From Acidilobaceae archaeon (lineage in GTDB: Archaea > Thermoproteota > Thermoprotei_A > Sulfolobales > Acidilobaceae), in contig JALWTO010000040.1 of NCBI GenBank assembly GCA_027082825.1, forward strand, positions 1 to 64,000: 64,000 nt of DNA. Reading direction: 5' to 3'. Shown here in pieces: positions 1-64,000 of this stretch (its first letter is position 1; every line of letters starts with the position of its first letter). Position numbers and translations under genes: made by a program. The notes under the pieces are model-generated. The model was not told the origin of the DNA. It saw nothing but the letters and a program-made list of their open reading frames with translations, and made no database searches.

Positions 1-4
1 AGAT

Positions 5-1273
5 ATGGAATGGAGAAAACTCCAAACTGAAATAAACGAACAAAGACACAGACATAATGTTATTAGCAAGTCAATAGGCAAAGAAAAAGATTCTGGAAGA
101 AGAAAAGCCTTAGTTGAGGAGGCGAGAAGAATCCTTAAAGACCTTGAGGTACTTGAGGTCAGACTTAAGGAGATCAGCAATAGAAGACAAAAAATTCTTT
201 GGAGTCTACCAAACATCGTTGCTGATGATGTACCAATTGGAGATGAGAAGGCTAGTGTTCCAATTGAATTCTGGGGCAAGCCTAAAGTATGGAGAGGCCA
301 TGTTGATCAGTTCAAAAAACAGACAGAGGTCTATGGCTTTAAGGTTGATTATGAGGCTACAGATTGGAAGCCCATAGGGCATGCCGATATATTAGAGGAA
401 GTTCTTAAGCTGGGAAATACTGTCAAAGCTGGAGAGGTTGCTGGCTCAAGATTTTATTATCTATTCGAAGACATAGTTTGGCTCGATTTCTCACTATTAA
501 TGTTTGCAATTGATAGACTTACATCAAAGGGTTATAGACTTGTCCTTCCACCATACATGCTTAGGTTTAAGTATCTAAATAGTGTAATAGATATAGAAAC
601 ATTTAAGGATGCTATATATAAGATAGAAGGAGAGGATCTCTATCTTATAGCTACTGCCGAACATCCTCTGGCTGCACTTTTTGCTGGTGAAGAGATATAT
701 GATGATGAACTTCCAATAAAACTCTTGGGAATAAGTCCATGTTTTAGAAAGGAGGCAGGAGCTGGAAATAGAGATCTGAAAGGGATCTTTAGAGTTCACC
801 AGTTCCACAAAGTCGAACAGTTTATTTACTCCAAGCCCGAGGAGAGCTGGAAATATCATAGTGAAATAATAAATAATGCTAAGGAACTCTTCAGAGAACT
901 AGGACTTCCATATAGGATAGTTAACATAGCCTCAGGAGACTTAGGAGCATGTGCCACTAAAAAATATGACCTTGAAGTATGGATGCCAGCTCAAGGCATG
1001 TATAGAGAAATGGTTAGCGCCAGTAACTGTACTGATTGGCAAGCATATAGATTGGGAATAAGGTTAATAAGGAGAAAAGGAATGAAGAGAGAATATGTAC
1101 ATACCTTAAACAGTACTGCTATAGCATCAGCTAGGGTTATAACAGCTATTCTTGAAAACTATCAGGAACCTGACGGAAGGATAACTATACCTAAGATTCT
1201 AAGAAAATACCTTGAGCCCTTTGGCTCTGCTCCCAAAGACGAAATACTTCCTAGATCCAAGAAAACTCCTTAG
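5..1273 (+). CDS. serS: Seryl-tRNA synthetase (N-terminus truncated by window edge)
   Basis: Class II aaRS text: [64 protein letters not shown]-terminal coiled-coil arm present but start lies upstream. Confidence 0.93.
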
Positions 1274-1281
1274 CTATTACC

Positions 1282-1602
1282 CTACCTTCCTCTTCTATCT
1301 TCTCCGATCATATCTCTTGATAGCTCCCTTTGGAATCGACTTATATCTCCTAGACCTGCAGACAATGCTTTCTTAGCTAAAACTTCAAGCTCGTTAGGGT
1401 TTGCATAATCAATAGGTTTGCCATTGTAATCAGAGTCCTCCCATTCGTTATAAAGCCTCTTAAGTATCTTCTTTACATCTGGGTCGGAATAAAAGAGAGC
1501 TTTTCTCCAAGGATCCATATTTTTATCTATAAATGTTTCAACAATGTTCTTCATTCTGTCGATTTCTTCTTTACTCCTACCCTTCTTAAAAAGTCCAGGC
1601 AT
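1282..1602 (-). CDS. Small charged hypothetical protein (106 aa)
   Basis: Complete ORF in a gene-sized gap, no overlap; family not recognised. Confidence 0.6.
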   Translation of the reverse strand: MPGLFKKGRSKEEIDRMKNIVETFIDKNMDPWRKALFYSDPDVKKILKRLYNEWEDSDYNGKPIDYANPNELEVLAKKALSAGLGDISRFQRELSRDMIGEDRRGR

Positions 1603-1772
1603 TAAGTTTCACCATTGTCCCTCCTCAGTTTACACTTAAAACTCTGCTGTTTCCCCTATTAAACCTTTTCCGTAAAGAAAAATTAATAAAACTAATTAAC
1701 CCTAATAATACTAATTCAAAGAGAATTGAACGGCAAATTTTTTATATTCTAAAGCTAATACTTAGAATTACC

Positions 1773-2213
1773 TCAGTCCATTTGAGTTCCATATGACCCT
1801 TCCATCTCTTTCCATCTTTTCTTCCATTCTTCCACAACATCATATCCATAAATGGACTTAAGAAGTTCTCTCCCATTGTCAGTAACCCTTTCTGGAGACC
1901 AAAGGGGATCAAATGTTATCTCAACCTCAACATCCTCAGCATCAGGAACAGCTTCTTTTATAGCCTCTTCAACATATGCCGCAACAACCCCAGCAACGGG
2001 ACAGCCTGGAGCTGTTAGAGTCATCAATACATAAATTTTAGGTTTTCCAGATCCCCCTCTTCTAACTCTTATTTCATATATAAGACCAAGATCATAAACA
2101 TTCACAGGTATTTCAGGGTCATAAACGTCTTTTAGTGCCCTAAGTATCTTATCTATTATCTCTTTATCGCCATCTAGTACTATTTGAACTTTCTCGCTCA
2201 AGGCACTACACAC
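1773..2213 (-). CDS. MIP18/DUF59-family iron-sulfur assembly protein
   Basis: ALKDVYDPEIPVNVYDLGLIYEI and LTAPGCPVAGVV motifs typical of DUF59/SufT. Confidence 0.88.
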   Translation of the reverse strand: MCSALSEKVQIVLDGDKEIIDKILRALKDVYDPEIPVNVYDLGLIYEIRVRRGGSGKPKIYVLMTLTAPGCPVAGVVAAYVEEAIKEAVPDAEDVEVEITFDPLWSPERVTDNGRELLKSIYGYDVVEEWKKRWKEMEGSYGTQMD

Positions 2214-2242
2214 TCCTTTAACACATGTTCATTTGAGCCTTT

Positions 2243-2446
2243 TTATTGCTTAGTATTTTCTAGAAACTTCATGACTAGAAAGCTCGAAATGAATGGTGAT
2301 ATCATCATTAAAACTGAACCTGATATTAGAAATCCTATATGCCCAGAACTTTTATAAACAATTACTAAAAATATGCCGAAAAGAAGAATCAGAACAGTAA
2401 GTTTAATCTGGAGCTTTACAGCTTTTGGAAGCGATCCTACCCTCAA
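2243..2446 (-). CDS. Small two-TM membrane protein (67 aa)
   Basis: Two hydrophobic segments; overlaps 3' end of the CinA-like gene by 44 nt. Confidence 0.45.
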   Translation of the reverse strand: MRVGSLPKAVKLQIKLTVLILLFGIFLVIVYKSSGHIGFLISGSVLMMISPFISSFLVMKFLENTKQ

Positions 2447-3224
2447 GCCTCTTTGCCTCCTTTATAATTAAATCTATTATTTTTTCTGACATTTTCTTTA
2501 CTTCATTAAGCTCTTCGCCTGAGGATAAAACTCTTACATCTAAGATAGGCTCTTTTATTTCATGACCTTTAGGATGGCTCTTTACATAGCTTCTTGGATA
2601 TTTTCTTGCCATTTCCTCAAGAAATGGAGCTAGAGAAGATTCTGGAACACCCCTTATTTCAACAGAACATTCCCAGACCTTTTTTGGTGGTGCCCTTGTT
2701 TTTAGTATTGGTTGAAGGGTCTTTTCAAACATGGATTTCATTTCAGCAGGAACTCCAGGAAGACTGGCTAAGATAGAATCTTCAAGCTCTATAACCACGC
2801 CTGGAGCAGCCCCTACATCATTTGGTATAGGCCTTGAACCTTCAGGAAGCATGGCCATCTTTATTCTCTCTCTTGTCATTGGAAGGTCTCTCTTCATATA
2901 GAATTCTTCAACCATTTTTAATGCTTTATTGTTAAGAATCAAAGATTTCCCTGTGGCCTTTGCAATGGCCTCAAGAGTTTTGTCATCATAAGTAGGCCCT
3001 AATCCACCAGTTGTCAAAACGACCTCAGCTCTTCCTAATCCTCTTTTTACCTCTTCGATTATTTCATCTAAATCATCAGGAACCTTGACTATCCTAATAA
3101 CTCTATATCCCAAAAATGTAAGCCTTCTTGCAAGCCATGCAGAGTTTGTATCGACTATCCGCCCTATGAGGAGCTCATTACCTATAGGTATTATCCAAGC
3201 AAGACCTTTCTTGCTAAGACTCAA
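2403..3224 (-). CDS. CinA/MoaB-like competence-damage family protein
   Basis: IGNELLIGRIVDTNSAWLARRL, TTGGLGPTYDD, SLPGVPAEMK motifs of molybdopterin-binding CinA domain. Confidence 0.88.
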   Translation of the reverse strand: MSLSKKGLAWIIPIGNELLIGRIVDTNSAWLARRLTFLGYRVIRIVKVPDDLDEIIEEVKRGLGRAEVVLTTGGLGPTYDDKTLEAIAKATGKSLILNNKALKMVEEFYMKRDLPMTRERIKMAMLPEGSRPIPNDVGAAPGVVIELEDSILASLPGVPAEMKSMFEKTLQPILKTRAPPKKVWECSVEIRGVPESSLAPFLEEMARKYPRSYVKSHPKGHEIKEPILDVRVLSSGEELNEVKKMSEKIIDLIIKEAKRLEGRIASKSCKAPD

Positions 3225-3292
3225 GAGTTCACACCTAGGCTTAGAGTGTGAAATAGAAATAATTATGCTATTTTTGATTCTAAAGTATTTAT

Positions 3293-3838
3293 CTATAACA
3301 CTTCCAAAGCCTCTTCTGCTTTTTCTATAGAACTTTTAGCCTCAGCAAGAGCAGTTTTGACCTCACTGATTTTATCCCTGATTAATTTAAGCTCACTCCT
3401 TAACTCATCAATCTCTCTTTTAGTTTTTTCAATTTCATCCTTAGATATAACAGCTGCTGGAATCTCAAGCTTTAACTTACCTCTCACAAGCATCTCATAT
3501 GTTTCTTTGACAAGCTGTCCAGCTTTCGTTTCTCCAGAGAGATGTCTTCTTATTGTTGCCTCAGTCCTTCCAAGTTCCTCAGCTATCTTACCTACAGAAT
3601 ACCCTGCCTTCTCTCTAGCAAGAGCACCAGCTGCTATGGCTAAACTGTCAATCCATGTCGTAAATTCCCTTGGCTCAGTAACAGTCTTTATAATCTCCGG
3701 CCTGAATAGGGTCCCGATGATTAGAGCTATCTCAAGCTCCCTAGTCTCCTTCCGAGAAGTTGGCCTCACAGATATATGAGAGAAATCAACATCAATCGTT
3801 ATAGTTCCTGAGAGAACATCCTCGCTCAAATAGATCAC
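3293..3838 (-). CDS. HTH-containing transcriptional regulator with C-terminal coiled coil
   Basis: KIAEELGRTEATIRRHLSGETKAGQLV helix-turn-helix; long charged C-terminal helix. Confidence 0.7.
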   Translation of the reverse strand: MIYLSEDVLSGTITIDVDFSHISVRPTSRKETRELEIALIIGTLFRPEIIKTVTEPREFTTWIDSLAIAAGALAREKAGYSVGKIAEELGRTEATIRRHLSGETKAGQLVKETYEMLVRGKLKLEIPAAVISKDEIEKTKREIDELRSELKLIRDKISEVKTALAEAKSSIEKAEEALEVL

Positions 3839-3924
3839 CTGCTCATATAGCTCCTTATTTTTAAAGTTCTAAAATTTAGGTTTAAAAAACTTATCCTTGA
3901 CTATAAAAAGAATATGATAGAGTT

Positions 3925-4797
3925 TTAGATTGCTTTCTTTATGAGATCTGGGATCTCCTGAGGAATCCTTGCAACCTTGACTCCTGCTTTTTCAAGGGCC
4001 TTGACCTTATCCTGATATGCCCCAGTGCCCATCATTATTATTGCCCCAGCATGTCCCATTCTCTTACCTGGAGGAGCTGTTCTACCAGCGACAAATGCAA
4101 CAACAGGTTTTGTGAATTTTCCTTCCTCTATCATCTTAGCAGCTCTCTCCTCCATGTCTCCTCCGATCTCTCCAATAATTACTAAGGCCTTTGTCTCAGG
4201 ATCCCTCTCAAAAAGTTCCATAGCCTCGGTAAATGTTATACCTACAACAGGATCTCCACCTACCCCGATAGCAGTCGTCTGACCAAGACCCGCTCTAGTT
4301 AGAGCATAGGCAACTTCATAGGTTAAGGTACCGCTTCTTGATATTATTCCAACAGAACCTGGAGAAAATGCATGACCTGGCATTATACCTATCTTCGTCT
4401 TTCCAGGACTAATTATTCCAGGACAATTAGGACCTATAATCACTGTTCCTTTTTTCTTTGCATAGTTAACAAAAGCTAAAGTTTCGTGAACAGGTATGTG
4501 TTCAGTTATAACAACAACAACTTTAATTCCAACGTCGATAGCTTCGTAAACAGCATCAGCAGCAAACTTAGCTGGAACAAATATAATACTGACATTTGCA
4601 TCTGGATGTTCAGTTATAGCTTCCTCCATCGTGTCATAGACTGGGACTTCATGAACTTTGGTTCCTCCTTTTCCAGGTGTCACACCAGCAACTATTTTTG
4701 TCCCATAACTAAGCATAAGTTTTGTATGAAAACTACCTTCATGACCAGTTATACCCTGAACAATTACCTTTGTGTTCTCATCAACAAGAACAACCAT
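3925..4797 (-). CDS. sucD: Succinyl-CoA synthetase alpha subunit
   Basis: [43 protein letters not shown] (active His) motifs. Confidence 0.95.
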
Positions 4798-4809
4798 TCA
4801 GATCACCTC

Positions 4810-5961
4810 TTAAACCTGAAGCTTCACAACCGCTTTTGCAGCTTCTATAGCATCTGTATAAGCCTCTATGCCATATTCTTTCAATATCTTTCTTCCCTCC
4901 TCATCGTTGGTACCAGCAAGTCTTACAACAATTGGTTTTTTCATTCCTCCAAGCTCTTTAAGTGCCTGGACTAATCCTTTTGCAACCTCATCACATCTTG
5001 TTATACCACCAAATATATTAATGAATATCTTCTTAGCCTTTGGGAACTCAAAAAGGAAACGAACAGCCCTCTTAACAAGCTCCGCATCAGCTCCCCCACC
5101 TAGGTCAAGGAAATTGGAAGGCTCTCCTCCAAACTCGTATACTAGATCCATGGTTGTCATTGTTAATCCAGCTCCGTTGCTTATAATTCCAGTATCCCCA
5201 TCAAGCTCGACAAACGTCAATCCCTGAGACCTTGCCTTAATCTCCCATTCTGTATATTCACCTGTCTCTTCGAGCTTCCTTTCTCCAAGATCTGAATGCT
5301 TGTAGAGAGCGTTGTCGTCAACTATTAGCCTGGCATCAAGTGGCAACACTTTATCACCCACTAGTGCTAAGGGGTTCGACTCTGCTAGATCACCGTCATA
5401 ATCCATGAAAACCTTGTAAAGAGCTGAGAGGAAGTTTGAGAAACTCCTAAGGACCTTTCCCTTAAGTCCTATCTTCTTGCCAACTATCCTGGCGTGATAG
5501 CCTCTAAGGCCTACCTGTGGGTCTATATGAAGCCTTACTATGCTCTCTGGTTTCTCTTTTGCTATCTCCTCTATATCCATACCTCCGTATTTAGAGGCTA
5601 GAACTAGGGGCTTGCGTTCGCTTCTATCTATAATTATAGCGGCGTATAGCTCTGCTTCGTGTTCTATAGCTTTCTCAATAAGCAGATAGCTGGGCTTTAA
5701 TCCTTTTATTGGCTTTTCGAACAGTTCATCTACAAGTTTTATTGCCTCATCTATACTATTAGCCTTCTTGATACCGCCAGCTTTTCCCCTTCCAGCCACA
5801 AGAACTTGGCTCTTAACAACAAGAGGAGGTTCAAGCCCCGCCTCCTCTATCTTCTTTTTAGGATCATCTCCCTTAGCGATTAATACGCTAGGTGGAACTT
5901 CGACTCCATATTTTTTAAGGAGGTTCTTTGCCTCGAATTCAAATAGCTTCAATCTGTTCAC
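4810..5961 (-). CDS. sucC: Succinyl-CoA synthetase beta subunit
   Basis: ATP-grasp text VKSQVLVAGRGKAGGIKKA, ESNPLALV, FINIFGGITRCDEVAKG; operon with sucD. Confidence 0.95.
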   Translation of the reverse strand: MNRLKLFEFEAKNLLKKYGVEVPPSVLIAKGDDPKKKIEEAGLEPPLVVKSQVLVAGRGKAGGIKKANSIDEAIKLVDELFEKPIKGLKPSYLLIEKAIEHEAELYAAIIIDRSERKPLVLASKYGGMDIEEIAKEKPESIVRLHIDPQVGLRGYHARIVGKKIGLKGKVLRSFSNFLSALYKVFMDYDGDLAESNPLALVGDKVLPLDARLIVDDNALYKHSDLGERKLEETGEYTEWEIKARSQGLTFVELDGDTGIISNGAGLTMTTMDLVYEFGGEPSNFLDLGGGADAELVKRAVRFLFEFPKAKKIFINIFGGITRCDEVAKGLVQALKELGGMKKPIVVRLAGTNDEEGRKILKEYGIEAYTDAIEAAKAVVKLQV

Positions 5962-6060
5962 CCTGACTGTATCTCTGTGCCAAAAGAAGGTAGGGCTGAT
6001 AGTTCTATTAAAAAGCTAATTTTGATGAACTCTATGCATAGGTACTATCTATAAAAAATT

Positions 6061-6131
6061 TGGCGTCAGAAGCCTGGTTATTCTACATTGTGTAAAGTCA
6101 CTTCCGATCTTACACAGATCTTCATCCGCCA
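6061..6131 (-). ncRNA. Candidate kink-turn / box C/D-like small RNA
   Basis: Minus strand: TGGCG-GAT-GAAG...CTTC-TGA-CGCCA: 5-bp terminal stem, 3-nt bulge, GA/GA step and CTGA next to the stem; T-run downstream; AT-rich promoter-like sequence upstream. Confidence 0.4.
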
Positions 6132-6203
6132 GCATAATCTTAGTCTTTTAAAATTAAAGCTTAGTGATGCATTTATATATTAAGCTAAATTATTAATGCA
6201 AAG

Positions 6204-6812
6204 ATGACAATATCTGGTGAGAAATATATGCCAAGTATAGACAGTGGATGGCTTGTCATAGAGGTTGCTGATGTTCTGGAACTTAACCTTACTGAAACAA
6301 AAAAGCTTGTCGAATGGGTTTTAAGTAACGATAAGGCCTTGCTTGTGACCTCTCCAAGTCCTGTCTATGTAGAGTCAGAATCTGAATACTCCTCCTTAGC
6401 AATAGTTCTTGGTGTAGGATCCTTAGCAATTAAAGGAACACTTAACATCCCCCTTAATTTGAGGACATTTAGGCTCTTCAGAAGGGAATGGATAGATGGT
6501 TGTTGGGTTTCTCGAGATCCTAACTATGAATTTTTAACCTTGAGAGAGAGTGTTAGAATTAAGAGTACATCAAGTACATTGACCCTCAAGGATCCTGTTG
6601 CACTTCTCTCTAATGGGATCTGGGACGTTCATGAATTTTTCAGGGCTGACGAAGACTTACTAAAGGATTATGTTCCTTTAGTTAAGATAAATAACGACTA
6701 TGTTGTATTTAGAGATGGAAGAAAGTATTTGTCAACCATGATCAGAGGAATACTCAGAAAGATACTCGAATACATAATGCCACTAGCATCAGCCTGCAAT
6801 TCCTCACCATAG
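6204..6812 (+). CDS. Hypothetical protein (202 aa)
   Basis: Complete ORF preceded by AT-rich promoter-like sequence (tttatatatt); family not recognised. Confidence 0.65.
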   Translation: MTISGEKYMPSIDSGWLVIEVADVLELNLTETKKLVEWVLSNDKALLVTSPSPVYVESESEYSSLAIVLGVGSLAIKGTLNIPLNLRTFRLFRREWIDGCWVSRDPNYEFLTLRESVRIKSTSSTLTLKDPVALLSNGIWDVHEFFRADEDLLKDYVPLVKINNDYVVFRDGRKYLSTMIRGILRKILEYIMPLASACNSSP

Positions 6813-6952
6813 GTCGGTGTTCATCATGAACATCAGTATAGGGTAGCTAGGCTCATCGGATCTCTCTGATGGACATCCATATTACTTGATGATTAACTAA
6901 GATATTTAAATCAAACTGAAACCTATAAACAGAGAAACGTTTATTGATCTAT

Positions 6953-6970
6953 CCAAAGACAGATCTTTGG
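6953..6970. promoter_or_regulatory. Inverted repeat CCAAAGA-N4-TCTTTGG just upstream of an HTH gene (possible operator)
   Basis: Perfect 7-bp inverted repeat ending 10 nt before the TTG start at 6981. Confidence 0.4.
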
Positions 6971-6980
6971 GAGAAGAGAA

Positions 6981-7298
6981 TTGAAGAGAGTACCTAAAAA
7001 GAGAGAACTAACAGCCCTTTGGTTACTTTATACAAAAAGTTCTGAGATGAACTTGGGCATGGCTATCGATTTACTGCGAGATGAACTTTGCATGACCAAG
7101 AGAACAGCCAGTAACGTTATAAAAAGACTTAGAAAGCTTGGACTCGTCGAGATAAGAGTGCATAACGATGAGATAAGATTAAAGGCAGTTAGCCCTCTAA
7201 GTCTGATAGAGAATATAGCATCCCAATATATAGAACTAAGAAGAAAGAGGTGCAAAGCTATTAGAAGAATAAATGTCCTTAAGAATGCAACAAGTTAA
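6981..7298 (+). CDS. Winged-HTH transcriptional regulator (105 aa)
   Basis: MTKRTASNVIKRLRKLGLVEIRVHNDEIRLK wHTH pattern. Confidence 0.7.
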   Translation: MKRVPKKRELTALWLLYTKSSEMNLGMAIDLLRDELCMTKRTASNVIKRLRKLGLVEIRVHNDEIRLKAVSPLSLIENIASQYIELRRKRCKAIRRINVLKNATS

Positions 7299-7435
7299 AG
7301 TTTTGTTTACTGAGAACAATTGAACAATTGAAATTATAAGCAACAGGCTCACAAATAATTGATGATCATCATAAATTATGAAATAGTCTTTAAGTTCTAA
7401 TCTCTCTTATCCCTCTGGTAAAAGGTGAATGGAGA

Positions 7436-8461
7436 GTGTCGTTACGACTTGGCTTTAGGAGAAGGATCCCTAAGGGAGAGAAGCTTGATGTAGCAATCAT
7501 AGGTGGAGGTCCTGCAGGCCTTTCAGCGGCACTTTATTCGGCTAGGTTTCTATTGAAGACAGCTGTTCTTACAGAGAATGTAGGGGGTCAACTTTTAAAT
7601 ACAGACTATGTTGATGACTATCCGGGTCTTGGAAAGATAAGGGCTACAGATCTGATATCAAAGTTCAGAAGTCATGCAGAGAGGCTATTTAATGTTCCCA
7701 TTTATGATGGTATTAAAGTTGATAAAATAGAGAAAGTTGATGATACCTGGTTTAGGTTGAGAGGTAATGGTGTTGATATCTATGCTAAGGCAATAATTTT
7801 GGCTATAGGATCTCTAAGAAGGAGACTTGGAGTTCCCGGGGAAAAAGAGTATAGCGGACATGGAGTTAGCTACTGTAGTATATGTGATGCTCCCTTTTTC
7901 AGAGGAAAGAACTCAGTAGTTGTTGTAGGAGGAGGAGACTCAGCCCTCGAGGGAGCCTTAGTCCTCTCTGGCTATGTAAAGAAAGTCTACCTTGTTCACA
8001 GAAGAAGAGAGTTCAGAGCAAAACCATTTTATGTAGAACTCGTTAGATCAAAGAATAATATAGAGTTTCTTCTGGATACCGTTGTTAAGAAAATAAAAGG
8101 AGACAGTAACAAGGTCACCTCTGTCGTCGTTGAGAATAAGGCTACTAAAGAGAGAAAAGAGCTTAAGATAGACGGGATTTTCATTGAGATAGGGTTTGAA
8201 CCTCCTAAAGAGTGGTTTAAAAAAATAGGGCTTAAGACCGATGAAAGAGGTTACCTAAAGGTTGATGAATGGATGAGAACTAATATCGAAGGCATCTTTG
8301 CGGCTGGAGACTGTACTAATGTATGGATTGGTTTTAGACAGATAATAACAGCCTCAGCCATGGGAGCCGTAGCAGCTTATGCAGTTTACAACCATCTAAT
8401 TGAGAAAGGTTTATACAAGCCGAACAAGACAGTTATATCTACTAAGGAGAGAAATGGGTGA
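7436..8461 (+). CDS. trxB: Thioredoxin reductase
   Basis: FAD GGGPAGLSAALYSAR, redox CSICDAPF (CxxC), NADP GGGDSALEGAL, AAGDCTN motifs. Confidence 0.93.
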   Translation: MSLRLGFRRRIPKGEKLDVAIIGGGPAGLSAALYSARFLLKTAVLTENVGGQLLNTDYVDDYPGLGKIRATDLISKFRSHAERLFNVPIYDGIKVDKIEKVDDTWFRLRGNGVDIYAKAIILAIGSLRRRLGVPGEKEYSGHGVSYCSICDAPFFRGKNSVVVVGGGDSALEGALVLSGYVKKVYLVHRRREFRAKPFYVELVRSKNNIEFLLDTVVKKIKGDSNKVTSVVVENKATKERKELKIDGIFIEIGFEPPKEWFKKIGLKTDERGYLKVDEWMRTNIEGIFAAGDCTNVWIGFRQIITASAMGAVAAYAVYNHLIEKGLYKPNKTVISTKERNG

Positions 8462-9539
8462 AGCATATTTGGCTAGGACCGTAATACTGCCAGAGGGAAC
8501 CCCAGAAAGATATAAGATATTATATGAAAGGCTTATTAAACAAAAGTATCATTTTGTTGGAAGACATAGTGTTGTCAAAAAATGCTACTGGAATCATGCT
8601 GCTCTTACTCAAAACAGATTCTGTTATAAATGCAAATTCTATGGAATAGAGAGCCATAGATGCATACAGATGAGTCCCACAGCCTTTTGGTGCTGGAATG
8701 CATGTCTACATTGTTGGAGATTAAGGCCTACAGATGTTGGTCTGGATTGGGATGAAACTAAAATGCCTTCCGCCGATGAACCAGAGATCATAATTGAAGG
8801 AATGATAAAGGAATACAAAAGAATAATGAGTGGCTACAAGGGACATCCAAAGATTAACAGAAAACTTCTTGAAGAAGCCATGAGACCTAAGCATGTAGCC
8901 ATAAGCCTTACAGGAGAACCAACTCTTTATCCTTATCTAGGAGACCTAATAAAGGGAATTCATAAAAAAGGAATGACTACTTTCCTAGTCAGTAGAGGTG
9001 TCAGACCCGATATTCTTGGAAGCCTTGAAGAGGAACCAAGCCAGCTCTACATAAGTCTCGAAGCTTGGAGTAAAAAGTCATACAACTACTTTAACAGACC
9101 GCTTGTACCAAGAGCCTGGGAGCTTACTCTTGACACTATAGAAATGTTGCCTAGCTTCTCATCTCCAACGGTCTACAGAATAACCTTGGTCAGAGGGTTT
9201 AATGATAATGAGGAGGCACTTAAAGGTTTTGGCAAGTTAATCAAGATCGGCCAGCCGACTTACATAGAAGTTAAGGCCTATATGTATGTCGGGGCAAGTA
9301 GAGAAAGGCTTTCTAGAGAAAATATGCCTAGCCATGAGGAAGTTAGAAAGTTTGCAGAGAGACTTTCTGAGATTACAGGATACCCGATAAGAAGCGAGAG
9401 TAAGCCTAGCAGGATTGTCCTTCTAAGCTATCTTGAGAAGCCCATAAGGCATGGGAAGGGATGTCCACAGGGCTGGAAAATGTCAGATGAAGGCGCCCTG
9501 GGAGAATATGAGGATAAAAATCCAGAAACAAGCCTTTAA
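8454..9539 (+). CDS. taw1: tRNA 4-demethylwyosine synthase (TYW1/Taw1), radical SAM
   Basis: WCWNACLHCWR radical-SAM CxxxCxxC, SLTGEPTLYPYLGDLI, N-terminal CYKCKFYGIESHRCIQM; ATG at 8454 chosen over the longer ORF overlapping trxB. Confidence 0.93.
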   Translation: MGEAYLARTVILPEGTPERYKILYERLIKQKYHFVGRHSVVKKCYWNHAALTQNRFCYKCKFYGIESHRCIQMSPTAFWCWNACLHCWRLRPTDVGLDWDETKMPSADEPEIIIEGMIKEYKRIMSGYKGHPKINRKLLEEAMRPKHVAISLTGEPTLYPYLGDLIKGIHKKGMTTFLVSRGVRPDILGSLEEEPSQLYISLEAWSKKSYNYFNRPLVPRAWELTLDTIEMLPSFSSPTVYRITLVRGFNDNEEALKGFGKLIKIGQPTYIEVKAYMYVGASRERLSRENMPSHEEVRKFAERLSEITGYPIRSESKPSRIVLLSYLEKPIRHGKGCPQGWKMSDEGALGEYEDKNPETSL

Positions 9540-9578
9540 ATCGAAAAATGAATAGACATATTCAACATAAATTTTAGC

Positions 9579-9620
9579 ATTTAGGAGTTTTAGGGATAGG
9601 ATCCCTAAAATCCTCTAAAT
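9579..9620. repeat. Long near-perfect inverted repeat between convergent genes
   Basis: ATTTAGGAGTTTTAGGGAT-AGG-ATCCCTAAAATCCTCTAAAT, ~18 bp stem with one bulge. Confidence 0.7.
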
Positions 9621-9708
9621 GACTGCTCTTAAGCTAAATGACTAAGAAGAATCATACCAGTAAAAGGAGATGTTGAGTGTGTTGATTTCTGACCTTTCAT
9701 TAATGAGT

Positions 9709-10395
9709 TTAAGCTTGTTTATCCTCCTCTCTAAAACTTTCTCCATGAATAAGAGATTTTATCTCCCTAACTATCCTTTCTGCCTCTCTCTTTTCTGTAT
9801 TATCCGCACCTTTCATGATTTGAACTATGTTCTGTGACAAGAAATCATCAAGATCTTCTTCATATTCTATAACGCTCTTCTTAAGAACTAAAGGTGTAGG
9901 CTCAACGACAGCCCCCCTAATTATTGCCTTTCCATTTATTGGGGTTGCTAAAAGTGCCCCTGCTTCTCTATTCTCATAGATTATTGTATAAACCAGATCA
10001 TCTGTATCAGTCTTTCCCTCTCTTCTTATTGTGAACTGTATTGCTGAGGAAATGATTTCCTCAGCTTTTTCAATGACCTCACTTATAATGGACTCTATTT
10101 CCCTATCAGAAATTCTCCTCCATATTTCAACCTTAAGTGTGCCCAGCTTCCATTCTATCCTTCCATTCTCAATATCGTAATCAACTGTAATGCGAACAAC
10201 ATCTCCCTTATCGATCCGAAGCTCTGTGACGAACATTTCAAAAAGAAGTCTGTTAAGTTCTCCAGCAGCTCTTGCAATTTCTTTTGATTCAAGCTCTCCA
10301 GACTTTATTTTGTTCTTCAGTTGTGCAAAGAGAACTCTTCTCACTTTATCTGCATATCCACCAGCAATAACAAGACCACTTCTTAAAGTGACCAT
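9709..10395 (-). CDS. DUF2258-like crenarchaeal protein
   Basis: Sequence pattern (TLRSGLVIAGGYADKVRRVLFAQLK...) resembles conserved archaeal DUF2258 proteins; assignment from memory. Confidence 0.6.
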   Translation of the reverse strand: MVTLRSGLVIAGGYADKVRRVLFAQLKNKIKSGELESKEIARAAGELNRLLFEMFVTELRIDKGDVVRITVDYDIENGRIEWKLGTLKVEIWRRISDREIESIISEVIEKAEEIISSAIQFTIRREGKTDTDDLVYTIIYENREAGALLATPINGKAIIRGAVVEPTPLVLKKSVIEYEEDLDDFLSQNIVQIMKGADNTEKREAERIVREIKSLIHGESFREEDKQA

Positions 10396-10453
10396 GTTCC
10401 CACCGTCTAACTTCCAGAATAATATTGCTATGATAATATATTAAAATTATTTT

Positions 10454-11224
10454 CTAGAAGAGAGCAGCCTCTAAGACATATTTCAACTCAGCTAACTCCA
10501 CAGTTCCATAATCTCTATCAATAACCCAGACCATTGAGTCCTCGATAACTCCTTGTTTTCTTATTATGGGTGAAAGATATGAATCTCTATTCAGAGAGAC
10601 CACATTTCCAGTTTGATAAATTCCAGTTGGTGGGAGGATATAGGCTTCTGAACCATTTTTTAGAGGAACCCGAAGCATTACAGGAAGCTTAGTTCTAGCA
10701 CCTCCAACGTCAACCATTATACTTGCATGTTCATGACCCATTATTAATACGTCACAACTACATTGAGGATCCTTGTGGCCATGTGTTACTACTATGCCTT
10801 CATCTAATTCTAGATGACCCTCAATGACTTCTACACCAAGCTTTCTTAACAAAGGAGCTATGAATGTATCATGATTTCCCTTAATAAGTATTATCTCCTT
10901 TACAAGGCTGTTTCTAGAAAGTTCCTCTATAAACTTTATGCTTTCAATTTTTTCTTGCCGAGTTAACTTCTCAAACACATGTTTTAAATCACCAGCTATA
11001 ATTATTCTGGACATAGAACCTATAGAATTTAGAGCGCTATTCAAGACTTCTAGTGAAGTTCTTAGTTGCATCCTAGGAAGAAAAATTCCTAAAGAGGCCA
11101 TGTGATCTTCATAACCTAAATGAATATCTGCAAGTATTAGTGAGTTAGACTTTTTATGAACAACTATTGGTAACCCATCTATATTATAAAGCTTGTTATC
11201 TAACTTTACTAGTTTTCTTTTCAT
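10454..11224 (-). CDS. Calcineurin-like metallophosphoesterase
   Basis: LADIHLGYED, IAGDLKH, KGNHD, THGHKDP, MGHEH metal-binding motifs. Confidence 0.9.
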   Translation of the reverse strand: MKRKLVKLDNKLYNIDGLPIVVHKKSNSLILADIHLGYEDHMASLGIFLPRMQLRTSLEVLNSALNSIGSMSRIIIAGDLKHVFEKLTRQEKIESIKFIEELSRNSLVKEIILIKGNHDTFIAPLLRKLGVEVIEGHLELDEGIVVTHGHKDPQCSCDVLIMGHEHASIMVDVGGARTKLPVMLRVPLKNGSEAYILPPTGIYQTGNVVSLNRDSYLSPIIRKQGVIEDSMVWVIDRDYGTVELAELKYVLEAALF

Positions 11225-11334
11225 TTTCTAGGCCTCTGGCCTACTCTCCAGTAAAAAGCTTTTACAAAAAGAAGGCTAAAACCAATTTTGCTTCAAAGCT
11301 CTCATACTTTGTCTTAGGAGCCCATTCTGTTTTG

Positions 11335-11442
11335 TGGCGGGCCCGCCGGGATTTGAACCCGGGACTTCCGCTCCCATAGGCCAGGGCCTTCGGGACCTAC
11401 GGGTTAAGAGCCCGCCGCTCTACCAGGCTGAGCTACGGGCCC
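11335..11442 (-). tRNA. tRNA-Lys(CTT) with ~31-nt intron in the variable loop; CCA encoded
   Basis: GGGCCCGTAGCTCAGCCTGGTAGAGCGGCGGGCTCTTAACCCGTAGGTC[...]CCGGGTTCAAATCCCGGCGGGCCCGCCA; anticodon loop CTCTTAA; removing 31 nt gives a 74-nt cloverleaf. Confidence 0.88.
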
Positions 11443-11646
11443 AACCGCAAGTAATCTCCCTTTCGAAGAATTTAAATGCTTAATGTCCTCTGGATGCTTT
11501 TTGTACTTCAGTATCTCAACATACAATAATTACCACTCAGCAAAGTTTGCATAGATATTGGAAGGTCTTAAGACAAAAAATATCAGCTCTACGTTGCTTA
11601 AATAAACCTTGCTTGCAACGAGCTTCCTTTGGGTGGTTGTGGGGGT

Positions 11647-11901
11647 ATGCCTAAACCTGGTAGGGTTAGCAAGAAGATTCTTCAACATGAGCTTGTACCT
11701 GAACACAGGGTACTTACTTTAGAAGAAGCAGCTGAGGTTCTCAGAAAATTAGGAGTTAGGCCTTGGAATCTTCCTATGATAAGTATTAATGATCCTATTG
11801 TCAGAATACTTAAAGCTAAGCCAGGAGATATTATCGAAATTAGAAGAAGGTCTCCAACAGCTGGAGAAAGCATAGTCTATAGGATAGTGGTGCCCTATTA
11901 G
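11647..11901 (+). CDS. rpoH: RNA polymerase subunit H
   Basis: LVPEHRVLTLEEAAEVLRKLGV...LPMISINDPIVRILKAKPGDIIEIRR; directly upstream of rpoB; ATG at 11647. Confidence 0.95.
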   Translation: MPKPGRVSKKILQHELVPEHRVLTLEEAAEVLRKLGVRPWNLPMISINDPIVRILKAKPGDIIEIRRRSPTAGESIVYRIVVPY

Positions 11902-11906
11902 TTTTC

Positions 11907-14900
11907 TTGGAGGTGTGTTGTTTGAATTCTAATAATAAAGGTCCAGATGATCAGATAAGTCCTGATGATCTTTGGGTAGTGTTCAAATCTTATATTGAGT
12001 CCTTAGGTCTTGCAAGACAACATCTAGACTCATACAATTCATTAGTGGCACGAAAGCTTAAAGAGATAGTGTTTTCAATAAAAGAGATAAGACCTATGGT
12101 TAGATTGCCTAGAAGGGCTAGGATCCTTTCGCCTCTCGAGGAATATGATGTAAAGGTAGTTATAAACAATGTTAAGATAGATGAACCTATGGTAACTGAG
12201 ACGGATAAAAGATATCCAAGAAAAATACTTCCTATGGAGGCTAGAATAAGGAACATAACCTATTCAGCTCCAATATACCTGGACATGAGTATAATAGAAA
12301 ATGGCATTGAAGTCCAGAGAGAACGTGTTAAAATATGTGATTTTCCTGTTATGGTCAAATCTGTACTTGACCCAACGTCTAAAATGAATAAGGAACAGCT
12401 TTTGGAAATGGGAGAGGATCCTAATGATCCTGGAGGTTACTTCATTATAAACGGAAGTGAAAAGGTAATAGTTGCTCAAGAAGATCTGGCTGTAAATAGA
12501 ATTATAGTTACATATGCAAGAGCAGGGACAACAAAAATAACACATACAGCCAAGGTTGTCTCTACGGTCCTTGGTATAAGAAGACAAGTTATAGTTGATA
12601 GAATGAGTGATGGAAGCCTAGAAATAAGCATGAGCAGAATAAGATCTAGGATACCATTTGTTATATTAATGAGAGCCTTGGGCCTTGAGAAAGACGCTGA
12701 AATAATGCTTGCCATTTCAACAGATCCTGATGTGCAGAGAGAACTTCTTCCTTCATTCGAAAAGGTATCACAGATAGTTACAACCAGAGAGGAAGCTTTG
12801 GAGTATATAGGAAACAGACTTGCTCCAGGCCAAGCGAGGGAGGTCAGAATCAAGAGAGCTGAGGAGTTCTTAGATAACGAGTTCCTACCTCACCTCGGAA
12901 ACAGCCCAGAGGCTAGGATAAAGAAAGCTCTGTATCTTGCAGAGATGGCCAACAGAGTCCTTCAGTTATATCTCGGAAAAAGAAAGCCTGATGACAAAGA
13001 CCATTATTCTAACAAGAGATTAAGACTTGCCGGAGACCTTATAGCTGAGCTTTTCAGGGAGTCTTATCAGGCCCTAGTTAGACATGTAAGCAGTCAATTG
13101 GAAGAATCATTAAGCAGAAGGAAGAAGATAACACTTAGACACCTGGTCAAACCCAATATAATCAGTGATAGGTTAAGGAGTGCAATAGCTACTGGTAATT
13201 GGGGTAGAGATAGAACTGGGATAAGCCAGCAACTTGACAGAACAAACTGGATAAGCCTTCTGAGCCACCTCAGAAGAGTCATTTCTCCTTTAAGCAGAGG
13301 TCAGGCACACTTTGAAGCTAGAGATCTTCATGGAACACATTGGGGAAGGCTATGTCCCTTTGAGACACCTGAAGGAGTAAACTGTGGACTTGTTAAGAAC
13401 CTTGCACTTTATGCTTACATATCTGTTGGTATCCCGGAAAATGAGATTGAAGAAAGACTTTACAAGGAGTTAGGTACGGTTCCAATAATGAATCTAATAA
13501 AAGAAGTTGTAGAGACTGGGAATGTACCAGATATCATGATCAAGGGATCTAAGGTCTTTTTGAACGGAAGCCCAATAGGTTATCATTCCAATGGAAGTGA
13601 ACTTGCTAGGAAGATTAGAGAGCTAAGAAGAAAAGGTGAGCTTCCTCATGAGGTTAGTGTCGCTCATATAGTTGACGAGTATATAAACGAGGTTTATATA
13701 AATGTCGATGAAGGCAGGCTAATGAGACCTTTGGTCGTAGTTGAAAACGGAGAGATAAAGCTGAAGAAAGAGCACGTAGAGAAACTAGCTAATGGCGAGA
13801 TAAGCTTTTGGGACCTAGTTAAGATGGGAATAATAGAGTTCTTGGATACTGATGAGGAGGAGAATGCCTATATCGCTGAATTTCCATGGGAAATAACAAA
13901 AGAACATACACATATAGAACTTTGGGTCCCAGCAATCTTTGGTGTTGCAGCAAGCACTATACCTTATTTGGAACACAATCAAAGCCCTAGAAATACATAT
14001 CAAAGCGCAATGGCAAAACAGGCCCTAGGACTATATGCATTAAACTATACATATAGACCTGACAGCCACTCATATTTACTCCACTATCCTCAGAAGCCTA
14101 TAGTTCAGACAAGAGCATTGGAGTTAATGGGTTATAATGATAGACCTGCAGGACAAAATATGGTAGTTGCACTTATGTCCTATACAGGTTATAACATAGA
14201 GGATGCATTGATATTTAATAAGTTCTCGATAGACATGGGACTTGGTAGAGCATCTTTCTTTAGGGTTTACGTAGCCCAGGAGAATGTTTATCCTGGGGGT
14301 GTTAGTGATAAAATAACTGTTCCAAGCCCAGATCTAAGAGACCATAAAGGCGACCAGTATTACAAAAGACTAGAAATTGATGGTATAGTTGCACCTGAGG
14401 TTGAAGTTGAGGGAGGAGACGTTTTAATCGGTAGAGAAAGTCCTCCAAGATTTATGGGTGAGGAAAGAATTCTCAAGACAGCATTCATGCAAAAGAGAGA
14501 TACAAGCATCCAACTTAGGTATGGGGAGAAAGGAGTTATTGATACCGTTTTTATAACCCAGACTACAAGCAGGGACAAGCTGGTGAAGGTTAGGGTTAGA
14601 GATCTCAGAATCCCAGAGATAGGAGATAAGTTTGCAAGCAGACATGGTCAGAAAGGAGTTGTTGGAATGATATTTCCTCACTACGATATGCCTTATACCG
14701 AGGAAGGACTAGTTCCAGACATAGTTTTAAACCCTCATGCTATTCCGTCACGAATGACTGTAGGCCAACTTCTCGAAATGATAGCTGGAAAACTTGGAGC
14801 CCTCGAGGCTAGGTATATAGATGGAACGCCATTTTATAAAGAAAAAATAGATAATATAAAGATAAGGCTTCTCAAACATGGCTATGACCCTTATGGAAAG

Positions 14901-15440
14901 GAAATAATGTATGATGGAAGAACGGGTGAAATGATAAAGAAGCCTATAACTATAGGAATTGTTTTCTATCAAAGACTCTACCATATGGTTGCTGATAAGA
15001 TGCATGCTAGAGCTACAGGTAAAAGACACCTTCTTACAAGACAACCCACAGAGGGTAAGGCAAGACAGGGAGGCCTTAGATTTGGAGAGATGGAAAGAGA
15101 CTGCCTTATAGGACATGGTGCAAGCAGCTTGGCAAGAGATAGACTTCTTGACAACAGCGACGCTTATGTTATGTATGTATGTAAAAAATGTGGTCATATA
15201 GCATGGTACAATAGGAAAAAGGGAACTTTTGAATGCCCAATACATGGACCTAATGCCGACGTGGTTCCTGTAAAGGTTCCCTATGCTTTTAAGTTATTGT
15301 TACAAGAGATACTAAGTATGGGAATTAAGCCTGAGATCAAAGTTACAGACAAGATAAATATTCTTAAGAAGAGGACTGGCGTTGATATCTCAAACATTCT
15401 CAAAGGCAATGGATCCTCAGGCTTTGAAGAAACGTCTTAG
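11907..15440 (+). CDS. rpoB: DNA-directed RNA polymerase subunit B (unsplit)
   Basis: HWGRLCPFETPEGVNCGLVKNLAL, GQKGVVGMIFPHYDMP, GGLRFGEMERDCLIGHGAS, C-terminal zinc site; start probably the TTG near 11922. Confidence 0.97.
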   Translation: MEVCCLNSNNKGPDDQISPDDLWVVFKSYIESLGLARQHLDSYNSLVARKLKEIVFSIKEIRPMVRLPRRARILSPLEEYDVKVVINNVKIDEPMVTETDKRYPRKILPMEARIRNITYSAPIYLDMSIIENGIEVQRERVKICDFPVMVKSVLDPTSKMNKEQLLEMGEDPNDPGGYFIINGSEKVIVAQEDLAVNRIIVTYARAGTTKITHTAKVVSTVLGIRRQVIVDRMSDGSLEISMSRIRSRIPFVILMRALGLEKDAEIMLAISTDPDVQRELLPSFEKVSQIVTTREEALEYIGNRLAPGQAREVRIKRAEEFLDNEFLPHLGNSPEARIKKALYLAEMANRVLQLYLGKRKPDDKDHYSNKRLRLAGDLIAELFRESYQALVRHVSSQLEESLSRRKKITLRHLVKPNIISDRLRSAIATGNWGRDRTGISQQLDRTNWISLLSHLRRVISPLSRGQAHFEARDLHGTHWGRLCPFETPEGVNCGLVKNLALYAYISVGIPENEIEERLYKELGTVPIMNLIKEVVETGNVPDIMIKGSKVFLNGSPIGYHSNGSELARKIRELRRKGELPHEVSVAHIVDEYINEVYINVDEGRLMRPLVVVENGEIKLKKEHVEKLANGEISFWDLVKMGIIEFLDTDEEENAYIAEFPWEITKEHTHIELWVPAIFGVAASTIPYLEHNQSPRNTYQSAMAKQALGLYALNYTYRPDSHSYLLHYPQKPIVQTRALELMGYNDRPAGQNMVVALMSYTGYNIEDALIFNKFSIDMGLGRASFFRVYVAQENVYPGGVSDKITVPSPDLRDHKGDQYYKRLEIDGIVAPEVEVEGGDVLIGRESPPRFMGEERILKTAFMQKRDTSIQLRYGEKGVIDTVFITQTTSRDKLVKVRVRDLRIPEIGDKFASRHGQKGVVGMIFPHYDMPYTEEGLVPDIVLNPHAIPSRMTVGQLLEMIAGKLGALEARYIDGTPFYKEKIDNIKIRLLKHGYDPYGKEIMYDGRTGEMIKKPITIGIVFYQRLYHMVADKMHARATGKRHLLTRQPTEGKARQGGLRFGEMERDCLIGHGASSLARDRLLDNSDAYVMYVCKKCGHIAWYNRKKGTFECPIHGPNADVVPVKVPYAFKLLLQEILSMGIKPEIKVTDKINILKKRTGVDISNILKGNGSSGFEETS

Positions 15441-15445
15441 GAGAG

Positions 15446-19705
<4,260 letters not shown>

Positions 19706-19709
19706 TTGA

Positions 19710-20156
19710 GTGAGATTGAGTACAACCAAGGACGACAGAATAACTGTTGAAGAGTTAAGATATCTCTCTGTTTTTGGAGACCTTACAGGTGCTATGGCTT
19801 ATAGATGTGTAGTTGATAACGACAACAATAGATTGATCTTTTTAGTAAAACCTTCCGACATGGGCAAAGCTATAGGAAGGAGAGGAAGAAATATAAGGCT
19901 TTTAGAGAAGCTCTTTGGGAAAAACGTTGAGATACTTCCATATGCAGACGATCTAGAATCAATGGTCAGAAACTTGTTTTCTGGAGTTAGACTTGTCAAT
20001 ATAAATGTAGTCAGAAGAGGTGATTCAAAGGTGATTTACATCAGAGTTCATGAAGATGACCTTGGAAAGGCTATAGGCAAGGGTGGAAGAAATAGTCAGA
20101 GAGCCAGATTAGTGCTGAAGAAGCTTTTTGACATAGATAGTGTGATCTTGCGTTAA
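19710..20156 (+). CDS. nusA: NusA-like KH-domain transcription factor
   Basis: Two KH motifs: KAIGRRGRNIRLLEKLFGKNVEI and KAIGKGGRNSQRARLVLKKLF. Confidence 0.92.
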   Translation: MRLSTTKDDRITVEELRYLSVFGDLTGAMAYRCVVDNDNNRLIFLVKPSDMGKAIGRRGRNIRLLEKLFGKNVEILPYADDLESMVRNLFSGVRLVNINVVRRGDSKVIYIRVHEDDLGKAIGKGGRNSQRARLVLKKLFDIDSVILR

Positions 20157-20207
20157 GATAACATTTTAAGAACTCCTAGTTTGAGTAATTTTAAGGGGTT
20201 AAGAGGG

Positions 20208-20651
20208 ATGACGGGTAAGAAAGCTCCTACAGGCATGTTTGCAGCCAGAAAGCTAAGGAAGAAGAGGCTCAAATTTAGATGGAGCCAGAGAGAATTCAGA
20301 ATAAAGATGCTAGGCCTTAAAAAGAAGTATGATCCCTTAGAAGGATCACCGATGGCTAGAGGTATAGTCTTGGAAAAGGTAGGAGTCGAGGCAAGACAGC
20401 CCAATAGTGCCCTAAGAAAATGTGTGAGAGTACAACTTGTCAAAAATAAAAAGGTTGTTACGGCATTCGTTCCAAGAGATGGTGGAATACTCTATATCGA
20501 TGAACATGATGAAGTTATAATAGAAGGTATAGGAGGTCCAAGAGGCAGATCAATGGGAGATATACCAGGAGTCAGATATAAGGTGGTAATGGTTAACGGA
20601 GTTTCATTAAAGGCATTATGGGAAGGTAAGAAGCAGAAGCCAAGAAGATAA
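20208..20651 (+). CDS. rps12: Ribosomal protein S12
   Basis: [37 protein letters not shown] at 20208. Confidence 0.96.
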
Positions 20652-20689
20652 AGTGTTTTATTGTTACTTATTTCATTCTATTTAATGCT

Positions 20690-21163
20690 TTACTTATCCT
20701 CCTCATCTTCATCTCTATCAAGGGACTCTTCTAAATCAACAAGCTCCTTAGAAACGTAAATAGGGGCCCCTGTAAGAAGAGCAAGAAATATTGCATGGCT
20801 GGGTATCATTTTGATTTCAGAGACCATTCCTTCATCTTCAAACTCAACAGTTGCTGTATAAAGGCCCGTAGTCATGTCGAGTTCGTCTATAATGACTTTT
20901 TTGAGAGTTCTTGCCAACTCATCTTTAAAAGCTTCATAATTTGCTAAAAGATCGAATAGACTTTCCCTCCTAGGAAAGTCTATATCGCCTCTAAGAGCTT
21001 TTATTGCATTTGCCACATCAACAGGTATATTAACAAGTGTAAGACTCCTACCATCCTCAAGGATAAGTTCAATACCAGTTATTATGTAGCTTGTACTGCC
21101 TTCTTGAGCAAGACCTATAAAGACTGAGATATCATCTGATTTTAAGAGAGCTCTTTCACTCAA
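20690..21163 (-). CDS. Bifunctional nuclease (BFN/DUF151) domain protein
   Basis: DGRSLTLVNIPVDVANAIKAL ... MIPSHAIFLALLTGAPIYVSKELVD; acidic tail. Confidence 0.8.
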   Translation of the reverse strand: MSERALLKSDDISVFIGLAQEGSTSYIITGIELILEDGRSLTLVNIPVDVANAIKALRGDIDFPRRESLFDLLANYEAFKDELARTLKKVIIDELDMTTGLYTATVEFEDEGMVSEIKMIPSHAIFLALLTGAPIYVSKELVDLEESLDRDEDEEDK

Positions 21164-21329
21164 TACTTCTGCCCCGTTGACTTATCCAGAGAATCTAGTG
21201 CTTAAGTTACTTACCTTTTCTCTTCTGATACTAAGTTTAATTATTTGTTTACTAAAGTTCTTTTTAAGCCTTTTATAAACTTAAAATTCTCAAATATCAG
21301 TGTCTAGCTAGGAAAGCGGGTGTTTCAAA

Positions 21330-21938
21330 ATGGCACAGGAAACGAAATTGCCAGAGGACATAGAGGTTAGGGCAGATGCCATAAGGTTATTTGGCAAGTG
21401 GAGCTGGATAGGAATAGAAATCAGGGATCCGAGTTTGAAGAGATATATTTCTCTGAAACCCATCTGGCTTCCTCATACTGGAGGTAGACATGAACATAGA
21501 AGGTTTGGAAAAGCAGAGGTTCCCATAATTGAGAGACTTATGAACAAATTAATGGGACCAGGAAGAAATGGAGGTAAGAAACACCTTGCATATAACATCG
21601 TTAAAACAGCCTTCGATATCATATACTTTGAGACTGGAGAAAATCCTATTCAGGTCTTGGTAAGAGCTATAGAGAATGCTGCTCCCAGGGAAGAGACAAC
21701 TAGGATAATGTATGGAGGAATAACATATAGAGTTTCTGTAGACGTTGCACCACAGAGAAGAGTTGATTTAGCACTTAGATTTTTGGCTGAGGGAGCTAGG
21801 CTATGTGCATTTAATAATCCTAAGCCTATAGAGCAGTGCTTGGCTGAGGAGATTATACTTACATCAAAAGGTAATCCACAGAGTTATGCAATAAAGCAAA
21901 AGGAGGAGATAGAGAGAATAGCGTTGAGCTCAAGGTAA
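21330..21938 (+). CDS. rps7: Ribosomal protein S7
   Basis: [52 protein letters not shown]. Confidence 0.96.
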
Positions 21939-22049
21939 GTATATTTCGATATCTTTCTCCCCACATTAGTTACACCTAAACGGATAGCTACATTTATAAC
22001 CTGCTACTAAGGACCTTCTTTTCGGAGTACTCAAGGAGGTGCAAAACAC

Positions 22050-23363
22050 ATGCCGGAGAAGCCTCACTTGAACTTAGTGGTTATAGGCCATGTAGATCAT
22101 GGAAAGAGCACCTTAGTTGGCCATATGCTCTATAGACTTGGCCTCATAGACCAAAAAAAGATGAAAGAGTTAGAGGAGGCAGCTAAGGCAAAAGGCAAAG
22201 AGAGCTTTAAGTTTGCTTGGGTCCTTGACAGAATGAAGGAGGAGAGAGACAGAGGTATAACTATAGACTTGACCTTTATGAAGTTCGAGACAAAGAAATA
22301 CATATTTACAATAATCGATGCCCCTGGCCATAGAGACTTCGTTAAAAATATGATAACTGGTGCTAGCCAAGCAGATGCTGCAGTTCTTGTAGTTTCTGCT
22401 AGAAAAGGAGAGTTTGAAGCTGGAATGAGTCCTGAGGGGCAGACCAGGGAACACCTTCTACTTGCAAAGACTATGGGAATAGACCAGATAATAATTGCAG
22501 TGAACAAAATGGACGCCACTGAGCCTCCGTGGAGTGAAAAGAGATATAAAGAAATAGTATCGGTCCTAGGAAAATTCATGAAAGGCCTAGGCTATGATCC
22601 AAGCAAAATGCCTTTCATACCAGTAAGTGCCTGGCTTGGTGACAACCTTATAGAGAGAAGCCCTAATATGCCATGGTATAATGGCCCTACCCTAGCTGAA
22701 GCATTAGACATGCTTAAGATACCAAGCAAGCCTGTAGATAAGCCTTTAAGGATTCCTATTCAACATGTCTATAGTATACCCGGAGCTGGAACCGTACCTG
22801 TGGGCAGAGTTGAGACGGGAGTTCTCAAGGCAGGAGACAAAGTAGTATTTATGCCTCCAGGGCTCGTGGGTGAGGTTAGAAGCATACAGATGCACTACCA
22901 GGATATACCTAAGGCTGAACCAGGAGATAATATAGGCTTTAGTGTAAGAGGTATAAGTGCTAGGGAGCTGAAGAGAGGGGATGTTGCTGGTCATCTTAAT
23001 ACTCCACCGACAGTAGTTGAGGAATTCACTGCAAGAATATTTGTGATTTGGCATCCAAGTGCTGTTGCTCCTGGATATACCCCAGTTATTCATGCTCATA
23101 CAGCAAGCATAAGTGCCAGGATGACTGAGATAGTTGCCAAACTTGATCCTAGGACAGGCAAGGTAATAGAGGAGAAACCTTCATTCCTAAAGCCTGGAGA
23201 AGTTGCCATAGTGAAGTTCAAGCCTATAAAGCCTATGGTAATAGAGAAGTTCAATGAATTTCCACAACTAGGCAGGTTCGCAATGAGAGACATGAACAGA
23301 ACAATAGGAATAGGAATAGTAACCGACCTTGTTCCAGCCAAGGTCGAAATAAGAACGAAATAA
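22050..23363 (+). CDS. tuf: Translation elongation factor 1-alpha
   Basis: GHVDHGKSTLVGHMLY, DAPGHRDFVKNMI, NKMD GTPase motifs. Confidence 0.97.
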   Translation: MPEKPHLNLVVIGHVDHGKSTLVGHMLYRLGLIDQKKMKELEEAAKAKGKESFKFAWVLDRMKEERDRGITIDLTFMKFETKKYIFTIIDAPGHRDFVKNMITGASQADAAVLVVSARKGEFEAGMSPEGQTREHLLLAKTMGIDQIIIAVNKMDATEPPWSEKRYKEIVSVLGKFMKGLGYDPSKMPFIPVSAWLGDNLIERSPNMPWYNGPTLAEALDMLKIPSKPVDKPLRIPIQHVYSIPGAGTVPVGRVETGVLKAGDKVVFMPPGLVGEVRSIQMHYQDIPKAEPGDNIGFSVRGISARELKRGDVAGHLNTPPTVVEEFTARIFVIWHPSAVAPGYTPVIHAHTASISARMTEIVAKLDPRTGKVIEEKPSFLKPGEVAIVKFKPIKPMVIEKFNEFPQLGRFAMRDMNRTIGIGIVTDLVPAKVEIRTK

Positions 23364-23477
23364 TAATAAAAACTTGCAATTAACTTCTATTCAAAGAAGA
23401 AGCTGTTTTTTGAACATTTTTATCCTTGAATTATATTTAAGTTGTGGAGGACAGATATAGTCTCCGGAGGATAGGAC

Positions 23478-23789
23478 ATGGCGTTCAGAGTCAGGATTTG
23501 GCTATGGAGTACAGATATCAGAAATCTTGAGGAGGTAGTCCAACAGATTAGAGAGATTGCCGAAAAGACAGGAGTTAGAATAAGAGGTCCTATACCTTTA
23601 CCTACGAAGAGGTTAGAGATACCAATATTTAGATTGCCTCATGGTGAAGGCTCCAAGTATTGGGAACACTGGGAAATGAGAGTTCACAAGAGGCTCATAG
23701 ATGTTGATGCTGATGAGAGGGTTCTTAGAAGACTAATGAGAATAAGAGTTCCAGAGAACGTTTACATAGAGATAAAACAGATGATGTAG
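23478..23789 (+). CDS. rps10: Ribosomal protein S10
   Basis: [43 protein letters not shown]. Confidence 0.96.
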
Positions 23790-23883
23790 ACTTGACTTTT
23801 CCCTGAATGTGAAGACATCGATTATAGTTTTAGATATAAGACAGAATAGTTAGCCTTTCTACTATAGATTTATGAGAACTAGT

Positions 23884-23972
23884 GCCGGGGTGGCCGAGCG
23901 GACTAAGGCGACGGGCTCGAGACCCGTTGTCCTATCTTGGACGCGTGGGTTCGAATCCCACCCCCGGCGCCA
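23884..23972 (+). tRNA. tRNA-Ser(CGA), CCA encoded, no intron apparent
   Basis: GCCGGGG...ACGGG-CTCGAGA-CCCGT, long variable arm, GTGGGTTCGAATCCCAC, CCCCGGCGCCA. Confidence 0.95.
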
Positions 23973-23975
23973 CAT

Positions 23976-24656
23976 CTAGAGAGATGTTCTAGCACCGCTT
24001 GCCGTTTCTTCGAAGATTACAATGCTTGTCTTTTCTGGGAGAGACGATTGGGATATATTCAAAGATCCTTTTTCTATTCTAAGCCTTCTGGCCTTAGATA
24101 TTGAGAGAAACTTTTCAAGCGGATCATAAGGAACAGTCATCCCTGGGATCCAGAAGTGGTCTGGGATAGCCATTTTTGGCCTTAGGAGTTCTATCAGTTT
24201 CCAGGCCTCCAAGGCGTCTATTGTGGTTACCCCTCCAACAGGGAGTATAAGGATGTCACTCTCCTTTATTGGCTTGAGAGAAGATTCTGGAGGAATATGA
24301 CCTATATCTGACATGTGGGTTATTGTCAAGTTGTCGATAAAAATTTTATAAGCGACAACAGATCCTCTTAACGAACCTCCAGCCTTGTCGTGATAGAATT
24401 TGTAACCAGCAACATTGATGTCAGAAGTCAATATAAACTCCCCGGTTTTCCATCTTACTATTTCTTTGGTGTTCTTACTACTAGCTTCCTCGACAGCATT
24501 ATGATCAAAATGGTTATGTGTAATGAGAATGTAATCGGCTTCTCTCTTGCATTTAGGTAAGCCTAGACTTCCACCATCATGTGGATCTAAAGCAATAACT
24601 ACTCCTTTATTTGAGTGAAGAACAAAGTAGGAGTTACCACACCACTCAATTAGCAT
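23976..24656 (-). CDS. Metallo-beta-lactamase-fold hydrolase
   Basis: THNHFDHNAVE, THMSDIGHIP, PVGG, PDHFWIPG metal-ligand motifs. Confidence 0.87.
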   Translation of the reverse strand: MLIEWCGNSYFVLHSNKGVVIALDPHDGGSLGLPKCKREADYILITHNHFDHNAVEEASSKNTKEIVRWKTGEFILTSDINVAGYKFYHDKAGGSLRGSVVAYKIFIDNLTITHMSDIGHIPPESSLKPIKESDILILPVGGVTTIDALEAWKLIELLRPKMAIPDHFWIPGMTVPYDPLEKFLSISKARRLRIEKGSLNISQSSLPEKTSIVIFEETASGARTSL

Positions 24657-24719
24657 TCAATTCACCCATGCAGAAGTTTTTAGACTAGAGATTAAAATCT
24701 GCAATCTTTACTCAACAAA

Positions 24720-25976
24720 GTGGGGGTTTGGGTGCCTGTAACGTTTATGAACTTCACAGTTCCCATATTAGATGACCTTCCAGATATGTGTAAAAAAGTT
24801 ATACTGAGAATAGATGTCAACTCTCCGATAGGTGACTCAGGAAAAATATTAGACGTCACTAGATTCAAGGCCCATAAAGAGACTATACTTGAACTCCTTG
24901 ATTCAAAAAAGGCTCTAGTAGTCTTAGCACATCAAGGAAGGCCAGGCCAAGAAGACTTTACAAGCCTTGAGGAACATGCAAGGACACTCTCTGAAATCAT
25001 AGACAGAAAGGTATCCTTTATAGACGACGTTTTTGGTCCTGAAGCTAGAAGGGCAATAACTAAACTTAAACCAGGAGAGATACTCATGCTTGATAATACA
25101 AGGCTTTCTTCGGAGGACTTTGTAGAGGCTCCTCCAGAAGTTCATGCAAGAAGCATATTTGTATCAAGAATTTCAAAGTTTGTTGATTGCTATGTCAATG
25201 ATGCATTTGCAACAAGTCATAGAAGCCAAGCTAGCCTCGTGGGTTTCCCCCTAAAAATGCCTTCAGCTGCGGGGAGGCTTTTGGAGAAAGAACTTAGAGC
25301 CATTTCACAGGTCCTAGAAAGGCCAGAAAGACCTAAGACCTTTGTAGTGGGTGGCATAAAGCTCAAAGACATGATAGAGGTAATTGACTATGCAGTGAGA
25401 CATAATGTAGCAGATTATATACTTACAACAGGTCTTCTCGCTCTACTGTTTCTAGAAGCAAAAGGAGTCTATGTAGGAGAGAGCAAGGAAATTCTTAAAA
25501 GAAAGGGAAGCAAAATCCTAGCGCAAAGAGCAAGGAAGCTTTTAGAAACTACCAGAAGCAAAATATTAGTCCCGCTTGACTTTATATGTGAGAGAAACAA
25601 TACTGTAGAAGTTGTTGATTCGGATAGCATCAAGGGAAGTCCCAAGGATATAGGTCCTAAGACCATAGATGTTTATTCAAAAATATTAAAGAACTCTGCC
25701 CTTATTATCATGAAAGGTCCTGCAGGTGTTATAGAGGACTCTAGATTTAGGACTGGAACAAGAAAGATTGCTGAGGCAGCCCTCAGCGGAAGAGCATTTA
25801 CGGTTTTTGGAGGAGGTCATTTTAATGTGATTCTCTCCTCTTTAAGCAAAGAACTGAGAAGCAAGATAGGACATGTGAGTACTGGAGGGGGGGCATTGGT
25901 CTATGCCCTGACTGGGAGAGAGTTACCGGCTATAAAGGCACTTGACAAATCATACAAGTTATTTTATTTAAAATGA
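24720..25976 (+). CDS. pgk: Phosphoglycerate kinase
   Basis: RIDVNSPIGDSGKILDVTRF, LAHQGRPG, NDAFATSHRSQASLVGFP, STGGGALVYALTG. Confidence 0.95.
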   Translation: MGVWVPVTFMNFTVPILDDLPDMCKKVILRIDVNSPIGDSGKILDVTRFKAHKETILELLDSKKALVVLAHQGRPGQEDFTSLEEHARTLSEIIDRKVSFIDDVFGPEARRAITKLKPGEILMLDNTRLSSEDFVEAPPEVHARSIFVSRISKFVDCYVNDAFATSHRSQASLVGFPLKMPSAAGRLLEKELRAISQVLERPERPKTFVVGGIKLKDMIEVIDYAVRHNVADYILTTGLLALLFLEAKGVYVGESKEILKRKGSKILAQRARKLLETTRSKILVPLDFICERNNTVEVVDSDSIKGSPKDIGPKTIDVYSKILKNSALIIMKGPAGVIEDSRFRTGTRKIAEAALSGRAFTVFGGGHFNVILSSLSKELRSKIGHVSTGGGALVYALTGRELPAIKALDKSYKLFYLK

Positions 25977-26002
25977 GCTTTAACCAAATGGGTGCTTGAA
26001 GT

Positions 26003-27031
26003 TTGTCTGTAAAAGTTGGGGTCAATGGCTATGGAACCATAGGAAAGAGAGTGTCACATGCAATATTTCTTCAAGATGATATGGAGCTTGTAGGGATAGT
26101 TAAGAGAACACCTGATTATGCAGCTTTTCAGGCCCAGAGAGCCGGAATAGGCATCTATGTTCCCAAAGATGAGTCTATTAGAAGATTTGAAGAAAAAGGT
26201 ATTGAAGTTAGAGGGACACTTGACGATCTGCTATCTAAGGTTGATGTCGTTGTAGATACAACCCCAGGAGGAACTGGAGCAAAGTATAAGAGTTTATATC
26301 TAAGCAAAGGAATAAAAGCAATATTTCAGGGCGGAGAGAAAGCTGATGTAGCTGAAAAATCTTTTAGTACACTTTGTAATTACGAGGACGCACTCAATAA
26401 AAAGAGTCTTAGAGTAGTCTCTTGCAATACAACTGGACTATTAAGACTGATATGTACTCTTCATAAGGCCTTTGGCGTAGAAAATGTTAGGGCTATTATA
26501 GTTAGGAGAGCAGCAGATCCTAAAGAGATAAAAAGAGGACCGATAAATGCCATAGTTCTTAACCCTCCAGTAATACCAAGCCATCATGGCGAGGATGTAA
26601 GGGAAGTACTTCCTTGGCTTGACATAGTTACTGCAGCAGTTATCGTTCCAACAACCCTTATGCATATACACAATGTTATATTGAAGCTCTCAAAAACCGT
26701 GGTAAAAGAAGACATATTATCAATTTTGGAGGAATCCCCTAGAATAATTTTAATTAATTCAGAGGTTACTGGAATAAAAAGTACAGCAGAAATCGTTGAG
26801 GCTGCAAGAGAGGTAAGGAGAAGGGGCGATATCCCTGAGCTTATAGTGTTTGAAGACTCTATAACCGCTAGAGGTAACGAAGTCATGCTTTTCCAGGCAA
26901 TACATCAAGAATCTATAGTCATACCAGAGAATATTGATGCTATAAGAGCAGTGACAGGCCTCACAACCTCAGCTGAAGAGACGATAAAAATGACAGATTC
27001 TAGTTTAGGCTTAAAGAGTCCTCTTTGGTAA
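26003..27031 (+). CDS. gap: Archaeal type II glyceraldehyde-3-phosphate dehydrogenase
   Basis: VGVNGYGTIGKRVSHA, RVVSCNTTGLLR catalytic Cys, VPTTLMHIH. Confidence 0.95.
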   Translation: MSVKVGVNGYGTIGKRVSHAIFLQDDMELVGIVKRTPDYAAFQAQRAGIGIYVPKDESIRRFEEKGIEVRGTLDDLLSKVDVVVDTTPGGTGAKYKSLYLSKGIKAIFQGGEKADVAEKSFSTLCNYEDALNKKSLRVVSCNTTGLLRLICTLHKAFGVENVRAIIVRRAADPKEIKRGPINAIVLNPPVIPSHHGEDVREVLPWLDIVTAAVIVPTTLMHIHNVILKLSKTVVKEDILSILEESPRIILINSEVTGIKSTAEIVEAAREVRRRGDIPELIVFEDSITARGNEVMLFQAIHQESIVIPENIDAIRAVTGLTTSAEETIKMTDSSLGLKSPLW

Positions 27032-27141
27032 TGATTTAATAAAAATTAGAATGGGAATATTGATACACTAATGCGAATTATCATTTTGTAGTCATCTATA
27101 ATAATTCCTAATAATCTTATTGTTTAAGTGGTGTATAGGCT

Positions 27142-28353
27142 TTGGTGGAATATTCAAAATTCTTAGCTGATAGAACTAAATATATGAAAGCCTCTGAGAT
27201 AAGAGAGCTTCTTAAGCTTGCAGAACAAGGCAATGTCATAAGTTTTGCAGGGGGACTTCCTGATCCTGCAACTTTCCCAAAGGAAAAGCTCTCAAAAATA
27301 GCAGCCAAGGTTATTGAGGAACAAGGCAACTTTGCACTTCAATACGGCCCTACACTTGGTGTAACTCAATTCAGGAATATACTGAAGCAGTTTATGAGAA
27401 GAAACAACGTCAAGGTAAACGATAATGATGACGTTATTGTCACCACAGGAAGCCAGGAATCTCTTTACTTAGTTAGTAAGGTCTTTGTGGATCCTGGAGA
27501 CTATATCCTTGTTGAAGCACCAACCTACTTAGCAGCAATAAACGTCTTCAGAGAATTTGGGGCCAAGTTTGCATCAGCTCCTATTGACGAGAATGGCATG
27601 AAAATAGATATTTTGGAGAAAAAGGCAAAGAAACTGCTAAAGGAAGGTGCAAAGATCAAGCTAATATATGCAATACCAACCTGCCAGAATCCAAGTGGAG
27701 TTACTATGAACAGAGAAAGAAGGAAGTATTTACTAGAACTAGCTGAGGAACTTGATCTTCTTGTTATTGAAGATGATCCCTACAGTTTCTTCAGTTTCAA
27801 GCCTGTAGATGCTGAACCTTTAAAAACTATGGATAAAAATGGAAGGGTTATATACATGAGCACGCTTAGTAAAATCCTTTCTCCTGGAATGAGAATAGGT
27901 TGGACTTTAGCAAATTCAGAAGTTATAAAGTCATTGGAACTGGCAAAACAGGCTATAGATCTTCACACACCAAACCTAACTCAGTATATAGCAATGGAGG
28001 CAATAAGAGAAGGTGTTATTGATGAAGGAATAGAGAAGGCTAGAAAGCTTTACAAAGAGAAGCGTGATATCATGCTTAATGCCCTTGAAAGGTACTTCCC
28101 AAAGGATTCTTCATGGACGAAACCAATAGGTGGTCTCTTTATATTTGCTTATTTGCCAGAGGGGATAGACACCAAGAAGCTTCTGCCTGAAGCAGTGAAA
28201 AGAGGAGTTGCATATGTTCCTGGACAGAGCTTCTTTGCTGAAGGAGGAGGAGAAAACACGCTGAGACTTAACTTTAGCTACCCATCGAAAGATCTGATAG
28301 AAGAGGGAATAAAGAGGCTTGGTGAATTCTTTAAGAAGTCTCTAGGCAGGTAG
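27142..28353 (+). CDS. PLP-dependent class I/II aminotransferase
   Basis: ISFAGGLPDPATFP, VTTGSQESLYLVSKVFVDPGD, PTCQNPSGVTM, STLSKILSPGMRIGW. Confidence 0.93.
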   Translation: MVEYSKFLADRTKYMKASEIRELLKLAEQGNVISFAGGLPDPATFPKEKLSKIAAKVIEEQGNFALQYGPTLGVTQFRNILKQFMRRNNVKVNDNDDVIVTTGSQESLYLVSKVFVDPGDYILVEAPTYLAAINVFREFGAKFASAPIDENGMKIDILEKKAKKLLKEGAKIKLIYAIPTCQNPSGVTMNRERRKYLLELAEELDLLVIEDDPYSFFSFKPVDAEPLKTMDKNGRVIYMSTLSKILSPGMRIGWTLANSEVIKSLELAKQAIDLHTPNLTQYIAMEAIREGVIDEGIEKARKLYKEKRDIMLNALERYFPKDSSWTKPIGGLFIFAYLPEGIDTKKLLPEAVKRGVAYVPGQSFFAEGGGENTLRLNFSYPSKDLIEEGIKRLGEFFKKSLGR

Positions 28354-28499
28354 AGTTTAATCTCTCAATCCTTTTAAACTTTTTTGGAAATTAAAATTGA
28401 TTGAAGAACTAAAGGATAGGTTAGATGCTTTTTGTTTTGTAGATCTCTTAAGATCTCTTTACTGGGTAGGTAATATAAGTTCTGACATCTTATAAACTT

Positions 28500-28660
28500 A
28501 TCAGCGATCCCTGGTTCCTGATACTTGCTTCTTGATAGGCAGGGAGGGGCTAGGGAAACCCTGACGAGCTGACCTACGGAATAACCTTGTTGAGGTGAAC
28601 TGTTAAGGAAATGTTGAATGAACAAGCATATAAGAATTTGAGATCCCTTAACGAGTTCTA
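28500..28660 (+). ncRNA. Candidate structured RNA
   Basis: Locally GC-rich; complementary pairs TCCCTG(28508)/CAGGGA(28540), AGGG-AAA-CCCT, GTTAAGG(28602)/CCTTAAC(28646); TATA-like taatataag/ttataaac upstream; no plausible ORF. Confidence 0.25.
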
Positions 28661-28686
28661 AACTAAATCTTTTATTAACTTATAAC

Positions 28687-29070
28687 TTAGAGATCTGTCT
28701 CTCTGAGTCTATCAAGAAGATCTCTCATACTTACCACTCCCAAAGGCTTTTTGTCATCATCAACAATTGGTATGTGCCTTACACCAAGATTAGTCATTAT
28801 CTCTAAGGCTTTCCATAAACTGTCGTTAGGCTTAAGGGTCTCAACGCTTTTAGTCATAAACTCCTTTACAGGTCTGTTAAGGTCTTTATCTGTAGCAACG
28901 ACTCTAACCAAATCTCTTTCAGTAAATATTCCCTGAAGTTTTCCATTCTCATCAACAACCAAAACACTACCAACAGCATTTTCATGCATAGTCTTAGCGG
29001 CCTCTCTTATAGATGTCATGGGACTTACAGATATGACAAAACCTTCAATCATCAGACTTCTCAATGACAT
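28687..29070 (-). CDS. Tandem CBS-domain protein
   Basis: Two CBS repeats (VGSVLVVDENGKLQGIFTERDLVR; VRHIPIVDDDKKPLGVVSMRDLL). Confidence 0.92.
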   Translation of the reverse strand: MSLRSLMIEGFVISVSPMTSIREAAKTMHENAVGSVLVVDENGKLQGIFTERDLVRVVATDKDLNRPVKEFMTKSVETLKPNDSLWKALEIMTNLGVRHIPIVDDDKKPLGVVSMRDLLDRLRETDL

Positions 29071-29136
29071 GTTTTTATCACCCTACTTCCTTGAGTTCTA
29101 TACAATACCCCTTAAAAAATTCTATGTTTAACTTCT

Positions 29137-29466
29137 TTACCAAACCCTTATCCCTATTGGAACATTGTCTGGAGCTGGAATTAAGTAAACCTTTCCATTT
29201 TCATCCTCACCGACAATAAGCATTCCTTGACTTTCTACTCCAGCAAACTTTTTGGACCTTAAATTAAGAACAAAAACGAACTTCTTCCCATTCAGATCTT
29301 CAGGAGCATATTGGTCAGCTATTCCGGTTACTATTGTCCTTTTTTCTTTCCCAAAATCAACTATAAGCTTTATCAACTTTCTCGTTCTCTTTATTTTCTC
29401 TGCTCCAACAACCTTACCAACTCTCATATCAAACTTCCAGAAGTTTTCAACCTCATAGAGCTCCAA
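29137..29466 (-). CDS. Stand-alone EMAP/MetG C-terminal-like tRNA-binding domain
   Basis: DMRVGKVVGAEKIKRTRKLIKLIVDFGKEKRTIVTGIADQY...GVESQGMLI. Confidence 0.92.
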   Translation of the reverse strand: MELYEVENFWKFDMRVGKVVGAEKIKRTRKLIKLIVDFGKEKRTIVTGIADQYAPEDLNGKKFVFVLNLRSKKFAGVESQGMLIVGEDENGKVYLIPAPDNVPIGIRVW

Positions 29467-29568
29467 AGTCCATCACCTTGAATTTTTCTCTGAAATAGTA
29501 TGCTCCAATTCATTTAATATCTTCTTTTCTGAACACTGATTGTCAATGGACTTTGATGGTGTGATAAG

Positions 29569-30780
29569 GTGGTGCCATCACAGCTAACAGCATTCATACT
29601 AGGCTACATAGCTCTAGTACTAGTGGTATTCAAAAAAGGTGGTGCACTTAGGGCTATAGCAACACTGATAATTACTTATCTCTTTTATACAATTGTTTGG
29701 CAGAGACCCATTTTCGCACTTCAGAGCCTCATAAACCTTAAGGAGTGGGTGAACCTCAGAGTTTTCATATATCTTTTCTTCAGTCTTTTTCTTGCTGGAA
29801 TACTAAGAGAGACTGGCTATTTAAAGAAGCTTGTTGAAAGCACATCAGGAATAAGTTGCAAGTTCGGGTTTTTGGGAGTCCCAGCACTGATAGGCCTTCT
29901 TCCAATGCCTGGAGGAGCTCTGGTTTCAGCAATAGCTATGAAGGAAAAATACTTAGATGAAGCAAAGATGAGCAGAGAATGGGCATCTTATCTAAATTAT
30001 TGGTTTAGACATATATGGGTTCCTTCTTGGCCTCTTTTTCAGGCAATTCTAATAACTTCGGCAGTACTAGAAATAAGTCCAGCTGGAGTAATAAGGAGAA
30101 CATGGTTTGGAACTGTAGGGGCAATTCTTGCTGGTCTGATAGTTGCAACTCCAGCCTTGATAAGGTATACATGTAAAGGAGGTATTAGAAGCCTTGTACT
30201 ATTTTTAGAGGCTCTCTGGCCATTTATACTTTTGGCTCTTTTAGTTTTTGTTGTTAAGATAGGCCTCCTCTACTCACTAATAGCCACACTATTAACGGTA
30301 ATTGCCATAACAAGACCGTCTAAGAAAGCTCTCTGGAGTGCACTTAAGCTTGCAACATCTCCAAGGCTTCAAGGAGTTTTATTTGAGGCCTTATACCTGA
30401 AGAACCTTCTTGTCCTTACAAAGGCTCCAGAAGCTTTTTACATAACAGCTGTTTCTGCGGGTCTTTCACCAAGAATTGTGGCCTACTCGGTTCCGTTCAT
30501 AATGGGGCTTGCAGCTGGGGGTGAAAGCTTCTTTGCTGCCACAGCCATGCCGCTTCTCAAGACCTATATTGTCCATGGATCTTTCATAAATTCATCAATG
30601 CTTTTTCTCTCATTTTTAGGAGGTTATCTAGGAGTTATGGCTTCACCTGTCCATCTCTGCTTCGCCCTGACTGTAGAATATTACAAGGCTAGGGCTGGAA
30701 GAGTTTTAGCACTCTCATTTCTAAGCGTTGTTCTAACAACCCTAATCGCTACTCCTATAGCATTTTGGCTTCTAAGGTGA
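29569..30780 (+). CDS. DUF401-family integral membrane protein
   Basis: Multiple TM segments; FGFLGVPALIGLLPMPGGALVSA and FRHIWVPSWPLFQA pattern of DUF401. Confidence 0.85.
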   Translation: MVPSQLTAFILGYIALVLVVFKKGGALRAIATLIITYLFYTIVWQRPIFALQSLINLKEWVNLRVFIYLFFSLFLAGILRETGYLKKLVESTSGISCKFGFLGVPALIGLLPMPGGALVSAIAMKEKYLDEAKMSREWASYLNYWFRHIWVPSWPLFQAILITSAVLEISPAGVIRRTWFGTVGAILAGLIVATPALIRYTCKGGIRSLVLFLEALWPFILLALLVFVVKIGLLYSLIATLLTVIAITRPSKKALWSALKLATSPRLQGVLFEALYLKNLLVLTKAPEAFYITAVSAGLSPRIVAYSVPFIMGLAAGGESFFAATAMPLLKTYIVHGSFINSSMLFLSFLGGYLGVMASPVHLCFALTVEYYKARAGRVLALSFLSVVLTTLIATPIAFWLLR

Positions 30781-30786
30781 TGTCTA

Positions 30787-31980
30787 GTGGAGAAGGTTAT
30801 TGTTAGTGGTGAGGGTCTTAAAAAACTTAGAAGAGGAACTGGAATAGTTTATAACAAGTGGATAAGAGGATTAGGAACTCTTAAGACAGGGGCTCCAGTT
30901 GAGGTGATTTCTGATGATGGTGAGGTTATTGCCTGTGCTCTTTTGGATTCCATAGGTCCTGTTGCTTTAAGAATTCTTTTTCATGGAAGATGCCCTTACA
31001 AAGATGTAGAATCCCTTCTAGAATTAAAGTTTGAGAATGCACTTTCTGTCAGAGAGAGAACGGGTATGAGAAGCTTCAGGTCTTATAGACTAGTTAACAG
31101 CGATGGCGACCTTCTTTCAGGTCTTATAGTTGATATATACAACGAAGAGGTTGCAGTACTTCAAAGCAGTAGCCTTGCAATAGATGCGAACCTAGATATT
31201 ATAACAAACATTATTACAAAAAAACTTGGCGTACAGAACATATTTGAAAAAAGCACCCAGAGAAGTAGGAGGGATATAGGTCTTGAGATCAGAAGAAGGT
31301 GGCTGAAGGGAAGGAAAGAAAAAGTTATAATAGATGAAGTGGGAGCAAGGTTTGTTGTTGATATTGTCAACGGACAGAAGACAGGATTCTATCTAGATCA
31401 AAAAATGAACAGGATTGAGCTAAGAAAATTTATAGGTAAAGGAGACAGGGTTCTTGATATCTTTTCGTATACAGGAGGTTTTGGTATACATGCAGTCCTT
31501 AAAGGAGCGAGAGAGGTAACTTTTATCGAAGAAGATCCGAATGCCATAGAGATTCTTAAGCAGAATATTGAGATCAATGGTGTTGAAAAATATAAAATTC
31601 TTAGGGGGAGTGTTTGGGAAGTATTGCCTAGTGTCAAGGATAAATTTGATGTGATTGTTGTTGACCCTCCAGCCTTTATTCAGAGCAGTGATGAGAGTTC
31701 AATTAGAAGGGGTAAAGGAGCCTACAGGAGGGCTTATAGCCTTGCACTCGATCTTGCTGAAGAGGACTCTATAGGCTTTCTAAGTAGCTGTAGTTATTTT
31801 CTAAAGAGGGACGAATTTTTATCACTAATAACATCTGTCATGATATCCAGAGGCTTTAAGTGTTATAGAGTTTTAGGTGGATTAAGAGGGGCTTCTCCAG
31901 ATCATGTTCTCAGAGGAGAAGAGTACCTTGAGTATTTAAAGGCAGCTTTTGTTTATTTAAGAACCTGTAGAAAATATTAA
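30787..31980 (+). CDS. PUA-domain class I SAM rRNA methyltransferase (RlmI-like)
   Basis: GQKTGFYLDQKMNR, VLDIFSYTGGFGIHA, VDPPAFIQS motifs. Confidence 0.9.
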   Translation: MEKVIVSGEGLKKLRRGTGIVYNKWIRGLGTLKTGAPVEVISDDGEVIACALLDSIGPVALRILFHGRCPYKDVESLLELKFENALSVRERTGMRSFRSYRLVNSDGDLLSGLIVDIYNEEVAVLQSSSLAIDANLDIITNIITKKLGVQNIFEKSTQRSRRDIGLEIRRRWLKGRKEKVIIDEVGARFVVDIVNGQKTGFYLDQKMNRIELRKFIGKGDRVLDIFSYTGGFGIHAVLKGAREVTFIEEDPNAIEILKQNIEINGVEKYKILRGSVWEVLPSVKDKFDVIVVDPPAFIQSSDESSIRRGKGAYRRAYSLALDLAEEDSIGFLSSCSYFLKRDEFLSLITSVMISRGFKCYRVLGGLRGASPDHVLRGEEYLEYLKAAFVYLRTCRKY

Positions 31981-32021
31981 TTTTGTTTGGTTAACCTAAC
32001 AACTTTGGGGAAACCTTAGAG

Positions 32022-32492
32022 ATGAGCAAGACTATTCCGCATGGAAGAAGAGAGGAGGACTACCTTAAAACTCTCTACATTTTATCCAAAGAAAGAAAAG
32101 TAATCAGAATAAGAGACCTCTCGAAGGCATTAAAGGTCAGGCCTTCCTCTGCAGTGGAATATGTTGAAAAGCTTGCAAAAAAGGGCCTTGTCGTGCATAG
32201 GAAGGGGGAGTACATAGAGCTGACCTCTAAAGGTGCTAAAGAGGGAGAAAAGCTTTATAGAAGATATGAGGCACTCATGAGATTCCTTAAGGAGATACTC
32301 ATGTTGTCTGACGACGTGGCTGCTGAGGATGCCTGTTACATAGAACATGGCCTCCATGAACTTACACTTGAAAGAATAGGGCTCTTTCTTGACTTCCTTG
32401 ATATTCATCTTAAAGGGAAGGGAAAGATAAACTTCCTTGACAGACTCAGAGAATATTATCTTAAGGGAAGGATCCCAGAAAGTTGTATCTAG
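32022..32492 (+). CDS. DtxR/MntR-family metal-dependent regulator
   Basis: EDYLKTLYILSKERKVIRIRDLSKALKVRPSSAVEYVEKLAKKGLV; EDACYIEHGLHELTLERI metal-site pattern. Confidence 0.88.
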   Translation: MSKTIPHGRREEDYLKTLYILSKERKVIRIRDLSKALKVRPSSAVEYVEKLAKKGLVVHRKGEYIELTSKGAKEGEKLYRRYEALMRFLKEILMLSDDVAAEDACYIEHGLHELTLERIGLFLDFLDIHLKGKGKINFLDRLREYYLKGRIPESCI

Positions 32493-32633
32493 CCTTATTT
32501 GATCTTTAGTTTTGAGCAATGGCAATGATATGCACAGTTTCTGTTCTGCAGGATCTTTCAAGAATTACCTAACATTAATCCTAGCTTTTCAAGAAGTTAA
32601 AAAAGAAAAACGGTAAACTTAGGTAACTACTAT

Positions 32634-32703
32634 GGATGATGTTAGTGTTTTACTGACAACTAGGAGGTTGCAGCAGAAAATAGTTAACACTCGAAGCTGA
32701 CCC
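32634..32703 (+). ncRNA. Weak candidate box C/D sRNA
   Basis: C-like ATGATGT (32636), CTGA at 32653 and CTGA at 32697; AAAAAAG-type upstream element; large intergenic gap without ORF. Confidence 0.22.
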
Positions 32704-32780
32704 GGGTATTATTTAGTGTAGATCCCCATACTTTCTTCAGTACCAATTAAAGCACTTGGAGGCATAAGTGGTTTCCTTAG

Positions 32781-33623
32781 GTGATCAGTATGGTTGTAAG
32801 TGTATTAAAGAGATTCCTTGGAAGGCTTTCCGGCGAAGGGCAACAGTGGAATGGAGAACAGGTAGCTGGATATCTTAACGGAGTTGGCCTAGGAAAGAGC
32901 ACTGATTATGATGAAATAGCTGCAAATCTTGAGGTAAAAAGGCTTGAACTTGAGCAGATGATGGGCTCTCTTGTGAGCGAGGTCAAAGAGTCCTACATGA
33001 GAATAGTTGATTCAATAAAGAGAGGAGACAGAGAGGGAGCTGAGCTTTTGGCTGCTGAGGTTGCAATGAAAAACACTTTAATAAAGGCACTAGCTATGGT
33101 CTCAAAGTTACTAAAACTAGCTGTAAGCAAGATAAGAACAGCAAAAAGCGTTGATGAGCTTGCAAAAGTCCTAAGCCCGGCAGTCGTCATGTTGAGGAAT
33201 ATAAATGAGTACATGACAACTATGGCACCTGAGGTTGCAGCCCAGCTTAGCGCAATAAAAGATGAGATAGAGAGACTTTACGCCATACCTGGAATAAACG
33301 TTGAGCATGTCAGGGTAAGAGGGATAACAGATCTAGTGCCAGAGTCAAAGGAGGTCCTTAGAAAGGCCTATGAGGAAGCTTCAAGGGATCTAGAAAGGAT
33401 CCTACCTCCGCCACCTGAGGAGGCTAGGAATGTAAGGCCAATAGATCTTGAAGAGCTCCAGGAAAGGCTTCTAGACTACATAAGAATGAGAGGAGGAAGG
33501 ATAAGTATAAGAAAGGCGGCAGAGGATCTGAATGTCTCTCAAGAGGCTATAAGGAGAACTCTGTTCAGGCTTGAGGAAAGAGGACTCATAAGGTTGCATT
33601 TACCTTCAAAACAATCTCAATAA
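32781..33623 (+). CDS. cdvB: CdvB-like ESCRT-III protein with C-terminal winged helix
   Basis: Snf7-like helices, RILPPPPEE MIM2-like motif, C-terminal wHTH LQERLLDYIRMRGGRISIRKAAEDLNVSQEAIRRTLFRLEERGLI. Confidence 0.85.
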   Translation: MISMVVSVLKRFLGRLSGEGQQWNGEQVAGYLNGVGLGKSTDYDEIAANLEVKRLELEQMMGSLVSEVKESYMRIVDSIKRGDREGAELLAAEVAMKNTLIKALAMVSKLLKLAVSKIRTAKSVDELAKVLSPAVVMLRNINEYMTTMAPEVAAQLSAIKDEIERLYAIPGINVEHVRVRGITDLVPESKEVLRKAYEEASRDLERILPPPPEEARNVRPIDLEELQERLLDYIRMRGGRISIRKAAEDLNVSQEAIRRTLFRLEERGLIRLHLPSKQSQ

Positions 33624-33643
33624 ACATTCTTTATTATTCCTGT

Positions 33644-36600
33644 TTAAGAGCATTGGAGCTTTGATATTTGTATAAAATAGATAACGTTTGTATTATTTCC
33701 TTCAATAAGCACTAAGTAATTATCGAAAAACTCAAGTCTATCTCCAGGCCCTATAACATTCAACTGATAGGAAATTGTACATATGTTTGTAGAGTTATTG
33801 TTCAGATCTAACCTAACAAAGGAGTTTTCTTTTTCTATGGCAAACCATAAATAATTGTTACCAATTGCGCTACCAACTATGTTAATCTGCGGAACCTCTA
33901 TCATAGACATGGAACTTCCATTAAGATAGTAATACCTGAATACCTCAGTCTCGTTAGTCTCTGTATCAAGAAGAGTGAAATACGTAACTTCTTTAACATA
34001 ATCTAGAGCCGAGGTGCTATAGTCCCAGAACTCATAGTTAGGGAGCTGCTGGATGAGTTTATAGAGAATCTGGCCATTAGATTCATTAATGGTCATTAAT
34101 TCAACACTACCGACTTTTGAACTAATATTTTGGAAGCCTAGAGCAATAATATTATTAAAGACCTCGACCTTAGGATGTAGGAACTTTTTGGTTAAAAATT
34201 GACACAAACTATTGAGCGTTGGGGTTATATTACTGTTCTGTTTTATAGAACTGAAATCTATGGTTGTATTGTAAACTGTAAGTATTGAGGGGTTCGAGGG
34301 ACGATTGCTTGACACTCCTCGAGTAACAACAATGAGCTCCTGAGTAACGGGGTCATAGGAAAAATCTGTGTTTCCATTAAATGTTATCGCTCCACCACTC
34401 TCAAGCATTATTGTAAACCAGTACTTTAACGAAGGTCCTTCAGTTCCTGATGTGATGTTATAAACATCTATATGATTAGTTTCTCCACATCCCACCATAA
34501 GTATATATCCCCCTTCAGATACAAATTCATTAGCAATAACGTTGAGTTGGTCTATTGAAAGCTTGAAAGGCTTTGGAGACTTAAATTCTATCTTAAGATA
34601 GATAGTTTTTGAGCTTGGAACAAATGGTAATGAAGCTGTATTATTTATAGCCTTATTAGTAGAATTATAAGTCGCCCATCCCGAGAGATCTGTAGGAATT
34701 ACAGGAAACCAACTTTTATTATCTGGTGATGCTAGAACTCTATATTCTCCTGTAACATTGGATTCAAAGGAGTACGATACCAAGAAGTTTTTAGCTGATA
34801 GAGTTTCTAAGTCTATTGCATCCCCAATAGCAGAGTAATATTCCTCTTTTGTAATATTAATTGAAAGGTTATAGACATTACTTCCAATAATATTATAAAG
34901 TGAAGTTTCATTATAGGCAATTATAGATGCTAGGGTTCCATTAGGATAGTAAAGCTTAATAGTCCATTTACTTATGATAGGCTCCTTAAGGACAAAAATC
35001 TTTGCCACATTATTTTTGTTAAAAGTTCCATTTGCGACAAAGCCATTAGGAGAGTCAATCTCTATTTTCCAACCCGAAAGATTATATCCCTGAGGCCCAT
35101 AAACAGTTATAAAACGAGGATCACTTTGAGAAATAACTACCATATCAAAACAGGCTGTAGTGTTATAGGTCCCTAATCCTACGTAAAAAACATCCAAGCC
35201 TACCGTATAATAGATTGGATTCATTAATGAAGTCCCATTAATGTTATAAATATCAAGATATAAGTTTAAGTTATCATTACTAATATTTATAACCGAAAGG
35301 ATATAGTACCAATAATTTTCAGAAACTGTTGTATTTAAACGAGTGCTATTTAAAATAGACCATTTTTTGTGTATTCCTTTGAATCTATTGAATTCCCATA
35401 TATTTCCATACAAAATGTTTTTCTGAGAGGAGCTCATATCTAAAGTGGTCGTATAGAAGTAATAAGAATCTGGATTGAAAACCATGTCAATAAAACCTTG
35501 ATATTTTTTGGGGCTTGTTAAGGTAAGAATGTATAAGTTGGAAAGAGCTAAATTACCATTATAAGCTGGGTAAATATACCCATTGTATTTATAGAAGTAT
35601 TGAGGATATTCTGCATATGAATCGCCACTGGAAAGCAGACTAGGAGAGACCTCTATATTATTTTGACAGATACCACCACCATAAATTCCATAGTTTTCTG
35701 ACCAACTCCAATTTCCGTATTCGGGAATTAGGCTGTCATTTTTGAACGGATTTGATGAGAAGTTGTCAGCATATAAAACGTTATCTTTATATTTTTCTAA
35801 CTTGAAGACAATTTTTTCTATCGGTACAGAATCTACAATTAGGCTATTATTATCATTTAACTTAAGGGAGGTCCTGTCTCCATCGATATAACTTCCACTT
35901 AGAATATTGTAACTTATAGGACTTCCATAGATAGGAACTGTGCCTATTTTTACAGGACCAAGCCAGGTCTCAGTATAGTTTCCACATCTCTCTTTAAGGC
36001 TTTCAGAAACCACACCAGAAGGAACTAGAGAAGTTGAATATGTTATGTCCAGAGCAAAGTCAGTAAGGTTTGCATATACCTTTCTGACTGGAACAAAGGA
36101 AGGTTGATTAAGGCCTTCATACCCCTTTGCTGAGAATGGTATATTGAAGACAAAATATGTCCTTGAAGTATCTATAGAAACTTTGGTAACTAGATCGACC
36201 TCAAGCATATAGCTTTTTCCTATGAATATTCCGTTTGCAATATCCTGAGTAACATTGTCATAAACCATTACTGGAATAGTCTCTTTACCATTGTATTTAT
36301 AAAGGGTCATGGAAATACTTTCTATTATCTCTGGAACAGTAGATGCATTAATTAAGTAGCTGTTTCCTGAGGTTGTAGTTATTATAAGTCCCAAAAGCTT
36401 TATTGGGTAGTTCATTGAGTTTATCAGAGCAATCCTATATGTATTGTTCCCGGGAAGCCCAATGTTTCCTGCCCTGACCAAGGTCTTGCTCATCTGAAGG
36501 AGTCTTTGCCTTGTATTGGCTATTTGATTTATGGTTGAGTAACTTTGATTGACTCTTCTTATAAAGAGGAAGTGAAGAGCTATAATTGTTATGAGCATTA

Positions 36601-36649
36601 CAATTATTATCATAGCAATTATTCCACCCAGCCCCCTTTCAGATCTCAT
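33644..36649 (-). CDS. Very large secreted protein with pilin-like N-terminus (1001 aa)
   Basis: MRSERG-LGGIIAMIIIVMLITIIALHFLF class III signal/TM; long Asn/Ser/Thr-rich extracellular region with many N-x-S/T sequons; 1-nt overlap with upstream pilin gene. Confidence 0.8.
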   Translation of the reverse strand: MRSERGLGGIIAMIIIVMLITIIALHFLFIRRVNQSYSTINQIANTRQRLLQMSKTLVRAGNIGLPGNNTYRIALINSMNYPIKLLGLIITTTSGNSYLINASTVPEIIESISMTLYKYNGKETIPVMVYDNVTQDIANGIFIGKSYMLEVDLVTKVSIDTSRTYFVFNIPFSAKGYEGLNQPSFVPVRKVYANLTDFALDITYSTSLVPSGVVSESLKERCGNYTETWLGPVKIGTVPIYGSPISYNILSGSYIDGDRTSLKLNDNNSLIVDSVPIEKIVFKLEKYKDNVLYADNFSSNPFKNDSLIPEYGNWSWSENYGIYGGGICQNNIEVSPSLLSSGDSYAEYPQYFYKYNGYIYPAYNGNLALSNLYILTLTSPKKYQGFIDMVFNPDSYYFYTTTLDMSSSQKNILYGNIWEFNRFKGIHKKWSILNSTRLNTTVSENYWYYILSVINISNDNLNLYLDIYNINGTSLMNPIYYTVGLDVFYVGLGTYNTTACFDMVVISQSDPRFITVYGPQGYNLSGWKIEIDSPNGFVANGTFNKNNVAKIFVLKEPIISKWTIKLYYPNGTLASIIAYNETSLYNIIGSNVYNLSINITKEEYYSAIGDAIDLETLSAKNFLVSYSFESNVTGEYRVLASPDNKSWFPVIPTDLSGWATYNSTNKAINNTASLPFVPSSKTIYLKIEFKSPKPFKLSIDQLNVIANEFVSEGGYILMVGCGETNHIDVYNITSGTEGPSLKYWFTIMLESGGAITFNGNTDFSYDPVTQELIVVTRGVSSNRPSNPSILTVYNTTIDFSSIKQNSNITPTLNSLCQFLTKKFLHPKVEVFNNIIALGFQNISSKVGSVELMTINESNGQILYKLIQQLPNYEFWDYSTSALDYVKEVTYFTLLDTETNETEVFRYYYLNGSSMSMIEVPQINIVGSAIGNNYLWFAIEKENSFVRLDLNNNSTNICTISYQLNVIGPGDRLEFFDNYLVLIEGNNTNVIYFIQISKLQCS

Positions 36650-37089
36650 TATCCTATCACCTCTGCATAGCCTAGAGCTTTACCATAATCAGTCACTACC
36701 ATCACTGTATGGCTTCCTGGAGATGTTACCGGAGATGAGAAAGGCCCTATTTTGACCAACTCATTAGGACCCAAGGTTAGAGGTAGGCTGAACCCTATAG
36801 GATCTGCAGGGGTATTATCAACAAAGATATCATAGATCTTTGCTCCCCCTGAGCTTGTTGCAACAAATATCCAAAGTTTTCCACTGGCCTTGTTTATATA
36901 GGCTCTAACTACAACCAGATTTTCAGTAGCCTCGTTTTGGGCTGTAATTAATTGGTTAGCTGTTGCTGATTCTTGCGTACTAAAGTAGTCTATTGCGGCA
37001 AGATATACAGTAAGTCCTACTGCAATAGTTATCATCAACACAAGAAGTGCAGAAAATATCTCACTAATCCCTCTTCTTCTCCTTATCAA
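36649..37089 (-). CDS. Archaeal type IV pilin/archaellin-like protein
   Basis: MIRRRRG-ISEIFSALLVLMITIAVGLTVYLAAIDYF class III signal peptide followed by a beta-rich domain. Confidence 0.82.
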   Translation of the reverse strand: MIRRRRGISEIFSALLVLMITIAVGLTVYLAAIDYFSTQESATANQLITAQNEATENLVVVRAYINKASGKLWIFVATSSGGAKIYDIFVDNTPADPIGFSLPLTLGPNELVKIGPFSSPVTSPGSHTVMVVTDYGKALGYAEVIG

Positions 37090-37248
37090 GATAAGCTTAC
37101 CTTAATATTTTAATTCCCTCCAGAAGTTAAAAACATAACCTAGTTTTATGAAGGATGTGAACAGTGTGACGATTTACATTCTCAATTATTTATTTCAAAC
37201 CATAACATATTAAGGTAGGCCCTCATTATTTCTTAAACCTTAATTAGA

Positions 37249-38487
37249 TTGTATTGGTACTACTGCCTCTCTTCCCCCTTATTACTTAAGATTGAGCTAA
37301 GATCATCAAAGGTGAGGTACTTATTGAGCGGAGCCAGAGCTGTACTTCTAGAAACAGCTAGGAGATATGCACTAGCATATAAGGAAGCAGAGGTTAGAGG
37401 AGACTATGAAACAGCAAGCGTTAACTTAAAGAGGGCTGTAGAAGCTCTTGAAGATTTCTTAAGACTCTATCCAAGCGATCTCTTGGCCCCAAGAATTAGA
37501 AAGCTTATATTTCAATATAGAGATAGACTTAAGATGCTTGAGAGAAAAATGCTTATAGCAACCTCTGCAGGAGGAGAGGAGTTTGAGGTTGAGATAAACG
37601 AACAGAAGGAAAAGACCGATGGTATAAGGACTCCTCCAGAGTTCGTTCTTAAAGAAAAACCAGAGGTTACATTTGATGATATAGCTGGGCTTGATGACGC
37701 TAAGCAGGCAATAAAGGAGGCGATAATTTATCCTATAAGGAGACCAGATCTCTTTCCATTAGGATGGCCTAGAGGAATACTTCTCTATGGACCTCCTGGA
37801 ACTGGGAAAACTATGCTTGCTGCAGCAGTCGTAAACGAAGTTGATGGAGAGTTTCTTTATGTTGATGCAGCAAGCATAATGAGCAAGTGGCTTGGTGAAG
37901 GGGAGAGGAATGTCAAGAAGCTGTTCTCATATGCAAGGTCCAGAGCAAAGGATGACATTCCTGTTATAATATTCATTGATGAGATAGATGCACTTCTAGG
38001 GGTCCACACAGCCGAGGTTGGAGGAGAAGTAAGAGTGAGAAATCAGTTCCTTAAGGAAATGGATGGAATCCAGGACAAGAATTGTGATCTTCATGTATAT
38101 GTAATAGGGGCTACAAACAAGCCCTGGAAGCTTGATGAACCCTTCATAAGGAGGTTTCAGAAGAGGATTTACGTTCCTCTTCCAGATTATGAAGCTAGAA
38201 GAAAGCTCCTTGAGCTACTAACAAAGAAAATAAGACTTGCTTCTGATGTTGACATTGATGAACTAGCAAGATTTCTTGATGGATATTCAGGAAGTGACAT
38301 AAGGGATATAGTACAAGGGGCTTATATGAGGGTCGTGAGAGAGGTCTTTGAGAATGGAGAAAGTGGAGAACCCAGACCTGTTGGCATGGATGACTTCAAG
38401 GAGATAATAAGGAGGAGAAAGCCAAGCGTTGATAGAAATATGATTAAGCTTTTTGATGAGTGGAGGAGGAAGTTCGAGGCACTTTAG
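37249..38487 (+). CDS. cdvC: CdvC/Vps4-like AAA ATPase with N-terminal MIT domain (GTG start at 37312 possible)
   Basis: LLYGPPGTGKTMLAAAV Walker A, IIFIDEIDAL Walker B, MIT-like three-helix N-terminus. Confidence 0.93.
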   Translation: MYWYYCLSSPLLLKIELRSSKVRYLLSGARAVLLETARRYALAYKEAEVRGDYETASVNLKRAVEALEDFLRLYPSDLLAPRIRKLIFQYRDRLKMLERKMLIATSAGGEEFEVEINEQKEKTDGIRTPPEFVLKEKPEVTFDDIAGLDDAKQAIKEAIIYPIRRPDLFPLGWPRGILLYGPPGTGKTMLAAAVVNEVDGEFLYVDAASIMSKWLGEGERNVKKLFSYARSRAKDDIPVIIFIDEIDALLGVHTAEVGGEVRVRNQFLKEMDGIQDKNCDLHVYVIGATNKPWKLDEPFIRRFQKRIYVPLPDYEARRKLLELLTKKIRLASDVDIDELARFLDGYSGSDIRDIVQGAYMRVVREVFENGESGEPRPVGMDDFKEIIRRRKPSVDRNMIKLFDEWRRKFEAL

Positions 38488-38760
38488 CTTTTATTAACTA
38501 ATTAAATATCAAATAAAGGAGTTCTTTAACCTCGATCAATATAGTATAAATTATAGGGATTATCTCCTTAGATAATGAAATTAGTCAAGGCCAACGTTAG
38601 CGAAGAGAGTATCGAATTTTAAAACGCAGTCCTTGTTGAGTTATTCAGCAAAGAAACCTTTAATTTGTAATCATCTTGGACATACCTTCAAGCTATAGTT
38701 TAGTAAATGTAGACACTTTAGAAAATATTATTCTAGAAAAGTTCAGGACAAATAAACACC

Positions 38761-39471
38761 CTAAGGAATCTTTCCCTTGACTATCATCTCAGCTATCTCA
38801 GCAAATCCTTTTCCTCCAGGAAGAGATGCAATGTATTTTGCTTTGGCTTTGGCCTGAGGATCCGCATCTGAAGGCGTTGCAGAGAAGCCAAGAACCTCAA
38901 ATAGCGGTATGTCATTTTCTCCATCTCCAATAGCAATTGCCTCACTTTTATCGATGTTCAGAATTTTCAAGACAATCTCAGCACCCTTGGCCTTAGAAGT
39001 CCCCTTAGGGGCTATATGATAAGCATAACCAGTAACTATGGTAACGTAGCTACCATATTTAGCAACTATCTCCTCAACCTTAGCTCTTAGACTAGGATCC
39101 TTTCTGGGGTCTAGAAATGCTATGTCATGATATCTGTATGGATTCTGCCAGCTAGGCTTTAACCCAAGAGCCTTAAGCTCATAAAAGAGCTCCTTTGGAG
39201 GCTTTCCTTCACAAACATGAATTATCTCCCAGCTCTCCCTATCAAATATAGCACAACCGTTCTCAGCAATTATCGGCCCAGTACTTCCAATATATCTTGC
39301 AAGTCCTGCAGCAACGGGAATATTGTTCCCTGTTGCTAGGGAGACTTTTATTCCATTTCCCTCAAGAAGTCTTATGGCATTTATTGCATCAATATCTAGA
39401 AGCAGGTCCCCTCTTCTTCTGGTTAAGGTTCCATCGACGTCACTTATGACAAGCTTAACCTTGCTCATCAT
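38761..39471 (-). CDS. Phosphoglycolate phosphatase (HAD Cof-type)
   Basis: ISDVDGTLTRRRG, LATGN, AIGDGENDIPLFEVLGFSATPSDA. Confidence 0.9.
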   Translation of the reverse strand: MMSKVKLVISDVDGTLTRRRGDLLLDIDAINAIRLLEGNGIKVSLATGNNIPVAAGLARYIGSTGPIIAENGCAIFDRESWEIIHVCEGKPPKELFYELKALGLKPSWQNPYRYHDIAFLDPRKDPSLRAKVEEIVAKYGSYVTIVTGYAYHIAPKGTSKAKGAEIVLKILNIDKSEAIAIGDGENDIPLFEVLGFSATPSDADPQAKAKAKYIASLPGGKGFAEIAEMIVKGKIP

Positions 39472-39603
39472 CAGACACCTACAGAATCAAGGAACTCTTA
39501 CCAATAAAAAAATCAGCCGATTCGCAAACGGCCTCAGGTAGTGAACGCTTTCTGCTAGAAGTAGATAAAGGAGTTAACTCGCTAAGTATACTGGGGAAAG
39601 GGC

Positions 39604-40656
39604 TTGGGAGTTAATCTTAGGGATCTCATACCTTCAGAGGCCAAAAGAGAGGTTGAGCTTAAGGCTTTAAAGGGTAGAGAGGTCGCCTTAGACGCCTATA
39701 ACATATTATATCAGTTCCTTGCTGCAATAAGACAACCTAATGGAACCCCATTGATGGATAGCCACGGAAGGGTCACAAGTCATCTGAGCGGTCTATTTTA
39801 CAGAACAATAAACTTAGTGGAAGAAGGAATAAAACCTGTATTTGTATTTGATGGAAAGCCTCCAGAGATGAAGAGAAAGGAGATAGAGGAGAGGATAAAG
39901 AGAAGAGAGGAAGCAGCAAGCAAATACAGACAAGCAGTTGAGCTCGGGAGACTTGATGAAGCTAGAAAATATGCACAGGCAACAGGAAGACTGACAAATG
40001 AGATGGTTGATGAATCTAAAAAGCTTTTAGAAGCCATGGGGATGCCTGTTGTCCAGGCTCCAGCTGATGGTGAAGCTCAAGCAGCATGTATGGCAGCCTG
40101 GGGTTCAGTGTGGGCTGCTGGAAGCCAGGATTATGACAGCCTCCTCTTTGGAGCTCCAAGACTTGTGAGAAACCTAGCAATAACTGGAAGAAGAAAGCTT
40201 CCAGGAAGAGATGAATATATCGAGATAAAGCCCGAGATTATAGAGCTTGTTAGCCTTCTAAAGTCATTGAAAATAACTAGAGACCACCTTATTGTTATAG
40301 GAATCTTTTTAGGAACAGACTTTAATCCTGGTGGTGTTAAAGGCTATGGTCCCAAGACGGCATTAAAAATTGTTAAAAGTGTTGATGATCCTCTAAAGAT
40401 ATTAAACACAGTCCCAAAGGTCAAGGAAGAAAATGATCCTAAAGAGATATTCAAGTACTTTAAGAAACCTCCATGCACAAAAGATTACAAGATCTTATGG
40501 AGAGAGCCAAACATAGAAAAAGTAAAGAGCATCCTTGTAGACAAACATGACTTTAATGCTGAGAGAGTAGAGAAGGGGATCTCAAGGCTGAAAAAGGCTT
40601 ACAGAGAGAACCTGAAGGGTAGGATCTCAAGGCTCGATGCTTGGTTTAAGAGGTGA
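39604..40656 (+). CDS. fen: Flap endonuclease 1
   Basis: VALDAYNILYQFLAAIRQPNGTPL, FVFDGKPPEMKRKEIEER, GEAQAACMAAWG, SQDYDSLLFGAPRLVRN, C-terminal ISRLDAWFK PIP-like motif. Confidence 0.96.
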   Translation: MGVNLRDLIPSEAKREVELKALKGREVALDAYNILYQFLAAIRQPNGTPLMDSHGRVTSHLSGLFYRTINLVEEGIKPVFVFDGKPPEMKRKEIEERIKRREEAASKYRQAVELGRLDEARKYAQATGRLTNEMVDESKKLLEAMGMPVVQAPADGEAQAACMAAWGSVWAAGSQDYDSLLFGAPRLVRNLAITGRRKLPGRDEYIEIKPEIIELVSLLKSLKITRDHLIVIGIFLGTDFNPGGVKGYGPKTALKIVKSVDDPLKILNTVPKVKEENDPKEIFKYFKKPPCTKDYKILWREPNIEKVKSILVDKHDFNAERVEKGISRLKKAYRENLKGRISRLDAWFKR

Positions 40657-42024
40657 ATGACCCTTACAATGTATCTTAAGATCCTGGTCAGGAGCAAAAG
40701 AGATGCAGACGCAGTAAGGTCTGTGGTCAGGATATTCAGGGTCAGAGACATTAAAGTAGAAAGTCTTGGAGGTCTTAGAGGAGATAAGTTAGCCGAAAAA
40801 ATATTAAATGAAGTTAAGCCGTTTACTATAGTCATTTTAGGGAAGGAGGATAGTGAGATAGCCAAGCTTGTTGAGAGGGAACTTCCTCCTTTTTCTGATG
40901 TGATAATCTCCAGGACGAAAAGGGTTAGAAACAGTACTCCAAGTCAAATACTTTCTCTCATAAGCAAAGGAAGGGCATCAATAAGGCTTTATACATCTTG
41001 GAAAGGGACTTATTTGTTATCAAGAACCAAGAGTGCCAAAACGATTAGTTTTAAAAGAGATCCCCAAGGTGACACATTCTTTATTTATAATAAAGGTATC
41101 GAAACCCTCTCAGAAGTCTTAGGCTATGAGATCAGTGGAGTTGTCTTAGCCTTTAAGCTCTCTAGAGGGATACACGAACTTCTACTGGGTCCAGAACTTA
41201 TTGCAAGACTTTACATTGGCCAGAATTTAGAAGACATCAAAGTAAAGGAACTCTTTGGAAAAAAAGTAGAAAAAGGCCCTGATCTCGAAGATGTTATTAG
41301 TGGAAATAGATCTATTATCAAAATACTTGAAGAAAGAGCAGAAAAAATCCTTAAGGAATATTCAGAAGAGCCAGACACTGTAATAGTTCCTTGGAGTGGA
41401 GGAAAAGACTCAACAGCAGCTTTACTTATAGCAATAAGGGTATTTGGAAAAGATAGAGTAAAACCAGTTTACGTAGACACTGGTGTTGACTTCGATGAAA
41501 ATAGATATTACATTGAAAAGATTTCCTCATTGATGAAAATAGAATATCATGTCTATAATGCAGAAATCGATAAAGAACTTATGAAGGGGAAACCTTTGCC
41601 CACTCCTAAACATAGATGGTGCACTTATAGAAAGATTCTGGCCCTTAGAAAGGCTTTCAGCGAGTTATCTAAAGGTAAAACCTTAGTTGTTGTAGGGGAC
41701 AGAGACGCAGAGTCTGATACAAGGGCTATGAGGCCCGTCTTAAGAAGTGATGAGACTGGTCTTCCACTGATTGCTCCACTAAAGTTATGGGGAGGGGCCC
41801 ATGTAGAGACTTATATATTATCTAAAGGCCTTCCACTCAATCCTCTCTATAAAATGGGTTTCTATAGGATAGGTTGTTACATATGTTTCTCACTAAGGTC
41901 TTGGGAGCTTAGAAACATTATAAGAAATAATTTGATAGATGAGATATTAAAAAGAAGGCCTGAACATAAAGATTTTTTGAAGAGATTTTTAATATCAAAA
42001 GGTTTTTCTACTCATCTCAAATAA
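40657..42024 (+). CDS. PAPS reductase/PP-loop family enzyme with ~210-aa uncharacterised N-terminal region
   Basis: VPWSGGKDSTAALLIAIR PP-loop; HRWCTYRK and GCYICF cysteines. Confidence 0.85.
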   Translation: MTLTMYLKILVRSKRDADAVRSVVRIFRVRDIKVESLGGLRGDKLAEKILNEVKPFTIVILGKEDSEIAKLVERELPPFSDVIISRTKRVRNSTPSQILSLISKGRASIRLYTSWKGTYLLSRTKSAKTISFKRDPQGDTFFIYNKGIETLSEVLGYEISGVVLAFKLSRGIHELLLGPELIARLYIGQNLEDIKVKELFGKKVEKGPDLEDVISGNRSIIKILEERAEKILKEYSEEPDTVIVPWSGGKDSTAALLIAIRVFGKDRVKPVYVDTGVDFDENRYYIEKISSLMKIEYHVYNAEIDKELMKGKPLPTPKHRWCTYRKILALRKAFSELSKGKTLVVVGDRDAESDTRAMRPVLRSDETGLPLIAPLKLWGGAHVETYILSKGLPLNPLYKMGFYRIGCYICFSLRSWELRNIIRNNLIDEILKRRPEHKDFLKRFLISKGFSTHLK

Positions 42025-42894
42025 ATGAATGGCTGTTGCAAGATCCAACAATGCTGTTCCTACAGACTTGTAGAACCATATCTCCTTAGGCTTGCAGGCC
42101 CTTTCTCCCCTGGCAATCTCTCCCAATTCAACAATGTCAAAGCTTACATTGTTTTTTATGGCCTCCTCTATACATCCAGACTCGCTGAGCACACCTTCTC
42201 TAGTATCCACCAAAATACATCCAGCTCTTCTTATAGTCTCAACGTCAACCTCTTTGATAGGCTTTGGAGCCCCTATGCTTACAACTTTAGCCTCAGACTT
42301 AAGCATGGATCCCTTAACCAGAGGATCCCTGCTTGTAGTTGCCGAAATAATTACATCAGATTTTTCAAGGAGATCTTCAAGTTCAACAACCTTTCCTTTG
42401 ACCTTTTCTGCAAGTTTTTTAGCCTTCTCCCTAGCTATATCGTAGATCAGATATCTATCAAAACCAATTACTTTTTTCATAACCTCTACATGGTATTTTC
42501 CCTGAAATCCAGCCCCTATTAGCCCCAATGTTCCTCCTCTAGTTCTCATCATTCTGAGTGCTAATGCTGTGGTAGCTGCTGTTCTCCAGCCAGTAAAACT
42601 TGATGCACTTGCTTCCATCAGGATATCACCATTTTCAGCATCGAAGAGCATCACAACTCCTCTAACTAGGGGTAACTCTCTCTTAGGGTTTTCAGGATAA
42701 ACACCAACAATCTTAACAACGTAGTATCCAAGCCCTCCAGCCAACATCGTACTGAACCAGGAGCCTTTTTCCTCAATACTAGGTCTTTTAGGAGCCTTTT
42801 TCCTAGACCTAAGAACCTCCTCTATCTTATTAATAAGAGCTTTAGGATCAATAAGTTTGTCAATCCACTCATCAGTAAGGACTATTCTGGACAA
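41995..42894 (-). CDS. Ornithine cyclodeaminase/alanine dehydrogenase (mu-crystallin) family
   Basis: FTGWRTAATTALALRMM, GLIGAGFQGKYHVEVM, DTREGVLSESGCI. Confidence 0.9.
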   Translation of the reverse strand: MSRIVLTDEWIDKLIDPKALINKIEEVLRSRKKAPKRPSIEEKGSWFSTMLAGGLGYYVVKIVGVYPENPKRELPLVRGVVMLFDAENGDILMEASASSFTGWRTAATTALALRMMRTRGGTLGLIGAGFQGKYHVEVMKKVIGFDRYLIYDIAREKAKKLAEKVKGKVVELEDLLEKSDVIISATTSRDPLVKGSMLKSEAKVVSIGAPKPIKEVDVETIRRAGCILVDTREGVLSESGCIEEAIKNNVSFDIVELGEIARGERACKPKEIWFYKSVGTALLDLATAIHLFEMSRKTF

Positions 42895-42960
42895 TTTTTA
42901 ACACCGAAATTTAATAGAGACCCTAACTTTTTAAAGTCCTGGGGGAGGTGAGGGATCGCC

Positions 42961-43323
42961 TTGTTCAGCTTAAATCCTAGAGAGCTTAGGAAGATGCTCA
43001 AAAGAATGGGAATAAATATGGAGGAAATCGAAGCTGAAGAGGTCATTATAAAACTTCCTGAAGGCAAAAAACTTATCATAGAGTCCCCAAATAGTGTCGC
43101 ATTAATGAAAGCCAAAGGACAGCCAAATATGTTCTATATAGTAGGTGGGCACATTAAAGAAGAGGCTGAAGAGACTAAAGAAGAGGAAGCACCATCCTTT
43201 AGTGAAGATGATGTGAAGCTTGTCGCAGAACAGGCAGGAGTTTCCTTAGAGGAGGCAAGAAAGGCCCTTGAGGAAACAAGTGGAGATATAGCTGAGGCTA
43301 TATTAAAGCTTAAGGGAGCTTAA
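42961..43323 (+). CDS. nac: Nascent polypeptide-associated complex protein
   Basis: NPRELRKMLKRMGINMEEIEAEEVIIKLPEGKKLIIESP NAC domain plus C-terminal UBA. Confidence 0.95.
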   Translation: MFSLNPRELRKMLKRMGINMEEIEAEEVIIKLPEGKKLIIESPNSVALMKAKGQPNMFYIVGGHIKEEAEETKEEEAPSFSEDDVKLVAEQAGVSLEEARKALEETSGDIAEAILKLKGA

Positions 43324-43329
43324 CTTTTT

Positions 43330-44079
43330 TCAGATATTTATAGATAGGGTTAACGGTTCTGAGGCATTTCTAAGAGATGTTATCAATTCGTTAAGGTCCT
43401 TTGCCAAACTGAGTATAAGAGGTATGCCCTCAGACTTTGCAAGTTCTACTGCCAGAGGATCTACATTACCTCTTGGTCCATGGATCACAACCATTGAGGG
43501 CTTTACTGGAGAGACTCTTACAGCAACCATAGGACTCCTTCCAAGTCTAACTCCAGTAAATATAACAGCTCTCTCTGTTGTTGTTCCCAGAAGAGTGTAG
43601 AACTTCACACCACTAAGACCCATTATTGCCTTTATGCTGTCAAGAACGGTATAACCATAAACCTTCCTTTCTATAGGAAATTCTGGAGCTAATATTACTC
43701 CCTTTACCAGGCTTGTAACTTCATCAACTGAAAGAGGCCTCATGAACTCTCTCATATCTATCACAATCCCTGGGGGAATACCTACACTCCTTGCAATGCC
43801 CCTGACCCTCTCCCATCCTCTCATTGCATCTATACTTATAAGGGAATCAACAAATCTCTTTATGAACTTGGCTCCAGGACTTCTTCTTCCCTTTTCATAA
43901 TCACTTATAACACTAGCAGAAACTCCCATGGCCTTAGCAAGTTCGATCTGGGATATTTTGAAATACTCTCTCCACTTCTTAAGGATGAGAGATGGACTAT
44001 TACTGTAGGCTATATCACCAGCTATTCTTTTTGCAATAATGGTTATCATATAGTCTGCTGGAGAGATCTTCTCGCTCAA
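43330..44079 (-). CDS. XRE-type HTH transcriptional regulator with C-terminal domain
   Basis: WREYFKISQIELAKAMGVSASVISDYEKGRRSPGAKFIKRFVDSL; longer ORF to 44163 runs into the tRNA, so TTG at 44079 preferred. Confidence 0.82.
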   Translation of the reverse strand: MSEKISPADYMITIIAKRIAGDIAYSNSPSLILKKWREYFKISQIELAKAMGVSASVISDYEKGRRSPGAKFIKRFVDSLISIDAMRGWERVRGIARSVGIPPGIVIDMREFMRPLSVDEVTSLVKGVILAPEFPIERKVYGYTVLDSIKAIMGLSGVKFYTLLGTTTERAVIFTGVRLGRSPMVAVRVSPVKPSMVVIHGPRGNVDPLAVELAKSEGIPLILSLAKDLNELITSLRNASEPLTLSINI

Positions 44080-44110
44080 CTTTCTTCTAAACCCCTTTAA
44101 AATCAAATGA

Positions 44111-44215
44111 TGGGCCCGCCGGGATTTGAACCCGGGACCACGGGGTCCCGAGTCGGGCGCCACCCCTTAAGGGCTCGGCGTACCCCGCATCCTAGCCAGG
44201 CTAGACTACGGGCCC
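44111..44215 (-). tRNA. tRNA-Pro(CGG) with ~30-nt intron immediately 5' of the anticodon loop
   Basis: GGGCCCGTAGTCTAGCCTGGCTAGGATGCGGGG[30 nt]CTCGGGACCCCGTGGTCCCGGGTTCAAATCCCGGCGGGCCCA; spliced form is 75 nt with a CTCGGGA loop. Confidence 0.8.
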
Positions 44216-44278
44216 CTAAGAAGATAAGGAGAAAAAGAAAGGATAAAAAACAATGCTATCGATTTGGAAGATAGAATT

Positions 44279-46150
44279 CTATCTTCTGAGCCTAGGATTG
44301 AGTATTGTGTCTAGTGCATAACCAAAGAGAACAAACGAGAGACCAACTATTGCTATTGCCAGACCTGGAGGGACAACCCACCACCATGCACCAGAGAGAA
44401 CAGCACCTCCTGCCTGTGCGTCATGAAGTATTTTACCCCAAGTTACTATATTAGGATCTCCCAATCCCAGGAAGCTTAAGCCTGCTTCAGTAAGTATAGC
44501 TCCAGGAACTCCCAAGGCTATACTAGCAAATGTGTATGGTAGAACCTGGGGGAATATATACCTGAATATAATTCTTCCATGATCTACACCAACAGCTCTT
44601 GCAGCCTCAACATAGAGATTCTCTCTTAACTGTAGCGCCATGCTTCTTACTGTGAACACTATCCCTACCCAACCGAAGACTATAAGCAAAACTATAACGT
44701 TCCATATACTTCTTCCTACATAGTACGATAGAAGAATTAACAGTGGTAGAACTGGCAACGAATATATTACCTGGGCAAGCCTGCTAAGCACAGCATCTAT
44801 TGCACCGCCATAATAGCCTGAAATAACTCCATATATTACTCCTATTAAAGTGGATATAGTGCTTGCCATGAGCCCAACTATGAGAGCCCATCTGGTTCCA
44901 TAAAGTACTCCCTGCCATAGGTCTCTGCCATAGGGCGAACTCGCAGATATTCTATCTGTACCAAGTATTCCATATGCCCCCTGAAATATCGCCCTCTTTA
45001 TTGTAACTGGGGGTTGACTTGGAGTACCTTTTGTCTGATTATATGCAGCAAGCTCTATAACTAATATATGATATGTCCCCTTGAGGCTAGGGCCTTTACC
45101 AGCAAGCATCTGTGGGTTCATCTTCTTAAACAGGGCCTTACCAAATCTATAGAAAGTTCCTGGAGAATATGTAAGGTTGAATGGTTCCATGAAGGGCCTA
45201 AGTATAGAAAGCTTAAAGTTTATTCTTGTCTCCTTAGAAAGCTGATTTACAAAATTTGATAGCCTGAACTCCTCAAATTTTGATATTTGAGTTTTACCAT
45301 ATATAGCTAGACCATAATAACTCCAGGCGTCAACACTCCTTCCAGCATTAAGTATTTTGAAATAGTTGTTAAGGTTAAACAGGAAGGCACAGTAAGAACC
45401 GCATGTGCCGTTTTTCAATATTGATTGACTTAGCTTGGTTACGATATTATAGTTTAATGGAGCCAGTGGAACAGCCAGACCATCAGGCCTAACGAAGATA
45501 ACCAAAATCCCTGCTTGAGTTAACAAAGAATTTAATGGCTTCTGATTCCACCTAATTACAATGTCTGTAGGAACCTTATCGGCTTTATAGTCATACTTTA
45601 TGTCAAAAACTACTACCTCAAAACGATCTCCATATGTTTGACTGAGCCCTTTTCGCATGTTCTTCAAGATAGGATTATTCTCCCATTGGCTCTTTGGTAT
45701 TGACTTAACATATGCTGAGAGATATTTATATAGTTGAGGGTTGGTATATTTTAGCAGTTCTAACGCCACTGTCGTATTGGTTCTTATGTTCTTGAGGTTA
45801 ACTAAAGTAATTTCTTTAGGTGTAACGAACTTGGTTACTGGCCATTTCTTGGAAGATATTAGGTTTATCCATTCAGGTGGTGCAAGTGCTGGAAGGCCTT
45901 TCTCTGCAATATATGTAGCATTATTCCAATTCTTTACATCACCATAATTTCCTATGACAGGAAATGCTATGGCTATGATAACAAGTATTATTATTAGAAT
46001 GAGTCCAGTCATTCCTGCAGCACTTCTTTTGAACACATTCCAGAATTCGATAAATGAGGCTAGACTTCTTCTAAGACTTGCTGATGCACCTCCATACGAC
46101 TCCGTTATTGAAGAACTAACACTACTTTTCTTGTCCTTTTTTTCGCTCAT
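44279..46150 (-). CDS. Peptide ABC transporter permease (DppC-like) with large extracytoplasmic insert
   Basis: C-terminal BPD_transp domain (LGTDRIS..GRDLWQGVLYGTRWAL; EAARAVGVDHGRIIFRYIFPQ); ~330 aa between TM1 and that domain. Confidence 0.9.
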   Translation of the reverse strand: MSEKKDKKSSVSSSITESYGGASASLRRSLASFIEFWNVFKRSAAGMTGLILIIILVIIAIAFPVIGNYGDVKNWNNATYIAEKGLPALAPPEWINLISSKKWPVTKFVTPKEITLVNLKNIRTNTTVALELLKYTNPQLYKYLSAYVKSIPKSQWENNPILKNMRKGLSQTYGDRFEVVVFDIKYDYKADKVPTDIVIRWNQKPLNSLLTQAGILVIFVRPDGLAVPLAPLNYNIVTKLSQSILKNGTCGSYCAFLFNLNNYFKILNAGRSVDAWSYYGLAIYGKTQISKFEEFRLSNFVNQLSKETRINFKLSILRPFMEPFNLTYSPGTFYRFGKALFKKMNPQMLAGKGPSLKGTYHILVIELAAYNQTKGTPSQPPVTIKRAIFQGAYGILGTDRISASSPYGRDLWQGVLYGTRWALIVGLMASTISTLIGVIYGVISGYYGGAIDAVLSRLAQVIYSLPVLPLLILLSYYVGRSIWNVIVLLIVFGWVGIVFTVRSMALQLRENLYVEAARAVGVDHGRIIFRYIFPQVLPYTFASIALGVPGAILTEAGLSFLGLGDPNIVTWGKILHDAQAGGAVLSGAWWWVVPPGLAIAIVGLSFVLFGYALDTILNPRLRR

Positions 46151-47280
46151 GCTCTTCTCCCTCCGATTCTAACTCTGGGGTCTAAAAGCATGTAGATGAA
46201 ATCTAGAGTAGTTATTATGATCACAAATAGGAACACAAGGAGATAGGTTTGAGCCACTAAAACCCCTTGATCTCCAGAATTAAGTGCAATCCAGTATGTA
46301 TATCCCATTCCAGGCCATTGGAAAACTATCTCGGTTATTATAGCTCCACCTAAAGCACCCACAAGCCCTAAAGCACTCATAGTCACAAGAGGCGGACTTG
46401 CGGCTCTGAATACATGTTTATAGAGGACAAGCCTCTCTGGAATTCCTTTAGCCCTTAAGACAGTAACAAAATCTTCAGTCAAAACATTGATTACAATGTT
46501 CCTAATTATATATGCCCAACCTCCAAAGAGTACTAAGATTATTGTTACCAATGGTAATGCCATATAGTAAAGCCAAGTTTCAAGGGATATCCCATAGTAA
46601 TGCAGATAACCTATTGGGTTGTGCAAGAAACCCTGTGCTAGGACAGCCGCGAACTCTCTGTGAAGTTTACCCAATGCACTATAAACGTCTATTGAGGCCA
46701 AGGGAAATATTTTGTATTTATAGGCAAAGGCATAAAGCATTAACATTCCAACCCACCACATTGGAAGGCTTGCAGAAAGCATTGCAACTATTGATATAGT
46801 CTTATCGTAAAGGGATCCCGCTCTTCTTGCAGCTTGGAACCCCAGATAAATCCCTATAAGTATAACTATTATCTCTGCAGTGAAAAACAAAATTATAGTA
46901 GGTACAAGCGCTCTTTCTACTACCTGAGCTGCATTGTCTCCTCCTCTAGGATAAGTTACATCAGGACTTTTAGGAAACTCACCAAATTTCAGAAGAAAAG
47001 TGTCCTTAACATATTTAAAAACCCTATAGACCGCAGGCTTATTAAGACCATACCTTTCATAAACAAGCATTTTTATTTGGGTATAGTTATATGGCTTACC
47101 CTGTCTAACTAAGGACTGTATTTCTCCTTGTATTTCTTGCTGTGCAAGTCCCTTCAAGTACTTATATCCATAAGCTACGAATATCCCTGAGATTAAGGCT
47201 GATGCAAAGAATAGAACTATCACAGCGTTGAAAATACTATTCAGTACAGTTCTGCCAACACTACCACCACCGTCACTCAT
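46147..47280 (-). CDS. Peptide ABC transporter permease (DppB-like)
   Basis: EDFVTVLRAKGIPERLVLYKHVFRAASPPLVT EAA motif; LDFIYMLLDPRVRIG C-terminus. Confidence 0.92.
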   Translation of the reverse strand: MSDGGGSVGRTVLNSIFNAVIVLFFASALISGIFVAYGYKYLKGLAQQEIQGEIQSLVRQGKPYNYTQIKMLVYERYGLNKPAVYRVFKYVKDTFLLKFGEFPKSPDVTYPRGGDNAAQVVERALVPTIILFFTAEIIVILIGIYLGFQAARRAGSLYDKTISIVAMLSASLPMWWVGMLMLYAFAYKYKIFPLASIDVYSALGKLHREFAAVLAQGFLHNPIGYLHYYGISLETWLYYMALPLVTIILVLFGGWAYIIRNIVINVLTEDFVTVLRAKGIPERLVLYKHVFRAASPPLVTMSALGLVGALGGAIITEIVFQWPGMGYTYWIALNSGDQGVLVAQTYLLVFLFVIIITTLDFIYMLLDPRVRIGGRRA

Positions 47281-47440
47281 TCGCTTACACCACCTAGCTT
47301 AGGAGAGTTGAGAAAGGTTGTTCCTGCTAAGCCTCACCTAACGTCTTCAACATCTAAATAGAGATGAGAAAATTAATATTTTTAATAAAATCTATGTAAA
47401 AAAGTTATTATATAAAAAGGAAATTTTGGGGTACTTATCA

Positions 47441-50380
47441 TTAACCTCTTCTTAATAACCAGACTGCAATACCTATTATTATTATGATAATGACTACCAC
47501 TGCCACTATCGTACCTGTTCTGCTCTTAGCCTTAGGTGTGCTTGTTGGACTGGTTGTTGTACTGGTTGTGGTTGATGACGAAGTTGTTGATGTTGTAGAT
47601 GTTGTAGATGTAGTACTGGTTGTTGTACTGGTTGTGGTTGATGACGAAGTTGTTGATGTTGTAGAAATCATACCTAAGCTTGTAAGAGTAACCGATGCTG
47701 TATATACATTAGCACTCTTAGCTGTACTTACGAATAGAACAATTACATAGGTTCCAGGGTTCTTAAGATACTCTGATGTGAATGATGACGGTAGAGATAT
47801 GCTAACAGCGCCTCCACTGAACTTGATGTAATCTGTAGGCACCTTTGCTATCTCCTTATAAGTTACCTTTCCAGTTGTAGCGTTCTTTACTGGAGTCTCA
47901 AGAATCGCTATAACACTTACACTGCTTGGTGTGGTCTCAAGATAGCTTGGCGCAAGTCTATAGAGCTTTGTATTGAATGTTATCTGAAGAGGAGTGCCTG
48001 CGACAACGACAGCAGGAGCTTTGAGATTTGTCACACCTATTGACCAGACTTCCAATTTTGTATTCCAGTATCCTGGCTTAAATGGATAGCCACTAAACCA
48101 CTTAAGTACTATTTTGTGTGTTGTTGGATTATAGCTTGCTACATAGTATGGTCCATTTGATATGAATGCATGACCATAGGTGTTTATAAAGTTAATGGCG
48201 TTACTGTAAGCCTGACTAATACTATAAGTCAGGTAGTTTTGATAGCCTGGATATGTTGATATATATGGAGGTATGAAGTTCTCGGACTTAAGTGTCTCAA
48301 GAGCCTTCTTTACATCCTGAGCCATATCAGGCTTTAGGAAGTTTATACCTGTCATCTGACCTTCTCTATCAGCCCATCCATATGGTAGACCAGAGCCCTT
48401 ATACTTCCACCTGTGAACTATCATATACTCTCCAGCACTCATTACATACCAAGGCATTGATGGATATATCAACACGTTATAGAGTATTAGGCCGGGAGTG
48501 ACATCTAAATAGTTGGTATAAATTACCATGGTGTCAGGACCAACAATCTTGATGCCTTTGATTAAGCTCATCATATATGCCATGTTTTGTGCAATCTCTG
48601 GGTCATAGTAGGGGTCAGTCTTATTGTTTTGATGAGTCCACTTCCAGTAAAAGGCAAACCAGTAAAGGAAGTCATCCATGGTCATTGGAGTCCCATCTTG
48701 CCACTTCCCCATATAGAACTTAACAGTCACCTTTACTGGCGCACTTCCTTTCATGGGTACCCATTTCCACTCAGAGGCATTGAACATATAGCCTCCTGTA
48801 AAGTTACCGTATTGCACCGTGTAGTTGGCAACTCTTATAGGAAGTATTTGTCCAGTATTAGGACTTGGATATACCCCGAAGTCGAAGACTAGCTGTCCTA
48901 TTGTCATGCTGTAGACGTCAGTGAAACCAAGGACAGGGTTCCATGGACTCATGAATAGAGCTCCCGTTGATGAATACTCAATAACAGTTGCATTGCCATC
49001 AGGTGTCTTAAGGGTTCTTAATGCCCACGGAGTCCATAAGCCACTTACAACCCCAGGTACCAAGCTAATGACTCTCTGTGAGTTAACAGGGAAGTACTCT
49101 ATATCTAGGGTTAGGAAAACTCTAGGAGCAGCCTTTTCTCCAAGCAGAAGAGCTTCCTTCATCTCATTCCATAGTTTGCTTACGTTTTGCTGTGTATAAC
49201 TACCAAAGTATAGATCAACACCAAGCTTGTATAGGGTCTCATTGTACCAATACCACCAAGAGGTTATTCCATGGTTTGGCCCATATCCTCTCATTGGACA
49301 GAGGAAGTATGCAATGTCGTATCTAGCCCAAACTGGTGGCTCCTCGCTCATTGTAACCCATCCTTCTGTATAAAGGCTCCATACAATATCACCAAGGCTG
49401 GAGCTTGTCTGTACTAAGTTCTTTCCATAGACTACAGGAGTTACTACGGCTCTGGTTCTAGGTATTTTGTCAACTGTTAGGTTCCAGTACTTCTCTAGCC
49501 AGTCAGATATTTGCAGCCCTATTTGATATCTTTCATCTTCAACTCTTATTAGGAAGTAAACAGTTATGGGCTCAGAGCTACCATCAGGCTTGAAGAAGTA
49601 CCACTTTCCATTTACCAATTTCACATACATATGGTATTTTGCTAAGGTCTCATTTGCTTTCTTCATGGCATTTAAGAACATCTGCTCAGACTCCTTGACG
49701 TTTCCTGTTGCAGTGATACCAAGCTGTGTATAAACACTTCCGAGTTTCTCAAGAGCAGCTGGGTTGTTAGCCATAACTGGACCGTATGCTGGATAAGCAC
49801 TACCTCCAAGTATTGTGTTTATTAAGAACTGCCTGTTAATCAGGAAGTTAAGAGCATATCTAATTTCCTGTAGAGCAAATGGATTGAAGTGTAGGTTCTT
49901 CCAAGCACTCTTCTCTTTGATAAGTGTTATTGGGACCCAGTTGGGATTAGGAAGCTTCTGCCCACTTGTTATCGTTGATGGGTTCCAGAATATAAGACCT
50001 GGAAGTGCTTGACCAGTTATGTTTTGCTTATGTAAGACTATGGTTCCTTGGACATTAGGATCGTAAACGTTGTTCGCAGGATTGATTGCGAGGCTATAAT
50101 ATGTAGTTAGAGTCTTTATCAGCTTAAGCTTACTTGATATAGCTGGCGATAATGTCTTAAAGTAACCTAGAGGCATGGACCATAAAAATACATCTGCCTG
50201 CCCGCTAGCAGTCTCTAATATTGCTGTTTGCTGGCTTGTTCTTGCTATGAACGTTATCTGTGTTACTGGCTCACCCTTTGTAGCCTGTGCATTACCTTCT
50301 ATAGCGGCGACATATGGCGCCACAAATATGACCACTAATGCTACAGCAACTAATACTTTAAGGAGGTTCCTATTATTCAA
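47441..50380 (-). CDS. Extracellular solute-binding protein (SBP family 5-like) with Ser/Thr linker and C-terminal TM anchor
   Basis: Signal peptide, GKWQDGTPMTMDDFLYWFAFYWKW, ISNGPYYVASYNPTTHKIVL; STT-rich tail then VAVVVIIIIIIGIAVWLL; operon with dppB/dppC-like genes. Confidence 0.9.
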   Translation of the reverse strand: MNNRNLLKVLVAVALVVIFVAPYVAAIEGNAQATKGEPVTQITFIARTSQQTAILETASGQADVFLWSMPLGYFKTLSPAISSKLKLIKTLTTYYSLAINPANNVYDPNVQGTIVLHKQNITGQALPGLIFWNPSTITSGQKLPNPNWVPITLIKEKSAWKNLHFNPFALQEIRYALNFLINRQFLINTILGGSAYPAYGPVMANNPAALEKLGSVYTQLGITATGNVKESEQMFLNAMKKANETLAKYHMYVKLVNGKWYFFKPDGSSEPITVYFLIRVEDERYQIGLQISDWLEKYWNLTVDKIPRTRAVVTPVVYGKNLVQTSSSLGDIVWSLYTEGWVTMSEEPPVWARYDIAYFLCPMRGYGPNHGITSWWYWYNETLYKLGVDLYFGSYTQQNVSKLWNEMKEALLLGEKAAPRVFLTLDIEYFPVNSQRVISLVPGVVSGLWTPWALRTLKTPDGNATVIEYSSTGALFMSPWNPVLGFTDVYSMTIGQLVFDFGVYPSPNTGQILPIRVANYTVQYGNFTGGYMFNASEWKWVPMKGSAPVKVTVKFYMGKWQDGTPMTMDDFLYWFAFYWKWTHQNNKTDPYYDPEIAQNMAYMMSLIKGIKIVGPDTMVIYTNYLDVTPGLILYNVLIYPSMPWYVMSAGEYMIVHRWKYKGSGLPYGWADREGQMTGINFLKPDMAQDVKKALETLKSENFIPPYISTYPGYQNYLTYSISQAYSNAINFINTYGHAFISNGPYYVASYNPTTHKIVLKWFSGYPFKPGYWNTKLEVWSIGVTNLKAPAVVVAGTPLQITFNTKLYRLAPSYLETTPSSVSVIAILETPVKNATTGKVTYKEIAKVPTDYIKFSGGAVSISLPSSFTSEYLKNPGTYVIVLFVSTAKSANVYTASVTLTSLGMISTTSTTSSSTTTSTTTSTTSTTSTTSTTSSSTTTSTTTSPTSTPKAKSRTGTIVAVVVIIIIIIGIAVWLLRRG
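47549..47665 (-). repeat. 51-nt exact direct repeat with 66-nt period inside the Ser/Thr linker
   Basis: 47549-47599 and 47615-47665 identical (actggttgttgtactggttgtggttgatgacgaagttgttgatgttgtaga). Confidence 0.9.
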
Positions 50381-50502
50381 CCTCGGACCACCTTCAGTCC
50401 AAAGACAGGTGCTCGACTTTTAATCTAATAAGGTGGCAAATATTTAAATGTTGTCCTTTTATTTACTTGCTGGATAGAGTTTAAAGCTCTTAGAGGAAGA
50501 TA

Positions 50503-51003
50503 TTGATGGAGAAGAAATATCTAAAGAGAGCACTGATCGGCCTTGCTCTGGTGGTTTTTGCATTAGCTATAGCGATGGTTGACAGTTCTCCTAGACTAGA
50601 GTCATCAAAAAACATGACCCTAACGTTAAACATTTATACAAAGAAGGAGATCAACCTGGGAACTTCTGAAAATGAGATAAGGTTGGTTGTCAAGAACTCT
50701 AACTCTACACAGACCCTTGTGTTTCTAAATACTGAAAATAATGCCAGGTATTCTGTTGTTTCTGAAAAAGGCCATGAACTCTGGATACCATCAGGCGGAA
50801 GCTATTATGTAACCTGCTCGACCTGCAATAACATTTCTGTCAATGTTAGAATAGGAGCCGAGATCTATAAGATCGGAGGATCATTTATAGTTCTCATTTC
50901 AGCATTAGTAATTGGACTGGTTGGTGGAATTTATGCCATGATGAGCATAGTTGCACACTTTATGGAATTAGGTCTTAGAAAAAGGACAGGGGGCGAGGTA
51001 TGA
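50503..51003 (+). CDS. Two-TM extracytoplasmic small protein (166 aa)
   Basis: N- and C-terminal TM segments flanking a beta-rich domain with CSTC; overlaps next gene. Confidence 0.75.
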   Translation: MMEKKYLKRALIGLALVVFALAIAMVDSSPRLESSKNMTLTLNIYTKKEINLGTSENEIRLVVKNSNSTQTLVFLNTENNARYSVVSEKGHELWIPSGGSYYVTCSTCNNISVNVRIGAEIYKIGGSFIVLISALVIGLVGGIYAMMSIVAHFMELGLRKRTGGEV

Positions 51004-51572
51004 GAAGATTTAAAAAAACAGAGAAGATATATATCATAGCTTCTCCAGCATGGTCAGTTAGGCTTGAAGGCATGAACAATAACGTGTGTGTGGATTCCTT
51101 TTTCATAACAAAGGTAAGTGATCCGGTCAGAAGGATACTTTTTGTATATCCTAACAATTACTGTAAGCCATATCCAGATTCTGGTGCTTACCTCATCGAA
51201 GCCAACGATGATTCAAGAAGGATCCTTGAGCTTTTAGGCACAAGCTGTGAGGAGGCTGAAAAAAGGGTTAGAACTATTCCAAAAAGAAGGTTCATATCAT
51301 TTGGTTTACCCATAGCTCCTTCGAAAGAGGAAAAGATGAGAGTTGAGGCCCATTATGCTAGCGAACTTTGCTCCTCAGTATTTAATGGTGATCCAAGGAC
51401 TAAGCCTCTACTTGAATCCAGAAAAATGTACATAAACTACATAATAGGTGAAAAGCTGAGAGAGGGACCCTCTGCCAGAATAGTTAAGATATCCTCTTTA
51501 GATAAAGGGATTCTAGAAGCAGTCACAGATGTGATAAATGAGATTAGAAGAAGACACCTATACAAGACATGA
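51000..51572 (+). CDS. Hypothetical soluble protein (190 aa), coupled to the upstream gene
   Basis: 4-nt overlap with 50503..51003; four or more Cys; family not recognised. Confidence 0.72.
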   Translation: MRRFKKTEKIYIIASPAWSVRLEGMNNNVCVDSFFITKVSDPVRRILFVYPNNYCKPYPDSGAYLIEANDDSRRILELLGTSCEEAEKRVRTIPKRRFISFGLPIAPSKEEKMRVEAHYASELCSSVFNGDPRTKPLLESRKMYINYIIGEKLREGPSARIVKISSLDKGILEAVTDVINEIRRRHLYKT

Positions 51573-51576
51573 TGAG

Positions 51577-51765
51577 CTCGGCAGAGCCGAGGTTTAACCT
51601 ATGACGAAGGTCTTGAGTACTGAGCTAACCGTTCCCTGCCTACGGCTCCAGCTCCATGGCCCCAATGAAGTCTCTTTCAACCATGTAGCCGTCTACAAGG
51701 CCGAGCCTGAGGCGTAGCTTGTAAGCCCTGACTTTCAAGTGGCGATGGCCCCCTGTTGCTTTTAC
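51577..51765 (-). ncRNA. GC-rich structured-RNA candidate (alternative: degraded TnpB 3' end plus hairpin)
   Basis: Nested complementary stems on minus strand (TTACAAG/CTTGTAG, ACGGCT/AGCCGT, CATGG/CCATG, TGAA/TTCA, CTCGGC-TCT-GCCGAG); ATTTTAAGG ~25 nt upstream of GGGGGCC; no long ORF. Confidence 0.4.
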
Positions 51766-51794
51766 TCAGAGAGTACCTTAAAATCATGATCGAG

Positions 51795-54305
51795 CTAGAA
51801 GTATTTTCTATAGTGACTGCTCTTTATATGCAATGGGTGTTCTCCAGCCATTTTGTATATCGATAGCTTTGTTAAGTCCTCAATCAGAAACCAGATGATG
51901 CAATAAAGCCATATGAAACCTGCCATCCAGGCTGGTATGGAAACCACTATTCCAAGACCATAAATTGCAACCAAAGTTGCAGCAAGCTTTGTAAATATGG
52001 CTGTTATGAGCAACCACTTACCAGGCATTATTGAATAGAAAGCCTTCTTAGTTCTTGTGACAAATATGGTTAAATGACCAGCAACAGCAAGCTTAAGGAA
52101 CACAAACGTTTGTATCACAGCAAGCTGGCTTACTGGGCTTAAATGGAAGTAATGCAACGCTATCCATAGAAGGAGGAAGGTCTCTATAACACCTACTGTT
52201 CCAAGCGCTGTCGATAAGGATAGAATTAACGGCATGTTCCACCTTTCAGGTTTCTCACTTATCTTCACCTTATCATAAGCTATTGTAAGTATGGGCAAGT
52301 CGTTAAGTAATGCTAATAGTATTATCTCTACAGCCGTAATCGGATAGAAGTTAAATGCGATCATTGTGAGTGTTATAAAGAACAGAACCCTTATAGTCTC
52401 GGTTATTCTATAAACTATATAGCTATACATTCTTCTGAATATCTTTCTGGCCTCCAAAAGAGCATCTTTGATAGCCGAAATACCTGAGGCAAGCATAACT
52501 ATGTCAGCAGCTGCTCTAGCAGCATCTGTTGCATTAGAAACTGCTATCCCAACATTGGCTTTCTTAAGGGCTGGAGCATCGTTTACACCGTCTCCTGTCA
52601 TAGCTACTGTATGTCCACGTTTTTGTAGCATATCAACAATCATATATTTATGTTCAGGAAATACTTGAGCAAATCCATCTGCTTCTTCTATAAACCTTTC
52701 GGCATCAGATGGGTGAAGATTCTTTATCTCACCAATTGTATGGATCCTACTACCTATTCTGAGCTTTCTGGCTATCTGTTCTGCTATTGCTTTGTGATCA
52801 CCAGTTATCATCTTAACATGAATGCCCATTTTCTTAAGAAAACTTATGGTTTCAGCAGCATCATCTCTAGGTGGATCGTAGAGAGGTATTATTCCAATAT
52901 ATTCCCATTTACTTAAGTTACCATCAACAGTTTTCCCAACCCCTATTGTACGATAGCCTTTTCTAGCATAACTCTCCACAATATCTAGAACCTTTTCTCT
53001 AAGGGCTTCATCTGCACCAACAAGATCCAGAATTATCTGAGGAGCTCCCTTAGTCACCTTAAACTTTCTACCCTTGGGATCTTCAATTACAGCCTCGGTT
53101 CTCTTTATTATAGGATCGAAAGGTGTAAACTTGATTGTTTTGAATAGCTCAACTTTGTCCCTAGCATTATACTTTTCTAATGACCTAAGTACTGCAAGAT
53201 CTATAGGATCCTTATCTTCCTCTCTTGAGGCTAATGCAGCATAAAGAATTACATCCAAAGCAGTTAGTCTAGAGTTTATAGGAACCGCATCGGCTATGGT
53301 GAGTTGATTTTTGGTAAGAGTTCCAGTCTTATCAGCACAAAGGATGTCAACACCAGCCATCTCCTCGATTGCTGTAAGCTTTCTTACGATGGCCTGTCTC
53401 TTAGCTAGATCGTAAGCTCCTATAGCCATAGTTATGGATAGTACTGCGGGCATGGCCGCTGGTATGGCTGCGACAGTCAAGACCAGAGCAAATCTAATAA
53501 GCTCAAGAGCCCTCATGCCTCTATGTAGTTCTACTATAACCATTATTGATGTCAAAAATATCGTTAAAAGAATAAGAAAGTCCCCTATTCTCACTATTAG
53601 CTTCTGATACTTACTTATTGTTTTGGCTTTTTCAACAAGTTGTACAGTTTTGCCAAAATAAGTATTTAACCCTGTTGCCACCACAACACCAGTCATTTCA
53701 CCTCTCTTGATAAGGCTGCCCGAATATGCAATGTCTCCCATATGTTTCTCAACAGGTATTGATTCGCCAGTAAGAACTGATTCGTCAGTAAGAAGATAAT
53801 CTCCATCAATGAGCTTTACATCAGCAGGAACTATATCACCGATCCTAAGTCGAATTATGTCGCCAGGAACCAGATCACGTGCAGGTATGATCTTCCACTT
53901 TCCGTCTCTAAACACCCTAGCTTTTTGACTTAACTTCTGCCTTAGGAACTCCATTATGTTTTCTGCCTTATTTTCTTGCCAGAACCCTATAACTCCATTT
54001 ATAAAAAGCATAGAGATTATTATCCAGAAATCAGCCCAATGGTGTATTATAGCCGAGAGTATCGCCGCAACTTCTATCATCCAAGGTATAGGTCCCCAGA
54101 AATAGTTGAGAAATTTAATCAAGGGATGTACTTTTTTCTCGGGAATTTCATTAGGACCGTAAATATTGAGCCTTTTTTTAGCCTCTGCCTCTGAGAGACC
54201 TCTTTGACTATCGACACCTAATTTTCTAAGCACTTCACTCGGAGGAAGTTTCTTAATCTCGTCAGCAGACAAGACTCCTTTTGATGAATCTTGCAGTTTT
54301 TTCAT
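51795..54305 (-). CDS. P-type (type IIIA, H+-ATPase-like) cation-transporting ATPase
   Basis: CADKTGTLTKNQL phosphorylation site, TGESIPV, MTGDGVNDAPALKKANVGIAV. Confidence 0.95.
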   Translation of the reverse strand: MKKLQDSSKGVLSADEIKKLPPSEVLRKLGVDSQRGLSEAEAKKRLNIYGPNEIPEKKVHPLIKFLNYFWGPIPWMIEVAAILSAIIHHWADFWIIISMLFINGVIGFWQENKAENIMEFLRQKLSQKARVFRDGKWKIIPARDLVPGDIIRLRIGDIVPADVKLIDGDYLLTDESVLTGESIPVEKHMGDIAYSGSLIKRGEMTGVVVATGLNTYFGKTVQLVEKAKTISKYQKLIVRIGDFLILLTIFLTSIMVIVELHRGMRALELIRFALVLTVAAIPAAMPAVLSITMAIGAYDLAKRQAIVRKLTAIEEMAGVDILCADKTGTLTKNQLTIADAVPINSRLTALDVILYAALASREEDKDPIDLAVLRSLEKYNARDKVELFKTIKFTPFDPIIKRTEAVIEDPKGRKFKVTKGAPQIILDLVGADEALREKVLDIVESYARKGYRTIGVGKTVDGNLSKWEYIGIIPLYDPPRDDAAETISFLKKMGIHVKMITGDHKAIAEQIARKLRIGSRIHTIGEIKNLHPSDAERFIEEADGFAQVFPEHKYMIVDMLQKRGHTVAMTGDGVNDAPALKKANVGIAVSNATDAARAAADIVMLASGISAIKDALLEARKIFRRMYSYIVYRITETIRVLFFITLTMIAFNFYPITAVEIILLALLNDLPILTIAYDKVKISEKPERWNMPLILSLSTALGTVGVIETFLLLWIALHYFHLSPVSQLAVIQTFVFLKLAVAGHLTIFVTRTKKAFYSIMPGKWLLITAIFTKLAATLVAIYGLGIVVSIPAWMAGFIWLYCIIWFLIEDLTKLSIYKMAGEHPLHIKSSHYRKYF

Positions 54306-54489
54306 GGCAACTCTTCGCCATCAACTAAATAAAGTTATCAGGGTTTTTACGTTTTGAAAGTTTAGAAATAAGCCTATTTTAGAAAGGTCAAAAAATATCG
54401 CGAAACACCTAATCTTAAATTAAGATTTGAAAAAGAAAACTTTTTATTAAAAAATCAATAATTTGTATTATATAAAAGATTTTAAGAGA

Positions 54490-55749
54490 TTAGATCCAAC
54501 CTCTTAGTTTCATTGCCTTGTATATTCTCTCAAGGCTTAATACAAGAGCAGCATCTCTCATGGTTATGTCAGATTTCTCACTCTTCATGTCCTGATACTT
54601 CTTGTTGACCTTATGGAAGTTATTCTTCATTATGTTCTCAAGTTTTGTCCTTGTTTCCTCTTCGGCCCAGTAATACCATTGTATGTTCTCTACCCACTCT
54701 AAGTAACTCATTATTACTCCTCCAGCATTAGCAAGAAAGTCTGGAATGATTATTGCTCCCTTCTTGTAGAGCCTCTCCTCTGCCTCAGGAGTTGTTGGTC
54801 CATTTGCTCCCTCAGCTATTATCTTTGCCTTGATCTTGTCAACATTCTCCAATGTTATCTGGTCTTCAAGAGCATCAGGGCCTAGTATATCGGCATCCAC
54901 ATAGAGTGCTGCCTTTGGATCTGGAATCTTCTCACCCTTGGGATAATTTATAACCTTCCTAGTCTCATTCTTGACCTTCATTGCGAGCTCAACATCAATA
55001 CCATTAGGATCATAGACAGTACCACTAGTGTCACTTATAGCAACTATCTTAGCTCCCATTTTAGAGAGCCAGTACGCGTGCCACTGTCCAGTGTTCCCAA
55101 AGCCTTGTATAGCAACCTTCTTGCCCTCAACTCCTCCTAGGTATATCTCAGCAGCCTCTCTTGCCGTAACAGCGGCTCCAAAGCCAGTTGCATATTCTCT
55201 TACTGGGTTGCCCCAGAGCTCTACAGGCTTAGCAGTAAAGGTTCCTGGTACATTTCTTCCAGCAAGTTTGCTAAGCTCATCAACCATCCAGGCCATTATT
55301 TGTGGATTAGTGTTCACATCGGGAGCAGGTATGTCCTTGAACTCTCCAATCAGAGGGGCGATTGCCCTAGCATACCCCCTTGAAAGTTGTTCGAGTTCTT
55401 TCATTGACAGCTCCTTAGGATTAACCCTTACGGCTCCCTTGCCTCCACCATAAGGTATTCCTCCAAGACTGTTCTTGAGAGACATTAGTGTTGCAAGAGC
55501 CATATCATCCTCGAGAGTAACCTGTGGATGAAATCTTATTCCACCCTTATATGGTCCTAGAGCACTGTTGTGTTGAACTCTGTAACCTTCGAAGACAACA
55601 AGCTTTCCATTATCCATCCTAACAGGTATCTTGACTATCAATATTCTCTCGGGCTTGCTCATTATATCATAGAACTCCTCAGGAAAGCCGCCAATTTCAA
55701 CTCCACGTTTCAGAGTCTTAAGTACATTCTCAAGGAACTCAGAGGCCAT
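54490..55749 (-). CDS. gdhA: Glutamate dehydrogenase
   Basis: [68 protein letters not shown]. Confidence 0.96.
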
Positions 55750-56068
55750 CTTTAGTCGCCAATTTTTTAATGTATGTTTAGAAGTATTTAAGCGTTTAAT
55801 GTTTAGTTAACACTTAAACTGTGTATGCAACAGACACTAACTCCAGAATAAAGCTTTAGGAAGGAACTTATTATAAAAATTTTATAATTAGATAAATGAG
55901 TTTTTTGTGGGTATCCTAATCTTTAAATATAAATGCTTACATTAAGAAGATTTCTCTTCTGGAAGGTTATCAAAAAGACCAAAAATCTTCGGTCCTAATA
56001 AGTTTTTCCTTATGTCATAACCGTTAAAGTTTAACAGAGTTCCTTAACATAACTCTGGTGTTCATAAC

Positions 56069-57604
56069 TTGAATATACCCAAAAGAAAACTTATGGGATA
56101 TACAAGAGGTTTTGGAGTTGCTTCTGAAGAACCTTTGGCATCGGCTGCTGGCCTTAGAGTCCTTCTTAACGGAGGAAATGCTGCTGATGCCGCAGTAGCT
56201 ATAAGTCTCTCTTTGGCAGTAGTAGTTCCCCATCTTGGAGGAGTTGGAGGGGATCTTTTTGCGGTGGTTCAGGATGCAAATGGAGAGATAAATATCATAA
56301 ATGGTTCTGGCTATGCTCCTCGAGGTCTTACAAAGTCTCTGCTAGCGTCTAGAGGTCTTTCTCATGTTCCTGACATAGGGCCTCTCTCACCTGTAGTTCC
56401 TGGCATGATAGACGGCCTTAGGTTACTTCATGAGAGATTCGGTAGTCTTGAATGGGAAAGTGTTGTAAAGCCAGCTCTTGATATTGCGAGGGAGGGCTTT
56501 CCTTCATCTCCAGCCCTTGCTAAGGCTCTGAGGACCTCTAGAAAAATTCTAGCAAAAGACCGTGGATCAAAAATGACTTATCTAGATAAAGGAATTGAGA
56601 ACGAAGGATCTTTAGTCAAGTTCCAAGGTCTAGCTAGACTCTTAGAGCTTTTATCAGAGGATTCTAGAATATTCTATGAAGGTGAAGTTGCTGAAAGAAT
56701 AGTTAATTACGTAACTTCCGTAGGAGGTGTTATGGATCAGAGAGATTTTAAAGAATATAGAGCAACACTAGAAAGGCCTCTTTCTGATAATTACAAAGAG
56801 TGGGAGGTTCTAGAGCTTCCTCCTAACTCTCAGGGCCTGACTACATTGCTCTTACTTAAACTTTTAGAGAATGAGAATCTTCCAAAGAATCCTTTAGAGA
56901 GAGCAAACCTTATATTGAATATATCGAAAATAGTCTATAAAATTAGAGATGAGTATTTAGGGGATCCTAGATCTATGAAGGTTGAACCCAAGAAGATCCT
57001 CTCTAAAGAATTTATAATTAATATGACAGATAACAAATCAGAAAGTTTCGAGACATCATTAAATGGAGATACAACATTTTTTGTTGTTACAGATAAAGAT
57101 GGTATGGTTATTGCTGGAATTCAGAGTCTTTTCTACGCATTCGGCTCTGGTATCACCGAACCAAATTATCAAGTGACATTGAACAGTAGAGCTCAGGCCT
57201 TTAGTCTCATTAAGGGAAGCCCTAACTATTTGGAACCCTTAAAGAAACCATTACATACCCTCTCCATAGCATTGATTAGAAGAGATCAAAAGGAGATTTT
57301 CCTAGGCCTATCTGGCGGAAACTTAAGGCCCCAGTTTCATACACTTCTAATAACAAACATTGCTGATTACAAAATGGATTTAGGGAAGGCTCTTTCAGAA
57401 GTTAGGTTTGGATGGATACCGGGATCCAATAAAATTATAACAGATCCAATTGCTGTCAGGAAACTTAGAAGCATAGTTAAAGACAAAATTGAGGTAAAGC
57501 AGGGAAGAACTGGAGTAGCGTCAGCTCTTGAGATTAGAGATAATGGATTAAAGATCTTTGCGACAGACCCAAGAGGAGATGGATGTCCCTATGTTACAGG
57601 CTAA
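56069..57604 (+). CDS. Gamma-glutamyltransferase-family protein
   Basis: GYTRGFGVASEEPLASAAGLRVLLNGGNAADAAVAISLSLAVVVPHLGGVGGDLFAV; GDTTFFVVTDKDG nucleophile region. Confidence 0.9.
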   Translation: MNIPKRKLMGYTRGFGVASEEPLASAAGLRVLLNGGNAADAAVAISLSLAVVVPHLGGVGGDLFAVVQDANGEINIINGSGYAPRGLTKSLLASRGLSHVPDIGPLSPVVPGMIDGLRLLHERFGSLEWESVVKPALDIAREGFPSSPALAKALRTSRKILAKDRGSKMTYLDKGIENEGSLVKFQGLARLLELLSEDSRIFYEGEVAERIVNYVTSVGGVMDQRDFKEYRATLERPLSDNYKEWEVLELPPNSQGLTTLLLLKLLENENLPKNPLERANLILNISKIVYKIRDEYLGDPRSMKVEPKKILSKEFIINMTDNKSESFETSLNGDTTFFVVTDKDGMVIAGIQSLFYAFGSGITEPNYQVTLNSRAQAFSLIKGSPNYLEPLKKPLHTLSIALIRRDQKEIFLGLSGGNLRPQFHTLLITNIADYKMDLGKALSEVRFGWIPGSNKIITDPIAVRKLRSIVKDKIEVKQGRTGVASALEIRDNGLKIFATDPRGDGCPYVTG

Positions 57605-57606
57605 CA

Positions 57607-58074
57607 CTATTTGGTTCCTTGAAGAAGTATTGCAACACCACAATATTTTATGTTTCCACCTAAAACTTCTCCAAGTTCTGGATGAGGTATTCTGAGCCCA
57701 TGAGGACAATATTTTGGATGGCCCAGAGCTTGACAGAGAACTTTAGCTGCACTATCACTAAAGCCAAGAGCCATAAGTCTGGCATCTTTACAGGCCTCTC
57801 CTAAAGGAACCCCAGCTCTGACCAGAAGTATCTCAAGAAGGGCTTCTTTCCACACAGTCTTTGTAAGAACTCTAAGTCCATTTTCGCTTAGTCCTACTCC
57901 CTTTCTAGTTTCATACATAACTAACCCCCTTTTAGCCATCCTCTGAATCCTTTCTGTTGCAGTGGAAGGGCTTATGTCCAGAGCCTTTGCTATGGATGTT
58001 ATTTTAATCTTGGCTGAAAGATCTCCTTTACTTAGGATGTAAATTATTCTTAGGAACTCTATGTCATACACCAT
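57607..58074 (-). CDS. DtxR/MntR-like metal regulator with Cys/His-rich C-terminus
   Basis: IASIAKALDISPSTATERIQRMAKRGLVMYE-type wHTH; CKDARL...HPKYCPHGLRIPHP; 3' end of metal ABC operon. Confidence 0.83.
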   Translation of the reverse strand: MVYDIEFLRIIYILSKGDLSAKIKITSIAKALDISPSTATERIQRMAKRGLVMYETRKGVGLSENGLRVLTKTVWKEALLEILLVRAGVPLGEACKDARLMALGFSDSAAKVLCQALGHPKYCPHGLRIPHPELGEVLGGNIKYCGVAILLQGTK

Positions 58075-58891
58075 GGCTTAGATACCTCATAATCCATACA
58101 ACAGAGGTAAGACTACCAAGTATTATTCCAACACCTGCTGCTGGCGGAAGACCTGAGAACCAAGATATGCATATTCCTGCCTCCATTGTAGCTAAGGTCC
58201 CAATAACACTAAGTAACGCCATTCTTGATAAGTTTTTCGTTGTCCTACTAGCACTTACTCCTGGAGCGACCAGAACTATATGAGCTAAAAAGACCCCTAC
58301 GGTATACGTTAGCGCAAGGCTAGAAAGACCTACTAATGAATAAAATAATGTCTTATATAAATGGAGTCTTACTCCAGAAACCTTGCTCCACTCAGGATCA
58401 AAGTTCACATATACTATCTCTCTCCAATAGAGGTAAAAAATTAGTATAATGACAGCAGATATTCCAATAAGTATCTTGAGATCTGAAGGAGTCAGAAGGA
58501 GAAGACTTCCTATAAGAAGGCTTACTATATTACTTGCCCCAGTCGGATCAACCTTTATATAGATATAACTCGCAATAGCAACAATCAATGCTGCTGTAAA
58601 AGCTACTATACCGACAGCAGTATCACTCGGCAATCCTCTTCTATCAAGTTCGCTGACCAAAATGACAAAGAGGAGCACCACTATAGTGGCTATGGCTAAT
58701 GGGGGAGCCTTGAGTCCCAGGGCTGTTGCAAGACTTCCTACGATCCCAGCTGCTATTATCGCATGGACCATTTCTATTGCAAAGAAGGTATTTTTGGTCA
58801 ATATTATAAATGGACTTAAGGCTCCTGAAGTTAATGAAGCAAAGATCCCTCCAGTCAGAGCGGTGAGAAGAATCTCCATGGCAAAGTTCAT
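58064..58891 (-). CDS. Zinc/manganese ABC transporter permease
   Basis: ABC-3 family multi-TM protein (AHIVLVAPGVSASRTTKNLSRM); between ATPase and regulator. Confidence 0.9.
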   Translation of the reverse strand: MNFAMEILLTALTGGIFASLTSGALSPFIILTKNTFFAIEMVHAIIAAGIVGSLATALGLKAPPLAIATIVVLLFVILVSELDRRGLPSDTAVGIVAFTAALIVAIASYIYIKVDPTGASNIVSLLIGSLLLLTPSDLKILIGISAVIILIFYLYWREIVYVNFDPEWSKVSGVRLHLYKTLFYSLVGLSSLALTYTVGVFLAHIVLVAPGVSASRTTKNLSRMALLSVIGTLATMEAGICISWFSGLPPAAGVGIILGSLTSVVWIMRYLSHGV

Positions 58892-59682
58892 GTTTTTTTC
58901 ACCTTTATTCCAGCAAGGGCCTCTGCCAAGCCAGCAAATGCTCCAAATGTTTTTCTAATAGCTTCTCTGTTTCTCAAGATATCTCTTATCTTTCCAGTTG
59001 CATGAATTTTCTTAAACACTAACAGACTTGTAGCTTCTGAAGCTATGGGTTCCTGGAGGAATGGAGTTATATCGTGAGTTGTAAGTATTACATTTATTCC
59101 TTTATCTTTATGAAGGTTCCATAGAAGGGATACAATACTGTGTTTCTTTGCAGGATCTAACATGCTTAATGGTTCATCTAGCACAAGAAGCCTTGGATTT
59201 GATGCAAGAGCCCTTGCTATGAGTGTAAGCTGTCTTTCCCCTCCACTTATGTCACTGAATATCTTTTCGGAGAGATCTTGAGCACCTATCATTGAAAGAT
59301 ATTTCATTGCAATAGCTTTAGCTCTTCTCCCTAAAATCCTTGGAGGTTTTGATGAAAAGAAGAGAGGTTCTGCAACAATCTCCCATACCCTAAGAGGTAT
59401 ATCGATATTTATCCTAGATATCTGAGGTACAACTGATATTAACTTCGAAAGCTTTCTAATATCCTCATGCTTGTAAGGATTTAAATTAAGGACTCTTATC
59501 TTACCGTTTGAGGGCTTATGAAGTCCTACTATAGATTTTAGTAATGTTGTTTTCCCTGCCCCGTTTGGACCAAGAACTATAACAAAAAATGGTTCTTCTA
59601 CTTTAAACGAGGCCTCTGCAATGGCCACAATATGCCCGTATTCAAGCATTATGTTTTGTAGCCACAGACCCTCCTTGCCCAA
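58888..59682 (-). CDS. Zinc/manganese ABC transporter ATPase
   Basis: LGPNGAGKTTLLKSI, SGGERQLTLIARALASNPRLLVLDEP. Confidence 0.94.
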   Translation of the reverse strand: MGKEGLWLQNIMLEYGHIVAIAEASFKVEEPFFVIVLGPNGAGKTTLLKSIVGLHKPSNGKIRVLNLNPYKHEDIRKLSKLISVVPQISRINIDIPLRVWEIVAEPLFFSSKPPRILGRRAKAIAMKYLSMIGAQDLSEKIFSDISGGERQLTLIARALASNPRLLVLDEPLSMLDPAKKHSIVSLLWNLHKDKGINVILTTHDITPFLQEPIASEATSLLVFKKIHATGKIRDILRNREAIRKTFGAFAGLAEALAGIKVKKT

Positions 59683-60716
59683 GCTACCATCACCCCAACT
59701 CCGACTATAATACCAACAATGAAAACCAGAACAAGGTCTTCATAGCTCAGAGGACATGAACCCATAGTATTGGCTACAAATGAGCCCTCCTTATTAGCAG
59801 TACTATGTACAATCCAGACTCCAGCAATTATTGAAGAGAGAGGATCCCAACCTGGGGCTCCTAAGGGAACTATTGCGACTTTTCCACCACTCTCCTCAAA
59901 TTTTTTGATTAGACTTCTTGCACCTTTGGACATTCTAAGGTCTACAGAGGAAACTATGAGAACGTCTATAGATGACTTCGATGAAAGAAGCTCTCTGATC
60001 TTGTCAGGAGTAGGTGTGCTTGAAGGATTAGGCGTTAGGAGAAGAACTACGTTTGCACCACAGCCATCAGCAAAATACATGTCTGGGGGACTGTAAGTAG
60101 CAACATTAAGTCCTGAAAGAGAATCTGAGTACTTCAAGGCCTCTTCAGCTATCTCTTCAGCTCTTACCTTATAATAGTTTGCATGAGAAGGATCCTTTCT
60201 TGCAAGTGTATTGCCCAAGGCTAATGCAACAGCAGCATGCCCTTTGGGATTCCACCAAAAGCCATGGGGACTAGGCTTCCCATCTATCTCTATGAGCTTA
60301 AGACCATAAAGTTTATACGTATTGGCATCTAGATAAACCCCCTTAATTTTCCCCTCAGACACGTATCTTTCCAAAATCTCTTCAAGTTTTGTGTGGTGAA
60401 GACCTGAGGCCAATATAATATCAGCACTGACTATGCTCTTTAGGTCCTGAGGTGAAGGTTCATAAGTCTCAGGATTGGCTCCTTGAGGTACAGCTGATAT
60501 AGCTTTAATGTAGTTTCCACCAACAAGTTCAGCTATATAGTTCAACATGGGCAAAGTTGAGACAACAACAGGTTTCGAATTCTGAGCACTAATTTCAGGC
60601 AGGTTTATTAGACCTATTTCTAAAACTACCAAGATTATTAATAACAAGGCATGGATGGCTTTCCTTTTCAGCTTCAGCACCTTTCTCAGCCTAAAGAAGT
60701 GCCTTCCGAATAGCAC
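59649..60716 (-). CDS. Zinc/manganese ABC transporter substrate-binding protein with C-terminal TM
   Basis: VVSTLPMLNYIAELVGG, PQGANPETYEPSPQDLKSI, SGLHHTKLEE; hydrophobic C-terminal segment. Confidence 0.92.
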   Translation of the reverse strand: MLFGRHFFRLRKVLKLKRKAIHALLLIILVVLEIGLINLPEISAQNSKPVVVSTLPMLNYIAELVGGNYIKAISAVPQGANPETYEPSPQDLKSIVSADIILASGLHHTKLEEILERYVSEGKIKGVYLDANTYKLYGLKLIEIDGKPSPHGFWWNPKGHAAVALALGNTLARKDPSHANYYKVRAEEIAEEALKYSDSLSGLNVATYSPPDMYFADGCGANVVLLLTPNPSSTPTPDKIRELLSSKSSIDVLIVSSVDLRMSKGARSLIKKFEESGGKVAIVPLGAPGWDPLSSIIAGVWIVHSTANKEGSFVANTMGSCPLSYEDLVLVFIVGIIVGVGVMVAWARRVCGYKT

Positions 60717-60924
60717 TTAAATTCGTATTCCCGAAATTTTGCTAAATAGAAGAATCAATTTAAAACAATAATAGCATCTCTCGATTATTATTGAAAAGAA
60801 AAACTGTTCTCCACCTATAGCAAAAACTGACCAGAAAAATAGTGATTCGGCAAGCAGTATCGGCCGCAAAGACTGTTTATATCATTGTCATTTATGAAGT
60901 TTGCCTCTATAAACTAACATTTAG

Positions 60925-62085
60925 TCAAGTTATGCGAGGAGGCCTAATTTTCCCAAGAAGGCTTCTTACTATAACGATTTCCTGAGCCTGATTTGTTCCA
61001 TCTCCTATCTCTATCATCTTTATATCTCTATATAGCCTCTCAATCTTGCTCTCCCTACTATAACCAAATCCTCCCACAACCTGCATGGCAAGTCTTACGA
61101 GGTCAACCCCCCACCTAGCTGCTGCTAACTTTGCTATACTACTCCACATAGGATAATCTGGATCCCCTCTGTCAACTTTCTCAGCAGCTTTATATATTAG
61201 AGATCTTACAGCCTCGAGCCTCACCTTCATCTCGGCAATCATTGACATAATCATCTGGTGTTCGGTTAAAGGCTTCCCCATGCTCTCTCTCTTCTTTGCA
61301 TATTCAAATGCCTCTTCAAACGCTGCTTGCATAACTCCTAGTCCAGTAGATGCAGTAACTATTCTTCCCTCATTGAGGGCATCCATTACTATTTTGAATC
61401 CTCCATTAACCGGACCTATAATATTCTGACTAGGAACCTTACACTCATTAAATAAGATCTCAGATGTACCACTTCCTCTATAACCCATCATATCAAGTTT
61501 TGATATTTCCATACATGACCTGTCTCTGTCAACGACAAATAAACTAATACCTCTGTGCCTGTCTTCTGGCCTTCCTGTTCTGGCTGCAACAAGGAAGAAG
61601 TCAGCATAATAGGAGTTAGTTATGAAGGTCTTTCTTCCACTTATAACCCATTCCCCGTTTCTTAACTCAGCTCTAGTTGTTATTGCTGCAGCATCTGTCC
61701 CGCAACAGGGTTCTGTTAGACCAAATGCACCTATCCCTCCTTTGGCTAATTTTTCCAAATATTCTTCTTTGATTTCTTTTTTAGCAAAGAAGATAAGAGG
61801 GGGTGGAACCATAGAACCTGAAACTGTTGCCATAATTCCCACTCCACTTGACACTCTGGATAGCTCCTCAGCAACTACGACACTCTCTAAGAGACTTAAC
61901 CCAGGACCTCCATATTCCTCAGGAACCCTAAGGGCAAAGTATCCCATGTTGGCAACTTCCTTTCTTACATCTTCAGAAACAAAATTCTCCTCATCGATTT
62001 TCTTAGCTATAGGTCCTAAGACCTTCTCAGCAAATTCACGTGCAGAGGACCTAATCAACTCAAGCGAGGACAAGGGTGTTGACAC
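60925..62085 (-). CDS. Acyl-CoA dehydrogenase
   Basis: GIGAFGLTEPCCGTDAAAITTRA, GRKTFITNSYYADFFLV, QVVGGFGYSRESKIERLYRDIKMIEIGDGTNQ. Confidence 0.95.
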   Translation of the reverse strand: MSTPLSSLELIRSSAREFAEKVLGPIAKKIDEENFVSEDVRKEVANMGYFALRVPEEYGGPGLSLLESVVVAEELSRVSSGVGIMATVSGSMVPPPLIFFAKKEIKEEYLEKLAKGGIGAFGLTEPCCGTDAAAITTRAELRNGEWVISGRKTFITNSYYADFFLVAARTGRPEDRHRGISLFVVDRDRSCMEISKLDMMGYRGSGTSEILFNECKVPSQNIIGPVNGGFKIVMDALNEGRIVTASTGLGVMQAAFEEAFEYAKKRESMGKPLTEHQMIMSMIAEMKVRLEAVRSLIYKAAEKVDRGDPDYPMWSSIAKLAAARWGVDLVRLAMQVVGGFGYSRESKIERLYRDIKMIEIGDGTNQAQEIVIVRSLLGKIRPPRIT

Positions 62086-62198
62086 CTGTTATAAAGTGGG
62101 GAAGCAGAGGGATTTTTAACTATAATAAACTGAATCCATATACAAGATATTTACTTAGACAAGCCTTTTCTTTTAAATCAATATTAGAGAATAGCTCT

Positions 62199-62549
62199 TT
62201 AAACAGCTTCAAGAGAGAGTTTAATTCTTTCCTTCATGAACTCTATAAGTTCTGCTTTCTCTAAGGCCTTGACAATATCCTCATCGCTTGCTCCTTTTTC
62301 TATCTCTATCTTTCTGTCCAGTGGTTCTATGTGGTCTATATTAGCCCTTCTTCTCCTCACCCCAGTTATACTCTTGGGTCCTGTTATCAGAACGAAATTT
62401 TCATCTATTATATCAACAATGACACATTTCCTTCCAGCCTCTCTACCTCTAACCTTTATGCAAATCCTTCCAACCTCTATTGCTGGCACTTCCTTTCCCC
62501 CAGACTCCGAGTTCTTAATCAGGGATTTAAATCTTGAAGTGTATCTCAC
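62199..62549 (-). CDS. rpl14e: Ribosomal protein L14e
   Basis: [54 protein letters not shown]; start may be internal. Confidence 0.92.
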
Positions 62550-63514
62550 CTCATAAGTCCTCTAACTCTGGCAACAAGAAGAGCCAAATCAATAATTTCC
62601 ACTTCTTTAGTTTTTACTTTAGACAAGTTGGAAAAGCATATAGGACACATTGTAACTATGACATTCGATATAGATGAAAGCTCCTTTACTCTATCCATGG
62701 CAATTTTCCTTGAGAGCTCGGGATATAATGCTTCTATGGGACCTCCACAGCATGCCGTGAATTTTCTGCTTCGCTTTGGTTCTATGACCTTAATTCCAGA
62801 GGCCTTAAGAACGTTTCTTGGCTCCTCTACCATATTTTGATACCTGGCATAAAAACACGGATCATGGATCACAACCTCAAGTTTTGTCTTGCTCTCCTTC
62901 TTTTTAATTCTGCTAGAAAGAACCTCAAGATAGCTTTGAACCTCAATATCGAAATTGTCAATAAACTTGGGATAAACATTCTTAAGGACATAGGTCGTGT
63001 GGGGATCAACCGTTATCACTTTCTTTATGCCTCTGTCTTTAAATGTCCTATAAACCTTTCTGGCTTGCCGAAGGAAGCTTTCACTGAGTCCCAGATCATA
63101 GAGAAGAACACCACTATAAAGGTCATCCTTATAAAGATATGAGAAATTAACATCAGCTTCTCTTAATAGTAAAGCTATAGCTTTAAGTATGTTCCTTGAT
63201 ATTTTAACCCTTTTATGACTAGCCCTTAAGAGAGATTTCGTTAAGAATGATGAAGCTAAATGCTTCCCAATGTTCATGATTTCAAGTAAAGCTCTGTTAT
63301 TTTCAACTTTCTCAAGTATTGCAACCAAAGACTCTATATAGGGCATTATCTGATATAAAGCACCTGTATAGAGTGCTATTGGACCTTTAGTCTCTATGTC
63401 AAGATCTTGAGCCCATGAGTATATATCACCTCTATTCATTGGAACAGGATATCCGGTCTTTAATGTGAGCTCTCTCATTATATCAACTACTATGTTAAGA
63501 AACCTCTTTCTCAA
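62546..63514 (-). CDS. CCG-domain Fe-S protein (HdrD/GlcF C-terminal-like)
   Basis: [15 protein letters not shown] ... [14 protein letters not shown] ... [13 protein letters not shown]. Confidence 0.85.
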
Positions 63515-63830
63515 TTACAACCTCCTCCTTCTCTTTAAGGTTGTTTCTTGCATAAAGGGACCTTGCAACTCTAATAACTTCAGGAATATCTATGTTGGCT
63601 GGGCACTTAAGGGTACAGGCAGCACAGAGAAGGCAACTATAAAGAGAGTTAAGAGCCTCATGTGTGTATTTTCCTTCCTCACTTAAATAGAGGACTATAT
63701 TAATCCTTCCTCTAGGACCATAACCTCTGTGAGAACCAAATCTTACTGTTGGACAGAGAGCTTCACAAAAGCCGCAGAACATACATTTTGATGTCTCTTT
63801 TTTGAGCCAACTTTTTAGGTTATTATTCAA
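63495..63830 (-). CDS. 4Fe-4S ferredoxin-type protein (GlcF N-terminal-like)
   Basis: CMFCGFCEALCPTV and CLLCAACTLKCPANIDIPEVI. Confidence 0.88.
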   Translation of the reverse strand: MNNNLKSWLKKETSKCMFCGFCEALCPTVRFGSHRGYGPRGRINIVLYLSEEGKYTHEALNSLYSCLLCAACTLKCPANIDIPEVIRVARSLYARNNLKEKEEVVIEKEVS

Positions 63831-63832
63831 AC

Positions 63833-64000
63833 TTAAACCACCTTTCCTGGATTTAGAATATTCTTTGGATCAAAAACCTTCTTTATATTTCCCATAATCT
63901 CAAGAAGCTTAACAGATCCTCTAGCATCAAGTTCCCTTCTTAGAGCATCTTTCTTGGCCAGACCTATTCCATGTTCAGAGCTTACAGTTCCATCAAGACT
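63833..64000 (-). CDS. FAD-linked oxidase (GlcD-like), C-terminal 55 aa only; runs off the window
   Basis: Minus-strand reading SLDGTVSSEHGIGLAKKDALRREL...IKKVFDPKNILNPGKVV*. Confidence 0.88.
   Translation of the reverse strand, partial: SLDGTVSSEHGIGLAKKDALRRELDARGSVKLLEIMGNIKKVFDPKNILNPGKVV

Follow-up and report, generated by a model that had tools for sequence, protein, structure and literature searches.

A GC-rich intergenic island of an Acidilobaceae archaeon with a predicted C/D box sRNA gene and adjoining transposon debris

The window analysed here is a stretch of 64,000 nucleotides of an Acidilobaceae archaeon (contig JALWTO010000040.1, forward strand), and the island in question lies between an orf (51000-51572) and the gene of a P-type cation ATPase. 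The GC content is 56% over 51573-51754 and 39.5% over the whole window, and only 118 of the 63,818 sliding windows of 182 nt reach 56% or more, which confirms that the gap is conspicuously GC-rich, as the original prediction had stated. A genome of the same genus (G001) retains the orf (74% identity), the overlap of its stop codon with a small RNA gene, the small RNA gene itself, and the ATPase gene, whose product is 87% identical and encoded in the same place as a conserved neighbour. The coordinates of the features are collected in Table 1.

Table 1. Features of the island, its flanking genes and one further ncRNA copy in the window.
Feature	Position	Strand	Basis or remark
Upstream orf, 190 aa	51000-51572	+	Orf list; no Pfam family
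C/D box sRNA (predicted)	51569-51623	+	Model R2, boxes, conservation, sub-threshold Rfam sR3
Box C, ATGATGA	51569-51575	+	Part of sRNA
D′ guide	51574-51586	+	Part of sRNA
Box D′, CCGA	51587-51590	+	Part of sRNA
Box C′, TGACGA	51602-51607	+	Part of sRNA
D guide	51608-51619	+	Part of sRNA
Pairing segment of D guide, GGUCUUGAGU	51609-51618	+	10 bp with anticodon arm of tRNA-Leu(CAA)
Box D, CTGA	51620-51623	+	Part of sRNA
Putative insertion relative to G001 (approximate)	51624-51790		Comparison of spacing
Putative ncRNA tail (last 23-24 nt), 3′ end GGCAGGGAACGGTT	51627-51649	-	Matches to own copies C18 and C55
TnpB fossil, IS607-type, 33 codons around RuvC motif III	51656-51754	-	DNA identity to four relatives
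P-type cation ATPase gene	51795-54305	-	Pfam E1-E2 ATPase
Degenerate solo ncRNA copy	28501-28614	+	Model R1, 43.5 bits, E 5.5e-10

The original prediction had proposed a structured RNA with nested stems on the minus strand. The complementary words that it listed are present, but they do not make up one common fold: the folding energy of the minus strand is -61 kcal/mol, while its shuffles average -62.4 (z = +0.31), and the plus strand likewise folds no better than its shuffles (z = -0.30). The Rfam scan of the gap returned no match at gathering scores, and the models of RNase P (including type T) and SRP RNA, both named in the original prediction, returned none at gathering score or at E values up to 10; identification as RNase P or SRP RNA was dropped accordingly. 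When the DNA of the block was searched for in 60 relatives, it split into pieces with separate histories, so that the complementary words do not belong to one structure. A single structured ncRNA of about 190 nt, whether RNase P, SRP-like or unassigned, would suit a GC-rich block in an AT-rich genome that contains some complementary words, but it has hardly any probability left, given folding at the level of shuffled sequence, the lack of an Rfam family on the minus strand, a middle portion of 99 nt that is tnpB coding sequence in other genomes, and pieces that occur separately in relatives while the whole block never does. The single minus-strand RNA was thus ruled out by its folding and by the separate ancestry of its pieces. 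An RNA gene is nevertheless present according to the analysis below, as a short C/D box guide on the opposite strand.

The plus-strand sRNA and its guide targets

At the left end of the island, the boxes C (RUGAUGA), D′, C′ and D (CUGA) follow one another in the order of archaeal C/D box sRNAs and are spaced by guides of approximately 10-13 nt. The order is the same in the aligned orthologues, and homologues from about a dozen relatives possess the same boxes and the same D guide. A sequence model (R2) made from twelve sequences, the copy in the window included, scores 55.4 bits here (E 4e-16), its sole match in the window, and finds matches in 121 of the 214 genomes of the order, nearly always as a single copy; within the sRNA, conservation across the order is highest in the D guide. 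In a permissive Rfam scan, archaeal C/D families matched at the sRNA below their gathering scores, sR3 with 21 bits (E 0.0016) against a gathering score of 41. Judged by these features, this stretch of the plus strand is a conserved archaeal C/D box sRNA gene, ordinary in kind. The CTCGGC/GCCGAG hairpin at 51577-51591, which the original prediction had placed as the right end of an IS200/IS605 element, falls inside the sRNA (D′ guide and D′ box) and is missing from several orthologues; since it belongs to the C/D box sRNA, which G001 keeps without the insert, the interpretation as a transposon end was abandoned.

The TGA stop codon of the upstream orf (51570-51572) sits within box C. Overlaps of archaeal C/D box sRNAs with the 3′ ends of genes are common and often involve box C (PMC7994747). 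Because box C contains the stop codon, the sRNA probably arises when transcription reads through the end of the upstream gene and the transcript is then processed, and, as its family leads one to expect, it would be bound by L7Ae, Nop5 and fibrillarin.

The genome encodes a tRNA-Leu(CAA) (L111, G000:C21) with the anticodon arm GGGCUCAAGACCCG. The pairing segment of the D guide is complementary to GCUCAAGACC of this arm over 10 bp that include one G-U pair; G51615, the fifth base before box D, faces the wobble base C34, which is the register of the rule of five. Among the 31 tRNAs of the genome, tRNA-Leu(CAA) scores best for the D guide, and 28 of 1000 shuffled guides score equally well against the whole set; given these shuffles and the G-U pair, the choice of target is supported above all by its register and conservation. 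A tRNA-Leu(CAA)-like arm is present in 51 of 60 genomes, including this one, and guides to the first anticodon position (34) of tRNA-Leu(CAA) are known from Pyrococcus (reviewed in PMC7994747). The sRNA of the window reaches no Rfam gathering score. The D guide probably directs one 2′-O-methyl mark onto the wobble base C34 of tRNA-Leu(CAA).

Genes for rRNA are absent from the incomplete assembly, and the 23S and 16S rRNA sequences of relatives were used for the rest of the target search. No match of the D guide to these was better than those of shuffled guides, and rRNA was dropped as its target. A single site of 23S rRNA, homologous in three relatives and near E. coli position 1319 by alignment, can pair with the D′ guide over 12 bp; as 6 to 11 of 200 shuffles equal this match, the 23S site is counted as a possible target that the D′ guide may address. 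That the sRNA might be a real but orphan guide, with another target or none, is improbable: the assembly lacks rRNA, and the shuffled guides that equal the score against the tRNA set leave some room for it, but an orphan would hardly be expected to have its D guide as the most conserved part across the order and placed exactly in register with C34, a known target of C/D box guides. Methylation of C34 is accordingly the function predicted here for the D guide. Elsewhere in the window (11338-11442, minus strand), the Rfam tRNA model recognizes a tRNA gene that ARAGORN missed, probably on account of an intron.

TnpB-derived sequence and an ncRNA tail on the minus strand

The original prediction also offered a competing interpretation, a degraded TnpB of the IS200/IS605 type read from a 41-codon frame on the minus strand (51640-51765). 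The frame is present, and the resemblance to TnpB is borne out by comparison of DNA with four relatives (88, 85, 84 and 80% identity, the highest over 99 nt of an intact element), by similarity at the protein level (E about 1e-13 to 3e-14), and by 77% amino acid identity over 33 homologous codons throughout which the frame is open; the assignment to IS200/IS605 has to be replaced, as the relatives are of the IS607 type with a serine recombinase. In two loci (L002, L003), the matching sequence lies inside an intact tnpB gene (444-448 aa) that adjoins a resolvase-type tnpA, as is characteristic of IS607-type insertion sequences, which consist of a serine recombinase TnpA and TnpB. The likeness of the window to this family consists of the 33 TnpB codons with 80-88% DNA identity to intact members; the difference is that only a fragment is found, about 33 of 444 codons, without tnpA, element ends or the complete RuvC nuclease domain, and that beyond these codons the fossil runs into other sequence. 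By sequence comparison, therefore, the minus strand from 51754 to 51656 is a dead piece of an IS607-type tnpB gene and not of an IS605-type one. The uninterrupted reading frame and its amino acid identity might instead indicate a small functional protein derived from TnpB, but this is very improbable for a frame that is absent from the site in G001, that lacks most of TnpB, and that belongs to a full-length tnpB gene in relatives. A complete IS607-type tnpA-tnpB pair is located on contig 31 of the same genome (L031, G000:C31, 419-2303); its TnpB shares approximately 50% identity with the TnpB to which the fossil is similar.

To the left of the dead tnpB piece is a segment of about 24 nt, overlooked by the original prediction, that corresponds to the 3′ terminus of the members of a dispersed ncRNA family. 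Its best other match in the genome is on contig 18 (copy C18; 23 of 24 positions, E about 0.002-0.004), and it matches the intact copy on contig C55 at 21 of 23 positions. The match on C18 is the 3′ end of a repeat of about 110 nt that resembles an RNA gene, with a TATA-like box upstream and several copies in this and related genomes, and the segment in the window stops where the repeat stops. The full ncRNA model gives only 4.4 bits at this segment (E 0.086), so its identification relies on the local matches to the two copies of the same genome. From these it appears to be the 3′ remnant of a dispersed structured ncRNA that comes from another, TnpB/Cas12f-like element.

The distance from box D to the ATPase gene is about 38 nt in G001 but 171 nt in the window, and the debris is therefore most simply explained as an insertion in the lineage of the window, although a deletion in G001 could mimic one. 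In the inserted debris, the 33 codons from an IS607-type TnpB would have been fused to the terminal 24 nt of the ncRNA of the other element. Alternatively, both pieces might derive from a single IS607-type transposon with GGCAGGGAACGGTT as its right end and an internal deletion extending from about codon 390 of tnpB to that end. The two pieces do share a strand and are ordered as tnpB followed by a right end, and related IS607 elements have right ends (AGGGCGGGGAAACGCT) similar to the tail; however, the tail resembles the dispersed ncRNA of its own genome (23/24) much more closely than it does any IS607 right end seen, and no IS607-type tnpB gene is near any of the ncRNA loci inspected, which makes a single transposon rather unlikely and favours debris of two different elements.

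Taken as a whole, the gap is very probably a composite, with a functional plus-strand C/D box sRNA in its left third and dead minus-strand transposon debris, for which no function was found, in its right two thirds. The island owes its high GC content to the sRNA and the debris.

The dispersed ncRNA and its linked nuclease-like protein

A covariance model (R1) made from nine copies of the ncRNA matches 71 of the 214 genomes of the order, with up to 14 copies per genome. The window contains only the tail and one degenerate solo copy, which is flanked by an aminotransferase-like and a CBS-like orf and has a broken 3′ stem. In an alignment of 50 copies that was fitted to the structure, standard pairs make up 95% of paired cells, two-sided changes occur in 29 of the 32 pairs, and the covariation score is 0.61, compared to 0.20 for shuffled and at most 0.14 for slid alignments. 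In the 3′ helix, GATGA faces GGGA in a kink-turn-like arrangement. RNase P was considered as an identity of the C18 ncRNA and dropped due to the multiple copies and the lack of an Rfam match. Some subfamilies (L084, L094, L098; L161, L170) differ in their apical loops and 3′ ends (AACGGT, AACGCT) and often have no adjacent nuclease gene. The flank at the 3′ end of the C55 ncRNA (L121, 1450-1500) resembles a C/D box sRNA truncated at the boundary of the element (GATGAGG, CCGAG and TGATGA, followed by the element). A general abutment of ncRNA 3′ ends on C/D box genes, suggested by the window and C55, was dropped when none of 58 flanks had a C/D pattern.

Many of the strong matches to R1 are of an RNA encoded divergently beside a gene for a protein of about 375 aa, while others are solo. 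The intact element of this genome (L121, G000:C55, 1501-2786) comprises the divergent ncRNA and a 374-aa Cas12f-fold protein that belongs to no Pfam family. When 84,980 genomes were scanned with the protein, 52 loci were found in records named Desulfurococcales, Pyrodictiaceae, Ignisphaera, Staphylothermus, Caldivirga and Vulcanisaeta, and in one Thermococcus bin. Of the 47 loci whose upstream sequence is long enough, 42 have the ncRNA upstream and divergent, about 45-70 nt from the protein gene, and in 40 of these its distance to the first aligned residue is 33-71 nt. The element with its ncRNA in the Thermococcus genome bin (L159) suggests either transfer between phyla or an error of binning. 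No homologues of the protein were found in plasmids and phages.

Comparison of the protein with Pfam and with PDB sequences yielded no match, and comparison with TnpB and Cas12f models only weak matches below cutoff. At the positions that would correspond to the D, E and D residues of a RuvC nuclease of the TnpB/Cas12 type, D217 and E281 are invariant in ten aligned members, and the third site is mostly D or N and rarely G. Cas12f1 is the nearest structural match (E 2.5e-9, TM 0.57) of the AlphaFold model of the protein (pLDDT 83, pTM 0.71). The profile comparison with IS607 TnpB proteins, from shallow alignments, was not significant.

In several genomes, copies of the element begin to match one another at the final base of the ncRNA or a few bases from it and stop about 50 nt past the stop codon of the protein gene, and the sequence beyond the 3′ end of the ncRNA differs from copy to copy. 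No empty site of the intact C55 element was found in 39 relatives. The structured RNA scaffold ends at the element boundary, next to a flank that might supply a guide; this is the layout to be expected if flanking DNA supplies the guide, and by its layout the ncRNA resembles an OMEGA-like guide RNA. OMEGA systems (TnpB with omega-RNA in IS200/IS605 and IS607 elements; reRNAs of PMC11061315) are similar in the Cas12f/TnpB fold predicted for the protein and in a scaffold that ends at the boundary and is followed by variable flank. In contrast to OMEGA systems, in which the RNA has the same orientation as tnpB and overlaps the 3′ end of that gene, the RNA of the linked element is upstream and divergent, its protein matches no Pfam family and lacks a zinc ribbon, TnpA was not seen, many RNA copies are solo, and the guide role is putative. 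No description of a divergent ncRNA with a Cas12f-fold protein was found in open-licence papers, and this family of linked RNA and nuclease elements, found across many heat-loving archaea, is apparently undescribed. With as much doubt as confidence, it may be proposed that the 24-nt tail derives from such mobile elements, and that their divergent kink-turn-like ncRNA and Cas12f/TnpB-fold protein of about 375 aa without a zinc ribbon constitute an OMEGA-like RNA-guided nuclease, possibly with solo RNA copies acting in trans.

The components of the island itself are of known kinds, a predicted order-wide guide for wobble methylation of a tRNA and the transposon debris adjoining it, and the island is an example of a single GC-rich gap, in an AT-rich archaeon, that is assembled from unrelated pieces lying on both strands. 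Its larger value is as a lead to a compact Cas12f-fold protein with a covarying divergent RNA and solo RNA copies in thermophilic archaea. If the linked element is RNA-guided, it would represent a new architecture among TnpB-type systems and a possible source of small thermostable nucleases, and it would allow a test of whether solo guide RNAs serve the nuclease in trans.
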